A stretch of DNA of 64,000 bases from Acidipropionibacterium virtanenii. Its GTDB lineage: Bacteria > Actinomycetota > Actinomycetes > Propionibacteriales > Propionibacteriaceae. Below, piece by piece: positions 1-64,000 of this stretch (position 1 is its first letter; each line of letters opens with the position of its first letter). The stretch spans positions 1,116,001 through 1,180,000 of the forward strand of contig NZ_CP025198.1 of assembly GCF_003325455.1 (NCBI RefSeq), written 5' to 3'. The translations under genes were made by a program, and so were the position numbers. The notes under the pieces were generated by a model. That model was given only the letters and a program-made list of their open reading frames with translations. It had not been told where the DNA came from and made no database searches.

Positions 1-633
1 CCGGTCGAGGATCCGGGAGATCGTGCGGTCATCCAGGCGCCGGGCCTGGTCGTGGGCGTGATAATGGGACAGGTCGGAGCTGATGACGATGAATGTGTCG
101 GGATCGGCCGCCAGCTTCTCGATGACCTGGGCGACGGAGCCGGGTTCGGCCAGGCCCACCGCCAGTGGCGTGATCGGCACGTCACCGAGGATCCGTTGGA
201 TGAAGGGGATCTGCACCTCCAGCGAGTGCTCCTCGGCATGGGTGGCGGCATGCACGCTCACCTGGGCAAGGCCGTCCAGCCCCGACGCGTCCACGGGGCA
301 GACGCCCAGCGGCGTGGCGTAGCGGCAGGTGGCCGGCAGTGCCAGGCCGCTGATCGCGACCCGGTGGGTGGGGCCAAGAACGGCGATCCGGCGGGGCGGG
401 CGCTGCACGGCGAGGCGGGCGAGCAGCCGGTAGCCGTGGGCGGCGACCTGCCCGGAGTAGACGTAGCCGGCGTGCGGGACGATCAGCCCCCGCAGGAGAA
501 CGGGATCGATCTCCTCCTCATCGGAGTCCGTCGAGGCCAGAAGCCGGTCGATCGTCCCGGCGAGTTCGACGGGATCGGCGGGGTAGAAGAATCCGGCCAC
601 CGCCGGGGGCCGGGTCGTGTCCTGGGCTCTCAT
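1..633 (-). CDS. MEMO1/AmmeMemoRadiSam B family protein, C-terminus cut by window edge
   Basis: The reverse strand is open from the ATG at 633 to the window edge (211 codons, no stop), so the C-terminus is missing. The product has the MEMO-family pattern: AVAGFFYPADP near residue 11, VPHAGYVYSG near 52, LGPTHR near 84, HSLEVQIPF near 135 and SSDLSHYH near 190. The conserved His/Asp positions form the metal-site-like cleft of MEMO proteins, which resemble extradiol dioxygenases. The bacterial role is unsettled; family members often sit beside AMMECR1 or radical-SAM genes, which would lie to the left. A GGGGTGA ribosome site precedes the start. It is divergent from the Nudix gene. Confidence 0.85.
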   Translation of the reverse strand, partial: MRAQDTTRPPAVAGFFYPADPVELAGTIDRLLASTDSDEEEIDPVLLRGLIVPHAGYVYSGQVAAHGYRLLARLAVQRPPRRIAVLGPTHRVAISGLALPATCRYATPLGVCPVDASGLDGLAQVSVHAATHAEEHSLEVQIPFIQRILGDVPITPLAVGLAEPGSVAQVIEKLAADPDTFIVISSDLSHYHAHDQARRLDDRTISRILDR

Positions 634-804
634 CGTTGTCACCCCCTGTCCACCACTGGCGTACACCATCGCCATGCACCCTTGCCCGACACCATTGGCG
701 CACGCGACATCTCAGCGTTCGGTCCTGCCCCCAGGATAGGCGTGCTGCGGCCTGACGACAGAGCTGCCGGGTGAGGAATCTCCTGAGGTCCGGGCCTGTT
801 GGGG

Positions 805-810
805 CAGACT
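805..810 (+). promoter_or_regulatory. candidate -10 box for the Nudix gene
   Basis: CAGACT ends 8 nt before the ATG at 819, so the transcript would start at about the first codon. No convincing -35 is visible. Confidence 0.4.
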
Positions 811-818
811 GGGGGGCC

Positions 819-1304
819 ATGATGACTCCGGTTCTGACGACCCTCGGATTCGTGCTCCATCCCGACCGCGAGCGGGTGCTCATGGTGCACCGGGTGGCCC
901 GTCCCGATGACGACCAGCTCGGCAAGTACAACGGGCTGGGAGGCAAGGTGGAGCCCGGCGAGGACGCGGCGTCCGGGATGCGCCGGGAGTTGCGCGAGGA
1001 GGCCCGCATCGAGGTGGACTCGATGTCGCTGCGCGGCACCGTCTCGTGGCCCGGCTTCGGGCGCCACGGCGAGGACCATTTCGGGCTGATCTTCGTCATC
1101 GACTCCTGGCACGGAGACATCCCCGACGCCAACGCCGAAGGGCCGCTGAGCTGGGAGCGCATCGACCGACTGTCCGAGCTCCCGATGTGGGAGGGGGACC
1201 GGTTCTTCCTGCCACTCGTCTTCGACGAGGCCGTTCATCAGTTCCACGGCTGCATCCCTTACGAGAACGGCCGCCCCACCGGGTGGAGCCGCACCCTGTT
1301 GTGA
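819..1304 (+). CDS. Nudix hydrolase, MutT-like
   Basis: A 161-residue Nudix hydrolase, probably a housecleaning or 8-oxo-(d)GTP diphosphatase. The Nudix box runs from residue 42: G42, E48, R56-E57-L58, E60-E61 are all present. The usual Gly two residues after the last Glu is Arg (EEARI rather than EExGI), which is atypical. The start was placed at 819 because homology begins at once (VLTTLGFVLHP); an in-frame upstream extension from 771 has no family similarity, and a -10-like CAGACT lies 8 nt upstream. ATG 822 is equally possible. Substrate cannot be assigned from sequence. Confidence 0.85.
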   Translation: MMTPVLTTLGFVLHPDRERVLMVHRVARPDDDQLGKYNGLGGKVEPGEDAASGMRRELREEARIEVDSMSLRGTVSWPGFGRHGEDHFGLIFVIDSWHGDIPDANAEGPLSWERIDRLSELPMWEGDRFFLPLVFDEAVHQFHGCIPYENGRPTGWSRTLL

Positions 1305-1321
1305 TGTTGCTCCCCGGCGAT

Positions 1322-1392
1322 CCCCAATGTGGCGTCAGGCGGCGCGATCCGGCTGGTTCCCCCTCCGGATGCCTGTGTGCGCCACATTGGGG
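1322..1392. repeat. 70-nt terminal-inverted-repeat element, copy A
   Basis: The left arm CCCCAATGTGGCG (1322-1334) and right arm CGCCACATTGGGG (1380-1392) are perfect complements. The interior has its own nested stems, CAGGC/GCCTG and ATCCGG/CCGGAT. It lies between the Nudix and methyltransferase genes, ending 16 bp before the latter's -10 box. Related copies are near 10193, 28200, 33233, 40334, 42139 and 47710. Confidence 0.85.
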
Positions 1393-1407
1393 GCCGGAGC
1401 AGCGCCA

Positions 1408-1413
1408 TAGGCT
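1408..1413 (+). promoter_or_regulatory. candidate -10 box, leaderless start
   Basis: TAGGCT lies 6 nt before the ATG at 1420, so transcription should begin at the start codon. Confidence 0.5.
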
Positions 1414-1419
1414 GAGGCC

Positions 1420-2607
1420 ATGGATCCGGATCTGGCACGGCGACTCACCTCGGCCGAGGGAGCCGAGGCCCTGGATGCGGCACGCGCCGAGACCGACCCC
1501 GACTCGCTGGGCGCCGCGACGCGCCTGCGCTCCCGGTTCGATCCGGATCTGGCGGCTGCTGCACTGGACCAGGTCTCGCTGCGCAGCCGGGCCGTCGACA
1601 AGATCGGTCCGGCGGGCGCCCAGATGATGTGGACCCGCGATGGCCTGGAGCAGGCCACCCGCGGCCCGGTGTCGGCCTGGCGCGCCGCCCGCCTCAGACA
1701 GGCCGGAATCAGGCGCGTCGTCGATCTGGGCTGCGCATGCGGAGCCGACTCGCGCGCCTGTCTGGACGCGGGCCTGGAGGTCACCGCCGTCGAGATCGAT
1801 CCCGCGGTCGCAGAACTCGCCCGGTTCAATCTGCCCGGCGCCCGAGTGCTGTGCGGCGACGTGGAGGCCCTGGCTGACGAACTGATGGCGGGTGCCGCAG
1901 CCACCGCCGTGATGCTCGACCCGGCCCGCCGCACCGGACGAGGGCGCAGCTGGCGGATCGAGGACATCCGACCGTCCTGGGGGTTCGTCCGGCAGATGCT
2001 GGCCGGGCCCTTCACGACCGTGGTCAAACTCGGCCCCGGCGTGCCAAGGGAGCTTCTCCCCGAGGGCGTGAGGGTCGACTGGGTCGGGCACCGGCGCGAC
2101 CTCGTGGAGGCCGCCCTGTGGTCCGGCACCGAGTCTGGATCCGGTGGTTCTCGGCACAGCGCCGTCCTGGTGGGGGAGGACCCCTCAGCGCCTCTGACCC
2201 TGCTGGGAGGAGAGCCGGCGCTGAGCACCGGACCGGTGGCCGATCACCTCGCCGAGCCCCATCCCGCGGTGATCCGTGCCCGGGCCATGAGAGCCGCTGC
2301 GTCCGGCGCCGACGTGCACCTTCCGGCCCCGGGGATCGCCTATCTGCTCGCCCCCGAGCCGGTGGCCTCGCCCTGGCTCACCTGGTTCCGGATCCTCGCG
2401 GAGATGCCGTTGGCGGAGAAGGTCCTGCGGTCCTGGGTGCGCGAGCACCGGGTGGGCACTCTGGAGATCAAGGTGCGCGGTCTGGACGTCGATCCGGCGG
2501 CGCTGCGGCGCAGGCTGCGGCCCAGGGGTCCGAACCGTGCCACATTCATCCTCATGCCCACCAGCGAGGGCGCCCGGGCCCTGGTGGCCCGTCGGGTCGA
2601 GGGCTGA
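1420..2607 (+). CDS. class I SAM-dependent methyltransferase with THUMP-like C-terminal domain
   Basis: A 395-residue protein. An N-terminal helical region (about 1-95) is followed by a Rossmann methyltransferase fold with SAM loop VVDLGCACGADS (near 104) and acidic strand end VTAVEIDP. A catalytic-loop-like VMLDPARRTGRG follows near 167, and the C-terminal part matches the THUMP-like domain found in actinobacterial methyltransferases of this type. The substrate is unknown; THUMP association suggests RNA, but that is inference. The ATG follows a TAGGCT -10 box by 6 nt, giving a probable leaderless mRNA. It is convergent with the SIMPL gene, leaving 4 nt between stops. Confidence 0.8.
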   Translation: MDPDLARRLTSAEGAEALDAARAETDPDSLGAATRLRSRFDPDLAAAALDQVSLRSRAVDKIGPAGAQMMWTRDGLEQATRGPVSAWRAARLRQAGIRRVVDLGCACGADSRACLDAGLEVTAVEIDPAVAELARFNLPGARVLCGDVEALADELMAGAAATAVMLDPARRTGRGRSWRIEDIRPSWGFVRQMLAGPFTTVVKLGPGVPRELLPEGVRVDWVGHRRDLVEAALWSGTESGSGGSRHSAVLVGEDPSAPLTLLGGEPALSTGPVADHLAEPHPAVIRARAMRAAASGADVHLPAPGIAYLLAPEPVASPWLTWFRILAEMPLAEKVLRSWVREHRVGTLEIKVRGLDVDPAALRRRLRPRGPNRATFILMPTSEGARALVARRVEG

Positions 2608-2611
2608 GGGC

Positions 2612-3289
2612 TCACACCTGGAACCGGGCGTGCACGGTGGCACTGACGGCGATGTCGGCGGGGGAGAGTTTCACCGACTCGCCCCCGGGAGCCCCCGTCG
2701 CGGCCATCGCCCGGGCGCGGTACCCCGCGGGTTCGAGGTCGCCTCCGGGCGCGACTGCGGACACATCGTTCAGCAGCCCGGGATCGGCGACCGCCAGCGC
2801 CCGCGGAGTCTGCTGCCCGGCGGCCTTCGCCAGCACCTCCGCGCGGTGGGTGGCGTCGCGCACCGCCCCGGTGAGCACCTCATCGGCCACCCGGTCGCGG
2901 GTCTTCTCGGTGAGGGTCCATTCGACCTCATCGACCGACAGGCCGCGGGTCTCGGCCCACCGCGTCCCCCACCTCGACAGGGCGGAGAAGTCGGCGAACT
3001 TCACCTCGATCGCCGACGAGGTCCGATAACGGATCGGCATCACGATGCCCTCACTGTTGTACGGTCGCCAGGCCTGGGTGGTCTGCGCCCCCACCGAGTA
3101 CCAGGTGGCCGCGCCGCTCTCCTCGAGATCGACGAGCTGGTACCGCAGCTCCTCGGTCGTGCCGGTCGCCGCCCGGGTGACCACTGCGCGGTCGTCCCCC
3201 TCCGCGCCGGAGGTGAGTCGCACGGTGCCACGTTCGGCCGGAAGGCTGAGCGTGAAGGTTCCCTTCACGGTGATGATCATGAACGCCAT
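2612..3289 (-). CDS. SIMPL domain protein (DUF541)
   Basis: A 225-residue protein of the SIMPL/DUF541 family. Features are the opening strand (MIITVKGTF), a middle region with [15 protein letters not shown], and the late helix-strand pattern ending [11 protein letters not shown]. Family members are often secreted or membrane-linked in other bacteria, but this one shows no signal peptide or membrane segment from the chosen start. ATG 3289 is preferred over the longer frame from 3358 because similarity starts there; ATG 3280 is an alternative. Its promoter region abuts the divergent groES control region. The biochemical function is unknown. Confidence 0.7.
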
Positions 3290-3382
3290 TGTGTCCGACT
3301 CCGCGGACACCTCGCGGGGATCGGCATAGCGCCGGGGGAAGGGCGCGGCACCGGGCACCAGGTGACGGCCGCACGCCGGTCT

Positions 3383-3409
3383 CTGGCACTCGGGTTGAAG
3401 GAGTGCTAA
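3383..3409 (+). promoter_or_regulatory. CIRCE operator 1 (HrcA site)
   Basis: CTGGCACTC, a 9-nt spacer and GAGTGCTAA match the CIRCE consensus TTAGCACTC-N9-GAGTGCTAA at all but two positions. It overlaps the -35 box of the groES promoter. Confidence 0.9.
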
Positions 3410-3423
3410 CGCCGGTGTACTTT
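3395..3423 (+). promoter_or_regulatory. groESL promoter
   Basis: TTGAAG (3395-3400), a 17-nt spacer and TACTTT (3418-3423) form a sigma-70-type promoter lying between and inside the two CIRCE operators, as expected for HrcA repression relieved by heat. Confidence 0.7.
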
Positions 3424-3428
3424 TCTTG

Positions 3429-3455
3429 TTGGCACTCTCCTAGGGAGTGTGCCAA
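3429..3455 (+). promoter_or_regulatory. CIRCE operator 2 (HrcA site)
   Basis: TTGGCACTC, a 9-nt spacer and GTGTGCCAA form a second CIRCE-like inverted repeat just downstream of the -10 box. The right half departs from consensus more than in operator 1. Confidence 0.8.
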
Positions 3456-3561
3456 CGGACCGGTGGCACCCGCGACGTCGGCGGTCCGCTCGCAGCTCGG
3501 GGCTCGCAACCCCAGGCGCGTGATTCGAATGATTCGTCTTCATCATGAAAGGGGTCTTGAC

Positions 3562-3858
3562 GTGGCAACCACGATCAAGCCGCTCGAGGACCGCGTCCTC
3601 GTCCAGCCTCTCGAGGCCGAGCAGACCACCGCTTCCGGACTCGTTATCCCGGACACCGCCAAGGAGAAGCCGCAGGAGGGCCGCGTCATCGCAGCCGGCC
3701 CCGGCCGTGTTGACGACAAGGGCACCCGTGTCCCCATGGACGTCAAGGAGAACGACGTCGTCATCTTCTCCAAGTACGGCGGCACCGAGGTCAAGTACAA
3801 CGGCGAGGAGTACCTGCTCCTCAACGCCCGCGACATCCTCGCGATCGTCGAGAAGTGA
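3562..3858 (+). CDS. groES: co-chaperonin GroES
   Basis: A 98-residue GroES of normal length. It opens [12 protein letters not shown], carries the mobile-loop region [19 protein letters not shown] and ends [11 protein letters not shown]. It caps the GroEL ring during ATP-driven folding. The start is GTG 3562, preceded by GAAAGGGG; longer in-frame extensions carry no family sequence. groEL begins 11 nt after the stop, and both genes lie behind a promoter with two CIRCE operators, so HrcA repression and heat induction are likely. Confidence 0.98.
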
Positions 3859-3866
3859 GGCGCTGA

Positions 3867-5462
<1,596 letters not shown>

Positions 5463-5489
5463 GTCATGAACCTCTTCTGAGGTTCTGAG

Positions 5490-5517
5490 ATCGGCCCCGG
5501 CTGCTGCCGGGGCCGAT
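5490..5517 (+). terminator. groEL terminator
   Basis: ATCGGCCCCGGC and GCCGGGGCCGAT form a perfect 12-bp stem with a TGCT loop, 28 nt after the groEL stop. It lacks a T-run, which is common in high-GC genomes. Confidence 0.8.
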
Positions 5518-5569
5518 TCGCGTTCCGGGCACCGATAGTGTGGGCCGGGCCACTGACTGGAGGATCCGC

Positions 5570-8631
<3,062 letters not shown>

Positions 8632-8669
8632 GGCCGCGGCGGTCCGAAGGGGCCGGCAGGAAAGGAAAC

Positions 8670-9773
8670 ATGTACGACATCGGACGAAGCAAGCGCGCGA
8701 CGAGGGCCTACGGACTCGACGACGTCTCCATCGTGCCCTCCAGGCGTACCCGGGACACCGATCAGGTGAGCCTCGACTGGCGGATCGACGCCCTCACCTT
8801 CGACTTCCCGATCATGGCGGCTCCGATGGACTCGGTGATGAGCCCCCGGACCGCCATCGAGTTCGGACGGCTCGGCGGACTGGGCGTGCTCAACCTCGAG
8901 GGCCTGTGGACCCGGTACGAGGACCCGAGCGGCCTGCTGGAGGAACTCGCCGGCATCGACGACCCGCTGGCGGCGACCCACCGGATGCAGGAGATCTACG
9001 CCGAACCGATCAAGAAGGAGCTCATCACCGAGCGGATGTCTCAGATCCGGGCGGCCGGGGTCCCGGTGGCAGGGTCGCTGTCGCCGAAGAACGCTTCCCA
9101 GTTCGCCGACGTCGTGGAGAAGGCCGGGGTGGACTTCTTCGTCATCCGCGGCACCACCGTCTCGGCCGAGCACGTATCAGACCGCTCCGACGTGCTCGAC
9201 CTGCGCAAGTTCATCTACGACCTCGACGTGCCCGTCATCGTGGGCGGCTGCGCCACCTACCAGACGGCCCTGCACCTGATGCGCACCGGCGCGGCCGGCG
9301 TCCTCGTCGGGTTCGGCGGCGGGGCGGCCCACACCACCCGCCAGGTGCTGGGCATCGAGGTGCCGATGGCCTCGGCGATCGCCGATGTGGCCGAGGCCCG
9401 GCGCGACTACATGGACGAGTCCGGCGGGCGCTACGTCCACGTCATCGCCGACGGATCGGTGGGGCGGTCCGGTGACATCGCCAAGGCGATCGCCTGCGGG
9501 GCCGACGCCGTGATGGTCGGATCGCCGCTGGCACGGGCGAAGGAGGCTCCCGGGCAGGGCTGGCACTGGGGTTCCGAGGCCTGGCACGGCACCCTGCCGC
9601 GCGGCGAACGGGTGCGTTTCGACTCGGTGGGCACGCTGGCGGAGGTGGTCAACGGGCCGTCGCGGATTCCCGACGGCACCATGAATCTGGTCGGCGGGCT
9701 CCGCCAGTCGATGGCCACCACCGGCTACTCCGACGTCAAGTCGTTCCAGCGGATCGAGCTGATCCTGCACTGA
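8670..9773 (+). CDS. guaB3: GuaB3-family IMP dehydrogenase-like protein
   Basis: A 367-residue paralogue of IMP dehydrogenase without CBS domains. The barrel is clear ([55 protein letters not shown]), but the segment equivalent to the catalytic loop reads GFGGGAAHTTRQVLG, so the catalytic Cys seen in GuaB is absent. That is the condition I recall for actinobacterial GuaB3 proteins, whose in vivo activity is uncertain. The ATG at 8670 follows AGGAAAGGAAAC. It probably shares a transcript with guaB. Confidence 0.85.
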   Translation: MYDIGRSKRATRAYGLDDVSIVPSRRTRDTDQVSLDWRIDALTFDFPIMAAPMDSVMSPRTAIEFGRLGGLGVLNLEGLWTRYEDPSGLLEELAGIDDPLAATHRMQEIYAEPIKKELITERMSQIRAAGVPVAGSLSPKNASQFADVVEKAGVDFFVIRGTTVSAEHVSDRSDVLDLRKFIYDLDVPVIVGGCATYQTALHLMRTGAAGVLVGFGGGAAHTTRQVLGIEVPMASAIADVAEARRDYMDESGGRYVHVIADGSVGRSGDIAKAIACGADAVMVGSPLARAKEAPGQGWHWGSEAWHGTLPRGERVRFDSVGTLAEVVNGPSRIPDGTMNLVGGLRQSMATTGYSDVKSFQRIELILH

Positions 9774-9809
9774 GCCGGCGGGGCCTCATTGCTGGCCGTC
9801 TTCGATCGA

Positions 9810-9815
9810 TAGGCT
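9810..9815 (+). promoter_or_regulatory. -10 box of the decayed histidine-kinase gene
   Basis: TAGGCT is followed after 7 nt by GTGCGGCGG and then a stop. The arrangement equals the leaderless promoters elsewhere in the window, so this may be the surviving promoter and start of the disrupted gene. Confidence 0.3.
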
Positions 9816-9822
9816 CATGCCA

Positions 9823-10115
9823 GTGCGGCGGTAGGTAGTTCCTGGTGGACGGTCGGTCTGGTGATCTCGGCAGGCTTGTGCGGCTTGTACCTGTTGCGCC
9901 GTCGGCGTCCGGTCGCCGTGTTCGTGGCCATGTCGAGCGTCGCTGGGGTGCAGGCCGTTCTGGGCGCGGGGGTGATGGTCTCCGACGTCATGCTGGCGCT
10001 GGGGCTGTATAACGTGGCCAGTCGGGCCCGGGACCCGGTTCCGCATCGGCCGGGGGAATGGGCTGGCCACCAGAGCCACGCAACTGGGCAGTGGCACCGT
10101 CGCACCACATGCTGA
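9823..10115 (+). pseudogene. decayed sensor histidine kinase, N-terminal membrane fragment
   Basis: From about 9813 one frame encodes a fragment with the layout of the second half of a histidine-kinase membrane domain: LLRRRRPVAVFVAMSSVAG, then ALGLYNVASRARDP. The rest (dimerisation and ATPase domains) is missing. Upstream is a -10 box and GTG CGG CGG TAG in another frame, as if the first part was lost through a deletion and frameshift. About 30 nt after the fragment ends, RAIILGKEAV in another frame faintly resembles a response-regulator N-terminus, so a two-component pair may have collapsed here. The family match rests on pattern recognition only. Confidence 0.5.
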
Positions 10116-10192
10116 CGCGCAATCATCCTGGGCAAGGAGGCTGTCATGCCTTCTGATGCCGACGGGATGACTCTGCGGGGAGATCGAGCGGT

Positions 10193-10262
10193 CCCCGATG
10201 TGGCGCTGACCGGCGGAAGCGGGCCAGTACGACCGTCGAGGCCGCTGGACGCCACGTTGGGG
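10193..10262. repeat. 70-nt terminal-inverted-repeat element, copy B
   Basis: Left arm CCCCGATGTGGCG and right arm CGCCACGTTGGGG pair over 13 positions, two of them as G-U wobbles if transcribed from the + strand. The interior has a nested CCGGCGG/CCGCTGG stem. It lies upstream of chorismate mutase, in the tract left by the decayed kinase. Confidence 0.8.
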
Positions 10263-10337
10263 CACGGGTTCGAGGGATCCGGGACGGAGACGTCCAGATA
10301 CCGGGGAGACAGTGCCGGCGCCAGTAATGTGGGCGGC

Positions 10338-10649
10338 ATGAGCGAGGTGCACCCGGAACTGGCTGAGCTGCGCAACAGCATCGACAATATGGACGCGGCT
10401 CTGATCCATCTGCTCGCGGAGCGGTTCAAGATCACCCAACGGGTCGGTGTGCTCAAGGCCACGCAGGGGCTGCCGCCGGCGGATCCGGAGCGCGAGAAGG
10501 AGCAGGTCGCCCGGCTGCGCCGGCTAGCGGAGGCGTCCCATCTGGACCCCGAGTTCGCGGAGAAGTTCATCAGTTTCATCGTCGCCGAAGTGGTGCGCCA
10601 CCACGCCGATATCGCCGAGGCCCACCAGAGGATCGACCCTTCGGTCTGA
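10338..10649 (+). CDS. chorismate mutase, AroQ type II
   Basis: A 103-residue all-helical chorismate mutase converting chorismate to prephenate for Phe and Tyr synthesis. It shows the AroQ pattern: ELRNSIDNMDAALIHLLAERFKIT, where the Arg and the helix-1 Asp/Leu face the active site, then VGVLKA with the conserved Lys, and a third helix FISFIVAEVVRHH. The start at ATG 10338 gives the normal family length; the upstream open frame to 10146 runs through repeat copy B and is not protein-like. There is only a weak GGGCGG ribosome site. No other aromatic-pathway gene is adjacent. Confidence 0.85.
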   Translation: MSEVHPELAELRNSIDNMDAALIHLLAERFKITQRVGVLKATQGLPPADPEREKEQVARLRRLAEASHLDPEFAEKFISFIVAEVVRHHADIAEAHQRIDPSV

Positions 10650-10743
10650 GGCCGTGAGCCCTGGCGAGCGTGGAGGGACGCCGAGCACGGTCGCGAACCT
10701 GACTTGTTCGGGGAGGCCGCGAGCCCTGGCGAGCGTGGAGGGG
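10648..10743. repeat. 30-bp direct repeat, two copies
   Basis: GAGGCCGTGAGCCCTGGCGA begins at 10648 and recurs at 10713 with one change (GTG to GCG); about 30 bp match in total, with a period of 65 bp. The first copy starts on the stop codon of chorismate mutase, so the second lies in the 3' gap before the convergent cysE. Origin unknown. Confidence 0.8.
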
Positions 10744-10762
10744 TCGCCCCCTCCGCTCAAAA

Positions 10763-11329
10763 CTATGCGATGACGTCCCCGGAGTGCACCACGCTCGGGA
10801 TGCCGACTATCACCGATCCTGGGGCGACGTCCTTGACCACCAGGGCATTGGCCCCGATCTTGGCGTCATCGCCGACCGTGATGTCGCCGATCACCTTGGC
10901 TCCGGCGCCCAGCAGCACGCGGTCGCCCACAGTGGGATGCCGCTTGAAGCGTCCACGGGCCCGCCCGCCGAGTGTCACCTGGTGATACATGAGCACGTCA
11001 TCCCCGACGATCGCGGTCTCGCCGATGACGACTCCCATCCCGTGATCGATGAAGAAGCGTCGGCCGATGGTGGCGCCGGGATGGATCTCGATTCCCGTCC
11101 AATGCCGGGAGGCCTGCGACATCAACCGGGCGAGCGGTCTCAGCGCGGGGGTTCGCGTCCAGATCAGATGGGCGATCCGGTGGGACCAGATGGCATGCAC
11201 CCCCTGGTAGGAGATGGCCACCAGGAACCGCGAGGTGGCGGCCGGATCCTCCCGCATCGCCGCGTCGAGATCCTCTGACATCCGTTCCCGGACCATCTGG
11301 AGACGCTCACGCAGGGGTCGTTGTGTCAT
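10763..11329 (-). CDS. cysE: serine O-acetyltransferase
   Basis: A 188-residue serine acetyltransferase that makes O-acetylserine from serine and acetyl-CoA for cysteine synthesis. A short helical N-terminal part is followed by left-handed beta-helix hexapeptide repeats: [19 protein letters not shown] with the catalytic His, [23 protein letters not shown], and the tail [19 protein letters not shown]. The length is that of the short actinobacterial/EpsC form, lacking much of the E. coli N-terminal domain. ATG 11329 was chosen over the longer frame to 11491, which has no family sequence. No cysK is adjacent. Confidence 0.93.
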
Positions 11330-11557
11330 GGAGTTCCACCTCACCGATCGAGACGTGTCGCGGACGACGAGCTCGAGCCCGTTCACCACGTGACGCGATC
11401 CTACCGGCGCAGGGCCGGCATGCAGCCGCTGGCTCGCGATAAACAGGAGGCCGTCCGGAAGAGGGCATTCCCAAGATGGCCGGACCGGCACTTCCGCCTC
11501 CAGCTCAGCGGCTTCTCGTGACCACCGGCCGAGATGAGTTCAGGGCGAGGATCGGCC

Positions 11558-11563
11558 TAGACT
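11558..11563 (+). promoter_or_regulatory. guaA -10 box, leaderless start
   Basis: TAGACT lies 8 nt before the guaA ATG, which has no ribosome binding site. Confidence 0.5.
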
Positions 11564-11571
11564 TGCGCCTC

Positions 11572-13125
11572 ATGGAACAACTCCATGATGTCGTCCTGGT
11601 CGTCGACTACGGCGCCCAGTATTCCCAACTCATCGCCCGCCGGGTCCGTGAGGCCGCCGTCTATTCGGAGATCGTCCCGCACACGATGCCGGTCTCGCAG
11701 ATGCTGGCCAAGGACCCCGCCGCCATCATCCTGTCGGGTGGTCCGAGCTCGGTGTACGCCGACGGGGCCCCGCAGCTGGATGCGGATCTGTTCTCAGCGG
11801 GTGTGCCCGTGATGGGCATCTGCTACGGATTCCAGGCGATGGCTCAAGCTCTGGGCGGGCATGTGGCGCAGACCGGAACCAGCGAGTACGGCCGCACCAG
11901 TCTGTGCATCACCGCTCCGGGTCATCTGCTCTCACGGATCCCGCACACCATCAGCGTGTGGATGAGTCATGGTGACTCCGTCGAGCGGGCTCCCGAGGGG
12001 TTCACGACCCTGGCCCGCACCGCGGGCGCCCCCGTGGCTGCCTTCGAGGACGTCGAGCGCAAGCTGGTGGGCGTCCAGTGGCATCCCGAGGTGATGCACT
12101 CGGAGTCCGGCCAGGCGGTCATGGAGCACTTCCTCTTCGACGTGGCCGGATGCCGGCCCGACTGGACGGCGTCCAGCATCGTCGGCGATCAGATCAGCAG
12201 GATCCGCGCCCAGGTGGGGGATCGCCGGGTGATCTGCGGGCTGTCCGGAGGGGTCGACTCGGCGGTGGCCGCCGCCCTGGTGCAGCGCGCCGTCGGCGAC
12301 CAGCTCACCTGCGTCTTCGTCGATCACGGACTGCTGCGCAAGGGCGAGGCGGAGCAGGTCAAGCATGATTTCGTCGATTCCACCGGAGCCGATCTCGTCG
12401 TCGCCGATGAGTCCGAGCGCTTCCTCGAGGCGCTGGCCGGGGTCAGCGATCCGGAACAGAAGCGCAAGATCATCGGCCGCGAGTTCATCCGGGCCTTCGA
12501 GGCTCGGGCCCGCGTGCTCAACGACGGCCAGCCCGTCGACTTCCTGGTCCAGGGCACTCTCTATCCCGATGTCGTGGAGTCCGGCGGCGGGGACGGTGCC
12601 GCCAACATCAAGAGTCATCACAATGTGGGCGGTCTTCCCGACGATCTTCAGTTCTCCCTGGTCGAGCCGCTGCGCACCTTGTTCAAGGACGAGGTGCGGG
12701 CGGTCGGTCTGGAGCTCGGGCTGCCCGAGGAGATCGTGTGGCGCCAGCCCTTCCCCGGTCCCGGTCTGGCTATCAGGATCATCGGCGAGGTCACGCACGA
12801 CCGGCTCGAGGTGCTGCGCGAGGCCGACGCCATCGCCCGCGAGGAACTCGGCGCGGCCGGGCTCAACCGCAGGATCTGGCAGTGTCCCGTGGTGCTGCTC
12901 GCCGATGTGCACTCGGTCGGGGTCCAGGGCGACGGGCGAACCTACGGATCCCCGATCGTGCTGCGCCCGGTGACGAGTGAGGACGCCATGACCGCTGACT
13001 GGGCGCGGGTGCCCTTCGATGTTCTCGAGAAGATCTCGACCCGCATCACCAACGCCTGCCCGCAGATCAACCGGGTGGCGATCGACATCACCAGCAAGCC
13101 GCCGGCCACCATCGAGTGGGAGTAG
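11572..13125 (+). CDS. guaA: GMP synthase (glutamine-hydrolysing)
   Basis: A 517-residue enzyme converting XMP to GMP with glutamine and ATP. The class I glutaminase domain comes first (about 1-195) with nucleophile [15 protein letters not shown] and catalytic His/Glu in [10 protein letters not shown]. The ATP pyrophosphatase domain follows with PP-loop [15 protein letters not shown] near 220. The dimerisation domain ends in the usual TIEWE. The start at 11572 has no Shine-Dalgarno, but a TAGACT box is 8 nt upstream, indicating a leaderless message. It completes the guaB-guaA branch of purine synthesis. Confidence 0.98.
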
Positions 13126-13138
13126 CCGCAGCGAGCTC

Positions 13139-13187
13139 ATGACGACGCCGCGGCCCGGGATCCGATCCCGGGCCGCGGCGTCGTCAT
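13139..13187. terminator. bidirectional terminator between guaA and the PspC cluster
   Basis: A 49-nt, essentially perfect palindrome (ATGACGACGCCGCGGCCCGG and its complement) lies between the convergent guaA and 13202-13516 genes. Confidence 0.8.
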
Positions 13188-13201
13188 GTGTCAGCGGCCG
13201 A

Positions 13202-13516
13202 TCATGACTCCTTGTACGGATCGAAGGACTCGCCGGTCGACTCGTCGGGGCTCTGCGGGTGCCGGGGCTGGCTCCGGTTCGCCCAGGACTCCTTGGCCTG
13301 TGCGGTGGCGTCCTCGGCGAAGCTGGAGCCGGTCGTCTCATTGGGGATGATGGCCCAGGCCACCACGTAGGCCAGCGGTCCGGCGCCGGCGAAGATCACC
13401 AGCGCGGCGGTGACGATGCGGACGAGGGTGACGTCGAGGTCGAGGCTGCGTGCAATTCCTGCGCAGACTCCGCCGATCATGCGGCCTTCCTGGGGACGGG
13501 TCAGTTTGTTGCTCAT
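13202..13516 (-). CDS. small PspC-domain membrane protein
   Basis: A 104-residue protein with an N-terminal PspC domain: KLTRPQEGRMIGGVCAGIAR, then DVTLVRIVTAALVIFAGAGP and a membrane segment ending YVVAWAIIPNE. The hydrophilic tail is rich in Ser, Pro and Asp. PspC proteins sense or buffer envelope stress. The start at 13516 overlaps the preceding gene's stop as ATGA, so it is the third gene of a translationally coupled trio with 13513-13710 and 13707-14903. The longer frame to 13609 runs back into that gene. Confidence 0.85.
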   Translation of the reverse strand: MSNKLTRPQEGRMIGGVCAGIARSLDLDVTLVRIVTAALVIFAGAGPLAYVVAWAIIPNETTGSSFAEDATAQAKESWANRSQPRHPQSPDESTGESFDPYKES

Positions 13517-13710
13517 CTTCGGTGTCCTTTCGTGATGATTGTCAGTACGAGTCCGAGGGCCCCCACACCGATGAGGATGAGGGGACCGATCCGGATGATG
13601 TCGCGCCACAGGAGATGGGCTCCCAGGGCCAGCGCGACACCCAGCCCCGAGCAGATGACGAACAGCAGGCCCCAGATGAAGGCGCCGACGTCGATGCGGC
13701 GGTGGCTCAT
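13513..13710 (-). CDS. small two-helix membrane protein of the PspC cluster
   Basis: A 65-residue hypothetical protein with two predicted membrane helices (FIWGLLFVICSGLGVALALG and IIRIGPLILIGVGALGLVL) separated by HLLWRD, and a basic C-terminus KGHRR. The HLLWRDIIRIGPLILIGVG pattern is like small membrane proteins that neighbour PspC/LiaF genes. Both ends overlap neighbours by ATGA, so it is translated as part of the trio. No specific function can be assigned. Confidence 0.75.
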   Translation of the reverse strand: MSHRRIDVGAFIWGLLFVICSGLGVALALGAHLLWRDIIRIGPLILIGVGALGLVLTIITKGHRR

Positions 13711-14903
13711 GACGGGCCCACCAGCCTCACCTGTCCGCCGTAGACCCGGAGGTGAACGGTCAGTGTCGGCACGCCCGGGATGCTCCGGTGCCGCCAGAAG
13801 GTCTGGCGGCCGGATGTGATCTGGCGCCCCTGCGGGTCGGTCACCGATCCACCCCTGATATCGGTCGTGACAACGATGTTCGCATATCTCGGTGTCACGA
13901 CTTCAATCTCGCTCCCGATCACGGCGACGGTGGTCCGGGCATCCCGGGCGAGTTCCAGGCCGGAGGCGTCGATCCGTGTCGAACTTCCGGCCACCGTGAG
14001 GCCGCCTTGAAGATCGGAGGCGTTGCTCCAGGTCGAGGTGGCCTCCTGACCCGCCACCACGCGGCTCGGCAGCCCCAGAGCCGGGGCCGCCGCAGTCGCC
14101 GCCAGGCTGACGGCCACCACGATGCCGAGCAACGGGCCGAGATGAGGCCGGCGGGAAATCGTGCCGATGAGCTCGAAGGCGCCGATGACTCCCAGGGCGG
14201 CGGCCAGAGCCAGCAGAACAGGATGTGATCCGGGAGCTGACAGGCCGATGGCGGCGGCCGCCGAGGCCGTCATGATCATCGCAGCGGTGAGCCACCAGCT
14301 GCGGTGGGGGCGCTCCGAGGATCGGCCCACCGCCCGGGCCGGTGCGGCCCGGTAAGGATCGAACCCGGGAGATTCCGGTGATGCCATGGCCGTGGCCGCT
14401 CCCGCCGGGCGTGCCGTCCGGATCGTGTCCGGAGACGAACTCGCGCCGACCGGACGGGCCGAGGCGAACCTCGGAGTCCGACGGGCCGTCCCGGTCTTCG
14501 CGCGCCATGCCATCCAGGAGAGCACCCCTATGACCACCAGAGGTCCCACACCGAAGGGGGTGATCGACGTCCAGACCGGCAGCGTGAGCAGGTACGCCGT
14601 GAGGACCACGGCGACGATCGTCCCGGTGCGCCGCCTCGCCAGGCCCGGCAGATGCCTGTCGGCCAGGGACGTCTCCGTATCATCGGGCATCAGCAGCCAT
14701 GCCGCGGCATAGCCGATGACACCTGCCCCCGCACTCAGCGCGAGCACCACAGTCAGCGCCCTCACCAGCAGCGGATCCACGTCGAGGCGTCGTGCAACCC
14801 CTGAGCACACCCCGGCGATCTGCCGGCCGGTCGACGACCGGTGCGCGCGCCGCCAGATCGGCGCCCGATCGGGCACCGGAACCGGTAGGGGCTGCGAACT
14901 CAT
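13707..14903 (-). CDS. PspC-domain multi-pass membrane protein
   Basis: A 398-residue protein. The N-terminal PspC domain (about 15-75: GRQIAGVCSGVARRLDVDP, then GYAAAWLLMP) is followed by several membrane segments (about residues 88-130 and 195-265). The C-terminal extracytoplasmic beta-rich region (about 280-398, ending VHLRVYGGQVRLVGPS) is of the kind seen in LiaF/adhesin-like domains. ATG 14903 is preferred; ATG 14912 is possible. It is divergent from the histidine kinase gene, which also carries a PspC domain, and both probably respond to the same envelope signal. Confidence 0.8.
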   Translation of the reverse strand: MSSQPLPVPVPDRAPIWRRAHRSSTGRQIAGVCSGVARRLDVDPLLVRALTVVLALSAGAGVIGYAAAWLLMPDDTETSLADRHLPGLARRRTGTIVAVVLTAYLLTLPVWTSITPFGVGPLVVIGVLSWMAWRAKTGTARRTPRFASARPVGASSSPDTIRTARPAGAATAMASPESPGFDPYRAAPARAVGRSSERPHRSWWLTAAMIMTASAAAAIGLSAPGSHPVLLALAAALGVIGAFELIGTISRRPHLGPLLGIVVAVSLAATAAAPALGLPSRVVAGQEATSTWSNASDLQGGLTVAGSSTRIDASGLELARDARTTVAVIGSEIEVVTPRYANIVVTTDIRGGSVTDPQGRQITSGRQTFWRHRSIPGVPTLTVHLRVYGGQVRLVGPS

Positions 14904-15032
14904 GGCCCCCATGCTGCCCCGGCGGTACCGTCCTGCCCATAGGGGCCCACCCTGATCCGGTCCCCATTCCGTGCAGCCGCACTGTTCCCGGGGACGCGCG
15001 GGTGGAATCGTTGCTGACCAGGAGGGCGCCAG

Positions 15033-16370
15033 ATGGAGCAGAAGCCGGGTGAACCCGGACCCGGCCGGGACCGTCAAGGCCCGGCGGCCCCGGACGCCGT
15101 GGAGCCGTGGCCGCGGCGTGCCACTCGCAGCGCCGACCAGGCCTGGCTCGTAGGGGTCGCCGCAGGACTGGCCCGGCACCTCGGCATCCCGGTCTGGATC
15201 GTGCGGCTCGGATTCATTCTGCTCACCCCCATCCAGCTGCTCGGAGCGCTGCTCTACGGCGCGCTGTGGATACTCATGCCGCGCGAGACCGACGTCACCA
15301 GCCCGGGCCTCGAGGCAGCGACTCGCCTCGGCCTGCGTCGCAGGGGCGCTGACGGCGGGCGCTCCGCGGGCGGTACCGGCGCCGTGGTGCTGATCGGCAT
15401 CGGACTGGTGCTTCTGGTCCAGGTCATCGGGAGCGGTGTCACCGCCCGGTGGTTCTGGCCGCTGGCCCTGGCGGCCGGCGGCGTCGCGCTGGTGTGGCGC
15501 CAGGCCGAGGACTCGGCATCCTCCTCGACGGCCGACGACGAGCCCCGCCGCTGGTACACGCCCCTGCTGGGTGGCGGACGGCTGATCGCCGCGACGCGGG
15601 TGGGTGCCGGTATGGCGATGGTGGGCAGCGCGATCTCGCTGGTCGCCGCATCCCAGATCGGCATGGGGCAGTGGCCGACCCTGGCGCTGATGGCCGTCCT
15701 GGTGCTCGCCGGGGCCGGCCTCGTCTCGGCACCCTGGGTGCACTCCTGGCGGGTGCGGCTCCGCAAGGCGGACCAGGAACGGGCGGTCGCCGACGCCCGG
15801 GCCGACATGGCGGCCCACCTGCACGACTCGGTACTGCAGACCCTGGCACTGATCCAGCGGGAGGCGGATGATCCCCGCGCCGTCGCCACCCTCGCCCGCC
15901 GTCAGGAGCGGGAACTCCGCGAGTGGCTCTACGGCGGCGCGAGCGCCACATCCGCGGGCACGCCGGCGGGAGGCGATGGCCCCGAGCCGTCCACCCTCAA
16001 GGCTGCGCTGGCGGCCGAGGCCTCGCGCATCGAGGCCGAGCGCGGGGTGCCGGTCGAACTGGTCTGCGTCGGTGACACCGACATCACCGAGCGACTCCGG
16101 GCGATGGTTCAGGCGGCCGCCGAGGCGGTGATGAACGCGGCGAAGCACTCGCATGCCGCCAAGGTCGACGTCTACGCGGAGGTCGAACCGGAGCTCGTGG
16201 AGGTCTTCGTGCGCGATCGTGGGGTCGGGTTCGACCCTGAGACCATCGCAGATGACAGGATGGGGGTGCGACGTTCGATCATCGAGCGGATGGAGAGGCA
16301 CGGGGGATGCGCGCACATCCGTACGGGAGTCGGCGAGGGAACCGAGATTCGGCTGGAGATGGCGCCATGA
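15033..16370 (+). CDS. sensor histidine kinase with N-terminal PspC domain
   Basis: A 445-residue kinase. The N-terminal PspC-like segment (about 30-85: AWLVGVAAGLARHLGIPVWI, then LLYGALWILMP) is followed by about four more membrane helices to residue 235. The dimerisation motif AAHLHDSVLQTLALIQRE contains the phospho-accepting His. The HATPase domain has VMNAAKHS (N box) and DRGVGFDP (G1). This is the architecture of actinobacterial LiaS/MacS-like envelope-stress kinases. AGGAGG precedes the ATG. The stop overlaps the response-regulator start as ATGA, so the pair is coupled. The ligand is unknown. Confidence 0.9.
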   Translation: MEQKPGEPGPGRDRQGPAAPDAVEPWPRRATRSADQAWLVGVAAGLARHLGIPVWIVRLGFILLTPIQLLGALLYGALWILMPRETDVTSPGLEAATRLGLRRRGADGGRSAGGTGAVVLIGIGLVLLVQVIGSGVTARWFWPLALAAGGVALVWRQAEDSASSSTADDEPRRWYTPLLGGGRLIAATRVGAGMAMVGSAISLVAASQIGMGQWPTLALMAVLVLAGAGLVSAPWVHSWRVRLRKADQERAVADARADMAAHLHDSVLQTLALIQREADDPRAVATLARRQERELREWLYGGASATSAGTPAGGDGPEPSTLKAALAAEASRIEAERGVPVELVCVGDTDITERLRAMVQAAAEAVMNAAKHSHAAKVDVYAEVEPELVEVFVRDRGVGFDPETIADDRMGVRRSIIERMERHGGCAHIRTGVGEGTEIRLEMAP

Positions 16371-17074
16371 CCGGCGCCGGTGATGAGGCGGAGATGACCC
16401 AGACAACGACCGAGCTGGACGGTCCGGTGAGCATCGTCCTGGTGGACGATCACGAGATGTTCCGGTCGGGGGTGAGGGCGGAGATGGAACGGCACCGGGA
16501 CAGGGTGACGGTGGTCGGCGAGGGGCAGGACGTCGAGACCTCGGTGAGCGCGGTGATGGGGTCCCTGCCCCGGGTGGTGCTGCTCGACGTCCACCTTCCA
16601 GGCGGCGGAGGTGCCGAGGTCATCCGGCGCTGCGAGGCCGCAGGTCTGGGATCGGCCACCCGATTTCTCGCCCTGTCGGTCTCCGACGCCGCCGAGGACG
16701 TCATCACCGTGATCCGGGCGGGCGCCCGCGGATATGTCACCAAGTCGATCTCCTCGGAGGACCTCCTGTCCGCCATCGAACGGGTGGCCACCGGCGATGC
16801 GGTCTTCTCTCCGCGGCTGGCCGGTTTCGTGCTGGACGCCTTCTCCGGATCGATCGAGGTGGCCAGCATCGACGAGGATCTCGACCGGCTCTCCCCCCGG
16901 GAGCGAGAGGTGATGCGGCTGATCGCCCGCGGCTACGCCTACAAGGAGGTCGCCAAGGAGCTGTTCATCTCGGTCAAGACCGTCGAGACCCATGTGTCGA
17001 ATGTGCTGCGCAAGCTGCAGCTGTCGAACCGGTATGAACTCACTCGTTGGGCCACCGACCGCCGGCTCATCTGA
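16367..17074 (+). CDS. LuxR/NarL-family response regulator
   Basis: A 235-residue regulator, partner of the preceding kinase. The receiver domain has acidic pocket VDDHE near residue 25, phospho-acceptor Asp in VVLLDVHLPGG and Lys in GYVTKSIS. The C-terminal LuxR helix-turn-helix reads LSPREREVMRLIARGYAYKE, then FISVKTVETHVSNVLRKLQL. An insert of about 20 residues between the domains is acidic. ATG 16367 overlaps the kinase stop by 4 nt. The divergent PspC trio is an obvious candidate target, but no operator was identified. Confidence 0.93.
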   Translation: MTGAGDEAEMTQTTTELDGPVSIVLVDDHEMFRSGVRAEMERHRDRVTVVGEGQDVETSVSAVMGSLPRVVLLDVHLPGGGGAEVIRRCEAAGLGSATRFLALSVSDAAEDVITVIRAGARGYVTKSISSEDLLSAIERVATGDAVFSPRLAGFVLDAFSGSIEVASIDEDLDRLSPREREVMRLIARGYAYKEVAKELFISVKTVETHVSNVLRKLQLSNRYELTRWATDRRLI

Positions 17075-17108
17075 CCTCGCCCATCGGCGCGCGGATCGGA
17101 CGCGAAGA

Positions 17109-17137
17109 ACAGCCCCTCCCGGATCGGGAGGGGCTGT
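17109..17137. terminator. bidirectional terminator
   Basis: ACAGCCCCTCCCG, a 3-nt loop and CGGGAGGGGCTGT form a perfect 13-bp stem between the convergent response-regulator gene and the GlsB-family gene. Confidence 0.85.
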
Positions 17138-17157
17138 GTGGGGCGCTGCGGACCGGG

Positions 17158-17421
17158 TCAGGCGCTGCGGCGCCCCTTGATGAATCCCCAGACGATCAGC
17201 ACGATGAGGGAGCCGACGATGGCCAGCAGCCACGACTGCAGGCTCCAGAAGTGATAGATACCGACATGGAACAGGCTGCTTCCGATCCAACCCCCGACCA
17301 CCGACCCGACGACTCCGAGGAGCAGGGTGGCGAACCAACCGCCTCCTTGACGTCCGGGCAGGATGGCCTTGGCGATCGATCCGGCGATCAGCCCCAACAT
17401 GATCCAACCTAGAAATCCCAT
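17158..17421 (-). CDS. GlsB/YeaQ/YmgE-family stress-response membrane protein
   Basis: An 87-residue protein with three hydrophobic segments and the family's glycine pattern: [40 protein letters not shown], then a third helix LLAIVGSLIVLIVWG and basic tail KGRRSA. Members are induced by stress in many bacteria; the mechanism is unknown. ATG 17421 gives the normal length; the frame to 17499 adds unrelated sequence. It lies downstream of the cardiolipin synthase-like gene on the same strand. Confidence 0.9.
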   Translation of the reverse strand: MGFLGWIMLGLIAGSIAKAILPGRQGGGWFATLLLGVVGSVVGGWIGSSLFHVGIYHFWSLQSWLLAIVGSLIVLIVWGFIKGRRSA

Positions 17422-17503
17422 GCCGTCCACGATAGGGCCCGTCCGGGCCGCGGAGAAGGAACCAGGGCCCGGCTCAGGGACTTGCCGGGGTCGCCGCACC
17501 CGG

Positions 17504-18763
17504 TCAGAAGAACGGGCGCCACGGCGCCAGCAGGGCCTCGGTGAACTTGGCCATCACGGAGCGGTCGCGCCACTGATCGGCGTCGAGCTCCAGGCAGTTG
17601 CGGGAGTCGATCCCGAAGATCTCCTCCATCTGGGAGGCCACCTGGTCGCCGATCACCGAGATGTTCACCTCGTAGTTGCCCTGTAGCGACATCCGGTCGA
17701 TGTTGGCGGTGCCGATGGTCGACCAGATCCCGTCGATAGTGCAGGTCTTCGCGTGGACCATTGCGCCCTGGTACAGCAGCAGATGCACCCCGTAGCCCAG
17801 CAGCCGCTCGTAGTACCCCCTGCTCAGCCAGTCGGCGACCACATGGTTGGACTCCGCGGGAATGATGATCCGCACGTCCACACCGCGTTCGCAGGCCTCG
17901 TGCAGGGCGGCGAGGACGTCGTGGTCGGGAATGAGGTAGGCCTGAGTCATCCAGATCCGCTCCGAGGCCCGGTCGATCGCCTCCAGGTACATGTTGCGGA
18001 TCGGGTAGACCGCGACCCGGGGGGTGTTCCGGTGGACGTCGATCTCGGTGTCCCAGCGGCGGGAACCCGGTGACCGGAGCTCGGGGATCCGGCGTCTGCG
18101 CGCCAGCGACGCGTAGGGCCGCTGGTTCCAGTGATCGACGAAGACATTCTCCAGGTCGGCCACGCTGGGCCCGACCACCTTCGCATGGGTGTCGCGCCAC
18201 CGGTCGGCATAGGTCGAGCCGATGTTGTATCCGCCGACGTAGGCGACCTTCGAGTCGACGATGAGGAGCTTGCGGTGATCCCGCCCGATATTGCGCAGGC
18301 TCGGCATCGCCATCGCCACGACGGGCTGACTCTGGGTGTGGACCCCGTCCAGGTGGTGGAAGAAGCGGGGGTCGACGACAAGATTGGCGAACTGGTCCCA
18401 CACGACGTAGACGTCGACCCCTCGGGCTGCGGCGTCGACCAGCGCTTGGCGGAACCTCTCGCCGACCTCGTCGGCCTTCCAGATGAAGGTCTCGAAGTAG
18501 ACGGTGCTGGTGGCGGACCCGATGTCGGCCAGCATCTGCTCGTAGAGGTCACGGCCGAAGGTGAAGACGCTCACCTCGTCCGGGCCGGCCGTGATCGGGG
18601 CGACCGGTGCGGTGGGGAAGCGGTAAGGCCGCCGGCCACGGCGCTTGACCGCCGCATATCCCATCAACGCCCCGGCCGCGACCACCTGAGCCAACGCCGT
18701 TGCTCCGGCGATCCGGTTCAGGGCGGTGCGCAGACGTCCGGTGGAGCGCTGGGAGGAGACCAT
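17504..18763 (-). CDS. cardiolipin synthase-like phospholipase D protein
   Basis: A 419-residue membrane-anchored protein with a single N-terminal hydrophobic stretch (about 25-42). Two phospholipase D HKD motifs are complete: HRKLLIVDSKVAYVGGYN (about 170) and HAKTCTIDGIWSTIGTANID (about 345). It is likely to condense phosphatidyl lipids into cardiolipin, though other phosphatidyl transfers fit equally. ATG 18763 is preferred over GTG 18772 because TAGAGT lies 7 nt upstream, suggesting a leaderless mRNA. The divergence point with metI is only about 60 nt. Confidence 0.85.
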   Translation of the reverse strand: MVSSQRSTGRLRTALNRIAGATALAQVVAAGALMGYAAVKRRGRRPYRFPTAPVAPITAGPDEVSVFTFGRDLYEQMLADIGSATSTVYFETFIWKADEVGERFRQALVDAAARGVDVYVVWDQFANLVVDPRFFHHLDGVHTQSQPVVAMAMPSLRNIGRDHRKLLIVDSKVAYVGGYNIGSTYADRWRDTHAKVVGPSVADLENVFVDHWNQRPYASLARRRRIPELRSPGSRRWDTEIDVHRNTPRVAVYPIRNMYLEAIDRASERIWMTQAYLIPDHDVLAALHEACERGVDVRIIIPAESNHVVADWLSRGYYERLLGYGVHLLLYQGAMVHAKTCTIDGIWSTIGTANIDRMSLQGNYEVNISVIGDQVASQMEEIFGIDSRNCLELDADQWRDRSVMAKFTEALLAPWRPFF

Positions 18764-18770
18764 GCCACTC

Positions 18771-18776
18771 ACTCTA
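18771..18776 (-). promoter_or_regulatory. candidate -10 box, leaderless start
   Basis: TAGAGT on the minus strand lies 7 nt before the ATG at 18763. Confidence 0.45.
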
Positions 18777-18821
18777 TCCGGGCTCGCGGATGACGATCCG
18801 ATCGGATCATCGGGTACGTCA

Positions 18822-19478
18822 TCAGCGGCGCAGGGCCTTTCGGGCCAGGGCGTTCCCGGCGAACTGGGCGGCCTGGACGATGATGATGATCGTCACGACA
18901 GCGATGAGGGTGACCGTCCAGTTGAACCGCTGGTAGCCGTACTGGATGGCGAACTGGCCGAGCCCGCCACCGCCGATGGCGCCGGCGATCGCCGTCATGT
19001 CGACGATGGCGATGAGCACGTAGGTGTAGCCCAGGACCAGTGGGCCCAGAGCCTCGCGGGCCACGACGTCGAAGAGGATTCGCCACGGGCCCGCACCCAT
19101 CGCCCTCGCAGCCTCGATGACGCCGGGATCGACGGTCACGAGGTTCTGCTCGACGATCCGCGACATGGCGAAGGTGGCGGCGATGCACAGCGGGAAGGTG
19201 GCCGCCTGGACGCCGATCGTGGTACCGACCACCTTCAGCGTCAGCGGGCCGATCGCCGTCATGAAGATGATGAAGGGGATCGGGCGCACGATGTTGACGA
19301 TGACGTTCAGTACCAGATTGGCCGTGCGGTTGGCCAGCAGCCCGCCGCGGCGGGTGGCGAACAGGAAGATACCCAGCACCAGTCCCAGGATTCCGCCGAC
19401 GATCAGGGTGATCACGGCCATGAACAGGGTCTGCCAGATGGCGTCCAGGTAGATGGGTCTCAGAGTGGTCCAGTCCAT
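18822..19478 (-). CDS. metI: methionine ABC transporter permease MetI
   Basis: A 218-residue permease with five or six membrane helices and the ABC-interaction loop EAARAMGAGPWRILFDVVAREALGP (EAA motif, about residues 138-160). It matches MetI-type permeases in length and in the opening, which inserts into the membrane without a signal peptide. It is the last gene of metQ-metN-metI; its ATG overlaps the metN stop by one base (TGATG). The metal or peptide permeases of the same superfamily are less likely given the MetQ/MetN neighbours. Confidence 0.93.
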   Translation of the reverse strand: MDWTTLRPIYLDAIWQTLFMAVITLIVGGILGLVLGIFLFATRRGGLLANRTANLVLNVIVNIVRPIPFIIFMTAIGPLTLKVVGTTIGVQAATFPLCIAATFAMSRIVEQNLVTVDPGVIEAARAMGAGPWRILFDVVAREALGPLVLGYTYVLIAIVDMTAIAGAIGGGGLGQFAIQYGYQRFNWTVTLIAVVTIIIIVQAAQFAGNALARKALRR

Positions 19479-20554
19479 CAGTCCCGTCCCTCCGTCGTCG
19501 ACGCCGGGCTGTCGGGGACGGTGTCGCCCGACAGGGAGCGCAGCAGCCGGGCCGCGTCCTCGACGTCGTGATCGGCGCCGCTCAACGCCAGGGTGTAGTT
19601 GCCCATGGCCCCTCCGCGCACCTCGATGACACCGCCGTGGACGATCCGGTAGTTGACGCCGCCCCGCCTGCCCAGTTCGGCCAACGCCGAACCGAAGGCG
19701 GCGGCATCGACGCTGGTGACGTCGACCAGGGTGGAGCCCGGATTCTCGGTGCTCAGCCTCTCCAGCTCCTCGGACCCGGGGTGCTGGCCGATGATGGTGG
19801 CCAGGAACCTCCGGGTGGTCTCTGCCGCCGGGGCGGCGAAGACCTGCCGGGCCGGACCGGACTCGACCAGTCTTCCGGCCTCCAGCACGCTCACCCGGTC
19901 GGCGATGGTGCGCACCACCTCCATCTCGTGGGTGATGACGATGACCGTGACCCCGAGTTCCTCGTTGATCCTGCGCAGCAGGCCGAGGACCCCGGCGGTG
20001 GTCTCCGGATCCAGCGCGGAGGTGGACTCGTCGGCCAGCAGGATGGTGGGCCGGGTGGCCAGCGCCCGAGCGATCCCGACCCGTTGCTTCTGGCCTCCCG
20101 AGAGCTGGTCGGGATGGGTCCACGCCTTCTCGGTGAGACCCACGAAGGAGAGCAGCTCGGTGACCCGGGCCCGCTCCTCGGTCTTCGACCACTTCGCCAG
20201 CTTCAGCGGATATGCGACGTTGTCGTAGATGGTCCGCGAAGCGAAGAGGTTGAACTGCTGGAAGATCATGCCGATGTCGGTGCGCAGCGGGCGCAGGGCC
20301 CGTTCGGGCAGCTGCGAGATGTCGGTGCGCTTGACGATCACGCGACCCCGGGTCGGCTTCTCAAGCCCGTTGATGAGCCGGACCAGGGTGGACTTGCCCG
20401 CCCCGGACTGCCCGATCACCGCCGAGATCTCACCGGCCCGGAAGTCCAGGTTGATGTCATCGAGAGCGGTGACCGGGCCCGATCGGGTCTGGAAGACCTT
20501 GCCGACGTGATCGAAGTGGATGATCGGATCGTCCATTGCGGCTCCGGTGGTCAC
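19478..20554 (-). CDS. metN: methionine ABC transporter ATP-binding protein MetN
   Basis: A 358-residue ATPase. It has Walker A GQSGAGKS near 49, Q-loop IFQQFN, signature LSGGQKQRVGIARALA, Walker B ILLADESTSALD and switch THEM. The C-terminal part (about 265-340) is a NIL domain, the regulatory domain through which methionine inhibits MetN in characterised importers. GTG 20554 overlaps the metQ stop as GTGA; ATG 20536 is an alternative start. It powers import with MetI and MetQ. Confidence 0.95.
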   Translation of the reverse strand: MTTGAAMDDPIIHFDHVGKVFQTRSGPVTALDDINLDFRAGEISAVIGQSGAGKSTLVRLINGLEKPTRGRVIVKRTDISQLPERALRPLRTDIGMIFQQFNLFASRTIYDNVAYPLKLAKWSKTEERARVTELLSFVGLTEKAWTHPDQLSGGQKQRVGIARALATRPTILLADESTSALDPETTAGVLGLLRRINEELGVTVIVITHEMEVVRTIADRVSVLEAGRLVESGPARQVFAAPAAETTRRFLATIIGQHPGSEELERLSTENPGSTLVDVTSVDAAAFGSALAELGRRGGVNYRIVHGGVIEVRGGAMGNYTLALSGADHDVEDAARLLRSLSGDTVPDSPASTTEGRD

Positions 20555-21528
20555 TTGAGTTCGGCCTGCAGGTCATCGAGGGCCTTCTGAAGATCGGCCT
20601 GTGACTTGCCGGTGACGACGTGTGCGGTGTTCCCGGACTCGGCGAGCACCGATTTCGTCACCTCCGGATCGTGCCAGATCCGGGCCACCTTCTTGTAGGT
20701 CGCATTGTTCTTGTCCTTGGCGCGGGCGGCGAAGATGTTGATATAGGGCTCGGCCTCCTTGCTGGACGGGTCGTCCTCGGCCAGGGCGGTGTCGGGGTCG
20801 ATCTTGGCGTCCACGGCGAATCCGTTGTTGATCACCGAGGCGTCGACGCTCGGCAGCGCGGTGACCGTCTGGGAGGCGTCGACCGCGGTGACGGTGACCT
20901 TCGACTTCGCCGCGACGACGTCGGCCGGGGTCGACAGCGGAGAGCCGCCGTCCTTGAGGGTCAGCAGGCCGGCCTTCTGCAGCAGCAGGAGCGCCCGGCC
21001 CTGGTTGGTGTCGTCATTCGGGATGGCGACCTTGCCGCCGGAGGGGATCTCGCTGACCTTCTTGTGGGTCTTGGAGTAGATCGACAGCGGCACGATGTAG
21101 GTGGAGTCCAGGGGCACCAGATTGTCGTTGTTCTCGTGGTTGTAGTTGGCCAGGAAGAAGATGTGCTGGAAGTAGTTGAGGTCGATCTGGCCCTGGGACA
21201 GCGCCCGGTTGGGCTGGTTGTAGTCGCTGAAGTCGACCTTCTCGATGGTGATCCCCTGGGCGGCGGCCTTCTTGATGAAGATGGGCCAGAACTTCGCACC
21301 CGCCTCGGTGGTGCCGATCTTGACGGTGACCTTCGCTCCGCCGGTGGCCGACTCGCCGCCGGCGGCGGAGCCCGAACCGCGCTGGGTGGCCCACACGATG
21401 GCGCCTGCGATGAGGGCGATCACGACGACGACGGCTGTGATGATGATTCCCCGGTGGCCGCCACCGGGCTTCTCAGGAAGCGCGGCGGGCTCTTCGGCGG
21501 GGGTGGGCTGATGGTCTGAGGTGCTCAT
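20551..21528 (-). CDS. metQ: methionine ABC transporter substrate-binding protein MetQ, helix-anchored
   Basis: A 325-residue NlpA/MetQ-family binding protein. The ligand-binding region begins near residue 68 (KVTVKIGTTEAGAKFWPIF) and includes the family pattern DFSDYNQPNRALSQGQIDLN and NYFQHIFFL. Instead of a lipoprotein signal with a Cys lipobox, the N-terminus has about 25 hydrophilic residues and one strong hydrophobic helix (IIITAVVVVIALIAGAIVWA), so it is probably held by an uncleaved membrane anchor. AGGAG precedes the ATG. It is the first gene of the operon, behind a leader of about 385 nt. Confidence 0.93.
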   Translation of the reverse strand: MSTSDHQPTPAEEPAALPEKPGGGHRGIIITAVVVVIALIAGAIVWATQRGSGSAAGGESATGGAKVTVKIGTTEAGAKFWPIFIKKAAAQGITIEKVDFSDYNQPNRALSQGQIDLNYFQHIFFLANYNHENNDNLVPLDSTYIVPLSIYSKTHKKVSEIPSGGKVAIPNDDTNQGRALLLLQKAGLLTLKDGGSPLSTPADVVAAKSKVTVTAVDASQTVTALPSVDASVINNGFAVDAKIDPDTALAEDDPSSKEAEPYINIFAARAKDKNNATYKKVARIWHDPEVTKSVLAESGNTAHVVTGKSQADLQKALDDLQAELK

Positions 21529-21692
21529 GGGAGTCTCCTGGACAAAGAGATGTGACCGGACACGGGCGGGGCCCGGGGGATGGATGAGGCCACGGGGGAT
21601 CGGTGCCGTAGGGGCCCGGGTCGTCGCGGGGGCGAGGAGGGCAAGGCGGACCGACCGGTCATGGCGGTGGTCCTGCTGGGCGCGGGGCCGGA

Positions 21693-21794
21693 TCAGCAGG
21701 TGCCGGACATTCGGCAACACATGGCGTCGCAGCCACACATCATCATCGACGCACGCCGGTCGGCGTGGACGCGATGAATGGTGGCGGTCGCCAT
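21693..21794 (-). CDS. Met/Cys-rich leader peptide of the metQNI operon
   Basis: A 33-residue reading frame with a good ribosome site (AGGAGA, 6 nt before ATG 21794), located in the metQ leader and ending 164 nt before metQ. The second half reads MMMCGCDAMCCRMSGTC, with five Met and five Cys in 17 residues. The first half includes HRVHADRRAS, reminiscent of the short Arg/His/Asp leader peptides annotated upstream of sulfur genes in actinobacteria. I infer control by ribosome stalling: when charged Met- or Cys-tRNA is scarce, the ribosome would pause and change the folding of the following GC-rich leader. No protein function beyond this is expected. Confidence 0.7.
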   Translation of the reverse strand: MATATIHRVHADRRASMMMCGCDAMCCRMSGTC

Positions 21795-21918
21795 GGTGTC
21801 TCTCCTGCGTTCGTGTGCCCGAAGGCCCATACCGGGGCTGCTGGAGTGTCTCGGCGGGCCGATGCCCGTGCCGATCCGCTGACCGAGCGGTGACACCCGG
21901 TCTCACAACCTGGACGCA

Positions 21919-21948
21919 AGCGTAGATGGGCCCGTGCGGCGATGTCAA
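21919..21948 (-). promoter_or_regulatory. metQNI promoter
   Basis: On the minus strand TTGACA (21948-21943), an 18-nt spacer and TACGCT (21924-21919) form a near-consensus promoter. Transcription would begin near 21912, about 118 nt before the leader peptide. The stretch between is rich in short inverted repeats (CCGCT/AGCGG, CGGGC/GCCCG); it does not match the SAM riboswitches I know. Confidence 0.7.
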
Positions 21949-21957
21949 CGCAGGCCG

Positions 21958-21963
21958 TAGGCT
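21958..21963 (+). promoter_or_regulatory. pcrA -10 box
   Basis: TAGGCT lies 10 nt before ATG 21974, so the mRNA would have a leader of only a few bases. Confidence 0.45.
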
Positions 21964-21973
21964 TGGGGGCGCC

Positions 21974-24469
21974 ATGAGTGACGCCACACCCGATCTGTTC
22001 TCATTCTTCGCCACTGCTCCGCGCGACGGGGAGGCGGCTCCGCGCCCCGCGGGCCGGCCCGATCCCGCTGCCCTCGCACGACGTCCCACCACCGAGGAAG
22101 GCCTTCTCGCAGGCCTCAACGGACCTCAGCGCGAGGCCGTCCTGCACGCGGGATCCCCGGTTCTGGTGGTCGCCGGGGCGGGCTCGGGCAAGACCCGGGT
22201 GCTCACCCGTCGGATCGCCCATCTGGTGCAGCTGAGGGGAGTCCATCCGGGTTCGATCCTGGCGATCACCTTCACCAACAAGGCGGCCGCCGAGATGAGG
22301 GCCAGGGTGGTCGAACTGGTCGGCAACAGGGCGCGCCCGATGTGGGTGTCGACATTCCACTCCGCGGCCGTGAGAATGCTGCGCTCCGATATCGACCGGC
22401 TGGGGATGTCTCGCAACTTCTCCATCTACGACGACACGGACGCGAAGAGACTGATCACACTGGTCACCCGCGATGCCAGTCTGGACCCGAAGAAATTCCA
22501 GCCCCGGGCGATCATGAACTGGATCTCGAACCAGAAGAACGATCTCATCGATCCCCCCGCGGCCAAGGATGCCGCAACCAGCGGGAACGATCGCACCTAC
22601 GCCGAACTCTACGATGAGTACCAGAGGCGGTTGCGCGCCGCCAACGCCTTGGACTTCGACGACCTCATCATGTCGGTCGTCACCCTCCTGCGAACCTGCC
22701 CGGACCTGCGCGAACAGTACCGGCGGCGATTCCGCCACGTCCTGGTCGACGAGTACCAGGACACCAATGCCGCCCAGTACGAGTTCATCCGGGCGCTGTG
22801 CGGACGAGAGCCCGTCCCCCCGGGCGATCCGGAGGAGGAGGCCGCGGTGAGGGTCGATCCCCCCGAACTCATGGTGGTGGGGGACTCCGACCAGTCGATC
22901 TACGCCTTCCGCGGTGCCACGATCCGCAATATCCTCAGCTTCGAGAGTGATTTCCCCGGAGCCACGACCATTCTGCTGGAACAGAACTACCGCTCCACGC
23001 AGACGATTCTCACGGCCGCCAACAGTCTCATCAAGGCCAATCCCGACCGGCCCGCGAAGAATCTGTGGACTGATGCCGGCGACGGAGAGAGGATCGTCGG
23101 CTATGTCGCCGACACCGAGCACGATGAGGCCGCCTGGGTGGCCCGCAGGATCGATTCCCTGGTCGATGCCGGGAGCACCTCCTACGGGGATGTCGCGGTG
23201 TTCTATCGCACCAATGCCCAGTCGCGTCCCTTCGAGGACGTGTTCATCCGCACCGGCCTGCCCTACCGGGTGGTCGGCGGGGTCCGCTTCTACGAGCGTC
23301 GCGAGGTGCGCGACGCCGTCGCCTACCTGCGTGCCATCGCCAACCCCGCCGACGACGTCTCGGTGCGACGGATCCTCAACGTCCCCAAGCGCGGCATCGG
23401 TGCCCGGGCCGAGGCCTCCCTCGAGGTCTTCGCCACCGCCCGGCGGATCCCCTTCTCCCAGGCCGTCGACCGGGTCGGCGAGATCGGTGCGATGGCCACC
23501 CGGTCGGTCAACCAGATCAGATCCTTCGGCGAGCTGATGGCCCGTCATCGCGCCATGGTGGACGCCGGGGCGCGGGCCGACGAGATCCTCGACTCGATCC
23601 TCAAGGACTCCGGATACATCGCGGAGCTCGAGAACTCCAAGGACCCCCAGGACGAGACCCGGCTGGAGAATCTGGTCGAGCTGGTCTCAGTGGCCCAGGA
23701 GTTCGTGGCCCGCGCCCACACCATCGACCTCGCCGGTGGCGAGGACACGGAGGCCGAGGACGTGGCGGCCGACGACTCGGCCCTGGAGGGGGACGACTCC
23801 CTGCCCGCCTTCCTGGAGCAGATCGCCCTGGTCGCCGACTCCGACTCCATCCCCGAGGAGGGGGAGGGGGTCGTCACCCTGATGACCCTGCACACCGCCA
23901 AGGGGCTGGAGTTCGACACGGTCTTCGTCACCGGGTTCGAGGACGGCGTCTTCCCGCACGCCCGATCCCTGGGGGATTCGAAGGAACTCGCCGAGGAACG
24001 GCGTCTGGCCTATGTGGGGCTGACCCGGGCGCGCAAGCGACTGCTGATCTCGCGGGCCGTGGTGCGCACCATGTGGGGCACCCCCCAGTACAACCCGCCC
24101 AGCCGGTTCATCGAGGAGATCCCCGCCCGTCTCATCGACTGGGAGCGCCTCGCCGAGGCGTCACCGGGATGGGACTGGCAGTCCCAGGACCGCAGCAGCT
24201 CGGCACGGGAGAGCCTGGACCGCGACGGCGCATCGTTCAGCCAGGCCGGGTCCGGGCGGGCCTTCGGATCGGGGAAGGGCCCACGGCACGCCCCGAAGAG
24301 CCCGGTGCTCTCGCTGACCCCCGGTGACAAGGTGCTGCACAGCACATTCGGTCTCGGGACGGTGCTGGCGACCCGGGGGAGCGGCGCCAACACCAACGTC
24401 GACGTCGATTTCGGATCGGTGGGGACCAAGCGACTGGCCCTGAAGTTCGCGCCCCTGGAGAAGCTCTGA
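21974..24469 (+). CDS. pcrA: ATP-dependent DNA helicase PcrA/UvrD
   Basis: An 831-residue superfamily 1A helicase for repair and replication restart. All motifs are present: LNGPQREAVLH (Q), GAGSGKTRVLTRRIAHL (I), TFTNKAAAEMRARV (Ia), VDEYQDTNAAQYEF (II), VVGDSDQSIYAFRGA (III), LEQNYRST (IV), VTLMTLHTAKGLEF (V) and YVGLTRARKRLLIS (VI). The C-terminus has the PcrA-type Tudor-like segment VLHSTFGLGTVLATRG that contacts RNA polymerase in homologues. An acidic insert (about 590-615) is near motif V. The start has no clear ribosome site, and a -10 box lies 10 nt upstream. Confidence 0.96.
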   Translation: MSDATPDLFSFFATAPRDGEAAPRPAGRPDPAALARRPTTEEGLLAGLNGPQREAVLHAGSPVLVVAGAGSGKTRVLTRRIAHLVQLRGVHPGSILAITFTNKAAAEMRARVVELVGNRARPMWVSTFHSAAVRMLRSDIDRLGMSRNFSIYDDTDAKRLITLVTRDASLDPKKFQPRAIMNWISNQKNDLIDPPAAKDAATSGNDRTYAELYDEYQRRLRAANALDFDDLIMSVVTLLRTCPDLREQYRRRFRHVLVDEYQDTNAAQYEFIRALCGREPVPPGDPEEEAAVRVDPPELMVVGDSDQSIYAFRGATIRNILSFESDFPGATTILLEQNYRSTQTILTAANSLIKANPDRPAKNLWTDAGDGERIVGYVADTEHDEAAWVARRIDSLVDAGSTSYGDVAVFYRTNAQSRPFEDVFIRTGLPYRVVGGVRFYERREVRDAVAYLRAIANPADDVSVRRILNVPKRGIGARAEASLEVFATARRIPFSQAVDRVGEIGAMATRSVNQIRSFGELMARHRAMVDAGARADEILDSILKDSGYIAELENSKDPQDETRLENLVELVSVAQEFVARAHTIDLAGGEDTEAEDVAADDSALEGDDSLPAFLEQIALVADSDSIPEEGEGVVTLMTLHTAKGLEFDTVFVTGFEDGVFPHARSLGDSKELAEERRLAYVGLTRARKRLLISRAVVRTMWGTPQYNPPSRFIEEIPARLIDWERLAEASPGWDWQSQDRSSSARESLDRDGASFSQAGSGRAFGSGKGPRHAPKSPVLSLTPGDKVLHSTFGLGTVLATRGSGANTNVDVDFGSVGTKRLALKFAPLEKL

Positions 24470-24489
24470 CCGGCCTGAGGGGACGTGAT

Positions 24490-24528
24490 GAGGCCCTCCG
24501 TGCCCGTGACGGGTTGGCGGAGGGCCTC
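24490..24528. terminator. bidirectional terminator
   Basis: GAGGCCCTCCG and CGGAGGGCCTC pair perfectly around a 17-nt loop between the convergent pcrA and M23 peptidase genes. Confidence 0.75.
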
Positions 24529-24541
24529 GGAACGAGGGAGG

Positions 24542-25672
24542 TCAGGGCTTGAGGCCGATGGACCTCAGGAAGACCAGCGGATCGGTGGTGCTGTACACGT
24601 CGCCAGGAGTGGTGCCCGCCGGGTAGTACTCGAAGTGCATATGGCAGCCGAAGGCCCGTCCGGTCTCACCGGAGTAACCGAGCAGCTGGCCGGCCTTGAC
24701 GGTCTGGCCGACGGAGACGTTGATGCTGCTCATGTGGGCGTAGAGCACGGAGGCGCCGTTGGCCATGTGGATCACGACGTGGTTTCCGGCCCAGGACCCT
24801 CCGGTGGGCTGGCCGATGATCCCGGCGGACACGGCGTGCAGCGGCGTCCCGCAACTGGCGATGAAGTCCTCGCCGGTGTGCCAGCGCGCCCAGGAGCCGT
24901 ACTCGCCCCAGTGGGAACCCAGCGTGTAGGAACCCGTGGCGAGCGGCAGAGAGGCAGCACCCGAGGCGGTCACCGCACTGAGATCGCCGGTCTTGATCGG
25001 GGTGCCGGCCGCTGCTGCCTCGGCGGCGAGCTTGGCCTCGGCGGCCTTCTTCTCGGCGGCGATCTCCTTGGCGCGGGCCTTGGCCTTGGCGACGTCGGCG
25101 TCCATCTCCTTGGCGCGGGCGGTCCCGGAGACCGCGTCGGCCTTGGCTCTGGCCTGGCTGTCCGTGGCGTCCATCGCATTGTTGCGCTGGTCCGCCATGG
25201 ACTGGCTCATCGCCTTGTCGAGCTCGGAACGGATGGTGCTGCGCGAGACGTTGGACCCGCGTCCGTCCAGTGCCGGCAGGGAACCCTTGTCGGCGGCCGC
25301 CGCGGAGTTGTCGGCGCTCGACCTCTTGGTCGTGGTGCTCCGGGACGACTCGGTCTCGGGCTCGCCCTTGGTGATGTCGGGGTGATTCTTGTCGATCGCC
25401 AGAGAGTGGACGTTGGTGGCCGAAGAGGTGGAGGCGCTGGTCAGCATCACCGCGCCTCCGGTCACCAGGCCCAGGGCCGCGACGACCGAGGCGGCCACGG
25501 CCACCTTGAACCGGGAGCGGCGTCGGGGCTCGGCGAAGGGCTCCTCGGGAGCCGCCTCGTCGGTGAGCGGTGATTGTGCGGTCGAGTCGTCATCGTCGGC
25601 GACGATCGCGGTGCGGAGGACGTCGAGAGGTGCGAACCGGCCGTGGTGGCGCCTGGTCGTGCGAGTGCTCAC
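24542..25672 (-). CDS. M23-family (LytM) cell-wall peptidase, membrane-anchored
   Basis: A 376-residue protein. The cytoplasmic start is acidic, followed by a membrane helix (FKVAVAASVVAALGLVTGGA, about 77-97). Next come a Ser/Thr/Asp-rich linker and an Ala/Lys/Glu coiled coil (about 190-240). The C-terminal M23 domain keeps its zinc ligands (HTGEDF and the HMHFEY pair) and the catalytic His in VLYAHMSS. It probably cuts peptidoglycan cross-links at the cell surface. GTG 25672 is chosen because GGAG lies 5 nt upstream and the earlier frame is unlike the family. An inverted repeat overlaps its promoter. Confidence 0.88.
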   Translation of the reverse strand: MSTRTTRRHHGRFAPLDVLRTAIVADDDDSTAQSPLTDEAAPEEPFAEPRRRSRFKVAVAASVVAALGLVTGGAVMLTSASTSSATNVHSLAIDKNHPDITKGEPETESSRSTTTKRSSADNSAAAADKGSLPALDGRGSNVSRSTIRSELDKAMSQSMADQRNNAMDATDSQARAKADAVSGTARAKEMDADVAKAKARAKEIAAEKKAAEAKLAAEAAAAGTPIKTGDLSAVTASGAASLPLATGSYTLGSHWGEYGSWARWHTGEDFIASCGTPLHAVSAGIIGQPTGGSWAGNHVVIHMANGASVLYAHMSSINVSVGQTVKAGQLLGYSGETGRAFGCHMHFEYYPAGTTPGDVYSTTDPLVFLRSIGLKP

Positions 25673-25761
25673 TGAACTCCTACATGTCGCAGGACTTGAC
25701 GTCCTGACGGGATCTGCTGCTCCTCGGGGACCGGTGACGGGGTCGGGACCGGGCCTCTTCG

Positions 25762-25804
25762 GAGATGCTGAGAAAACCTTAGCATCTCTCAGGAAGCGAT
25801 CCAA
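25762..25804 (-). promoter_or_regulatory. M23 peptidase promoter with overlapping operator
   Basis: On the minus strand TTGGAT (25804-25799), a 17-nt spacer and TAAGGT (25781-25776) form the promoter. A perfect inverted repeat, GAGATGCT and AGCATCTC separated by 11 nt (25762-25788), straddles the -10 box, the position expected for a repressor. The leader is about 100 nt. The rest of the 366-nt gap to sucC shows no gene. Confidence 0.6.
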
Positions 25805-26038
25805 TTCGGGAGGGGATGTGCTGGAGGCCATCGGCGGGCCGTCGGCTGCGCGTGTCAATCATGTTCTCAGGCAACGCTCATCCAGTGGCCTTCGGAGGGC
25901 GACGACGTGGCTCGGCCGAATGCCGCTGACAGGGAAGGTTGCTAGCCTGACCGCGCTGGGCGGCGACCGGTGAGAAGCCGCTGCCCAGGGACCCGGATCC
26001 GAGCATTCGGAACGGCAACCTCGCAGAGCGGAGAGATT

Positions 26039-27214
26039 GTGGACCTGTACGAGTACCAAGCCCGCGACCTGTTTGAGAAGCACGGCGTCCCCGTGCTCCG
26101 CGGCATCGTCGCCCAGACCCCCCGGCAGGCAGCTGCTGCGGCGGCCGAACTCGCCACACCGGTCGTGGCCGTCAAGGCCCAGGTCAAGGTGGGCGGCCGC
26201 GGAAAGGCCGGCGGCGTCAAGATCGCCAGGTCCGCGCAGGAGGCGGCTGAGCATGCCGAGGCCATCCTCGGCATGGACATCAAGGGCCACACGGTGGGCA
26301 AGGTGATGATCGCCGAGGGCGCCGACATCGCCGAGGAGTACTACTTCTCCATCCTGCTGGACAGGGGGGAGAGGCGCTACCTGGCGATGTGCTCCCGCGA
26401 GGGAGGCATGGACATCGAGACCCTGGCCGTCGAACGGCCGGATGCGCTGGCCCGCGTCGCGGTCGATCCGATCGACGGCATCGACGAGGCGAAGGCCCAC
26501 GAGATCCTCACCGAGGCAGGATTCCCGGATGCCGAGCAGTCGGCCATCGTGCCGGTCATCCTGCGTCTCTGGGACGTCTACACGGGCGAGGACGCCACTC
26601 TCGTCGAGGTCAACCCGATGGTGAAGACCGGGGACGGCCGGATCCTGGCCCTGGACGGCAAGGTGACCCTGGACGGCAACGCCGGGTTCCGTCATCCCGA
26701 GCATGCCGACCTGGTCGACCGGGCGACGACCGACCCGCTGGAACTGCGCGCCGCCCAGCTGGGTCTCAACTACGTCAAGCTGGACGGCAGCGTCGGCGTC
26801 ATCGGAAACGGTGCCGGTCTGGTGATGAGCACCCTGGACGTGGTCGCCTACGCCGGCGAGGAGTTCCCCGGATCGCCCAGGCCCGCGAACTTCCTGGACA
26901 TCGGCGGCGGCGCCTCGGCCGAGATCATGGCCAACGGGCTGGACCTCATCATGTCCGATCCCCAGGTGAGTTCCGTCTTCGTCAACGTCTTCGGCGGCAT
27001 CACCGCCTGCGACGCAGTGGCCAACGGCATCAAGTCCGCCCTGGAGAGCCTGGGCGAGCGAGCCACCAAGCCTCTTGTCGTGAGGCTGGACGGCAACGCC
27101 GTCGAGCAGGGTCGCGCGATCCTCAACGACTTCAACCATCCGCTCGTGACCATGGCCGCAACCATGGATGAGGCCGCCAGCAAGGCCGCCGAGCTCGCAT
27201 CCAGGGAGGCCTGA
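26039..27214 (+). CDS. sucC: succinyl-CoA ligase, beta subunit
   Basis: A 391-residue ATP-grasp subunit. It opens [19 protein letters not shown], has [17 protein letters not shown] for nucleotide binding, [11 protein letters not shown] and the CoA-ligase loop [12 protein letters not shown], then [15 protein letters not shown]. With SucD it interconverts succinyl-CoA and succinate with NDP phosphorylation in the TCA cycle. The start is GTG 26039 with GGAGAG 5-6 nt upstream. sucD begins 5 nt after the stop. Confidence 0.97.
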
Positions 27215-27218
27215 ACCC

Positions 27219-28112
27219 GTGTCCATCATTCTTGATCAGAACGCCCGGATCATCGTCCAGGGGATGACCGGCTCCGAGGGCATGAAGCACACCACCCGGA
27301 TGCTGGCCTCCGGCTCGCAGATCGTCGGCGGCGTCAACCCCCGCAAGGCCGGCCAGTCGGTCGATTTCCCGGGCGGGGTCAGCGTCCCCGTCTTCGGCGG
27401 CGTCAAGGAGGCCATGGAGGCCACCGGGGCCGACGTCACCGTCATCTTCGTGCCGGCCCGCTTCACGAAGTCCGCCGTCCTGGAGGCCGTCGAGGCCCAG
27501 ATCCCCCTGGTGGTGTGCATCACCGAGGGGGTGCCCGCCAGGGACGAGACCGAGTTCGTGGCCGCGGCCCGGCGCAGCGGCAGGACCCGCATCATCGGGC
27601 CCAACTGCCCCGGCATCATCAGCCCCGGCAGGTCCAACGCCGGCATCACCCCGGCCGACATCACCGGGCCCGGCCGGGTCGGGCTGGTGTCCAAATCCGG
27701 CACCCTGACGTATCAGTTGATGTACGAGGTGCGCGATCTCGGCATCTCCACGGCGCTGGGCATCGGTGGCGACCCGGTGGTCGGCACCACTCACATCGAC
27801 GCCCTGCAGGCCTTCGAGGACGACCCGGAGACCGACGTCATCGTGATGATCGGCGAGATCGGGGGCGATGCCGAGGAGCGCGCCGCCGCCTACATCGCCG
27901 AACACATCACCAAGCCGGTCATCGGCTATGTGGCGGGATTCACCGCCCCGGAGGGCAAGACGATGGGCCATGCCGGCGCCATCGTCTCGGGCTCCTCGGG
28001 TACCGCGGCCGCCAAGAAGGTGGCCCTCGAGGCGGCCGGCGTGCGCGTCGGCAAGACCCCCTCGGAGGCCGCCCGGCTGGCCCACGAGGCCATCGAGGAA
28101 CTCAACCGCTGA
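27219..28112 (+). CDS. sucD: succinyl-CoA ligase, alpha subunit
   Basis: A 297-residue subunit. The CoA-binding N-terminal domain has [15 protein letters not shown], and the ligase domain has [20 protein letters not shown] and the phosphohistidine loop [14 protein letters not shown]. It starts at GTG 27219 in the operon with sucC; GGGAGG near 27203-27208 serves as ribosome site. A very strong terminator follows. In related actinobacteria sucCD is followed by the PerM-type protein and purN/purH, as here. Confidence 0.97.
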
Positions 28113-28128
28113 GGTCTCCTCCACCCGA

Positions 28129-28168
28129 ACACCGGGGCCCCGCACCGATCGGTGCGGGGCCCCGGTGT
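28129..28168 (+). terminator. sucCD terminator
   Basis: A 40-nt perfect palindrome: ACACCGGGGCCCCGCACCGA and its exact complement. It starts 16 nt after the sucD stop. Confidence 0.9.
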
Positions 28169-28199
28169 CGTTCTCGGCGACCTTCCGGCCGGGCCGGGG

Positions 28200-28269
28200 T
28201 CCTGATGTGGCGCTCAGCGGCGCCGGCGCCCGGATCCGGACCCGGGCGCCGCTGAGCGCCACATTCGGT
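28200..28269. repeat. 70-nt terminal-inverted-repeat element, copy C
   Basis: The most diverged arms (TCCTGATGTGGCG and CGCCACATTCGGT), compensated by a long perfect inner stem: ATGTGGCGCTCAGCGGCG pairs with CGCCGCTGAGCGCCACAT apart from the end base. It lies between the convergent sucD and the secreted sensor-domain gene. Confidence 0.75.
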
Positions 28270-28339
28270 ACCGGGCGGCGGGCACGCAACAGTCCCCCGG
28301 ATTCGCCGGTCGACCCATGTCGGTGGATCGGAGCGGGGA

Positions 28340-30196
28340 TCAGCTGATCTGTGTGGCGCGCTGGGCGGCGCGCACGGTCAGCTGGGACCAGTCCGCGTCG
28401 GAGAACCGGTAGCTCGGCGAGACATTGGCCAGAAGATAGACGACCTTGTCGCCCACCGAGGCGACCGCCACCTGGTAGATGGCGTTCTGACCCGACCCGG
28501 TGTCCTGGGTGACGATGAAGGAGCGTCCGGCGATGGCGGCGTTCTTCTCACCGATCCCGCTGAAGGACTTGGCGTCGCTGATCTTGGCGGTCTTGACGGA
28601 CTTGCCGCACCCGGCGATGCTGTCGCCGATCTTCTTGGCGAAGGCGGCCGAACCCTTGGCGTCGCTGAAGCTGAAACGCAGCTGATCGACCCCGAAGCCC
28701 TGGGGCGCCGTCGAATCCTGATACAGCAGATAGGTGCGCTGCTTGCGTTCGCTGGGGCCCGCCGCGGTGGCAAGCGTCAGCCCTTCGCACTGGGTGCCCT
28801 TGCTCGACACATTCGCCTCGGCGGTCTGGCGCCACTCGCCCTGGTCCGGGGTGATCCGCGGGAAGTCGGAGGTCACCGGCCATCCGGGGTCCCCGGCCAC
28901 CGGGGGCACGGTGCTCTTCGCGGTGACCGTGGTCGGGCAGGTACCGCCCACCAGGTCGCAGCTGCGGGCGGCGGCACCGGCCATCGCCGAGCCGGTCTTC
29001 TGGGCGTCGATCGCGGAGTCGTAGTTGGCGGCGTCGACGGCCTGGATCTCCCGACCGAATCGGGCGAGCACCACGGTGCGGTACTGGGTCTTCGCTCCCT
29101 GATAGGCGATCGTCAGCGAGACGGACTCGTCGCCCAGGCCGCTGACGGAGGCCGCTGAGACGATGTGGGTGGGTACCGAGTCGCATGCGGCCAGGGACGC
29201 GGCCTCAACCTTGAACGCCTTCCTGGCGGTGGCGTCGTCGGCATAGCCGTCGACCCGGTGCAGGGCGGCGGTCGCCGTCTTCGTCGAGGTCGAGAAGACC
29301 CGCTGCCAGGTTGATACCGGATTCGGATGATCCGTGTCCCGGACGATGCAGGAGATGCTGTCGGTGGCGTTCGAGGCCACCTTGGAGACGGTGCCGTCGA
29401 TCCGCCAGTTCGCTTTCTCGTCGATCTTCCTGACGTCCGCGGCGTCCATCAGGGCCGTCTGCGGAATCGGGGTGACGGTACTGCCACCGGCCGACGAGGC
29501 ACTGGGGCCGGCGACCGGAGTACGGCCGCCGAGCCTGGAGACCGCCACGAAGACGATCGCGCCCAGCAGGACCGCCACGACCGCCCAGGTCCACCAGTGG
29601 CGGAAGGGGGACCGGTCGACGACCAGTTGGTCCCCGGAGGGGGACCCGTCGTCATCCTCGGCCGCCTTCCGGTCGGTGGCCGGCAGGCCCTGCGAAGGTG
29701 AGGGCTGAGGTGCGGCGGTGGGTTCGTCGTTGCGGGAGCGACGCGAGTGGCGACGATGAGGCTGATGGGCCTGCGAACCGCCGGCGGGCCGGCGGAAGGC
29801 GGAGTCGTCGTCAGTACCCCCGGTGGAGTCGGTGGACCCATCGCCGGCAGGCGATGCGCCGCCGGCCGGCGGCGGCACCGGGGTGGTCGGAGTCACGGCG
29901 GAGCGGGCCGGAGCACGGAAAGGGCCCTCCTCGAAAACCGGGCCGTCATCGGTGTCGGGAATGAAGCCGCGGCGGGGGGGCAGACCGCCCTCGTTCGCGA
30001 CCGAGGCGTCCTGGGAGCCGGCGGAAGGGGGCGGACCGGAGCCGTTGGATGCGGGCGTCCGAGGCGATGCCGAGGGACCGGAGGAGGGGGTCCGAGCTGA
30101 GGTATTCTCGGCCTCATCACGGCGTCCCCGCGGGGTCTGGTCACCCTTCCCGGCGGGCATCGCCCGCCGGGGTCGGTTCGTGGGTTCGTCGCTCAC
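28340..30196 (-). CDS. single-pass membrane protein with duplicated PknH-like sensor domain
   Basis: A 618-residue protein. Residues 1-200 are a Pro/Ser/Gly/Asp-rich cytoplasmic region without a fold I recognise. One membrane helix (WWTWAVVAVLLGAIVFVAVS) lies at about 205-225. Outside are two similar modules, about 255-425 and 445-615. Each has paired Cys, a central AALHRVDGYADDATARKAFK/DAKGSAAFAKK helix, and a SGLGDES/SGIGEKN motif as in the PknH extracellular sensor fold. There is no kinase domain. GTG 30196 follows GGAGG by 9 nt; a longer frame to 30223 is less likely. The ligand is unknown. Confidence 0.65.
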   Translation of the reverse strand: MSDEPTNRPRRAMPAGKGDQTPRGRRDEAENTSARTPSSGPSASPRTPASNGSGPPPSAGSQDASVANEGGLPPRRGFIPDTDDGPVFEEGPFRAPARSAVTPTTPVPPPAGGASPAGDGSTDSTGGTDDDSAFRRPAGGSQAHQPHRRHSRRSRNDEPTAAPQPSPSQGLPATDRKAAEDDDGSPSGDQLVVDRSPFRHWWTWAVVAVLLGAIVFVAVSRLGGRTPVAGPSASSAGGSTVTPIPQTALMDAADVRKIDEKANWRIDGTVSKVASNATDSISCIVRDTDHPNPVSTWQRVFSTSTKTATAALHRVDGYADDATARKAFKVEAASLAACDSVPTHIVSAASVSGLGDESVSLTIAYQGAKTQYRTVVLARFGREIQAVDAANYDSAIDAQKTGSAMAGAAARSCDLVGGTCPTTVTAKSTVPPVAGDPGWPVTSDFPRITPDQGEWRQTAEANVSSKGTQCEGLTLATAAGPSERKQRTYLLYQDSTAPQGFGVDQLRFSFSDAKGSAAFAKKIGDSIAGCGKSVKTAKISDAKSFSGIGEKNAAIAGRSFIVTQDTGSGQNAIYQVAVASVGDKVVYLLANVSPSYRFSDADWSQLTVRAAQRATQIS

Positions 30197-30402
30197 TCGG
30201 GTGCCTCCAGGACTTGACTTCACCGAACTCGGCTCTCGCGCGAGCTTACCCGGACCAGACCGGGCGAGGGCGTGCGACAGACCGTGGGGCGGTCCCGGAC
30301 CTCACCGTTCCGCCCTGAGCGGGGGCGCGGTCCGTCGATCGGTTGTGACCGCCGACCATCTGGAATGGTAGGAAATGTCATCCGAAGGAAGGAAATCGCG
30401 CT

Positions 30403-31749
30403 GTGCCTTCATCACACCGTTCCCGTGGCCGGGGGAACACCTCCGACCCGCGCGAGGGAGGTGTCGACCTGAGTGTGGAGTCCTCGGCCAGGCCCCGGAC
30501 CGGTGCCGCCCAGCCCCGCTGGCCGTGGCCCGTGGTGACCGTGCTCGGTTGCCTGCTGGGGGTCGGCGGGGTGTGGGTCGTGCTCACCGGGCTCCTCGCC
30601 CCCGAATGGCTGGCGCTCAAGAACGCGCGGTTCTCCGATCTCACCCGTGGAGCGACCAGGTTGTGGCTGCTGGCTCACGGCGTCCCGATGACCGGTCTGG
30701 GTCTTCACCTCAGCCTGGCCCCGTTGGGCCTCACTCTGATCATCCTGCTGGTGGGGGAGCAGACCTGCCGTTACGGGACGCGGGTCATGTCGGCGGGTCG
30801 CCGGGCCTCCGGCCGGGGGCCGAGCACGCGGGCGGCGGGTCAGGTCGCCGCGGTGCACGCCTCGACGCATCTGGTCCTGGTGCTCCTGCTGTGCGGATCG
30901 GCGGGCGCGGATCCGTGGCCGAGGGGACTGGTCGGAGGACTGGCCGTGGGAATCGTCTCCGGGCTCCTCGGGGCGGTCAGGGGGGCACGACTCGATCTGA
31001 CCGATGAGCTGCCTGCGGGAGTACGGGGCATTCCCTCAGCCGCGACCGCGGGAGTCGCGATCGTGCTCGCCGCAGGTGCCGTCGCGCTGGCGGTCACCCT
31101 GCTGATGCACGGGGACCGTGCGATCGCACTGCATCAGAGCCTCGCCCCAGGGGGATGGGGCGGTGTCGTCCTGCTCCTCGTACAGCTGGCATGGCTTCCC
31201 GACCTCATCGTCTGGGCCGCGGCCTGGACTCTCGGCTCCGGATTCTCGATCGGAATAGGATCGGCCGTCAGCCCGTTCGCGGTGCGGCTCGGCATGATCC
31301 CGTCGATCCCGGTGCTGGGCGCGCTCCCCGGCATCGGCGCACCGGCCGTCGCCGTCCGTATCGTGCTTGCGGTACCGGTGCTCGCCGGCGCGGTCGCCGG
31401 AGTGGTGGTCGTGCGGAACAGGGACCGGACCGGAGTGGGACGATCGGTGGGCCTCGGCGCGGTGGCAGGCGTGCTGTCCGGCCTGCTGGTGAGCCTCATC
31501 GCTGTGTTCGCGAGTGGCGCGATCGGATCCGGACGGTTGATGCGTACGGGAGCGATGATGCCCCAGACGCTCGGCCTGGCCGTGGGACTGCTCGGTGTCG
31601 GAGGCGCCCTCGGATCTCTGGTGACCGCGCTGGTCCGTGATCACCGATCGCTGGAACCCCGGGAGGGCGGGACGGGCGGCTCCCACCGGATGCCGCGGCC
31701 CCGCAGCTGGGAGGACGAGGCCGGGGAGGAGACCCGGCCCGTCCGGTGA
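30403..31749 (+). CDS. PerM/DUF6350-family multi-pass membrane protein
   Basis: A 448-residue protein with about ten membrane helices and a soluble acidic/basic tail. The sequence and its place between sucCD and purN match the actinobacterial DUF6350 family, whose mycobacterial member PerM supports cell division. Recognisable segments are GATRLWLLAHGVPMTGLGLH and GSGFSIGIGSAVSPFAVRLG, followed by a small-residue helix and PSIPVLGALPG. The start is GTG 30403 with GAAGGAAGG upstream. It probably acts in envelope or divisome stability; direct evidence is lacking. Confidence 0.75.
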   Translation: MPSSHRSRGRGNTSDPREGGVDLSVESSARPRTGAAQPRWPWPVVTVLGCLLGVGGVWVVLTGLLAPEWLALKNARFSDLTRGATRLWLLAHGVPMTGLGLHLSLAPLGLTLIILLVGEQTCRYGTRVMSAGRRASGRGPSTRAAGQVAAVHASTHLVLVLLLCGSAGADPWPRGLVGGLAVGIVSGLLGAVRGARLDLTDELPAGVRGIPSAATAGVAIVLAAGAVALAVTLLMHGDRAIALHQSLAPGGWGGVVLLLVQLAWLPDLIVWAAAWTLGSGFSIGIGSAVSPFAVRLGMIPSIPVLGALPGIGAPAVAVRIVLAVPVLAGAVAGVVVVRNRDRTGVGRSVGLGAVAGVLSGLLVSLIAVFASGAIGSGRLMRTGAMMPQTLGLAVGLLGVGGALGSLVTALVRDHRSLEPREGGTGGSHRMPRPRSWEDEAGEETRPVR

Positions 31750-31797
31750 CCTCGGACGTGGATCTCCGGCTGTGAAGGTGCATACTGGTCACGCACA

Positions 31798-31941
31798 CGT
31801 GCTCCGGGGTCGGTGAAAGTCCGAACCGGCGGTGACAGTCCGCGAACCGTTTTCGATGTCGGGGGAACACTCCTGGCAGAAGGCGGCCGAACCGGTGGAA
31901 ATCCGGTACCGACGGTGAAAGTCCGGATGGGAGGCAGCACG
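31798..31941 (+). promoter_or_regulatory. FMN riboswitch (RFN element) of the rib operon
   Basis: The closing stem is CGTGCT (31798-31803) with AGCACG (31936-31941). All conserved RFN blocks are present: GGGGTCGGTGAAAGTCCG, ACCGGCGGTGACAGTCCGCG, GGAAATCCGGTACCGACGGT, then GAAAGTCCGGATGGGAGGCA. FMN binding is expected to switch off ribD-ribE-ribBA-ribH. In the 190-nt stretch to ribD a hairpin at 32012-32035 (CCGGTCGTG/CACGACCGG) may be part of the expression platform. Confidence 0.97.
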
Positions 31942-32131
31942 AGGGCCCGCGCGGCGACGCGCCGGAATCGGGGTGCGCGGCCACGCCCGCACCCGCATCC
32001 GGTGGCCGACGCCGGTCGTGTCACCGCACGACCGGTTTCCCGCGCATCTGCGGCCGGGCACGATCGCCCGCCCTGGAAGGGCTCTGGCAACCCCGGGATC
32101 CGTGACGCTGCGGACCGGGAAGGGGTGCCAG

Positions 32132-33271
32132 ATGGACCACGAGGACTCATGGCGTACATCCATGGAGCGCGCCCTGGAGCTGGCGGTGCGCGGCCCGGCA
32201 CCCGATCCCAACCCCAGGGTGGGATGCGTCCTCGTCGATGACCACGGGCTGATCGTCGGTCAGGGCTGGCACCACGGCGCCGGCACACCGCATGCTGAGA
32301 TCGAGGCGCTGCGCAGCCTCTCCCGCCCGGCAGCCGGACTCACTGCCGTGGTGACGCTGGAACCGTGCAACCACACCGGCCGCACCGGTCCCTGCGCACG
32401 CGCACTCATCGAGGCCGGAATCGCCCGGGTGGTGATCGGCCAGACCGATCCCAACCCGGTGGCCGCCGGTGGTGCCGCAGCTCTGGAGGAGGCCGGTATC
32501 CAGGTGATCCGCGGCCTGCTCGAAGATCAGGCCGTCGCGCTCAACGAGGACTGGCTCTTCGCGGTGCGGCACGGCAGGCCGAAAGTGGTGTGGAAGTATG
32601 CCGCGACCCTGGACGGCCGGTCGGCGGCCGCCGACGGGACCAGCCGCTGGATCACCTCGCCCCAGGCACGTGTCCAAGTGCACCGGGAAAGGGCCCGGTG
32701 CGCTGCCGTGATGGTGGGCACCGGCACCGCCCTGGCCGACGATCCCCGACTGACCGTCCGTGGCGTCGACGTGCCGCGTCAGCCGTTGCGGGTCGTGGTG
32801 GGACTCCGGGAACTGCCGGTCGGTGCGCAGCTGCGCTCGGAGGAGGCGCCCACCGTCCTCCTGCGGGAGCACGATCCGGCGGCGGTGCTGGCCGAACTGG
32901 ACCGGCGCGGGATCCGCCGGGTCTGGCTGGAGGGAGGGCCGACCCTCGCCGGGGCGTTCTGGCGCGCCGGTCTCGTCGACGAGGTGGTGGCCCATCTGGC
33001 GCCGGCACTCCTCGGTGACGGGGCGCCGGCCCTGATCGGGGCGGGGGTGTCGACCCTCGGTGAGGCCCACCGGCTGGTGATCGACGAGGTCTCGATGATC
33101 GGCCCCGACATCTGCGTCCGGGCCCGCCCCGACTGCGAACACGAACCCCGTTCTCGCCCCGGATCCCCGCCGCGCCCCGGATCCCGGCCGCGCCCCGGAT
33201 TCCCGCACCGCCCTGTCAGACCTCACCTCGATCCCCAATGTGGCGCACAGCGGCGCCCGGATCATGAATAG
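32132..33271 (+). CDS. ribD: bifunctional riboflavin deaminase/reductase RibD with unusual tail
   Basis: A 379-residue enzyme for the second and third steps of riboflavin synthesis. The deaminase domain has zinc ligands in TPHAEIEAL and PCNHTGRTGPC; the reductase domain has ATLDGRSAAADGTSRWIT and VWLEGGPTLAGAF. ATG 32132, with AAGGGG upstream, sits in the FMN-riboswitch leader. The conserved fold ends near residue 333. The last 46 residues are Arg/Pro/Gly repeats (SRPGSPPRPGSRPRPG), and the final 13 (DPQCGAQRRPDHE) are encoded inside inverted-repeat copy D, which also supplies the stop. That tail is probably an accretion. Confidence 0.95.
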   Translation: MDHEDSWRTSMERALELAVRGPAPDPNPRVGCVLVDDHGLIVGQGWHHGAGTPHAEIEALRSLSRPAAGLTAVVTLEPCNHTGRTGPCARALIEAGIARVVIGQTDPNPVAAGGAAALEEAGIQVIRGLLEDQAVALNEDWLFAVRHGRPKVVWKYAATLDGRSAAADGTSRWITSPQARVQVHRERARCAAVMVGTGTALADDPRLTVRGVDVPRQPLRVVVGLRELPVGAQLRSEEAPTVLLREHDPAAVLAELDRRGIRRVWLEGGPTLAGAFWRAGLVDEVVAHLAPALLGDGAPALIGAGVSTLGEAHRLVIDEVSMIGPDICVRARPDCEHEPRSRPGSPPRPGSRPRPGFPHRPVRPHLDPQCGAQRRPDHE

Positions 33272-33302
33272 GCCGGCACGGCCGCTGGACGCCACATTGG
33301 GG
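33233..33302. repeat. 70-nt terminal-inverted-repeat element, copy D
   Basis: Perfect 13-bp arms (CCCCAATGTGGCG and CGCCACATTGGGG) with a nested CAGCGGC/GCCGCTG stem. Its first 39 bp are the end of the ribD reading frame. The following 134 bp to ribE hold no gene, only purine-rich AGACAGACAG-type sequence near 33390-33420. Confidence 0.9.
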
Positions 33303-33436
33303 ACACGGCTCAGGGCATCGTCCCCTCACGGCGCAGGGACCGGCCGAACAGGACCCGGGGCGCGGACGCGGGACGCGACAGGCCACCGGAGACAGACAGT
33401 CAGCAGACAGACAATAGACACGGGAGAGAATCGGAG

Positions 33437-34069
33437 ATGTTCACAGGACTGGTGGAGGAGCTGGGCGAGGTCGTCTCGCTCGAAAGTGGCGCCGAATCGG
33501 CGGTGATGGCGATCCGGGGACCGCTGGTCACATCTGACGCCACATTGGGATCGTCGATCGCGGTGGACGGGGTCTGCCTCACCGTGACCGGCGTCGACGG
33601 CGATGTGTTCACCGTCGACGTCATGGCCGAGACCCTGGCCCGCAGCGGCCTGGGCCGGCTGGTCCCCGGCACAGAGGTGAACCTCGAACGCCCGGTGCCG
33701 GCAGGTGGACGACTCGGCGGTCATGTCGTTCAAGGGCACGTCGACGGCACCGCGCGCCTCGTCTCGCGCACTCCCGGAGATCGCTGGGAGACGCTGCGCT
33801 TCTCAGCCCCTCAGAAGCTGGCCCGTTACATCGTCGAGAAGGGGTCGATCGCGGTCGACGGGATCTCCCTGACGGTCGCCGCGACCGGGCCCGGCTGGTT
33901 CGAGGTCAGCCTCATCCCGACCACCCTGGCCACCACTGTGCTGGGCCGGCTGGGCATCGGCGAGGAGGTCAACCTCGAGGTCGACGTGCTCGCGAAATAC
34001 GTGGAATCGCTGCTGGGAGCCGCGTCGGGAGACGCCGACGCGCACGACGACGAAGGAGAGGCACGATGA
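33437..34069 (+). CDS. ribE: riboflavin synthase alpha chain
   Basis: A 210-residue riboflavin synthase, which dismutates two 6,7-dimethyl-8-ribityllumazines into riboflavin. Two lumazine-binding repeats are visible: MFTGLVEELGEVVSLESG with DSIAVDG-type SSIAVDGVCLTVTG, and GHVVQGHVDGTARLVS with SIAVDGISLTVAA. The start has GGAGAG upstream. The stop overlaps ribBA by ATGA. Codons 35-38 (33538-33550) contain the exact 13-bp arm of the repeat family (CGCCACATTGGGA), including a TTG leucine codon. Confidence 0.97.
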   Translation: MFTGLVEELGEVVSLESGAESAVMAIRGPLVTSDATLGSSIAVDGVCLTVTGVDGDVFTVDVMAETLARSGLGRLVPGTEVNLERPVPAGGRLGGHVVQGHVDGTARLVSRTPGDRWETLRFSAPQKLARYIVEKGSIAVDGISLTVAATGPGWFEVSLIPTTLATTVLGRLGIGEEVNLEVDVLAKYVESLLGAASGDADAHDDEGEAR

Positions 34070-35346
34070 CCGGATTCGCGACGATCGAGGAGGCCCTGGC
34101 CCAGGTCCGCGCCGGCCGTCCGGTGCTGGTCCTCGACGATGAGACCAGGGAGAACGAGGGCGACGCGATCCTGGCCGCCGGGACCGCCGGTGCCGAATGG
34201 GTCGGCTGGATGGTCCGCCACACCTCCGGCTACCTGTGCGCCCCGATGACCGAGGAACGGGCCGATCGGCTCGGCCTGCCCCTGATGTGGCCCTCCAGCC
34301 AGGACCCGCTGCGCACCCGCTACACGGTGTCGGTGGATGCTGCGACGGGCACCACCACCGGGATCAGTGCGGCGGAGCGGGCCGCCACCGCCCGCACGCT
34401 GGCCGGCCCCGATGCACAGTCGACCGATTTCATCCGGCCGGGCCACATTCTTCCGCTGCGAGCCCGCGACGGCGGAGTGCTGGAACGCCGGGGCCATACC
34501 GAGGCCGCCGTCGATCTGGCGCGCCTGGCGGGGCTGGAGCCGGTCGGCCTGATCGGCGAGATCGTCGACGACGCCGGAGCCTGCCTGCGGACCCCCGATG
34601 TGCTGGCGCTGGGTGCCCGGGAGCACCTCTGTGTCATCACCATCGAGCAGCTGGCCGCCTGGCGCCGAGACCACGACGACCTCCCGGCTGCCCCGGCCGC
34701 CCGCGTCACCGCCGGCGACGAGGCCGTCCTGCCGACCCGTCACGGAGAGTTCCGGGTCACCGGATACCGCGACCACCTCACGGGGGCCGAGCACCTGCTC
34801 CTCATCCCGAGCACCGGGCTCGGAGCCGATGACGGGGGTGCGCCCTGGGTACGGGTGCACTCGGAGTGCCTCACCGGCGACGCCCTGGGCTCGTTGCGCT
34901 GTGACTGCGGGGAACAGTTGAGCAGGTCCATGGATCAGGTCGCCCGGCACGGCGGAGCGGTGATCCTGCTCCGCGGGCAGGAGGGCCGGGGGGTCGGGCT
35001 GATCAACAAGATCGCCGCCTATCACGCCCAGGACGGCGGACTGGACACCGTGGACGCCCAGACCGCCCTCGGACTGCCCGTCGACGCCCGTGAGTACGGC
35101 GCAGCGGTCGCCGTCCTGGCCGGCCTCGGCGTCTCCGCGGTGCGGCTGCTCACCAACAACCCTGCCAAGATCGCCTCCCTGCGCCGGGCCGGTATCGAGG
35201 TGGATCCCCGCCCGCTCCAGATCCCGCCGCGCCCCGAGGACATCGCCTATCTGCGCACCAAGCGCGACCGGATGGGCCACCTCATCGAACTCGACGAGAC
35301 AGGTCCGGACAACACCGCTCACGACAACACGGAAGGAATCGCATGA
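34066..35346 (+). CDS. ribBA: bifunctional DHBP synthase / GTP cyclohydrolase II RibBA
   Basis: A 426-residue fusion supplying both precursors of riboflavin. The N-terminal 3,4-dihydroxy-2-butanone-4-phosphate synthase has [22 protein letters not shown] and [17 protein letters not shown]. The C-terminal GTP cyclohydrolase II (from about 215) has zinc cysteines in [20 protein letters not shown], catalytic [10 protein letters not shown] and LLTNNPAKI. All key residues I can check are present in both halves. It overlaps ribE and ribH by ATGA, so the block is translationally coupled. Confidence 0.97.
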
Positions 35347-35834
35347 GCGCCAGAACCAGTACCACGGGGGACGCGGCCCCCGACCTGCACGGCGCTGACG
35401 GGACCGGCCTGCGCGTCGCCGTCATCGCCTCCCGGTGGCATTCGGTGGTGATGGACGGCCTGGTCGGCGGTGCGCTGCGCGGCCTGGCGGAGGCCGGCGT
35501 CACCGATCCGGAACTGGTCCGAGTGCCCGGATCCTTCGAACTGCCCATCGCCTGTTCCCGGCTGGCCGGACGGTTCGACATCCTGGTGGCCCTCGGGGTG
35601 GTGATCCGCGGCGGCACGCCCCACTTCGACTACGTGTGCGATGCCGCGACCGCCGGAATCACCCAGGTGAGCGTGAGCACCGGGACCCCCATCGGCTTCG
35701 GGCTGCTCACCTGCGACGACGAGGCCCAGGCCCTGGACCGCGCCGGACTGGACGGCTCCCACGAGGACAAGGGGTTCGAGGCCGCCCAGGCCGCGGTCGC
35801 CACACTGGCGGCCATCCGCGCGGCCGGATGCTGA
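35343..35834 (+). CDS. ribH: 6,7-dimethyl-8-ribityllumazine synthase
   Basis: A 163-residue lumazine synthase joining the RibA/D and RibB products. It has [20 protein letters not shown], the substrate loop [11 protein letters not shown], and [16 protein letters not shown] with the catalytic His. The tail [20 protein letters not shown] is as in icosahedral members, where Gly-x-x-x-x-K-G contacts phosphate. It is the last gene of the riboswitch-controlled operon; purN has its own promoter 46 nt downstream. Confidence 0.97.
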
Positions 35835-35879
35835 ACCGACGTCGTCTCACGGACGGAGGTGCGGCGTGAACCGTCCTTA

Positions 35880-35885
35880 TACAGT
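35880..35885 (+). promoter_or_regulatory. purN -10 box, leaderless start
   Basis: TACAGT lies 6 nt (GAGGCC) before the GTG at 35892, so transcription would begin at the initiator. Confidence 0.55.
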
Positions 35886-35891
35886 GAGGCC

Positions 35892-36473
35892 GTGACCTTT
35901 CGTGTCGTGGTGCTCGTCTCCGGAAGTGGAACCCTGCTGCAGGCCCTGCTCGACGCCCGGGCCGGGAACCGGGCGTACGAGATCGTCGCCGTCGGCGCAG
36001 ACCGCCGGGACATCACCGGCCTGGAGCGGGCGCGACGCGTCGACGTCCCCACCTTCACCGTGCCGCTGGAGCGAGGCGGCGACCGGGCCGACTGGGACCG
36101 CGGGCTCACCGAGGCGGTCGCCGCCCACGAGCCCGACCTGGTCGTCTGCGCAGGCTTCATGAAGCTGCTCGGCCCCGCCTTCCTGGGACGCTTCGGCGGC
36201 CGGACCATCAACTCCCATCCCGCGCTGCTGCCCTCCTTCCCCGGAACCCATGGCCCTCGCGACGCGCTGGCGCACGGCGTCAAGATCACCGGGGCGACCG
36301 TCTTCATGGTCGACGCCGGGATCGACACCGGGACGATCCTGGCTCAGCGGGCCGTCGACGTCCTGGACGACGACACCGTGGAGACCCTCCACGAACGCAT
36401 CAAGGTGGTCGAGCGCCAGATGCTCGTCGAGGCGGTCGATCGCCTCGCGATGGCCGTCCCCACCACCGACTGA
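35892..36473 (+). CDS. purN: phosphoribosylglycinamide formyltransferase 1
   Basis: A 193-residue GAR transformylase, the third step of IMP synthesis, using 10-formyl-THF. It has VVVLVSGSGTLLQALLDA for the phosphate loop, catalytic Asn-Ser-His in TINSHPALLPSFPGTHG, and Asp in GATVFMVDAGIDTGTI. GTG 35892 is the start because the family begins here and a -10 box sits 6 nt upstream; the frame continues to 35859 without family sequence. A strong hairpin separates it from purH. Confidence 0.95.
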   Translation: MTFRVVVLVSGSGTLLQALLDARAGNRAYEIVAVGADRRDITGLERARRVDVPTFTVPLERGGDRADWDRGLTEAVAAHEPDLVVCAGFMKLLGPAFLGRFGGRTINSHPALLPSFPGTHGPRDALAHGVKITGATVFMVDAGIDTGTILAQRAVDVLDDDTVETLHERIKVVERQMLVEAVDRLAMAVPTTD

Positions 36474-36476
36474 CCC

Positions 36477-36510
36477 CGCGGCGGCCGGACCTCATGGTCC
36501 GGCCGCCGCG
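36477..36510 (+). terminator. hairpin between purN and purH
   Basis: CGCGGCGGCCGGACC, a TCAT loop and GGTCCGGCCGCCGCG form a perfect 15-bp stem. It may terminate purN transcripts or act as a partial attenuator for purH, which starts 38 nt later. Confidence 0.7.
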
Positions 36511-36547
36511 CACATGACAGCCTCATCCACCTGTGAAGGGATCTGAA

Positions 36548-38098
36548 GTGACCGAACGTCAACCCATTCGCCGAGCACTCGTCTCCGTCTATGACAAGAC
36601 CGGTCTCGACCGTCTCGCCGGAATCCTCGGCGCAGCCGGAGTGGCCGTCGTCTCCACCGGGTCGACCGCCAAGGCGCTGGCCGCGGCAGGTTTCGAGGTC
36701 ACCGAGGTGAGCGAACTCACCGGCTTCCCCGAATGCCTCGACGGCCGGGTCAAGACCCTGCACCCCGCGGTGCACGCCGGCATCCTCGCCGACCGCCGCC
36801 TCCAGTCGCACCGCGACCAGCTCGAGGAGCTGGGCGTGGCGCCCTTCGACCTGGTGGTGTGCAACCTGTACCCGTTCAGCCAGACCGTCGCCTCGGGGGC
36901 CGGATTCGACGAGTGCATCGAGAAGATCGACATCGGCGGGCCCTCGATGGTGCGCGCGGCCGCGAAGAACCACGCGAGCGTGGCCGTGCTCACCTCCCCG
37001 GCCCAGTACGACGGGCTGGCCGAGGCCCTGGCGGCCGGCGGCTACACCCCGGCCCAGCGGAGAGGGCTCGCCGCGAGGGCCTTCGCCCACACCGCCGCCT
37101 ACGACGTCGCCGTGGCCGGCTGGTTCGGTGCCCAGGAGGGTGTGGCCGTCGACGGCGTCCCGACCTTCGTCGGCACCACCGGCGAGCTCAAGGAGACGCT
37201 GCGCTACGGCGAGAACTCCCACCAGGGCGCGGCGGTCTACCTCACCCCCGAGGGCCCCGGGCTGGCCGGCGCCGAGCAGCTGCACGGCAAGGCCATGAGC
37301 TACAACAACTACGTCGACACCAATTCCGCCCGCCGGGCGGCCTTCGACTTCACCGATCCCTGCGTCGCGGTCATCAAGCACTCCAATCCCTGCGGCATCG
37401 CGATCGGCGCCGACATCGCCGAGGCCCACCGCAAGGCCCACGCCTGCGACCCGATGAGCGCCTTCGGCGGGGTGATCGCCACCAACCGTCCCGTCAGCGT
37501 GGAGATGGCCGAGCAGGTCAAGGACATCTTCACCGAGGTGGTGGTCGCCCCCGCCTACGACGACGGCGCGGTGGAGATCCTGTCGCGCAAGAAGAACATC
37601 CGGCTGCTGGTGGCCCCGGCGCCGGACCTGTCGGGGAACGAGCTGCGCGAGATCGACGGCGGGCTGCTGATGATGGAGCGCGACCTGTTCCAGGCCGACG
37701 GGGACGACCCGGCCAACTGGACGCTGGCCGCCGGCCGGGCCGTCGACGCCCAGACCCTCAAGGACCTGGACTTCGCCTGGAGGGCCTGCCGCTCGGTGAA
37801 GTCCAACGCGATCCTGCTGGCCCACGACGGGGCCTCGGTGGGCGTGGGCATGGGCCAGGTCAACCGCGTCGACTCCTGCAGGCTGGCTGTGGAGCGCGCC
37901 GGGGACAGGGCCGCCGGGTCCGTGGCCGCCTCCGACGCCTTCTTCCCCTTCGGGGACGGCCCCCAGGTGCTGGCCGACGCCGGCATCAGGGCCATCGTCG
38001 AGCCCGGCGGGTCGATCCGCGACGAGCAGACCGTCGAGGTGTGCCAGGCCGCCGGCATCGCGCTGTACTTCACCGGAACCCGGCACTTCTTCCACTGA
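36548..38098 (+). CDS. purH: bifunctional AICAR transformylase / IMP cyclohydrolase
   Basis: A 516-residue enzyme for the last two steps of IMP synthesis. The N-terminal cyclohydrolase (MGS-like) has [38 protein letters not shown] and [13 protein letters not shown]. The transformylase has [12 protein letters not shown], catalytic [11 protein letters not shown] and the ending [12 protein letters not shown] 36548 is preferred over GTG 36533 because AAGGG lies at the proper distance. It follows the purN hairpin; the next gene begins 3 nt after the stop. Confidence 0.97.
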
Positions 38099-38101
38099 TC
38101 C

Positions 38102-39028
38102 GTGCTGCCTCCACGCGACGCGATCACGGTGGCGCTGGGCCGCCAGGCCCTGAGCCTGGCGGCCCGCGTCCTGCGCGACGCCGGTCGGCGAACCGTCCTG
38201 GTGCCGGCCTACTGCTGCCAGACGATGGTGACTCCCTGGGAGTTGGAGGGGATGGCGGTGGACCGGGTGCCGGTCGGGCCCGACCTGCTGATGTCGGCGG
38301 ACGAGCTGGCTCGGCGGGTCCGGTACCGCCTGGATCGCGGCGAGATCCCGGCGGTGCTGCACTGCGAGACCTTCGGCGTGCGAGCCGGGACCTCGCTGCG
38401 ATCCGTACTCGACGGAGCCGCGGCCGGCGGCGTCCCGGTGGTGGTTGACCGCACCCATTCCTTCCTGGGTGGACGCGGAGAACCGGGGTGGATCGAAGTG
38501 GTGAGCACCCGCAAGCTGTTCGCGCTGCCCGAGGTCGGGTGGATCTGTGGGTTGCCTCGGGGGGAGGATGACGGCCGTCAACCCCGCGGCCGTCTCGACG
38601 ACCGCCTCACCCGGGCTCGGGAACAGTTCCTGGCCGAGCCCGGCGTCGACTCCTTCGAGGCCGCCGAGGATCTCGCCGACGAGGCGTGGACACCGGTGCC
38701 TCCCCACCCTGACGCCCTGTCGGCCCTGTCCGGCCTCGATACGGAGAAGTTCGCCCGGAGGATCCTGAAGACCCGTCGACGGGTTGCCGAACGAGTCCCC
38801 CGCCTTGACGTCGTCAACCCCGGGGCGGTGTGCCCACTGGTGATCCGGGACCCGCACGCCGACGAGCTGGCCGATGAACTGTTCCGTCACGGCATGGTGG
38901 GCCCGATCCACTGGGACCGGCCCGAACACCTGCCTGCCGGGGCCGCCTGGCCCGAGAGGATACTGTGCCTGCCCACGGTCCTCGATGAGTCGCAGGTCGA
39001 GCTCGTCGCCGAGGTGCTGAGCCCCTGA
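38102..39028 (+). CDS. PLP-fold (DegT/aspartate-aminotransferase-like) protein of unknown role
   Basis: A 308-residue protein resembling the large domain of fold-type I PLP enzymes. VLVPAYCCQTMVTPWELEG corresponds to the DegT/AHBA-synthase cofactor-binding start, VVVDRTHSFLGGRG to the Asp-x-x-His strand and VVSTRKLFALPEVGWICG to the Lys loop. It is shorter than a typical 370-400-residue DegT protein. It starts at GTG 38102, 3 nt after purH, with no clear ribosome site, so coupling to purH is likely. The substrate is unknown; a sugar aminotransferase role is possible but unsupported by neighbours. Confidence 0.6.
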   Translation: MLPPRDAITVALGRQALSLAARVLRDAGRRTVLVPAYCCQTMVTPWELEGMAVDRVPVGPDLLMSADELARRVRYRLDRGEIPAVLHCETFGVRAGTSLRSVLDGAAAGGVPVVVDRTHSFLGGRGEPGWIEVVSTRKLFALPEVGWICGLPRGEDDGRQPRGRLDDRLTRAREQFLAEPGVDSFEAAEDLADEAWTPVPPHPDALSALSGLDTEKFARRILKTRRRVAERVPRLDVVNPGAVCPLVIRDPHADELADELFRHGMVGPIHWDRPEHLPAGAAWPERILCLPTVLDESQVELVAEVLSP

Positions 39029-39128
39029 CCTGCCGGGCGGTGGCCGCGGACCGTCAACGGTTGTCCATGGCAGGATGGGGACGGCGTCGGGTGCAAGTGG
39101 CGCCTGATCGATCGCGGACAGGAGAGTG

Positions 39129-39983
39129 ATGACTGCACAGAGGCTCGACGGCAAGGCGACGGCGGCCGCCATCAAGGCGGAACTGGCCGAGCGGGTGGCG
39201 GTGCTGCGGGAACGTGGCGTGGTGCCCGGGCTGGGCACCGTGCTCGTCGGGGACGACCCGGCGTCCCACCAGTACGTGCGCGGCAAGCACCGCGACTGCG
39301 CCCAGGTGGGCATCGAGTCGATCAGGGTGGACCTGCCCGACGACGTGAGCGCCGAGACCCTGGAGGCCGAGATCCGCGGCCTCAACGAGAACCCGGCCTG
39401 CACCGGCTACATCGTCCAGCTGCCGCTGCCGCGCCACATCGACCAGAACTGGGCGCTGGGGCTTATCGATCCGCTGAAGGATGCCGACGGCCTGGCCCCG
39501 GTCTCGCTGGGCCGCCTGGTGCTCAACGAGCCCGCCCCGCTGCCGTGCACACCCCGCGGGATCGTCGAGCTGCTGACCCGCCACGGGATCGAGCTGCCCG
39601 GCAAGGAGGTCTGCGTGGTGGGCCGCGGCACCACCGTCGGCCGGCCTCTGGGGCTGCTGCTGACCCGTCGTAGTGAGAACTGCACGGTGACTCTGTGCCA
39701 TACCGGGACCCGTGATCTGACGGCCCACACCCGCACCGCCGACATCGTCGTGGGTGCCGCAGGGGTGCCCGGACTCATCAACGCCTCCATGATCAAGGAA
39801 GGGACCGTGCTCGTCGACGTCGGTGTGTCGCGCTCCCCGGAGGGAAAGATCCAGGGGGACTTCGCCGCCGACGTCTGGGACAAGGCCGCATGGGTGTCCC
39901 CGAACCCCGGCGGGGTGGGGCCGATGACCCGGGCGATGCTGCTGTCCAATGTCGTCGACCGCGCGGAGGAGCTGGCGCAGTGA
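39129..39983 (+). CDS. folD: methylene-THF dehydrogenase / methenyl-THF cyclohydrolase FolD
   Basis: A 284-residue bifunctional enzyme making 10-formyl-THF for PurN and PurH. It has the Tyr-Lys active site in [29 protein letters not shown], and the Asp loop in [16 protein letters not shown] (usually KDVDGFHPxNxG, so slightly variant). NADP-binding [16 protein letters not shown] and the end [14 protein letters not shown] are as expected. ATG 39129 is preferred over the GTG directly before it because of spacing to GGAGAG. DUF3017 overlaps by 4 nt. Confidence 0.96.
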
Positions 39984-40276
39984 CCTCCCCCTCGCCGGCA
40001 TACCGGGAGCACATGCGCTCCCCCTGGGCGCTGGTGCTCTGCCTGCTGGGGGTGGTCGGCTCGGTCGGGATCATGATGACCGGGCACTGGCGGAAGGGCT
40101 CCATGGCCTTCGCGGTGGCCGTCCTGGTGGCCGGGATACTCCGTCTGGTGCTACCCGAGCGCTGGGCAGGACTCCTGGCTGTCCGCGCCAAGTGGATCGA
40201 CTGTCTCATCCTGTTGGGGCTTGGCGCCCTGATGGCGACTCTGGTGATGTTCGTCCCGCACTCGCGGCCGGCCTGA
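39980..40276 (+). CDS. DUF3017 membrane protein
   Basis: A 98-residue protein with three membrane helices (about 15-35, 40-60 and 70-90). It contains [20 protein letters not shown] and the pattern [18 protein letters not shown], as in the DUF3017 family that follows folD in many actinobacteria. GTG 39980 overlaps the folD stop (GTGA). The function is unknown; conserved coupling to folD is the only clue. Confidence 0.85.
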
Positions 40277-40333
40277 CGGCGACTGCCCGACGCCGAATGT
40301 CGGTGACGCCTGAACTGTCGCCCTCCGGCCTCG

Positions 40334-40403
40334 TCCCAATGTGGCGCTGAGCGGCGGCCGATCACCGGTCATCGGCCGGCCGCCGCTGAGCGCCACATTG
40401 GGG
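40334..40403. repeat. 70-nt terminal-inverted-repeat element, copy E
   Basis: Arms TCCCAATGTGGCG and CGCCACATTGGGG (one wobble at the end) continue into a stem of about 30 bp with GCGGCGGCCGAT pairing to ATCGGCCGGCCGCCGC. It lies in the 202-nt gap between the convergent DUF3017 and aldehyde dehydrogenase genes; the rest of the gap shows only a small CCTGAC/GTCAGG repeat at 40445. Confidence 0.9.
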
Positions 40404-40478
40404 CCGTCGGAGCAGGGCACACGTCCCAGGGCGGGTACGGGCGCCCTGACTGTCAGGTGAAAGAGGCTGCCCCGACGG

Positions 40479-41849
40479 TCACATCGAGGCGTTCAGCACG
40501 CAGCGCCGGCGCCGGGCGAAACTGCGGGCGGAGGTGAGCCCCTCACCGGTCGGTCCGGCGATGGTGAAGGTGGCGAAACCTTCTCCCTCGATTCCGATGC
40601 CCGAGTAGGACGGGCCGTTCTTGACGAAGATGGTCGTGCGGCTGCGCCGCGCCATCGTCTCCAGCCTCGACACGTCGCGGGAGTGCATGATCGCGGTGTG
40701 ATGGTGGCCGTGCTCCAGCTCGATCGCCAGGTCGATGGCCGCGCCCGCGTCCCCGGTGGCGACGATCGGCAGCACCGGCATGAGCATCTCCACCTGGACC
40801 AGCGGGTCATCGGGGGTGGTCACGGTGATGATGAGCCGGGTGCCTGGATCCGGTGTCACGCCCACCGCCTGAAGGATCGCCCCGGCGTCCTGACCCACCC
40901 AGGATGGGCGGGGGTGCTGGCGGTCGGGGCTCATCAGCAGCTCGCGCAACTTCTCGAGGATCTCAGGATCGCTCACCACCTGGGCGCCCTCCTCGACCAT
41001 TCGGTCCACCAGCTCGGGGACCACTGACGACACCGCGACCACTTCCTTCTCGGCGGTGCACGGCAAGTTGTTGTCGAAGCTGGCGCCATTGACGATGTCC
41101 CGGGCCGCCTTCGGGATGTCCGCGGTCTCGTCGACCACCACAGGCGGATTGCCGGAACCGGCCCCGATCGCCTTCTTGCCGCTGGACAGCACCATATTGA
41201 CGATCTGGGGGCCTCCGGTGGCCACCAGCATCTGGATCTGGGGGGCTGCCATCAGCTGGGCTGTCGCCTCCATGGAGGGCTTGCGGACAATGGTGATGAG
41301 GTTCTCGGGAGCACCGGATGCGATCAGGGCCCGGTTGAGCCGATCGACCAGCCAGACGCTGAGATGGCGGGCACGGGGATGGGGGCTGAAGACCACGGAA
41401 TTTCCGGCAGCCAGCATGCTGATCGCATTGGAGATGATCGTCTCGGTCGGATTGGTGGTCGGGGTGATGGCCCCGATGACGCCATAGGGCGCGTACTCCA
41501 TCGTCGTCATCCCGGCGTCGGACTGGAAGGCCTCCATGAGGAGGTCTTCAACGCCCGGGGTGAGGGTGGCGGCGTACTTGTTCTTGAGCACCTTGTGATC
41601 GGCGTTGCCCATCCTGGTCTCGGCGACGGCCTCGACCGCCATGTGGTGCAGGTTCTCCTCACGGGTGGCTTCGTCACGGATGGCCTCGATGAAGATGCGG
41701 CGTTGGGCGAGGGTGCAGTCCAGGTAGGCCTCGAAGGCGGTCTGGGCGGCAAGGGTGGCTTCGGCCACATCGTCGAATGCTCCGAGTTGGCGGTCATCGG
41801 GGCAGCCTGCTGAGGGTTCAGTGATCGAAGAGATGATGGGGGTTGTCAT
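40479..41849 (-). CDS. CoA-acylating aldehyde dehydrogenase (EutE/PduP-like), stand-alone
   Basis: A 456-residue NAD-dependent enzyme interconverting aldehyde and acyl-CoA. It resembles EutE/PduP throughout: TLTPGVEDLL, APYGVIGAITPTTNP, SMLAAGNSVVFSPHPRA, AIGAGSGNPPVVVDETADI, catalytic Cys in GASFDNNLPCTAEKEV, and HHHTAIMHSRD. The first 18 residues (MTTPIISSITEPSAGCPD) do not form the amphipathic helix that targets homologues to microcompartments, and no shell gene is nearby, so it is probably cytosolic. Propionyl-CoA or acetyl-CoA are the likely substrates. ATG 41849 has GAGGAGC upstream. Confidence 0.88.
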   Translation of the reverse strand: MTTPIISSITEPSAGCPDDRQLGAFDDVAEATLAAQTAFEAYLDCTLAQRRIFIEAIRDEATREENLHHMAVEAVAETRMGNADHKVLKNKYAATLTPGVEDLLMEAFQSDAGMTTMEYAPYGVIGAITPTTNPTETIISNAISMLAAGNSVVFSPHPRARHLSVWLVDRLNRALIASGAPENLITIVRKPSMEATAQLMAAPQIQMLVATGGPQIVNMVLSSGKKAIGAGSGNPPVVVDETADIPKAARDIVNGASFDNNLPCTAEKEVVAVSSVVPELVDRMVEEGAQVVSDPEILEKLRELLMSPDRQHPRPSWVGQDAGAILQAVGVTPDPGTRLIITVTTPDDPLVQVEMLMPVLPIVATGDAGAAIDLAIELEHGHHHTAIMHSRDVSRLETMARRSRTTIFVKNGPSYSGIGIEGEGFATFTIAGPTGEGLTSARSFARRRRCVLNASM

Positions 41850-42138
41850 GGCATGCTCCTCATCGGTGCGCATCGTCGTCGGCTGCGGTCCGGCAGCGGG
41901 TGCTTGGTGCGGGCGGTCGGTGTCCGGTCTCCAGGTGCTGCGCCAGGCTGGCGATGCCCGGTGGCAAGAACGTACGTGCATGACATGCGGCCACGCCAGG
42001 AATCGCGGCTGATCGGACCACAGGTGCACTCCGAATCACGGGAGCTGCACAGATGGTCACTACCTGAGCATCCGTGCAGCAGGGTGGACCTCCGGTCTCT
42101 GCTTGTTCCGGCCCCGGCCTGTGCTTCCGCCGGCGGTG

Positions 42139-42208
42139 TCCCCAATGTGGCGCCGGCCGGCGTGGGCAAGGGCTCGGGGCACTCTGCGCCGCCGTGCGCC
42201 ACATTGGG
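42139..42208. repeat. 70-nt terminal-inverted-repeat element, copy F
   Basis: Perfect 13-bp arms (CCCCAATGTGGCG and CGCCACATTGGGG) with a nested CGGCG/CGCCG stem. It lies in the 474-nt gap upstream of the aldehyde dehydrogenase and downstream of mdh. The rest of this gap (41850-42138) holds no gene I can support, only a GCATG-A-CATGC palindrome at 41978 that might be an operator. Confidence 0.9.
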
Positions 42209-42268
42209 GACCGGGGAGAGGGCCGCGGTCAGGTGTGGAGACGGCTCGGGAGACGATCCAGGACGCAG

Positions 42269-42304
42269 TTCGGGGGAGCAACCACATCTGGTTGCTCCCC
42301 CGAA
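42269..42304 (-). terminator. mdh terminator
   Basis: TTCGGGGGAGCAACCA, a 4-nt loop and TGGTTGCTCCCCCGAA form a perfect 16-bp stem starting 19 nt beyond the mdh stop. Confidence 0.9.
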
Positions 42305-42323
42305 TCAGGTCGTCGAGGCGAAC

Positions 42324-43307
42324 TCAGATGAGGCCGAGCTCCTTGACCGCGTCGCGCTCATCCTGCAGCTCAGCTGCGGAGGCGTCGATCTTGGCGCGGG
42401 AGAAGGCGTCGATGTCCAGGCCCTGGACGATCTCGACCTTGCCGTTGGTGACGGTGACCGGGAAGGAGGAGATGACACCCTCCGGCACGCCGTAGGAGCC
42501 GTCCGACGGAACGGCCATCGAGACCCAGTCGCCCTCGGCGCTGCTGCCCAGCCAGTCATGCATGCACTCGACGGTCGCGTTGGCGGCCGAGGCGGCGGAG
42601 GACGAGCCACGGGCGGCGATGATCGCCGCACCCCTCTTGGCGACGGTCGGGATGAAGTCGTTCTCGACCCAGGCCTCGTCCACCAGGTCGGCCGCGCTCC
42701 TGCCGGCGACCTCGGCGTGGAAGACGTCGGGGTACTGGGTCGAGGAGTGGTTGCCCCAGATGGTCATGTGCTTGACGTCGGCGACGCTCGCGCCGACCTT
42801 GCGGGCCAGCTGCGTCTTGGCGCGATTGTGGTCCAGGCGGGTCAGGGCCGCGAAGTGGTCGTTCGGGATGTCGGGGGCGTTGGTGGAGGCGATCAGCGCG
42901 TTGGTGTTGGCCGGGTTCCCGGTCACCAGCACCTTGACGTCATCGGCGGCGACGTCATTGAGAGCCTTGCCCTGGGCGGTGAAGATCGCGCCGTTCTTGC
43001 TCAGCAGGTCGGAGCGCTCCATGCCGGCCTTGCGGGGCATGGCGCCGACCAGGAAGGCGGCATTGACACCGTCGAAGACCTTCTTGGGGTCGTCGCCGAT
43101 CTCGACATTGACCAAGTTCGGGAAGGCGCAGTCGTCGAGCTCCATGACGACACCCTCGAGAGCCTTGAGGGCCGGGGTGATCTCCAGCAGTCGCAGCTCG
43201 ATGGGGGTGCTGCCGAGCAGCGAACCGCTGGCGATGCGGAACAACAGGCTGTAACAGATCTGACCGGCGGCGCCGGTCACGGCAATCTTGACGGGAGCAG
43301 TGCTCAT
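42324..43307 (-). CDS. mdh: malate dehydrogenase
   Basis: A 327-residue NAD-dependent enzyme (type 2 MDH) interconverting malate and oxaloacetate. It has [20 protein letters not shown] for the NAD loop, mobile-loop Arg in [43 protein letters not shown] with catalytic Asp, and [12 protein letters not shown] with catalytic His. ATG 43307 follows GAGGAG. A TAGAGT -10 box (43356-43351 on the minus strand) is a plausible promoter. In fermenting propionic acid bacteria this enzyme links oxaloacetate to malate and fumarate; that role here is inferred. Confidence 0.97.
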
Positions 43308-43425
43308 GGAAAATCTCCTCAGAAGTCCTCGATGACACGTTGTGGACGACACTCTAGTAGTGGCCCTCGGCGCCGGTGCGGGCGCCCCGGTACCTGCACC
43401 GCCCGGGCTCGGCCGGGGGTGCCGG

Positions 43426-44304
43426 TCAGCGGAAGATCACCGTGCGCATGCCGTCGACGAATGTCCGGTGCTCGCAGAACAGCCGGACCGCCTCGGCAAG
43501 CGTCGTCGACTCGGTGTCCTGGCCGATCCCGGTCAGCTGGGCCACCGTCTGGGAGTGATCGACGCGCTGGACGTTCTGCTCGATGATCGGCCCCTCGTCC
43601 AGGTCGCTGGTGACGAAGTGGGCCGTGGCCCCGATGAGCTTGACCCCGCGCTCGTGGGCCTGCCGATACGGGTTCGCGCCCTTGAAACCGGGCAGGAAGG
43701 AGTGATGGATGTTGATGCAGCGCCCGGCCAGTTCCTCGCACATGCGGGGGGAGAGGATCTGCATGTACCTGGCCAGGACGACCAGCTCGACCTGTTGCTC
43801 GGCGACCTTCCCGAGGATCGCCGACTCGAACTCCTCCTTGTTGGTCCGGTCGACCTTCCGGTGCTCGAAGTCCACGCCGTGGAAGGCTGCCAGATCCGCC
43901 AGATCCGGGTGATTGGACATCACCGAGACGACGTCGATCGGAAGCCGGCCGGAGGACCTGTTGAACAGGAGGTGGGACAGGCAGTGCGGAGCCTTGGAGG
44001 CCAGGATCATCGTCCTGACGGGACGGCCCAGACGGTCGACGTGGACCGTGGCGCCGAAGGCGGGAGCGATCCCGCGCAGAGCCGCGGTGAGGTCCTCGGA
44101 CGAGGTCATGTCCCGTACCTGAAGACGCATGAAGAAGCGACCGGTGTCGGTGCTGGAGAACTGCTGGAGCTCGGTGAGATTGCCTCCCGCGCTCACGCAT
44201 GCGCCGGTGACCGCATGGACGATGCCCGGCCGGTCAGGACACTGCCAGGTGACGACCAGCTCGTCGTCGCTGGTGCGAGGGGGAGGGATCACGGGGTTCG
44301 ACAC
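43426..44304 (-). CDS. purU: formyltetrahydrofolate deformylase
   Basis: A 292-residue hydrolase releasing formate from 10-formyl-THF, which balances one-carbon pools with FolD. The ACT domain (about 15-90) has [19 protein letters not shown]. The formyltransferase-like catalytic domain has [20 protein letters not shown] and Asp in [20 protein letters not shown] 44304 is preferred since TACTGT lies 7 nt upstream (leaderless) and the ACT domain starts soon after; the frame runs on to 44448 without family sequence. It lies upstream of mdh on the same strand. Confidence 0.95.
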
Positions 44305-44311
44305 GGGCCTC

Positions 44312-44317
44312 ACAGTA
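44312..44317 (-). promoter_or_regulatory. purU -10 box, leaderless start
   Basis: TACTGT on the minus strand lies 7 nt (GAGGCCC) before GTG 44304, closely like the purN start region. Confidence 0.5.
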
Positions 44318-44453
44318 GCGCCCGTCGCCACTGCTGTGGGGCGGTGACGTCCGTCCCGTGACACATGTCCGCGAGGAGGAGGCGTCTGCTCGGGTAGGCT
44401 TCCGGTGCGTCTCCGGGCGTCGGAGACCCCTGAGGACAAGGAGTGCACTGGTC

Positions 44454-46712
44454 ATGCCCACCATCGTCTGGACGAAGGTCGACGAGGCGCCCGCGCTGGC
44501 GTCGTACTCGCTGCTCCCCATCATCCGGGGATTCCTCACCGGTACCGGTGTCGAGATCAGCACTTCCGATATCTCGTTGGCGGCGCGGATTCTCGCGCAG
44601 TTCCCCGAGCGGCTGACCGACGGCCAGCGGATGGACGACAACCTCGCCGCGCTGGGGCGTCTCACCTCCGATCCGCACGCCTGCATCATCAAACTTCCCA
44701 ACATCTCCGCATCGGTACCCCAACTCAGGGCCGCCGTCGCCGAGCTGCGCGACCAGGGCTTCGACGTCCCTGAGTACCCCTCCCGGATCGCCACCGAGGA
44801 GGACCGCCGGATCGCCGACCGATACTCCGCGGTGCTCGGATCGGCGGTCAACCCGGTGCTGCGCCAGGGCAACTCCGACCGCCGGGCACCTGCCGCGGTC
44901 AAGGCCTACGCCAAGGCCCACCCCCACCGCCTGGGTGCCTGGAGCCCGCAGGTGAGGGCCCGGGTCGCCCACATGGAGTCCGGTGACTTCTTCGGCCACG
45001 AGGAGTCCTACGTCTCGGGCGGCGAGAGCCTCGACATCGTCCACGTCGCCGAGGACGGCACCGAGACGGTGCTGGCGAGCGGCCTGGACGTGCTCGACGG
45101 GGAGATCGTGGACAGCACCTTCATGTCGGTCGCCGCCCTCGGCGACTTCTACGCCGACTCTCTGGGCACGGCGAGGAAGGAGGGACTTCTGTGGTCGCTC
45201 CACCTCAAGGCGACGATGATGAAGGTCTCCGACCCGGTTCTGTTCGGCTGGGCCGTCAAGACCTTCCTGACAGACGTCTTCGCCGAGTTCGGCGACGATC
45301 TGGAGGCGGCCGGCGTCAACCCCGACCTGGGCCTGGGCGACCTCTATTCGCGACTGGGCTCGCTGCCGCAGGACCGGGCTGCCGCCATCAGGGCCGCCAT
45401 CGACGCCAGTTTCGCGGCCGGGCCGGCTCTGGCGATGGTGGACTCCGACAAGGGCATCACCAATCTGCACGCCGGGAACAACGTCATCATCGACGCGTCG
45501 ATGCCCAATGTGATCCGCGATTCGGGCCGGATGTGGAACACCGACGGTCAGCTGCAGGAGACTCTGGCCGTCATCCCGGACCGCAGTTACGCGACGACCT
45601 ACGCGGCCATCATGGATGACTGCCGGGCCAACGGAGCGCTCGACCCGGCGACCATGGGGGATGTGCCCAATGTGGGCCTGATGGCCCAGAAGGCCGAGGA
45701 GTACGGCTCCCATCCGACCACCTTCATCATCGACTCGACAGGTCGTGTCGAGGTGCGCAGCGGCGGTCTTGTCCGGTCCAGCCAGCAGGTCGCCGCCGGT
45801 GACATCTGGCGGATGAGCCGGGTTCGCGACGTCGCCATCCGCGACTGGGTGCGGCTCGCTGTGGAGCGGGCCAGGATCACCGGGGTGCCTGCCGTCTTCT
45901 GGCTCGACGCCGAGCGGGCGCATGATCGTCAGGTGATCGCCAAGGTGAAGGCCTACCTGCCCGAGCACGACACCACCGGCCTGGACATCCGCATTCTCGC
46001 CCCCGCCGAGGCGATGGCATTCACCCTGGGGCGCGTCCGCAGGGGAGAGGACACCATCTCGGTCACCGGCAACGTGCTGCGCGACTACCTCACCGACCTC
46101 TTCCCGATCCTGGAGATCGGCACCAGCGCCAAGATGTTGTCGATCGTGCCACTGCTGGCCGGAGGCGGGCTCTTCGAGACCGGCGCCGGAGGCTCTGCAC
46201 CTAAACACGTCGCCCAGTTCGTCGAACAGGACTACCTGCGCTGGGACTCGCTCGGCGAGTTCTGCGCCATCCAGGCCTGCCTCGAGCACATCGCGGAGCA
46301 CGCCGGCGAGGACGCCGGGGCCGCCAAGGCCGGGGTGCTGGCCAGCACACTGGACACCGCCATCGGAGCGTACCTGGAGAACGACCGGTCCCCGGCCCGG
46401 GCCGTCGGCAAGCTCGACAACCGCGGATCCCAGTTCTACCTGGCCCTGTACTGGGCGCAGGCGCTGGCCACCCAGACCGATGACGCGCAGCTGGCGGGCC
46501 GGTTCGCGCGCACCGCCGAAGCGCTGCGGGACAATGAGGACGCCGTCGTCTCCGAGCTCATCGGCGTGCAGGGTCGTGGTGTGGATCTCGGTGGTTACTA
46601 CCACGTCGACGATGGGCTGGCCGCCGCCGCGATGAGGCCGAGTGAGACCTTCAACGCCGTCATCGACCGGGTCCTGTCACGGACCGCCAGCGGGGACTCG
46701 CCGGTCGGGTGA
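44454..46712 (+). CDS. icd: isocitrate dehydrogenase, NADP-dependent, monomeric type
   Basis: A 752-residue monomeric isocitrate dehydrogenase converting isocitrate to 2-oxoglutarate. The length and segments are those of the family: [20 protein letters not shown], substrate loop [56 protein letters not shown] and [23 protein letters not shown] 44454 has AAGGAG about 11 nt upstream; a TAGGCT box near 44395 suggests a leader of about 50 nt. It diverges from purU. Confidence 0.97.
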
Positions 46713-46714
46713 CC

Positions 46715-46738
46715 GGGCGCCGGCATCAGCCGGCGCCC
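46715..46738. terminator. bidirectional terminator
   Basis: GGGCGCCGGC, an ATCA loop and GCCGGCGCCC pair perfectly between the convergent icd and AbiEi/DUF559 genes, overlapping the last codons of the latter. Confidence 0.8.
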
Positions 46739-47592
46739 ACCAGTTCGGCGAGGTGACGCCGGGTGGCCCGTCCCGGGGGATGTCTCAGGGCGGCGATGAT
46801 GTCCTGGATGGTCTCGCGCATATGGAGCACGACATCGTCGTAGGTGAGGCGGACCACCCGGAACCCCTCCACGGCGGCCTTGCGATCGCGGCGGCGGTCA
46901 TTCGTCCAGGCCTGCACATCGAGGTGCCAGCGCCTGGAGTCGCACTCGAGGATCAGCCACCCCTCGACCAGCAGATCGACCCGACCGATCCCCGGTATCC
47001 CCACCTGGCACCGGACGTGTGAGCGCAGAGCGGCGACCGCGAGCCGCATGAGGGTCTCGGTGCCGGACTGCGCCGGGGCCATCCGCGCAGCCAGTCGTCG
47101 AACGCGCCGGCCGTGCAGGATCGCCATGGCGCCGACCTCGTCGAGACTGAGCAGACCCTTGTCGACCACCGATTCCATGACGATGAGCAGTTCCTCGTCG
47201 GGCAGGCAGTCCATCGCCACCTCAAGTGCGACGTCCACATCATCGACAGCCTTTGCAGGGGCGCGGCGTCGCCGGTGGTGGCAGCAGGTGCGACGGTGCA
47301 GCCTCTCGTTGGCGTGCCGGGAAGTCCTGATGTGGCCGTGATCGGTGAGCACCCAGACGCCGTGGAAGGCCAGCGCCGAGCAGCACGACAGGACGCCACC
47401 GCGGCGTACGGCACTCACCACGGCCTCCTGCGGCCGGGCCAGGTGGTACCAGCCGCGCCTGATCCGGGTCAGGCGCCCCTCGGCAAGGCCGCGGCGGATG
47501 GCCAGCCGGCCGAATCCGTTGCGGCGCAGCGCCGCGGTGGTGATGACCCCGCCGGGGCGATCGGCGGCCGGTATCTGATCGACATCTCTCAT
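46726..47592 (-). CDS. AbiEi-antitoxin-like N-terminus with DUF559 nuclease-like C-terminus
   Basis: A 288-residue protein. The N-terminal winged-helix resembles the AbiEi antitoxin domain (VITTAALRRNGFGRLAIRRG, then RIRRGWYHL). The C-terminal part (about 195-280) resembles DUF559/Vsr-like PD-(D/E)XK folds: GRVDLLVEGWLILECDSRRW places Asp and Glu-x-Asp as a nuclease triad, and a Lys/Arg-rich helix follows (NDRRRDRKAAVEGF). No partner toxin is adjacent, so the annotation as type IV antitoxin is by family only. Proteins of this build are common and multicopy in actinobacteria; their role is unknown. Confidence 0.7.
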   Translation of the reverse strand: MRDVDQIPAADRPGGVITTAALRRNGFGRLAIRRGLAEGRLTRIRRGWYHLARPQEAVVSAVRRGGVLSCCSALAFHGVWVLTDHGHIRTSRHANERLHRRTCCHHRRRRAPAKAVDDVDVALEVAMDCLPDEELLIVMESVVDKGLLSLDEVGAMAILHGRRVRRLAARMAPAQSGTETLMRLAVAALRSHVRCQVGIPGIGRVDLLVEGWLILECDSRRWHLDVQAWTNDRRRDRKAAVEGFRVVRLTYDDVVLHMRETIQDIIAALRHPPGRATRRHLAELVGAG

Positions 47593-47709
47593 ACCTCAGT
47601 TATCGGCGGTCCGATGCCCGATCTGTCGTCCCGGAGCAGATCTGTGGACAACTTCCGCCGAGGCGGCTTCTTGTGGACAACTCGGCGCCCTGGTCCGGAG
47701 CCGTCCTAT

Positions 47710-47780
47710 CCCCAATGTGGCGCAGGACGGGGCCCGGCGCCGCGTCAGGGCCGGTTCCGCCGGTGGCCGCCACATTGGGA
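47710..47780. repeat. 71-nt terminal-inverted-repeat element, copy G
   Basis: Left arm CCCCAATGTGGCG and right arm CGCCACATTGGGA pair at 12 of 13 positions. The nested stem is CCGGCG/CGCCGG. It lies in the divergent gap between the AbiEi/DUF559 and CNNM genes. Confidence 0.85.
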
Positions 47781-47872
47781 TCGGGGGAACAGTGGTCGGG
47801 CGGGAAAGGAGGCGGTCGGGCGGGAGGCAGACGGGCTGCGGACGCCGTCTTGGTCGCTCGCCCCGCTGTCTC

Positions 47873-47878
47873 TACGCT
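47873..47878 (+). promoter_or_regulatory. -10 box upstream of the CNNM gene
   Basis: TACGCT lies 6 nt before GTG 47885, the start of a short upstream frame. Confidence 0.45.
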
Positions 47879-47884
47879 TGGGTC

Positions 47885-47971
47885 GTGGGAACAGTCCGAA
47901 TTGAGCCGCATTCCGATACGGAGGGCGACAGTCCCGGCCGCGGTGGGATGAGGTGGCAGGCAGATGACTGA
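47885..47971 (+). CDS. possible leaderless 28-residue upstream frame
   Basis: GTG 47885 sits 6 nt after a TACGCT -10 box and opens a 28-codon frame (ending GMRWQADD) whose stop overlaps the first codons of the next gene by 8 nt. That arrangement would couple translation of the CNNM protein to this short frame. The peptide resembles nothing I know and may be made only for coupling. It might instead be plain 5' leader. Confidence 0.35.
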   Translation: MGTVRIEPHSDTEGDSPGRGGMRWQADD

Positions 47972-49340
47972 GGTGTTGTCGAACGCCGCCCTGGTCCTGC
48001 TCTTCATCCTGGTGGGCGGGGTGTTCTCAGCCGCGGAGATGGCCCTGGTCACCCTGCGTGGGAGCCAGATCCAGCAGCTCGTGGTCACCCGAGGCTCCCG
48101 GGGCCGGGCGATCCAGAAACTGGTCGAGGACCCGAACAGGTTCCTGTCATCGGTCCAGATCGGCGTCACCGTCTCGGGTTTCCTGGCCTCGGCCTTCGGC
48201 GGCGCGACGCTGGCCACTGATCTGAGCCCGGTTCTCATCGGCCGGGGTGTGCCCGGAGCGGTGGCCGGCCCGCTGTCCCTGGTTCTCATCACCGCGGTGA
48301 TCTCCTATTTCTCCATCGTGCTGGGGGAGCTCGCCGCCAAACGACTGGCGATGCAGCGCGCCGAGGGGTTCGCTCTGGTGCTCGGCCCCATCACCGGTGC
48401 GATATCGGTCGCCTTCAGGCCACTCATCTGGTTCCTCGGCATCTCCACCGATTTCGTGGTCGAGGTGCTGGGCGGCGATCCCCGAGCGGCCCGCCAGGAG
48501 GTCACCGAGGAGGAACTGAGATCGATGGTGGTGTCCTCGGCGAGCCTCGGGAAGGAGGAGCGCCGGATCCTCGACGACGTCTTCGACGCGGGAGAGAAGT
48601 CGTTGCGCGAGGTGATGGTGCCGCGTACCGAGGTCGATTTCCTGGACGGCTCCATGACGGCCGCACGGGCCTTCGAGGTGGTGCGCGACGGATCCCACTC
48701 GCGGTACCCGGTCACCGACGGCTCCGTCGACCAGATCGCCGGATTCGTCCACGTGCGCGACATGCTGGTGCTCGATCCGGCCGAGCGCCATGCCAAGCTG
48801 CACCAGCTCGTTCGTCCGGTCGCCTCCCTGCCCGACTCGGTGAAACTGCTCAAGGCACTTGCGGAGCTCCGCCGCAGGCAGGCCCACCTGGCCATGGTCC
48901 TCGACGAGTACGGCGGCACCGCGGGCATCGTCACCATGGAGGATCTCGTGGAGGAGATCGTCGGCGACATCACAGACGAGTACGACACCGTAGCCCCCAC
49001 TGACGCGATGCACGCCAGGCAGCGCGACATCGACGGGCTGCTCACCCTGGAGGAGTTCCAGGACAGGGTCGGGCTGGTGCTGCCCGAGGGGCCCTACGAC
49101 ACAGTGGCCGGATACTTCATGTTCCAATACGGTCAGGTGCCGGTCAAAGGTGCGAAGATCAGCATGCACCTGCACGCCGGTGACACGGCGTCCGATCAGA
49201 TCGACGAGGAAGCGGAGCCGAATGTGGAGATGACAGTCACCGAGCTCGACGGGCGGCGCGCCTCCTGGCTGGAACTGCGCCGGATCGGCCCTGTGCCGGC
49301 CGGCCTCTCGGGTGCTGACGGGCCGGAGCGAAGGCCGTGA
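47964..49340 (+). CDS. CNNM/CorC-family membrane protein with CBS domains
   Basis: A 458-residue protein. The N-terminal DUF21/CNNM domain has about four helices with VFSAAEMALVTLRGSQI and ISYFSIVLGELAAKRLAMQ. Two CBS domains follow (about 210-330; VMVPRTEVDFLD and MVLDEYGGTAGIVTMEDLVE), then a C-terminal CorC_HlyC domain (about 350-430). The family is tied to magnesium or cobalt efflux, formerly called hemolysins. AGGTGG precedes the ATG. The stop overlaps the phosphotransferase start (GTGA). Confidence 0.92.
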   Translation: MTEVLSNAALVLLFILVGGVFSAAEMALVTLRGSQIQQLVVTRGSRGRAIQKLVEDPNRFLSSVQIGVTVSGFLASAFGGATLATDLSPVLIGRGVPGAVAGPLSLVLITAVISYFSIVLGELAAKRLAMQRAEGFALVLGPITGAISVAFRPLIWFLGISTDFVVEVLGGDPRAARQEVTEEELRSMVVSSASLGKEERRILDDVFDAGEKSLREVMVPRTEVDFLDGSMTAARAFEVVRDGSHSRYPVTDGSVDQIAGFVHVRDMLVLDPAERHAKLHQLVRPVASLPDSVKLLKALAELRRRQAHLAMVLDEYGGTAGIVTMEDLVEEIVGDITDEYDTVAPTDAMHARQRDIDGLLTLEEFQDRVGLVLPEGPYDTVAGYFMFQYGQVPVKGAKISMHLHAGDTASDQIDEEAEPNVEMTVTELDGRRASWLELRRIGPVPAGLSGADGPERRP

Positions 49341-50572
49341 CATCGGTGGAGGCGCACGGCCCCGATCCGGACGGCTCGCAGCTGCTCACCGGCCCCGCCG
49401 TGGAGAACCTCCTGCGCGCTGCCGTCGAACACGCCGGAGGGGCCCTGGAGAGTTGGCGGCTGGATCACGTCGACGCCAATCCCGGCCGCTCGACCACGGC
49501 CACCTACCAGGCCATGGTGCGGTGGTCCTACGGGTCGCGCCCCGAGCTGTTGGGGGTGAGCGCCCGCAGTGCCGGGCCGCTCACCAGCGACGCGAGGGCC
49601 GAGATCTTCGCCGACGGGGACCGGGAGGTGGCTGTCTGGCTCTACCCCGATGACCCTGACCTGCCGGGTCTGGCCACGGCCGCCTACCCCGAGCGGATGG
49701 CCGAGCTCATCACCCGGCTCGGCCTGGTGGGCCGCCCTGTCAGTCCTGCTCAGGTGAGCCTTCACATGATCGGATACCGACCGCGTCGCCGGGCCGTACT
49801 GCGTGTCGACGTCACCGATCCACGGCGCACCTTCTACGTCAAGGTGCTGCGCGACAGGCTTTTCGACGAGATCCTCACCCGTCATCGGATCCTGCTTCGC
49901 GGCGGCGTCCCGGCCCCCGAGGTGGCCGGCATCACGGACGACAACCTGCTCATCCTGGCCGAGCTGCCGGGCCGCCCCCTGGCCAAGGCGATCTTCGATC
50001 CCGTTGAGCCCTGCACCGCCGATGATCTCATCGATGTGCTGGACACCATGCCGACCGCGGTCGCCGCCCTGGAGAGACGGCCTCCCTGGACCGAGGCGGT
50101 GGACCACTACGCGCAGATGGTCGCGACCGCGCTGCCCTCGCAGTCCGGGAGGCTGTCGTGGATGTCCTCCATGATTCTTCAGGGGCTGGCGGCGGTACCG
50201 CCCGGCCATGAGGCCACCCATGGAGACTTCCACGAGGGACAGGTGCATGTGGCCGACGGCCGGGTCTGCGGGGTCCTGGACGTGGACACGATCGGACCGG
50301 GACGCCGCGCCGACGATCTGGCCTGCATGGTCGCCCACCTGTCGACCGTGCAGCGGATGGATGCCCAGCAGGCCGCCCGGGTGCACCATCTCATCCGCAC
50401 CTGGGTGCCGGTCTTCGACGAGCGGGTCGATCCCACCGAGCTGAGGCTGCGCGCGGCAGCTGTCATCATCTCCTTGGCGACCGGCCCCTATCGCGGCCAG
50501 GAGCCGCACTGGGAGAAGGAGACCATCGCCATCCTCGACGCCGCCGAGGCGCTGGTCCGGCAGGTCTGCTGA
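49337..50572 (+). CDS. APH-family phosphotransferase
   Basis: A 411-residue protein with an aminoglycoside-phosphotransferase/choline-kinase-like fold in its second half. It has FYVKVLRDRLFDEI (Lys for ATP), HRILLRGGVPAPEVAGI, Brenner motif HGDFHEGQVHVADGRVCGV and metal Asp in LDVDTIGPGRRADDLA. The N-terminal 140 residues are not recognisable. GTG 49337 overlaps the preceding stop, so the two genes are co-translated. The substrate is unknown; there is no reason to infer antibiotic resistance. Confidence 0.75.
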   Translation: MTSVEAHGPDPDGSQLLTGPAVENLLRAAVEHAGGALESWRLDHVDANPGRSTTATYQAMVRWSYGSRPELLGVSARSAGPLTSDARAEIFADGDREVAVWLYPDDPDLPGLATAAYPERMAELITRLGLVGRPVSPAQVSLHMIGYRPRRRAVLRVDVTDPRRTFYVKVLRDRLFDEILTRHRILLRGGVPAPEVAGITDDNLLILAELPGRPLAKAIFDPVEPCTADDLIDVLDTMPTAVAALERRPPWTEAVDHYAQMVATALPSQSGRLSWMSSMILQGLAAVPPGHEATHGDFHEGQVHVADGRVCGVLDVDTIGPGRRADDLACMVAHLSTVQRMDAQQAARVHHLIRTWVPVFDERVDPTELRLRAAAVIISLATGPYRGQEPHWEKETIAILDAAEALVRQVC

Positions 50573-50741
50573 TCGGTCCTCGCACCGCCGATATGTGACG
50601 ATCTGGTCACGTCTGGCCGCGATGGGCCGATCCGGGCAGCGGTGCGATCACGAGGGGCCTACAGTGTGGACCGCCCGGCGTGAGGATCGTCCCTCCGACG
50701 GGCATTCAGACCAGCAGATGTCCTGCTTCAGGAGGCATTCC

Positions 50742-51854
50742 GTGAAGAAGTCACTCACCGCTGCCGCGGCTGTCATCTCAGCCATGGCCCTGTCCCTGAC
50801 GGCCTGCGCCCAGGCCCCCGACGAGTCGGGCGGCTCCAGCGCGTCGGCGTCCAGCACCTCGACCAGGGCGGGGGGCACCGGCAGTTTCAAGGCCTGCATG
50901 GTCTCGGACTCGGCCGGGTTCACCGACAAGTCCTTCAACCAGACCTCCCTGGCCGGCCTCACCAAGGCGGCCTCCGATCTCAAGGTCAACACCGCGAAGG
51001 TCGAGTCCAAGGATGACAAGGACTACGCCGTCAACATTCAGTCCATGATCGACGCCAAGTGCACGATGATCGTCTCGGTGGGCTTCCTCCTCGAGAAGGC
51101 CACCGTGGCCGCCGCCAAGGCTAACCCGGACATCGATTTCGCCATCGTCGACTCCCAGCCGGCCGACGCCCCGAAGAACCTCAAGCCGCTGATCTTCAAC
51201 ACCGCCGAGTCCTCCTTCCAGGCCGGCTACCTCGCCGCGGCCCTGACGAAGTCCGGCAAGGTGGGCACTTTCGGCGGCCAGAAGATTCCGACCGTGACGA
51301 TCTTCATGGACGGGTTCGCACAGGGCGTGGACTACTACAACACCCAGAAGAAGAAGTCGGTCCAGGTGCTCGGCTGGAACGCGAAGAAGCAGGACGGCCA
51401 GTTCGTCCCCCAGCCCAACCCGTTCCAGAACGTCGCGGGCGGCAAGACCACGGCCCAGACGCTGGTCAACCAGGGGGCCGACATCATCCTCCCGGTGGCG
51501 GGCAACGCCGGTAACGGCGCCCTGCAGGTGGTGAAGTCCTCGGGCGGCAAGGCCAATGCCATCTGGGTCGACGCCGACGGCTGCAACACCCAGCCGACCT
51601 ACTGCTCGAGCATCATCACCTCGGTGTACAAGGGCATGGACGTCGCCGTGTACGACGCCATCAAGGCCGCCAAGGACGGCAACTTCAGCGGCGATCCCTA
51701 TGTGGGATCGCTCAAGGACGGCGGTACCGGCCTGTCCCCGTTCCACACCTTCGACTCGAAGGTCCCCTCCGACCTGAAGTCGGAGCTGAACTCGATCAAG
51801 ACCGATATCGCCTCCGGCAAGATCAAGATCACCTCGACGGCTCAGCCCAAGTGA
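50742..51854 (+). CDS. BmpA/PnrA-family nucleoside-binding lipoprotein
   Basis: A 370-residue secreted lipoprotein. The signal peptide ends in the lipobox LTAC (Cys near residue 26), and a Ser/Thr-rich linker follows. The binding fold has KACMVSDSAGFTDKSFNQTS, VGFLLEKATVAAAKANP, and FQAGYLAAALTKSGKVGTFG, typical of purine-nucleoside-binding BmpA/PnrA proteins. GTG 50742 is preceded by AGGAGG. A TACAGT -10 box is at 50660. It heads an operon with an ATPase, two permeases and cytidine deaminase. Confidence 0.93.
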   Translation: MKKSLTAAAAVISAMALSLTACAQAPDESGGSSASASSTSTRAGGTGSFKACMVSDSAGFTDKSFNQTSLAGLTKAASDLKVNTAKVESKDDKDYAVNIQSMIDAKCTMIVSVGFLLEKATVAAAKANPDIDFAIVDSQPADAPKNLKPLIFNTAESSFQAGYLAAALTKSGKVGTFGGQKIPTVTIFMDGFAQGVDYYNTQKKKSVQVLGWNAKKQDGQFVPQPNPFQNVAGGKTTAQTLVNQGADIILPVAGNAGNGALQVVKSSGGKANAIWVDADGCNTQPTYCSSIITSVYKGMDVAVYDAIKAAKDGNFSGDPYVGSLKDGGTGLSPFHTFDSKVPSDLKSELNSIKTDIASGKIKITSTAQPK

Positions 51855-51881
51855 GCCGGTGGCGGGGGCCCGGGGCGCAGG

Positions 51882-51937
51882 CCCCGCGGCTCCCGCCGCG
51901 TCTGTACGGCCCCGTGGCTCCCGCCGCGTCTGTACGT
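51882..51937. repeat. 28-bp tandem duplication
   Basis: Two adjacent 28-bp units, CCCCGCGGCTCCCGCCGCGT plus TCTGTACGG and its near copy, differ at two positions. They fill most of the gap between the lipoprotein and ATPase genes. Confidence 0.85.
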
Positions 51938-51963
51938 CACCCGGCGACGTGGAAGGAATGCTC

Positions 51964-53565
51964 GTGACAAGCGCCATCACTCAGGAGACGAAGGTCGCTG
52001 ATCCCGTGGCGGAGGGACTGAGCCTGCGTGGCATCACCAAGCAGTTCGGCACCCTGACCGCCAACGATCACATCGACCTGGACATCGTGCCGGGTCGGAT
52101 CCACTGTCTGCTGGGGGAGAACGGGGCCGGCAAGTCCACCCTGATGAATATCCTCTACGGCCTCCTGGAGGCCGATGAGGGGAGCGTCCACATCGACGGC
52201 CGCGCGCAGCACTTCGGCAACCCCAAGCAGGCGATGGCCGCCGGGATCGGCATGGTCCACCAGCACTTCATGCTGGTCGACGTGTTCACGGTCGCCGAGA
52301 ACATCATCCTGGGCCGCGAGCCCTCCCGCGCCGGAGTGCTCAACATGCGGCAGGCGCGCCGCCGGGTCCGCGAGCTGTCGGACCGCTACCACCTCGACGT
52401 CACCCCCGACGCCGTCGTGGAGAACCTGCCGGTCGGCGTCCAGCAGCGGGTCGAGATTCTCAAGTCGCTGGCCAACGACGCCAAGTACCTGATCTTCGAC
52501 GAGCCCACCGCCGTGCTCACCCCCCAGGAGATCGACGAGCTCATGACGGTGATGCGGGCGCTGCGCGACGAGGGCCGCGCCATCGTCTTCATCACCCACA
52601 AGCTGCGGGAGGTCCAGGCCATCGCCGACGACATCACCGTGATCCGCCGCGGCAAGGTGGTCGGCACCGCCTCCCCGCAGGACTCGGAGGGTCGGCTCGC
52701 CGAACTCATGGTGGGCCGTGCGGTGAGCCTGAGGGTCTCCAAGGAGCCCCCCGAGATCGGTGATCCACGCCTGGAGATCGAGCACCTGACGGTAGCCGAC
52801 ACCACCGGTGCGGTGGTGGTCGACGACGTCAGCCTGGAGGCCCGCGGGGGCGAGATCCTGTGCATCGCCGGGGTCCAGGGCAACGGCCAGACCGAGCTCG
52901 CCGAGGCGCTGATCGGGACGTCGAGACCCACCTCCGGGACGATCCGCATCGACGGCGCCCAGACCGCGCACATGGATCCCGGCGACACCATCGCGGCCGG
53001 TCTGGGTTTCGTGCCCGAGGACCGGCAGCGCGACGGATTCGTCGGCGAGTTCACCGTCGCCGAGAACCTGGTCATCAACCATCTGGGCGAGTACACCCGT
53101 GGCGGCAACCTCAACCTGGCGAGGATCCGCCGCAACGCCGTCGACCGGGTCGAGGAGTTCGACATCCGGACCCCCTCGGTGGACCTGCCGGTGTCATCGC
53201 TGTCGGGGGGCAACCAGCAGAAGGTGGTGCTGGCACGGGAGCTGTCGCGGCCTTTGTCGGTGCTGGTGGCCTCCCAGCCCACCAGGGGGGTCGACGTCGG
53301 CGCGGTGGAGTTCCTGCACGGCCGGTTGGTCGCCGAACGGGACAAGGGCACCGCGGTGCTCATCGTCTCCACCGAGCTCGACGAGATCGAGGCCCTGGCC
53401 GACCGCATCGCCGTGATGTACCGGGGCCGGATCGTCGGCGTCGTGGACGCCGGGACGCCGCGCGAGGTGCTCGGCCTCATGATGGCCGGATTCAGCCATG
53501 AGGAGGCCGTGACGAGCCTGCGGCCCGACGAGGAGAAGAAGGCGGCTGACGATGAGCAGCAGTGA
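51964..53565 (+). CDS. nucleoside ABC transporter ATP-binding protein
   Basis: A 533-residue double ATPase of the RbsA/BmpA-type importer group. The first domain has Walker A GENGAGKSTL near 53 and ILKSLANDAKYLIFDEPTAV. The second has a degenerate Walker A (GVQGNGQTELAEAL, without the GKS) and a full signature LSGGNQQKVVLAREL, as in this family. GTG 51964 is preferred over ATG 51958 because GGAAGG would otherwise touch the start. It energises the two permeases that follow. Confidence 0.93.
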   Translation: MTSAITQETKVADPVAEGLSLRGITKQFGTLTANDHIDLDIVPGRIHCLLGENGAGKSTLMNILYGLLEADEGSVHIDGRAQHFGNPKQAMAAGIGMVHQHFMLVDVFTVAENIILGREPSRAGVLNMRQARRRVRELSDRYHLDVTPDAVVENLPVGVQQRVEILKSLANDAKYLIFDEPTAVLTPQEIDELMTVMRALRDEGRAIVFITHKLREVQAIADDITVIRRGKVVGTASPQDSEGRLAELMVGRAVSLRVSKEPPEIGDPRLEIEHLTVADTTGAVVVDDVSLEARGGEILCIAGVQGNGQTELAEALIGTSRPTSGTIRIDGAQTAHMDPGDTIAAGLGFVPEDRQRDGFVGEFTVAENLVINHLGEYTRGGNLNLARIRRNAVDRVEEFDIRTPSVDLPVSSLSGGNQQKVVLARELSRPLSVLVASQPTRGVDVGAVEFLHGRLVAERDKGTAVLIVSTELDEIEALADRIAVMYRGRIVGVVDAGTPREVLGLMMAGFSHEEAVTSLRPDEEKKAADDEQQ

Positions 53566-54874
53566 CGAGCCGGGCCCTCTCGACCCGGGGTCGGCGGACT
53601 CCCCGGCCCCGCTCGACGAGTCTGTGATCGAGAAGATCTCCACCGATGAGCCGGTGACCAGCCACGAGGCGGCCGCCGTCCAGGAGCGGAAGGCCCGGCG
53701 CGGCTTCCCGTGGAACGACGTGTGGGTGACGGTGGCCGCCTTCGTGCTGGCCTTCATCGTCTCCGCAGTCGTGATGGTCGCCGCGGACCCGGATATCTCC
53801 AAGGAGTGGAGCTATCTCTTCTCCCGCCCCGACGCCCTCACCGATTCGTGGTCGGAGGTCTCAGCCGCCTATGTGGCGCTGTTCCAGGGAGCCTTCGGCT
53901 CCTGGTCGGCGATCACCGCCACCACGGCGCAGGCGGCCCCGCTGATCTGCGGCGGCCTGGCCATCGGCCTGGGCTTCAAGGCCGGCCTGTTCAACATCGG
54001 CGGCCAGGGCCAGGCCATCGCCGGGGCGACGCTGGCGGCATGGGCCGGCTTCAGCTTCCACTCCCTGCCGCTGGTGCCCCATCTGGTGCTGGCGATGCTC
54101 GCCGGTCTGCTCGGCGGAGCGGTCTGGGGCGGCATCGCCGGCGTCCTCAAGGCCCGTGCGGGGGCCAACGAGGTGATCGTCACGATCATGCTCAACTATG
54201 TGGCCTCGGGACTGCTGGCCTGGCTGCTCACCACCAAGGCCTTCCAGATGCCCGGGCGGACCGATCCGATCGCCCCGGTGGTCGACTGGAACGCCACCTT
54301 CCCGCGGCTGGCCGGCTCCCAGCTCCACCTGGGATTCTTCATCGCCCTGCTGCTGGCGGTCGCGACCTGGTGGCTGCTGGACCGCACCCGGTTGGGATTC
54401 CAGATCAAGGCGGTGGGCGCCAACCCGCGGGCCTCGGCGACGGCCGGCATGAATGTGGCCACCGTCACTGCGGTCACGATGACCATCTCGGGAGCCCTGG
54501 CCGGATTCGCCGGCGTCGAGGTGGCCCTTGGCCCGATCTCGGGGGCCACCCCCACCCAGCTGTCGATCGGGCTGGTGGGATCGATCGGATTCGACGCCAT
54601 CACGGTGGCCCTGCTCGGTCGTTCACGGCCCTTCGGGATCGTGCTGGCGGGCCTGTTCTGGGGCGCCATGAGCCAGGGCGGCCTGAGGATGCAGGCCCTG
54701 GCGCAGACCTCGCTGGATCTGGTGAGCGTCATCCAGGCCGTCATCGTGATGTTCGTGGCCGCCCCGATGCTGGTCAAGACCGTGCTGCCCTTCCTCAGGA
54801 CGGCACGGGAGCGGCGGCGCAGGGCCCCCGCCGGCCCGTCGGAGCGCGACTCCAGGAAGGGAGCGCTGGCATGA
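53552..54874 (+). CDS. nucleoside ABC transporter permease 1
   Basis: A 440-residue permease with about ten helices after a 45-residue acidic cytoplasmic start. It has LICGGLAIGLGFKAGLFNIGGQGQ and ANEVIVTIMLNYVASGLLAW, typical of BmpC-like members of the branched-chain/nucleoside permease group. The start overlaps the ATPase gene by 14 nt and the stop overlaps permease 2 by ATGA. Both permeases pair to form the channel. Confidence 0.92.
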   Translation: MSSSDEPGPLDPGSADSPAPLDESVIEKISTDEPVTSHEAAAVQERKARRGFPWNDVWVTVAAFVLAFIVSAVVMVAADPDISKEWSYLFSRPDALTDSWSEVSAAYVALFQGAFGSWSAITATTAQAAPLICGGLAIGLGFKAGLFNIGGQGQAIAGATLAAWAGFSFHSLPLVPHLVLAMLAGLLGGAVWGGIAGVLKARAGANEVIVTIMLNYVASGLLAWLLTTKAFQMPGRTDPIAPVVDWNATFPRLAGSQLHLGFFIALLLAVATWWLLDRTRLGFQIKAVGANPRASATAGMNVATVTAVTMTISGALAGFAGVEVALGPISGATPTQLSIGLVGSIGFDAITVALLGRSRPFGIVLAGLFWGAMSQGGLRMQALAQTSLDLVSVIQAVIVMFVAAPMLVKTVLPFLRTARERRRRAPAGPSERDSRKGALA

Positions 54875-56232
54875 CGCCGCGCGACGTCCGTCTGCTCAGA
54901 CCGACCGAGACCGATCCCGCCGAGACCGGCATCGAACTGCCGCCCGACGTCCGCCGTCCCCCCGCCGAGGAGGTGGCACTGACCTACCTGGAGTCCCGGG
55001 AGGCGCGCACCCATCGGCTCTCGACGTCGGTGCTCATCGGGCTGATGGCCGCGATTCTGCTCTGGCTGGTGTCGATGACCTCCGGCAAGGCGCACTTCGG
55101 TTTCGGGGACAGCCTGTCCGGTCAGGCCCTCGGGACACTCACGATCCCGGGGACGCCGATCGTCCTGGTCTGCGGCCTGCTGTGCGCAGGAGCCGCCGTG
55201 GCCTTCTTCCTGGGCCGCTCCCGCCGGCCGGTCTCGGCGAGTGCCGGGGCGGTCGCGGGGGCCACCATCATCATCGGCTTCCTCACCTGGGCCGCGGCCG
55301 GGCGCGATCTCCCCTTCCAGGTCTCCAGCCAGTTCCAGGGAACCATCTCACTGGCCACGCCTCTCATTCTCGGCGCCCTGTGCGGCGTGATGTGCGAGCG
55401 CTCCGGAGTGGTCAACGTGGCCATCGAGGGTCAGATGCTCACCGGGGCCTTCGCGGCCGCACTGGTGGGATCGATGACCCAGTCGATCACGGCGGCGATG
55501 GTCGCCGGAATCATCGCCGGGGTCCTGATGGCAGCCCTGCTGGCCCTGTTCACCATCAAGTACCTGGTCGACGAGGTGGTCATGGGCGTGGTGGTGAACC
55601 TCTTCGCCACAGGATTGACGGGGTTCCTCTACAACCAGTTGATGGGACAGGACACCGAGCACTTCAACACGGCGCCCATCATGTCGCCGATCGCGATCCC
55701 GGGCCTGTCGAGGATCCCCTTCCTCGGCCCCGTGCTGTTCGACCAGACGATCCTGGTGTATATCGCGATCTGCTGCATTCCGCTGGTCCACCTGGTGCTG
55801 TGGCACACCAGTTGGGGGCTGCGGATCCGCTCGGTCGGAGAACACCCCGAGGCCGCCGACACGGTGGGCATCTCGGTGGTCGGTATCCGCTGGTCGGCGG
55901 TGCTGGCCGGCGGTGTGCTCGCCGGCCTGGGAGGCGCCTACTTCACCATCGGCACGGTGGGCTCCTTCTCCAAGGACATCACGGTCGGCAACGGCTTCAT
56001 CGCCCTGGCGGCCCTCATCATGGGGCGGTGGAAGCCCGGCCTGGCCGCGGTGATGGCACTGTTCTTCAGCTTCGTGACGCAGTTGTCCACCGAGCTCGGT
56101 CCGCTCGGCACCCCGATGCCCAGCCAGTTCCTCCTGCTGCTGCCCTACGTCGCCACGATCGTCGCGGTGGCCGGGCTGGTCGGGAAGGTGCGGGCCCCGG
56201 CCGCCGACGGAGATCCCTTTGTCAAAGATTGA
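54871..56232 (+). CDS. nucleoside ABC transporter permease 2
   Basis: A 453-residue permease with about ten helices. It has TPLILGALCGVMCERSGVVN, NVAIEGQMLTGAFAAALVG, VDEVVMGVVVNLFATGLTGF and FSKDITVGNGFIALAALIMG, the BmpD-like pattern. A 65-residue soluble N-terminus is longer than usual. ATG 54871 overlaps the preceding stop. Cytidine deaminase begins 17 nt downstream, consistent with import of nucleosides for salvage. Confidence 0.92.
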   Translation: MTPRDVRLLRPTETDPAETGIELPPDVRRPPAEEVALTYLESREARTHRLSTSVLIGLMAAILLWLVSMTSGKAHFGFGDSLSGQALGTLTIPGTPIVLVCGLLCAGAAVAFFLGRSRRPVSASAGAVAGATIIIGFLTWAAAGRDLPFQVSSQFQGTISLATPLILGALCGVMCERSGVVNVAIEGQMLTGAFAAALVGSMTQSITAAMVAGIIAGVLMAALLALFTIKYLVDEVVMGVVVNLFATGLTGFLYNQLMGQDTEHFNTAPIMSPIAIPGLSRIPFLGPVLFDQTILVYIAICCIPLVHLVLWHTSWGLRIRSVGEHPEAADTVGISVVGIRWSAVLAGGVLAGLGGAYFTIGTVGSFSKDITVGNGFIALAALIMGRWKPGLAAVMALFFSFVTQLSTELGPLGTPMPSQFLLLLPYVATIVAVAGLVGKVRAPAADGDPFVKD

Positions 56233-56249
56233 GGTCGTCAAGGAGTGAG

Positions 56250-56654
56250 ATGGAATCCGGGATCGACTGGCAGGGGCTGCGCGATGCGGCACTGCGGATG
56301 ACGCGGCTGGCCTATGCCCCGTACTCGCACTATCCGGTCGGTGCGGCCGGACTGGTCGACGACGGCCGGATCGTGTCCGGATGCAATGTGGAGAACGCCG
56401 GCTACGGGGTGACCCTGTGCGCCGAGTGCGGCCTGATCAGCGAGCTGGTCGCCGGGGGCGGGGGACGCCTGGTCGCCTTCTGCTGCGTGGACGGGCAGGG
56501 CGGCATCATCATGCCGTGCGGCCGGTGCCGCCAGCTGCTGTGGGAACATGGTGGCCCCGAACTGGCGGTCGCCACGCCGGCCGGGGTGCAGTCGATGGCC
56601 CGGGTGCTTCCCCAGGCCTTCGACGCCGACAGCCTGGGGTTGTCCCGGGACTGA
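56250..56654 (+). CDS. cdd: cytidine deaminase
   Basis: A 134-residue tetrameric-type cytidine deaminase converting cytidine to uridine. It has AYAPYSHYPVGAAGLVDDG, GCNVENAGYGVTLCAECGLI with zinc Cys and catalytic Glu, and MPCGRCRQLLWE with the other two zinc Cys. AGGAG precedes the ATG. As last gene of the nucleoside importer operon it would process imported cytidine or deoxycytidine. Confidence 0.95.
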   Translation: MESGIDWQGLRDAALRMTRLAYAPYSHYPVGAAGLVDDGRIVSGCNVENAGYGVTLCAECGLISELVAGGGGRLVAFCCVDGQGGIIMPCGRCRQLLWEHGGPELAVATPAGVQSMARVLPQAFDADSLGLSRD

Positions 56655-56708
56655 CCCCAAGGCCGTCGAGCCGGGGAACGCAATGCCGTCCGAGAACAGG
56701 GAGTGCCG

Positions 56709-57659
56709 ATGATCACCGCCGCCGCAGATGGATCCTCCCTGGACAATCCGGGCCCCGCGGGCTGGGCCTGGTACGTCGACGACCGGCGGTGGGCGGCCGG
56801 CGGCTGGCCGCGCGGCACCAACAACATGGGCGAGCTGATGGCCGTCCTCGATCTGCTGCGCGCCACCTCCGGGGCCGGGGAGGAGCTCACCGTGCTGTGC
56901 GACTCCCAGTACGCCATCAACTGCTGCACGAAGTGGATCCCGGGCTGGAAGAGACGTGGCTGGAAGAAGCGCGACGGCAAGCCGGTGCTCAACCGGGATC
57001 TGCTGGAGCAGCTGGACGCCGAGCTGTCCGGACGCGAGGTGACCTTCGAATGGGTGAAGGGGCATGCCGGGCATCGGCTCAACGAGGCCGCCGACGCGCG
57101 CGCCAGGGCCGCGGCCACCGCCTACCGCGACGGCACCCCGGTCGACGAGGGCCCCGGATACGACGGGGACGGAAGAGGCGGACGTCAGGCCCCTGAGGGG
57201 CCGCCGGCCGGCCCGGCGAGCTCCGCGACCCGCCGCTTGGGCGGGGACGACGTCGAGGACGGGGGAGACGCCCAGGCCGGGCTCTTCGACCTCCCCGAGA
57301 CGCCGCTGACCCCCGATCAGGAACTCGTCGTCGAACTGACCCGGCTGGAGAAGCTCGCCCTGAGCGACGAGGTGCGCTCGGATCCGGCGAGGATGGGCGA
57401 ACTGCTGGCTCCCGACTTCGTCGAGCACGGATCCAGCGGCCGGTTGTGGACGCGCGGCCGGATGCTGGCGGAGCTGGCCCCCCTGGAGGTGCGTCCGAAA
57501 TTCGAGGTGCTGGGGATGATGAGGCTGTCCGAGGACTCGGTGCTGTTCCGCTGGCGGGAGCGAGCCGGCTCCAGGGTGGTGCTGAGGGCGTCGATCTGGT
57601 CTCGCGGCGGCGTCCACGGCTGGCGAATGAGATTCCACCAGGGCACGCTGGTCCGGTAG
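56709..57659 (+). CDS. RNase H-domain protein fused to a DUF4440-like domain
   Basis: A 316-residue fusion. Residues 1-140 are RNase H type 1 with all four acidic positions: D7 in AAADGSSLDNPG, Glu in NNMGELMAVLDLL, Asp in VLCDSQYAINCC, and the last Asp in GHRLNEAADARARAA. A Gly/Asp/Pro-rich linker (about 145-200) follows. The last 110 residues (LTPDQELVVELTRLEKLALS, LAPDFVEHGSSGR, FRWRERAGSRVVLRASIW) look like a DUF4440/SnoaL fold. RNase H removes RNA from hybrids; the added domain has no clear role there. ATG 56709 follows GGGAG. Confidence 0.8.
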   Translation: MITAAADGSSLDNPGPAGWAWYVDDRRWAAGGWPRGTNNMGELMAVLDLLRATSGAGEELTVLCDSQYAINCCTKWIPGWKRRGWKKRDGKPVLNRDLLEQLDAELSGREVTFEWVKGHAGHRLNEAADARARAAATAYRDGTPVDEGPGYDGDGRGGRQAPEGPPAGPASSATRRLGGDDVEDGGDAQAGLFDLPETPLTPDQELVVELTRLEKLALSDEVRSDPARMGELLAPDFVEHGSSGRLWTRGRMLAELAPLEVRPKFEVLGMMRLSEDSVLFRWRERAGSRVVLRASIWSRGGVHGWRMRFHQGTLVR

Positions 57660-57718
57660 CCCCGTGTTGAGGCGCATGTGGCTGGCATGACTTCTCGGAA
57701 CGGCGATCAGTGAGACTC

Positions 57719-58147
57719 TCACATGGTCGTGTCGATGGTGTGGATGCCGAGGTCGCCCCAGGCGCGCAGCAGATCGCGGTCTCCGCTGACGGCGACGAAA
57801 TCGGCGGAGGCCACGGCGACCGCTGTCGCGCAATGCACCGCGTCGTAACCACGAAGAGCATGATCCAGGGCGAGCCTGCCGGCGTGGTGCAACAGCTCGT
57901 CGGCAGGATGCACGATGACCGCGTCCTGCCAGCGTGCAGCGAATGCACGAAGGGCGGTCGCGTGCTCCTCGCAGGTGAGGCGCCCCATCCGCATCGCCAT
58001 TGCGAGCGCCGCACGGGTCTCGACACAGGCGAGCGAGGTCGTGACGACGAGATCGACGGCGTCCCATGCGCGTGCGCAGCGATCGGTGGCCGTCTCGGCG
58101 ACCATGAGGGGGACGAGGGCCGAGGTGTCGAAGTAGCCGACGGTCAT
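57719..58147 (-). CDS. vapC: VapC-like PIN-domain toxin
   Basis: A 142-residue PIN-domain RNase. The metal-binding acids are all present: Asp in YFDTSALVPL, Glu in VETRAALAMA, Asp in GYDAVHCATA and Asp in VSGDRDLLRAW. VapC toxins cut tRNA or rRNA and are blocked by the partner VapB. It starts 4 nt after the antitoxin stop, so the pair is co-translated; the ribosome site is weak. The pair sits between the RNase H gene and metG, as if inserted there. Confidence 0.88.
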   Translation of the reverse strand: MTVGYFDTSALVPLMVAETATDRCARAWDAVDLVVTTSLACVETRAALAMAMRMGRLTCEEHATALRAFAARWQDAVIVHPADELLHHAGRLALDHALRGYDAVHCATAVAVASADFVAVSGDRDLLRAWGDLGIHTIDTTM

Positions 58148-58151
58148 GGGG

Positions 58152-58418
58152 CTATCGACGTTGCTCGGCGATCAAGTCGCTGACCGGGCCGCTCGCCGTG
58201 GTCGGCTCGGGATAGGCACGTTTCCGGGGGTGATTCGGCACGGTTGCGATTCCTTCGCGGATCAGGCGGTCCAGCCCCGATTCGTGATCGATCGGCACGA
58301 TCCGTGCCACGGGCCTGCCATGATCGGTCACGACGATCTCTCCGCCTTCGCGTACTGCGGCGAGGTGGCGGCTGATACCGTCCCGAAGCTCGCGGATGCC
58401 GACGGTGGCCACATTCAT
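58152..58418 (-). CDS. vapB: VapB/Phd-like antitoxin
   Basis: An 88-residue antitoxin of the Phd/YefM fold. The N-terminal DNA-binding part reads MNVATVGIRELRDGISRHLA and then VREGGEIVVTDHGRPVARIVP. The C-terminal tail that would mask the toxin is charged (REGIATVPNHPRKRAYPEPT). The ATG lies 6 nt after a perfect TATAAT, and that box lies inside the inverted repeat GGCTATAATTGAGCC, so autorepression is likely. Confidence 0.88.
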   Translation of the reverse strand: MNVATVGIRELRDGISRHLAAVREGGEIVVTDHGRPVARIVPIDHESGLDRLIREGIATVPNHPRKRAYPEPTTASGPVSDLIAEQRR

Positions 58419-58434
58419 GGCTCAATTATAGCCA
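58419..58434 (-). promoter_or_regulatory. vapBC promoter and operator
   Basis: On the minus strand GGCT-ATAATTG-AGCC is an inverted repeat whose centre is TATAAT (58430-58425), 6 nt before the vapB ATG. It gives a leaderless message and an autoregulatory site. Confidence 0.6.
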
Positions 58435-58481
58435 CATGATGCCGGCGCCGCTCCGGAGGAGTGACCGCGGCGTCTCACCGA

Positions 58482-58487
58482 TATGGT
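58482..58487 (+). promoter_or_regulatory. metG -10 box
   Basis: TATGGT lies 7 nt before ATG 58495. A GGGAG between the two could also serve as a close ribosome site. Confidence 0.45.
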
Positions 58488-58494
58488 GGGAGTC

Positions 58495-60285
58495 ATGTGT
58501 GCCAACATTCTCGCCGCCGTCGCGTGGCCCTACGCCAACGGGCCCCGACACATCGGTCATGTGTCCGGATTCGGTGTCCCCTCCGACGTCTTCGCCCGGT
58601 TCATGCGAATGTCGGGCCACGACGTCCTGATGGTCTCCGGCTCGGACTGCCACGGCACCGCCATCTCGGTGAAGGCCGACCAGGAGGGCCTGAGCGCCCA
58701 GGAGTGTGCCGAGAAGTACCACCGGATCATCGCCTCCGACCTCCAGGGACTGGGCCTGTCCTACGACCTGTACACCCACACGATGACCGACAACCACGCC
58801 CAGGTGGTCCAGGAGATGTTTCGCACCCTGTACCGCAACGGGTACCTGGTGAAGAAGGCCGAGATGGGGGCCTTCGAGCCGTCGACCGGGCGCACCCTGC
58901 CCGACCGCTACATCGAGGGCACCTGCCCGCACTGCGGCTACGACGACGCCCGGGGCGATCAGTGCGACAACTGCGGCCGCCAGCTCGACCCGGCCGATCT
59001 CATCAACCCGCGCTCCAAGACCACCGGGGCCGCCCCGGACTTCCGCGAGACCGAGCACTTCTTCCTCGACCTGCCCGAGCTGGCTCACGCCCTCACCGAG
59101 TGGATCGACACCCGCAGCGACTGGCGGCCCAATGTGCTGAAGTTCTCCCACAACCTGCTGGAGGAGCTGCGCCCCCGGGCCATCACCCGCGACCTGGACT
59201 GGGGCATCCCGGTGCCCGTGGAGGGCTGGGAGTCCGACCACATGAAGAGCATCTACGTGTGGTTCGACGCCGTCATCGGATATCTCTCAGCCTCCATCGA
59301 GTGGGCCCGGCGCTCCGGAGATCCGGACGCCTGGAAGGCCTTCTGGACCGGCGGGGACGAGAAGTCGTACTACTTCATGGGCAAGGACAACATCGTCTTC
59401 CACTCGGTGATCTGGCCCGGGATCCTGCTCGGCGTCAACGGCCAGGGGGCCAAGGACGGTCGGCCCTCGCAGCAGCTGGGCACCCTGGACCTGCCCACCG
59501 AGGTGGTCTCCAGCGAGTTCCTCACCATGAGCGGCTCCAAGGTCTCGAACTCCCGCGGTGCGACGATCTTCGTCGGGGATTTCCTGCGCGATTTCGGCCC
59601 CGATGCGCTGCGCTACTTCATTGCGGTGGCCGGCCCGGAGAACCAGGACACCGACTTCACCTGGGACGAGTTCGTTCGCAGGGTGAACTTCGAACTGGCC
59701 AACGAGTGGGGAAATCTGGTCAACCGGTCAGTCTCGATGGCCCACAAGAACTGCGGTCAGATTCCGACGGCCGGCCAGCTCACCGACGCCGACCGTGAGC
59801 TGCTGGACGCCTCCCGGTCCGCCTTCGACACCGTCGGGGAGTACCTCGAACGGGCCCGGTTCAAGGCCGCCATCACCGAGGCGATGCGGATCGTCGGGCT
59901 GGCCAACGCCTACATCAGCGCCCAGGAGCCGTGGAAGCTCAAGAACGACCCGGCCCGCCGCGACACCGTGCTGCACGTCGCCCTTCAGGTGGTCAGCGAC
60001 TGCAACACCCTGCTCACACCGTTCATGCCGCATGCGGCGCAGAAGGTGTACGAGGCGATGGGGGGCCAGGGCGTGTGGGCGGCCCAGCCCGAGATGGTGG
60101 AGGTGAGCGAGAACGGCCGCAGCTATCCGGTGCTGCAGGGCGACTACACCGCCGAGAAGGCGCACTGGGCCTGCGAGCCGATCGCCGTGGGCACCCCGTT
60201 GTCCAAGCCGTCCCCGATCTTCCGCAAGCTCGACGCGAAGCTGGCCGAGACCGGCCCAGAGTGGGCGCCGATCGCCCACGACTGA
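58495..60285 (+). CDS. metG: methionyl-tRNA synthetase
   Basis: A 596-residue class I synthetase charging tRNA-Met. It has the HIGH motif in [13 protein letters not shown], a knuckle [18 protein letters not shown], and [14 protein letters not shown] in place of canonical KMSKS. The anticodon-binding helical domain fills the C-terminus, with no EMAP/Trbp111 tail. ATG 58495 is preferred over ATG 58483, which overlaps the -10 box. It diverges from vapBC. Confidence 0.96.
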
Positions 60286-60304
60286 CCTTCCGGCGGTTCG
60301 CGGA

Positions 60305-60904
60305 TCAGGAGCGGGAGCCGACCTGCTCCAGCAGCTCGCCGATGTCGGCCCTGGCCCGCCTCATCCCGCAGGGTTGGAATCCGAGCGCCACGGCACGGTT
60401 GCGGATCGCGGTCTCGGAACGGCGCAGGGCCAGGCCGCGACGCACCAGGACGGCCGGGGCCTTGCGGTGCTGATGGAGGTCGCGCCGCAGGCGCCTGACG
60501 AAGTTGACGTCACGGCTGCGGTCCAGCCAGATCGGCAGCACCCTCAGGCCGGCGCGCCGGCAGGGCTCCAACAGGTCTGGGGCGAAGATCCCCTCGGCCA
60601 GGATGACCGGTGACCCGTCCGTGATCACCGGCCTGGTGCCCTCGGCCCGTGAGGTCGACAGGTTGTACCGAGGGGTCCGGGCGCTGCCGTGCTCCACCAG
60701 GGAGCACAGCGCGGTGACCGCGGCGTCCAGACTCCAGGAGGCGATGTCGTCCCAGTCGACCATCGAGCGGATCACCGGCAGCCCGGGATCGTCACCGTCG
60801 CGGTAGAAGTCGTCGAGCCGCAGCTGGGGGACGCCGAGCTGGCGGGTGAGACGGGACTTGCCGGAGCCGGAGGGACCTGCGAGCAGGACAACGGTGCATG
60901 CCAC
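60305..60904 (-). CDS. uridine kinase-like P-loop kinase
   Basis: A 199-residue P-loop phosphotransferase. It has Walker A LLAGPSGSGKSRLT near residue 8 and RLDDFYRDGDDPGLP as in uridine kinases. Asp in VDWDDIASW, an Asp/Gly strand PVILAEGIFAPDLL, and VNFVRRLRRDLHQHRKAP for the lid follow. The sequence is shorter than Udk and the exact nucleoside is uncertain. The start is GTG 60904: TACAAT lies 8 nt upstream and there is no ribosome site. Confidence 0.8.
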   Translation of the reverse strand: MACTVVLLAGPSGSGKSRLTRQLGVPQLRLDDFYRDGDDPGLPVIRSMVDWDDIASWSLDAAVTALCSLVEHGSARTPRYNLSTSRAEGTRPVITDGSPVILAEGIFAPDLLEPCRRAGLRVLPIWLDRSRDVNFVRRLRRDLHQHRKAPAVLVRRGLALRRSETAIRNRAVALGFQPCGMRRARADIGELLEQVGSRS

Positions 60905-60912
60905 GGGAGGAG

Positions 60913-60918
60913 ATTGTA
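60913..60918 (-). promoter_or_regulatory. -10 box of the uridine kinase-like gene
   Basis: TACAAT on the minus strand lies 8 nt before GTG 60904. Confidence 0.5.
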
Positions 60919-60941
60919 TCCGTGCCTCCCGTGGCCGGAGG

Positions 60942-62864
60942 TCACCAGCCGCCGCCGCCCCCTCCGCCGAAGCCGCCCCCGCCGGAGAACCCGGATCCCG
61001 AGGAGCTGGTGGACGACGTCGCGGCCGACTCCATCGAGGAACTCATCGCCGACGTCATGTCGCTCATCGAGGAGGCGAAACCGGCCGCGAAGCCCATGTT
61101 GAAGGCGTTGATGTCTCCGCCGTACCAGCCGTAGTAGCCGGTGTAGCGGCCGCTGGCCTGCAGGTCGGCGAAGATCTTCACCCACCTGTCGGCGACCCCG
61201 AACATGGTGGCCCAGGGCAGGTAGCGGGAGAACACGTCGATGCCCTCCTCGAAGCGGATCTGATCGGCCTCGGCGGTGGTCAGATAGAGCTTGAAGCCGT
61301 TGATCTGGTCGAGGATCGCGGTGCCCGTGGCGGTGCGGCCCGGCGTCCTGGCGATGCCGATGATCGCCATCACCAGGCCGATGATCGCCACCGGGACGCC
61401 GACCAGTCCATAGCCGAAGAAGAGCCCGACGACGGCGATGAGGACGCCCAGGAACAGGACTCCCAGGCCCGCCAGGAAGGCGAGCGCCCGGGCGGTCGAC
61501 GGGGATTTGCGGTACCAGCCATAGGTGACCATCACCTGATCGAGGGCGCTCTTGGTCTCCGGCAGCGTGGTGTCGTCGTTCTGGGTCCGCATATTCGCGG
61601 TGTCGACGGTGGCGCTGCCGTGGAAGAACTTCTGGACGAATGTCTTCTCCCATGGGCGCAGCTCGTCAGGAGAGTTCGGGTTGAGGGTGAAGGTCCAGTC
61701 CTTCGTCCGGCCCTTCCTGTCCGTGCCCTTCGGAGTGATCTTCATGTGACCGCGGACCGCCAGGTCGAGCATCGCCGCAGTGACATCGTCGGTGCCGGCC
61801 GTCCCGTCGACAAGGGTGCCGGCCTCGGCCGGGGAGACATTCTTCGGCGGCTGGAAGGCCACCGCCACCTGAGGTGAGGACTTGCGGGTGCCGACATCGC
61901 CCTGCCCCTGCGGCGGGATGACGCCCGGTGGCACCCCGAGGAACTCCTGGTCTCGCCGGCGGCGCTGGCCGCGGACCGCGAACCATCCGGCGACCAGGGC
62001 GGCGATCGCCGTGCCCAGACCCGAGCCGACTCCCAGCCCGAAGGTGTTGCCGGCATGGAACCTCTTGGTGGTACGGGCCTCGGCGGTGCTGTCGAAGGTG
62101 CCGGCCGGGAATCCGGCGACCACCTGCAGTGGATCGTCCGCGGGGACCATTCCGGCATCGAAGCTCCCGGTGGAGCCGGAGCTCGTGGCGTCGCACGGGT
62201 CCCCGTCATTGAAGCAGGCCACCTTCTTGAGGCCGGTGGGTCCTGTGACGGTCACCTTGGCGCTGTCCATCGGCACGTCGAATCCGTTGAAGACCTGCCA
62301 GTTGACCTCGTCCATGCCGCTCTGCGGATTCTTCAAAGAGATGAGCCCGTGCACGGTGAAGGAGATCCGATAGCGCTGAACCCCGGTGAACTCCCGGCCC
62401 TCGGAGCCGAGACGGATCATCATGGCGCCGCTCTCATTCTTGGTCTCGACCGTGGCGTCGGCCCCCGACGGACTGGAGGCCCTGATGTCGGAGTAGTCGA
62501 TCATCCGCCAGTGGTCGGGATCGTCGGTGAGCTTCTGGCGTGTGGAGAAGGTGATGTAAGGGCCGTGCCCCTCGTCGTCGGCGAAGTCGAAGGCCATGTC
62601 GAGGGTCACGTGGGCGTCGCCGCTCTTGTCGACCTGGGCCTTGAGGTCATAGCTGGGGATGTTCCAGCTCGACGGGGTGTCGTCATCGGCCCGGGCGGGG
62701 ACGGTGCCCTGGACGGTCACCGCCGACAGCATCACCAGGACCAGGCAGGCCAGTGCTGCCAGTAGTCGCCGGCCCGGGCGGGCGGAACGCCTCGCCCTTC
62801 CAGTGGTGGGCGATTCCGCTGGTCGCAGTGGATTCGGAGGGTGGGGAAGCGGGGCACTGCTCAT
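60942..62864 (-). CDS. DUF2207-family membrane protein with Gly-rich end
   Basis: A 640-residue envelope protein. A signal or anchor helix (LLAALACLVLVMLSAVTVQG, about 33-52) is followed by an extracytoplasmic DUF2207 domain (about 65-250; two Cys in VACFNDGDPCDA). Membrane helices lie near 280-300 and 465-510, with soluble segments between. The C-terminus is Ser-rich and then GFSGGGGFGGGGGGGW. DUF2207 proteins are widespread in Gram-positives without a known function. ATG 62864 is chosen because TATTGT lies 6 nt upstream; an in-frame extension to 63014 is unlike the family. Confidence 0.85.
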   Translation of the reverse strand: MSSAPLPHPPNPLRPAESPTTGRARRSARPGRRLLAALACLVLVMLSAVTVQGTVPARADDDTPSSWNIPSYDLKAQVDKSGDAHVTLDMAFDFADDEGHGPYITFSTRQKLTDDPDHWRMIDYSDIRASSPSGADATVETKNESGAMMIRLGSEGREFTGVQRYRISFTVHGLISLKNPQSGMDEVNWQVFNGFDVPMDSAKVTVTGPTGLKKVACFNDGDPCDATSSGSTGSFDAGMVPADDPLQVVAGFPAGTFDSTAEARTTKRFHAGNTFGLGVGSGLGTAIAALVAGWFAVRGQRRRRDQEFLGVPPGVIPPQGQGDVGTRKSSPQVAVAFQPPKNVSPAEAGTLVDGTAGTDDVTAAMLDLAVRGHMKITPKGTDRKGRTKDWTFTLNPNSPDELRPWEKTFVQKFFHGSATVDTANMRTQNDDTTLPETKSALDQVMVTYGWYRKSPSTARALAFLAGLGVLFLGVLIAVVGLFFGYGLVGVPVAIIGLVMAIIGIARTPGRTATGTAILDQINGFKLYLTTAEADQIRFEEGIDVFSRYLPWATMFGVADRWVKIFADLQASGRYTGYYGWYGGDINAFNMGFAAGFASSMSDMTSAMSSSMESAATSSTSSSGSGFSGGGGFGGGGGGGW

Positions 62865-62870
62865 GCCCCC

Positions 62871-62876
62871 ACAATA
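62871..62876 (-). promoter_or_regulatory. -10 box of the DUF2207 gene, leaderless start
   Basis: TATTGT on the minus strand lies 6 nt before ATG 62864; no ribosome site is present. Confidence 0.5.
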
Positions 62877-62910
62877 CGGAATGCCGGGCCACGACTCGAC
62901 TGTCCAGGCT

Positions 62911-64000
62911 TCAGCGGTCGGAGACCGAAGGTACTCCCAGCGCCTGTGCCATCTCCGAGCGGAGAGTCGCCAGACTCTCGTCGGCGCCCCGCTTGGCGGC
63001 TGCCAGGTCGTCACGGGTCTTCTCGGGGGAGTGATGGACCTCCAGGTAGACCTTGAGCTTGGGCTCGGTGCCTGAGGGGCGCGCCACGACGTGGACGTTG
63101 TCGGCGGTCAGCTCGATGGCGTTCTGAGTCGGCAGACCGGATCCGTTGTCCGGATCGGACAGGTCGCGGACGCTCACCGGCTGTCCCAGCAGCTGAGGGG
63201 GCGGGGTCTGGCGCAGTCGATCCATGGCGGCGGTGATGAGCGAAAGGTCGGCGACCCGGACGGCCAGCTGGGAGGTGCGGTGCAGTCCGTGCTCCAGCCA
63301 GATCTCGTCCAGGCGGCTCCCGATCGAGGAGCCGGCGGCGCGGAGCCGGGCGGCCAGCGACCAGATGATCGACAGGGCGGTGATGCCGTCCTTGTCGGGC
63401 ACCTTCTCGGGGTCGCAGCAGTAGCCGATGGCCTCCTCGTAGCCGTAGACCAGCCCGGGGACCCGGCCGATCCACTTGAATCCGGTCAGTGTGACAGCGT
63501 GCGGGCGTCCGGCCTTCGCGGCCATCCGCGCCAGGCACGTTGAGGAGACCACGGAGTTCGCGTAGACGCCGTCGACGCCGCGGTCCAGGAAATCGGCGCC
63601 GATGAGGGTGCCCAGCTCATCGCCGGTGAGCATCCGCCAGGCGCCGTCGACGGGGGCGGCGACGGCGCACCGGTCGGCGTCGGGATCGCTGGCGATCACC
63701 ACATCGGCGTCGCTGCGCCGGGCCAGGTCGAGGGCGAGGTCCAGCGCCCCCGGCTCCTCGGGGTTGGGGAATCCGACGGTGGGGAAGTCCGGATCGGGGT
63801 CCAGCTGCTCGGGGACGCCGGTGAAGGGGCTCAGCCCGGCGCGGTCGACGAGGCGCCGGACGATCCTGGTGCCCACTCCGTGCATGGCGGTGTAGACCCA
63901 GTTCAGCTCGGCGGGCGCGTCATCGGGGATCAGGGAGGCTGCCCGGGCGACGTAGGCGTCGATGAGTCCGGAGCCGATGAGTTCGATGTCCTGGCCGCGG
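62911..64000 (-). CDS. phosphosugar mutase (phosphoglucomutase/phosphomannomutase family), N-terminus beyond window
   Basis: The reverse strand stays open from 62911 to the window edge, encoding the last 362 residues of an alpha-D-phosphohexomutase. It has the metal loop ASDPDADRCAVA, the sugar-specificity loop YGYEEAIGYCCDPEKV and the phosphate loop RPSGTEPKLKVYLEV. The phosphoserine active-site loop would lie beyond the edge. The enzyme moves phosphate between C1 and C6 of glucose or mannose; which one cannot be decided. The family is 500-570 residues long, so about a third is missing. Confidence 0.9.
   Translation of the reverse strand, partial: RGQDIELIGSGLIDAYVARAASLIPDDAPAELNWVYTAMHGVGTRIVRRLVDRAGLSPFTGVPEQLDPDPDFPTVGFPNPEEPGALDLALDLARRSDADVVIASDPDADRCAVAAPVDGAWRMLTGDELGTLIGADFLDRGVDGVYANSVVSSTCLARMAAKAGRPHAVTLTGFKWIGRVPGLVYGYEEAIGYCCDPEKVPDKDGITALSIIWSLAARLRAAGSSIGSRLDEIWLEHGLHRTSQLAVRVADLSLITAAMDRLRQTPPPQLLGQPVSVRDLSDPDNGSGLPTQNAIELTADNVHVVARPSGTEPKLKVYLEVHHSPEKTRDDLAAAKRGADESLATLRSEMAQALGVPSVSDR

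Follow-up and report, generated by a model that had tools for sequence, protein, structure and literature searches.

A metL-type Met/Cys leader peptide as a probable cis-acting attenuator of the methionine importer operon of Acidipropionibacterium virtanenii

The region upstream of metQ in A. virtanenii raises the question of whether a short frame rich in Met and Cys codons controls the methionine importer operon metQNI, which amino acid it would read, and how the reading would be passed on to the downstream genes. Our comparisons indicate that the frame is probably a metL-type Met/Cys leader peptide that acts in cis as a bivalent attenuator of the operon. The features on which this proposal is built are given below; the window is the whole 64,000-nucleotide stretch of DNA that was analysed.

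21942-21947, minus strand: -35 element TTGACA of the leader/metQ promoter, read from the sequence
21919-21924, minus strand: -10 element TACGCT, with TAnnnT at similar spacing in relatives
21890-21906, minus strand: palindrome GTGAGACCGGGTGTCAC, just downstream of the inferred transcription start, a possible repressor operator
21806-21802, minus strand: leader Shine-Dalgarno sequence AGGAG, 7 nt before the ATG
21794-21693, minus strand: leader peptide frame, 33 codons and a stop, MATATIHRVHADRRASMMMCGCDAMCCRMSGTC*, kept upstream of metQ
21738-21746, minus strand: three consecutive Met codons, ATG ATG ATG, kept as MMM or MM in the organism's own genus (g1) and in genus g13
21708-21713, minus strand: conserved dicodon CGA-ATG (Arg-Met), 6 and 5 codons upstream of the stop
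21672-21700, minus strand: stop-codon hairpin CCTGCTG...CAGCAGG enclosing the leader stop, supported by covariation in 11 sequences
21540-21671, minus strand: C-rich, G-poor stretch from the hairpin to the metQ Shine-Dalgarno sequence, on its composition a candidate Rho loading region
21539-21535, minus strand: metQ Shine-Dalgarno sequence
20551-21528, minus strand: metQ, methionine-binding lipoprotein, the regulated gene (Pfam PF03180, NlpA/MetQ family, E 2.9e-66)
19478-20554, minus strand: metN, the second operon gene, encoding an ATPase with a NIL domain (Pfam PF00005 and PF09383)

Read on the minus strand from 21947 to 21528, the layout comprises TTGACA, a spacer of 17-18 nt, TACGCT, about 115 nt of leader, AGGAG and the frame, followed by a hairpin over the leader stop, about 130 nt of C-rich RNA, a second AGGAG and metQ. 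The sequence-only reading of this DNA had described a leader of about 385 nt with a well-started 33-codon frame, and both descriptions hold: the inferred start (about 21912) lies about 385 nt from the metQ ATG at 21528, and the AGGAG before the frame is present in all aligned leaders of g1 and g13. Its near-consensus promoter stands for the -35 element, which is perfect and conserved in most of the relatives aligned, but not for the -10 element, which matches the consensus at only three of six positions; for that reason a generic sigma-70 scan listed no promoter at the leader. The C-terminal 17 residues of the peptide include 5 Met and 5 Cys; when all six frames of the 64 kb are translated, only one of the 127,979 windows of 17 residues reaches this density, which is thus the highest there. 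A second frame, of 45 codons (21525-21662, minus strand), has AGGA upstream of its ATG and occupies the stretch between the stop hairpin and metQ, whose start it overlaps in ATGA; it was rejected as a candidate, since neither its ending nor the overlap is kept even in L002.

The expectation that the Met/Cys run would be conserved upstream of metQ orthologues is strongly borne out. By peptide search, each of the five g1 genomes has the leader frame before metQ, and a scan upstream of metQ in the family adds all nine genomes of g13 and two of the four of genus g28. Of 199 family genomes, 15 contain the nucleotide pattern CGAATGNNCNGCRCCTGCTGA, once each and always upstream of metQ, and a profile run against 397 genomes of the order returned only these g1 and g13 loci, plus one weak match that is not a leader. 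Comparable but diverged Met/Cys leaders are found in three further groups: at 15 of 15 strong MetQ loci of family f20 (consensus MSRASSDTARxMTTAxGRGMSMCPMRMRRCR), before metQ in family f40 (taken as Cellulomonadaceae from its named members Cellulomonas, Oerskovia, Isoptericola and Sanguibacter), and before metN in the Streptomyces-like metNIQ operons of family f19, at 18 of 18 loci. No such frame was seen upstream of metQ at the loci examined in families f3, f32 and f29. The frame stays open through length changes between leaders, and the frame, its ribosome-binding site and its Met/Cys-rich end are retained across families whose sequences no longer align. Two of these groups also carry elements of their own: in f20 (L154-L169), the leader start codon is preceded, at about 20-25 nt, by a conserved inverted repeat GACCACTGGTC, and in the Streptomyces-like leaders (L272-L289), TTTACT stands a few nt before the ATG, as in the leaderless type, and a conserved hairpin CTCGCGCCCCGAAGCGAG lies 3' of the stop.

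Within g13, synonymous divergence is 0.065 in the leader versus 0.465 in metQ. This synonymous constraint fits a function of codons and RNA better than an independently acting peptide and, on these comparisons, codons and RNA are conserved no less than the peptide itself. Since synonymous sites are also constrained, the pN/pS of 0.8 within the leader is uninformative, and we rejected it as proof of peptide selection.

A leader of this kind is already on record. In S. lividans TK24, metL (SLIV_29928), upstream of metNIQ, was reported from RNA-seq with a mapped transcription start, and that report names Met and Thr and, in the available part, makes no mention of CGA-AUG, of Cys codons as sensors or of a stop hairpin (PMC8079986). 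The peptide metL resembles the A. virtanenii leader in being Met/Cys-rich (MSTTSDRTPATEATTTPGARCMCRRMCAF), in preceding a methionine importer, in carrying Arg-Met near the stop and in having no typical Rho-independent terminator; the two differ in that metL initiates without a 5' UTR, whereas the A. virtanenii leader is led by a Shine-Dalgarno sequence, in their N-terminal sequences, and in operon order (metN-I-Q versus metQ-N). The A. virtanenii leader, like metL, is a short frame in cis with Met near the stop and Arg-Met a few codons before it. Because diverged leaders of this form precede metQ or metNIQ and one of them is metL itself, we regard the leader as metL-type rather than as a new kind; the earlier view of a Met/Cys leader peptide before the importer is to be corrected in this respect. 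Otherwise, Met-sensing leader peptides are nearly undescribed, the S. lividans entry being brief and the only one in the literature searched. Our search shows no earlier description of the CGA-AUG signature, the stop hairpin, the breadth of the distribution or the SAM-IV tandem treated below.

Most leaders contain an in-frame CGA-ATG near the stop, usually 5-6 codons before it. Specifically, it is present in g1 (5 of 5), g13 (9 of 9), g28 (2 of 2), f20 (10 of 15), Cellulomonadaceae (about 19 of 30) and f19 (18 of 18, at codons -5/-4, compared with -6/-5 in the A. virtanenii leader), and it is missing from both leaders of genus g17 (0 of 2), from five f20 leaders and from roughly one in three Cellulomonadaceae loci. 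As controls, a short upstream frame with CGA-ATG in phase close to its end was found at none of 50 metQ loci of other families, and about 76 named loci outside Cellulomonadaceae gave one match, in the wrong frame. CGA is rare, accounting for 10 of 160 Arg codons in the genes of the window.

In g1, g13 and g28, the Met that follows CGA never varies. Cys is frequent but variable; the L009 leader has two Cys, and the L006 leader has none at all and retains Met. In two Streptomyces-like leaders, the Met of CGA-ATG is the sole Met remaining in the tail. The spread of the dicodon, together with the loss of Cys and retention of Met in L006, points to the Met after CGA near the stop as the core of the proposed sensor, with Cys as an addition. 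Thus the mixed run of Met and Cys noticed earlier is present and conserved, but its two parts differ, Cys being usual and dispensable. The residues Arg-Met may matter besides the CGA codon, because the leader before the cys operon of this genome carries CGG-ATG in the corresponding position. We hypothesize that CGA is a slow codon that renders the following AUG sensitive. A fuller version, in which the dicodon is the actual Met sensor of actinobacterial importer leaders because slow decoding of its CGA in the P site leaves the following AUG hypersensitive to the charging of Met-tRNA, and in which some species stack this sensor behind SAM-IV and read SAM and charged tRNA-Met in series within one mRNA leader, is one that we consider possible but hold with considerable reserve.

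What would the position of the ribosome change? The inverted repeat CTGCTG/CAGCAG pointed out just after the stop proved sound: CCTGCTG (21700-21694), which runs into the stop TGA, pairs perfectly with CAGCAGG (21678-21672), so that the final codons and the stop (CCTGC TGA) pair with the downstream GCAGG. In an alignment of 11 g1 and g13 sequences, 92.5% of cells are paired and five pairs show double changes, a result matched in 1 of 500 shuffles and lost when the same alignment is slid (pairing at most 55%); as the sequences are mutually related and were hand-trimmed to the hairpin, we read these figures as support rather than proof. In L006, where the last codon has changed from TGC to CGC, the partner arm has changed with it from GCAGG to GCGGG. 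The leader's own Shine-Dalgarno sequence was also considered as the conserved partner of CCTGC and rejected, since in L006 the downstream arm alone co-changed. Most main-type f20 leaders have a stop-spanning hairpin of their own, TGCCGCTGACGC...GCGTCA...GCGGCA, and none is clearly present in g28, g17 and some f20 leaders. In the leaders compared, the stop-codon hairpin is the only one with covariation support.

Downstream of the hairpin, the 153 nt from the leader stop to the metQ Shine-Dalgarno sequence have a C content of 0.51 and a G content of 0.24, and the best 78-nt piece of the C-rich stretch ranks in the top 0.02% of the window. An excess of C over G follows the leader in 22 of 22 sequences and is stronger than upstream of leaderless metQ genes, although C-rich 5' regions are common in GC-rich genomes. 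A search at the leader for a U-tract intrinsic terminator and a mutually exclusive antiterminator found neither, so the classical pair of alternative folds envisaged earlier is not borne out.

These elements can be joined in a model of the switch. If charged tRNA-Met (or tRNA-Cys) runs short, the ribosome would stall in the leader, and most sharply when its A site holds the AUG that follows CGA; the leading edge of the ribosome would then extend to the 5' arm of the stop hairpin and keep the hairpin from forming, and expression would continue into metQNI. When Met and Cys are sufficient, the ribosome would finish and leave, the hairpin would form, the C-rich RNA would be left naked and expression would be cut off. 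By its geometry, a ribosome with the AUG of CGA-AUG in the A site would touch the 5' arm of the hairpin, and one at the MMM run would not. The off-step would most likely be Rho-dependent termination, which we favor tentatively; the C-rich, G-poor RNA between the leader stop and the first gene is of the type expected for such attenuators. Translational shut-off comes second to Rho, as the doubtful choice, and a weak intrinsic terminator is ranked third.

Classical attenuators provide a useful comparison. The enteric leaders of thr (Thr/Ile) and ilvGMEDA (Ile/Val/Leu) are multivalent, one leader reading more than one related amino acid, and use U-tract intrinsic terminators with alternative antiterminators. 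The A. virtanenii leader resembles them in offering one peptide for more than one amino acid and in placing codons of the regulating amino acids in a short frame with a ribosome-binding site, and differs in the terminator and antiterminator, none having been found here. Closer in lineage, Cys leader peptides precede cys operons in actinobacteria, including Mycobacterium, Propionibacterium acnes and, before cbs, Bifidobacterium (PMC1262725, PMC4633059). They share with the present leader runs of sulfur amino acid codons near the stop and the lack of a conserved terminator, Rho having been suggested; their runs are of Cys and precede biosynthesis genes, whereas here Met is conserved and the gene encodes an importer (PMC1262725, PMC4633059). 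Upstream of methionine operons, no conserved RNA regulatory structure was found in that work (PMC1262725).

Other explanations of the locus differ in what the frame would do. If the attenuation were translational, a stalled ribosome would free the metQ ribosome-binding site, as has been proposed for the poly-Cys leaders of mycobacteria; PMC13236596 cites translational attenuation of Cys leaders in M. smegmatis, and the lack of an intrinsic terminator agrees with this. We nevertheless judge it unlikely, because folding of 22 sequences with a ribosome set on MMM, CGA-AUG or the stop codon gave no consistent gain or other change in accessibility of the metQ Shine-Dalgarno sequence. Long-range pairing that hides this site was likewise rejected, the ribosome blocks having no consistent effect in the 22 sequences. 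A structured RNA element, either a riboswitch or a protein-binding leader in which the frame is incidental, could account for the low synonymous divergence of the leader and for the covarying hairpin, and SAM-IV does occupy the same position in some relatives. It is nonetheless improbable, given that the leader has no Rfam match, that the frame, ribosome site and Met/Cys end are kept across families that cannot be aligned, and that length changes keep the frame.

The two remaining explanations assign the activity to the peptide or deny it altogether. A nascent Met/Cys chain might bind metal or respond to oxidation and stall the ribosome, with tRNA charging unread, and the dense Met/Cys run, with a C-M-C-R-M-C pattern that recurs both in the cys operon leader and in metL of Streptomyces-like genomes, would suit such a sensor; however, the downstream genes are sulfur amino acid genes, the codon CGA and not the residues alone is fixed, and the Cys-free L006 leader retains the arrangement, which leaves this only a slight chance. 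Least probable of all, and hardly credible, is that the frame encodes a trans-acting small protein, or that it arose by chance where the 5' region is GC-rich. A pN/pS near 0.8 speaks for this reading, but the frame holds the densest Met/Cys stretch of the window, is always in cis with metQ and occurs once per genome by the CGAATG...TGA pattern. The cis-acting attenuator thus remains our preferred reading. The leader class spans several actinobacterial families, and its codon-level signature makes the proposed sensor directly testable.

The relation of the leader to SAM riboswitches bears on what it needs in order to act. As the sequence-only reading had said, there is no sign of a SAM riboswitch here: Rfam models gave none at the leader at the gathering threshold or at E<=5, no RF00634 in the window or in L001, and no SAM-IV (RF00634) above the cut-off in five genomes of the genus. 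In two g13 loci, L005 (970-1081) and L006 (997-1108), a full SAM-IV aptamer lies directly upstream of the same leader, scoring about 81 bits against a gathering threshold of 38 and ending about 35 nt before the leader start codon. Other actinobacteria have SAM-IV at the corresponding position upstream of metQ, and at two f29 loci and in Flexivirga it stands there instead of the leader. The earlier view that the leader needs no SAM riboswitch is corrected by L005 and L006: the leader is not simply a substitute for one. Because SAM-IV occurs either alone or in tandem with the leader, the two seem to replace each other or to stand in series, and the natural series of leader alone, SAM-IV alone and tandem shows an exchange of RNA-based sulfur control in evolution.

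Mixed Met/Cys leaders are not limited to metQ. In the same genome, VDDIRSAGLQNAQCAAAMSMSMCSRPCCRS lies before cysK and MQIEFGEHTAAHGRGAVARLTTCMCRMCC before the cys operon; both are kept in a second species of the genus, and the cys operon one also in a third.

L250, 1157-1246, A. virtanenii genome: cys operon leader, ending TTCMCRMCC
L259, from 1501, reverse complement: cysK leader, ending MSMSMCSRPCCRS

Weak matches to the cysK leader (L261-L265) proved on inspection not to be leaders. The palindrome downstream of the inferred metQ start has the form RTGAGAC-N3-RTSTCAY, reminiscent of McbR-type sites, and this form is common to the metQ promoter and the cysK and cys operon promoters (in L259 and L266) of the genome, which suggests that metQ, cysK and the cys operon may share a common repressor besides their leaders. 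Elsewhere in the window, an FMN riboswitch (RF00050, 89 bits) lies at 31796-31943 on the plus strand.
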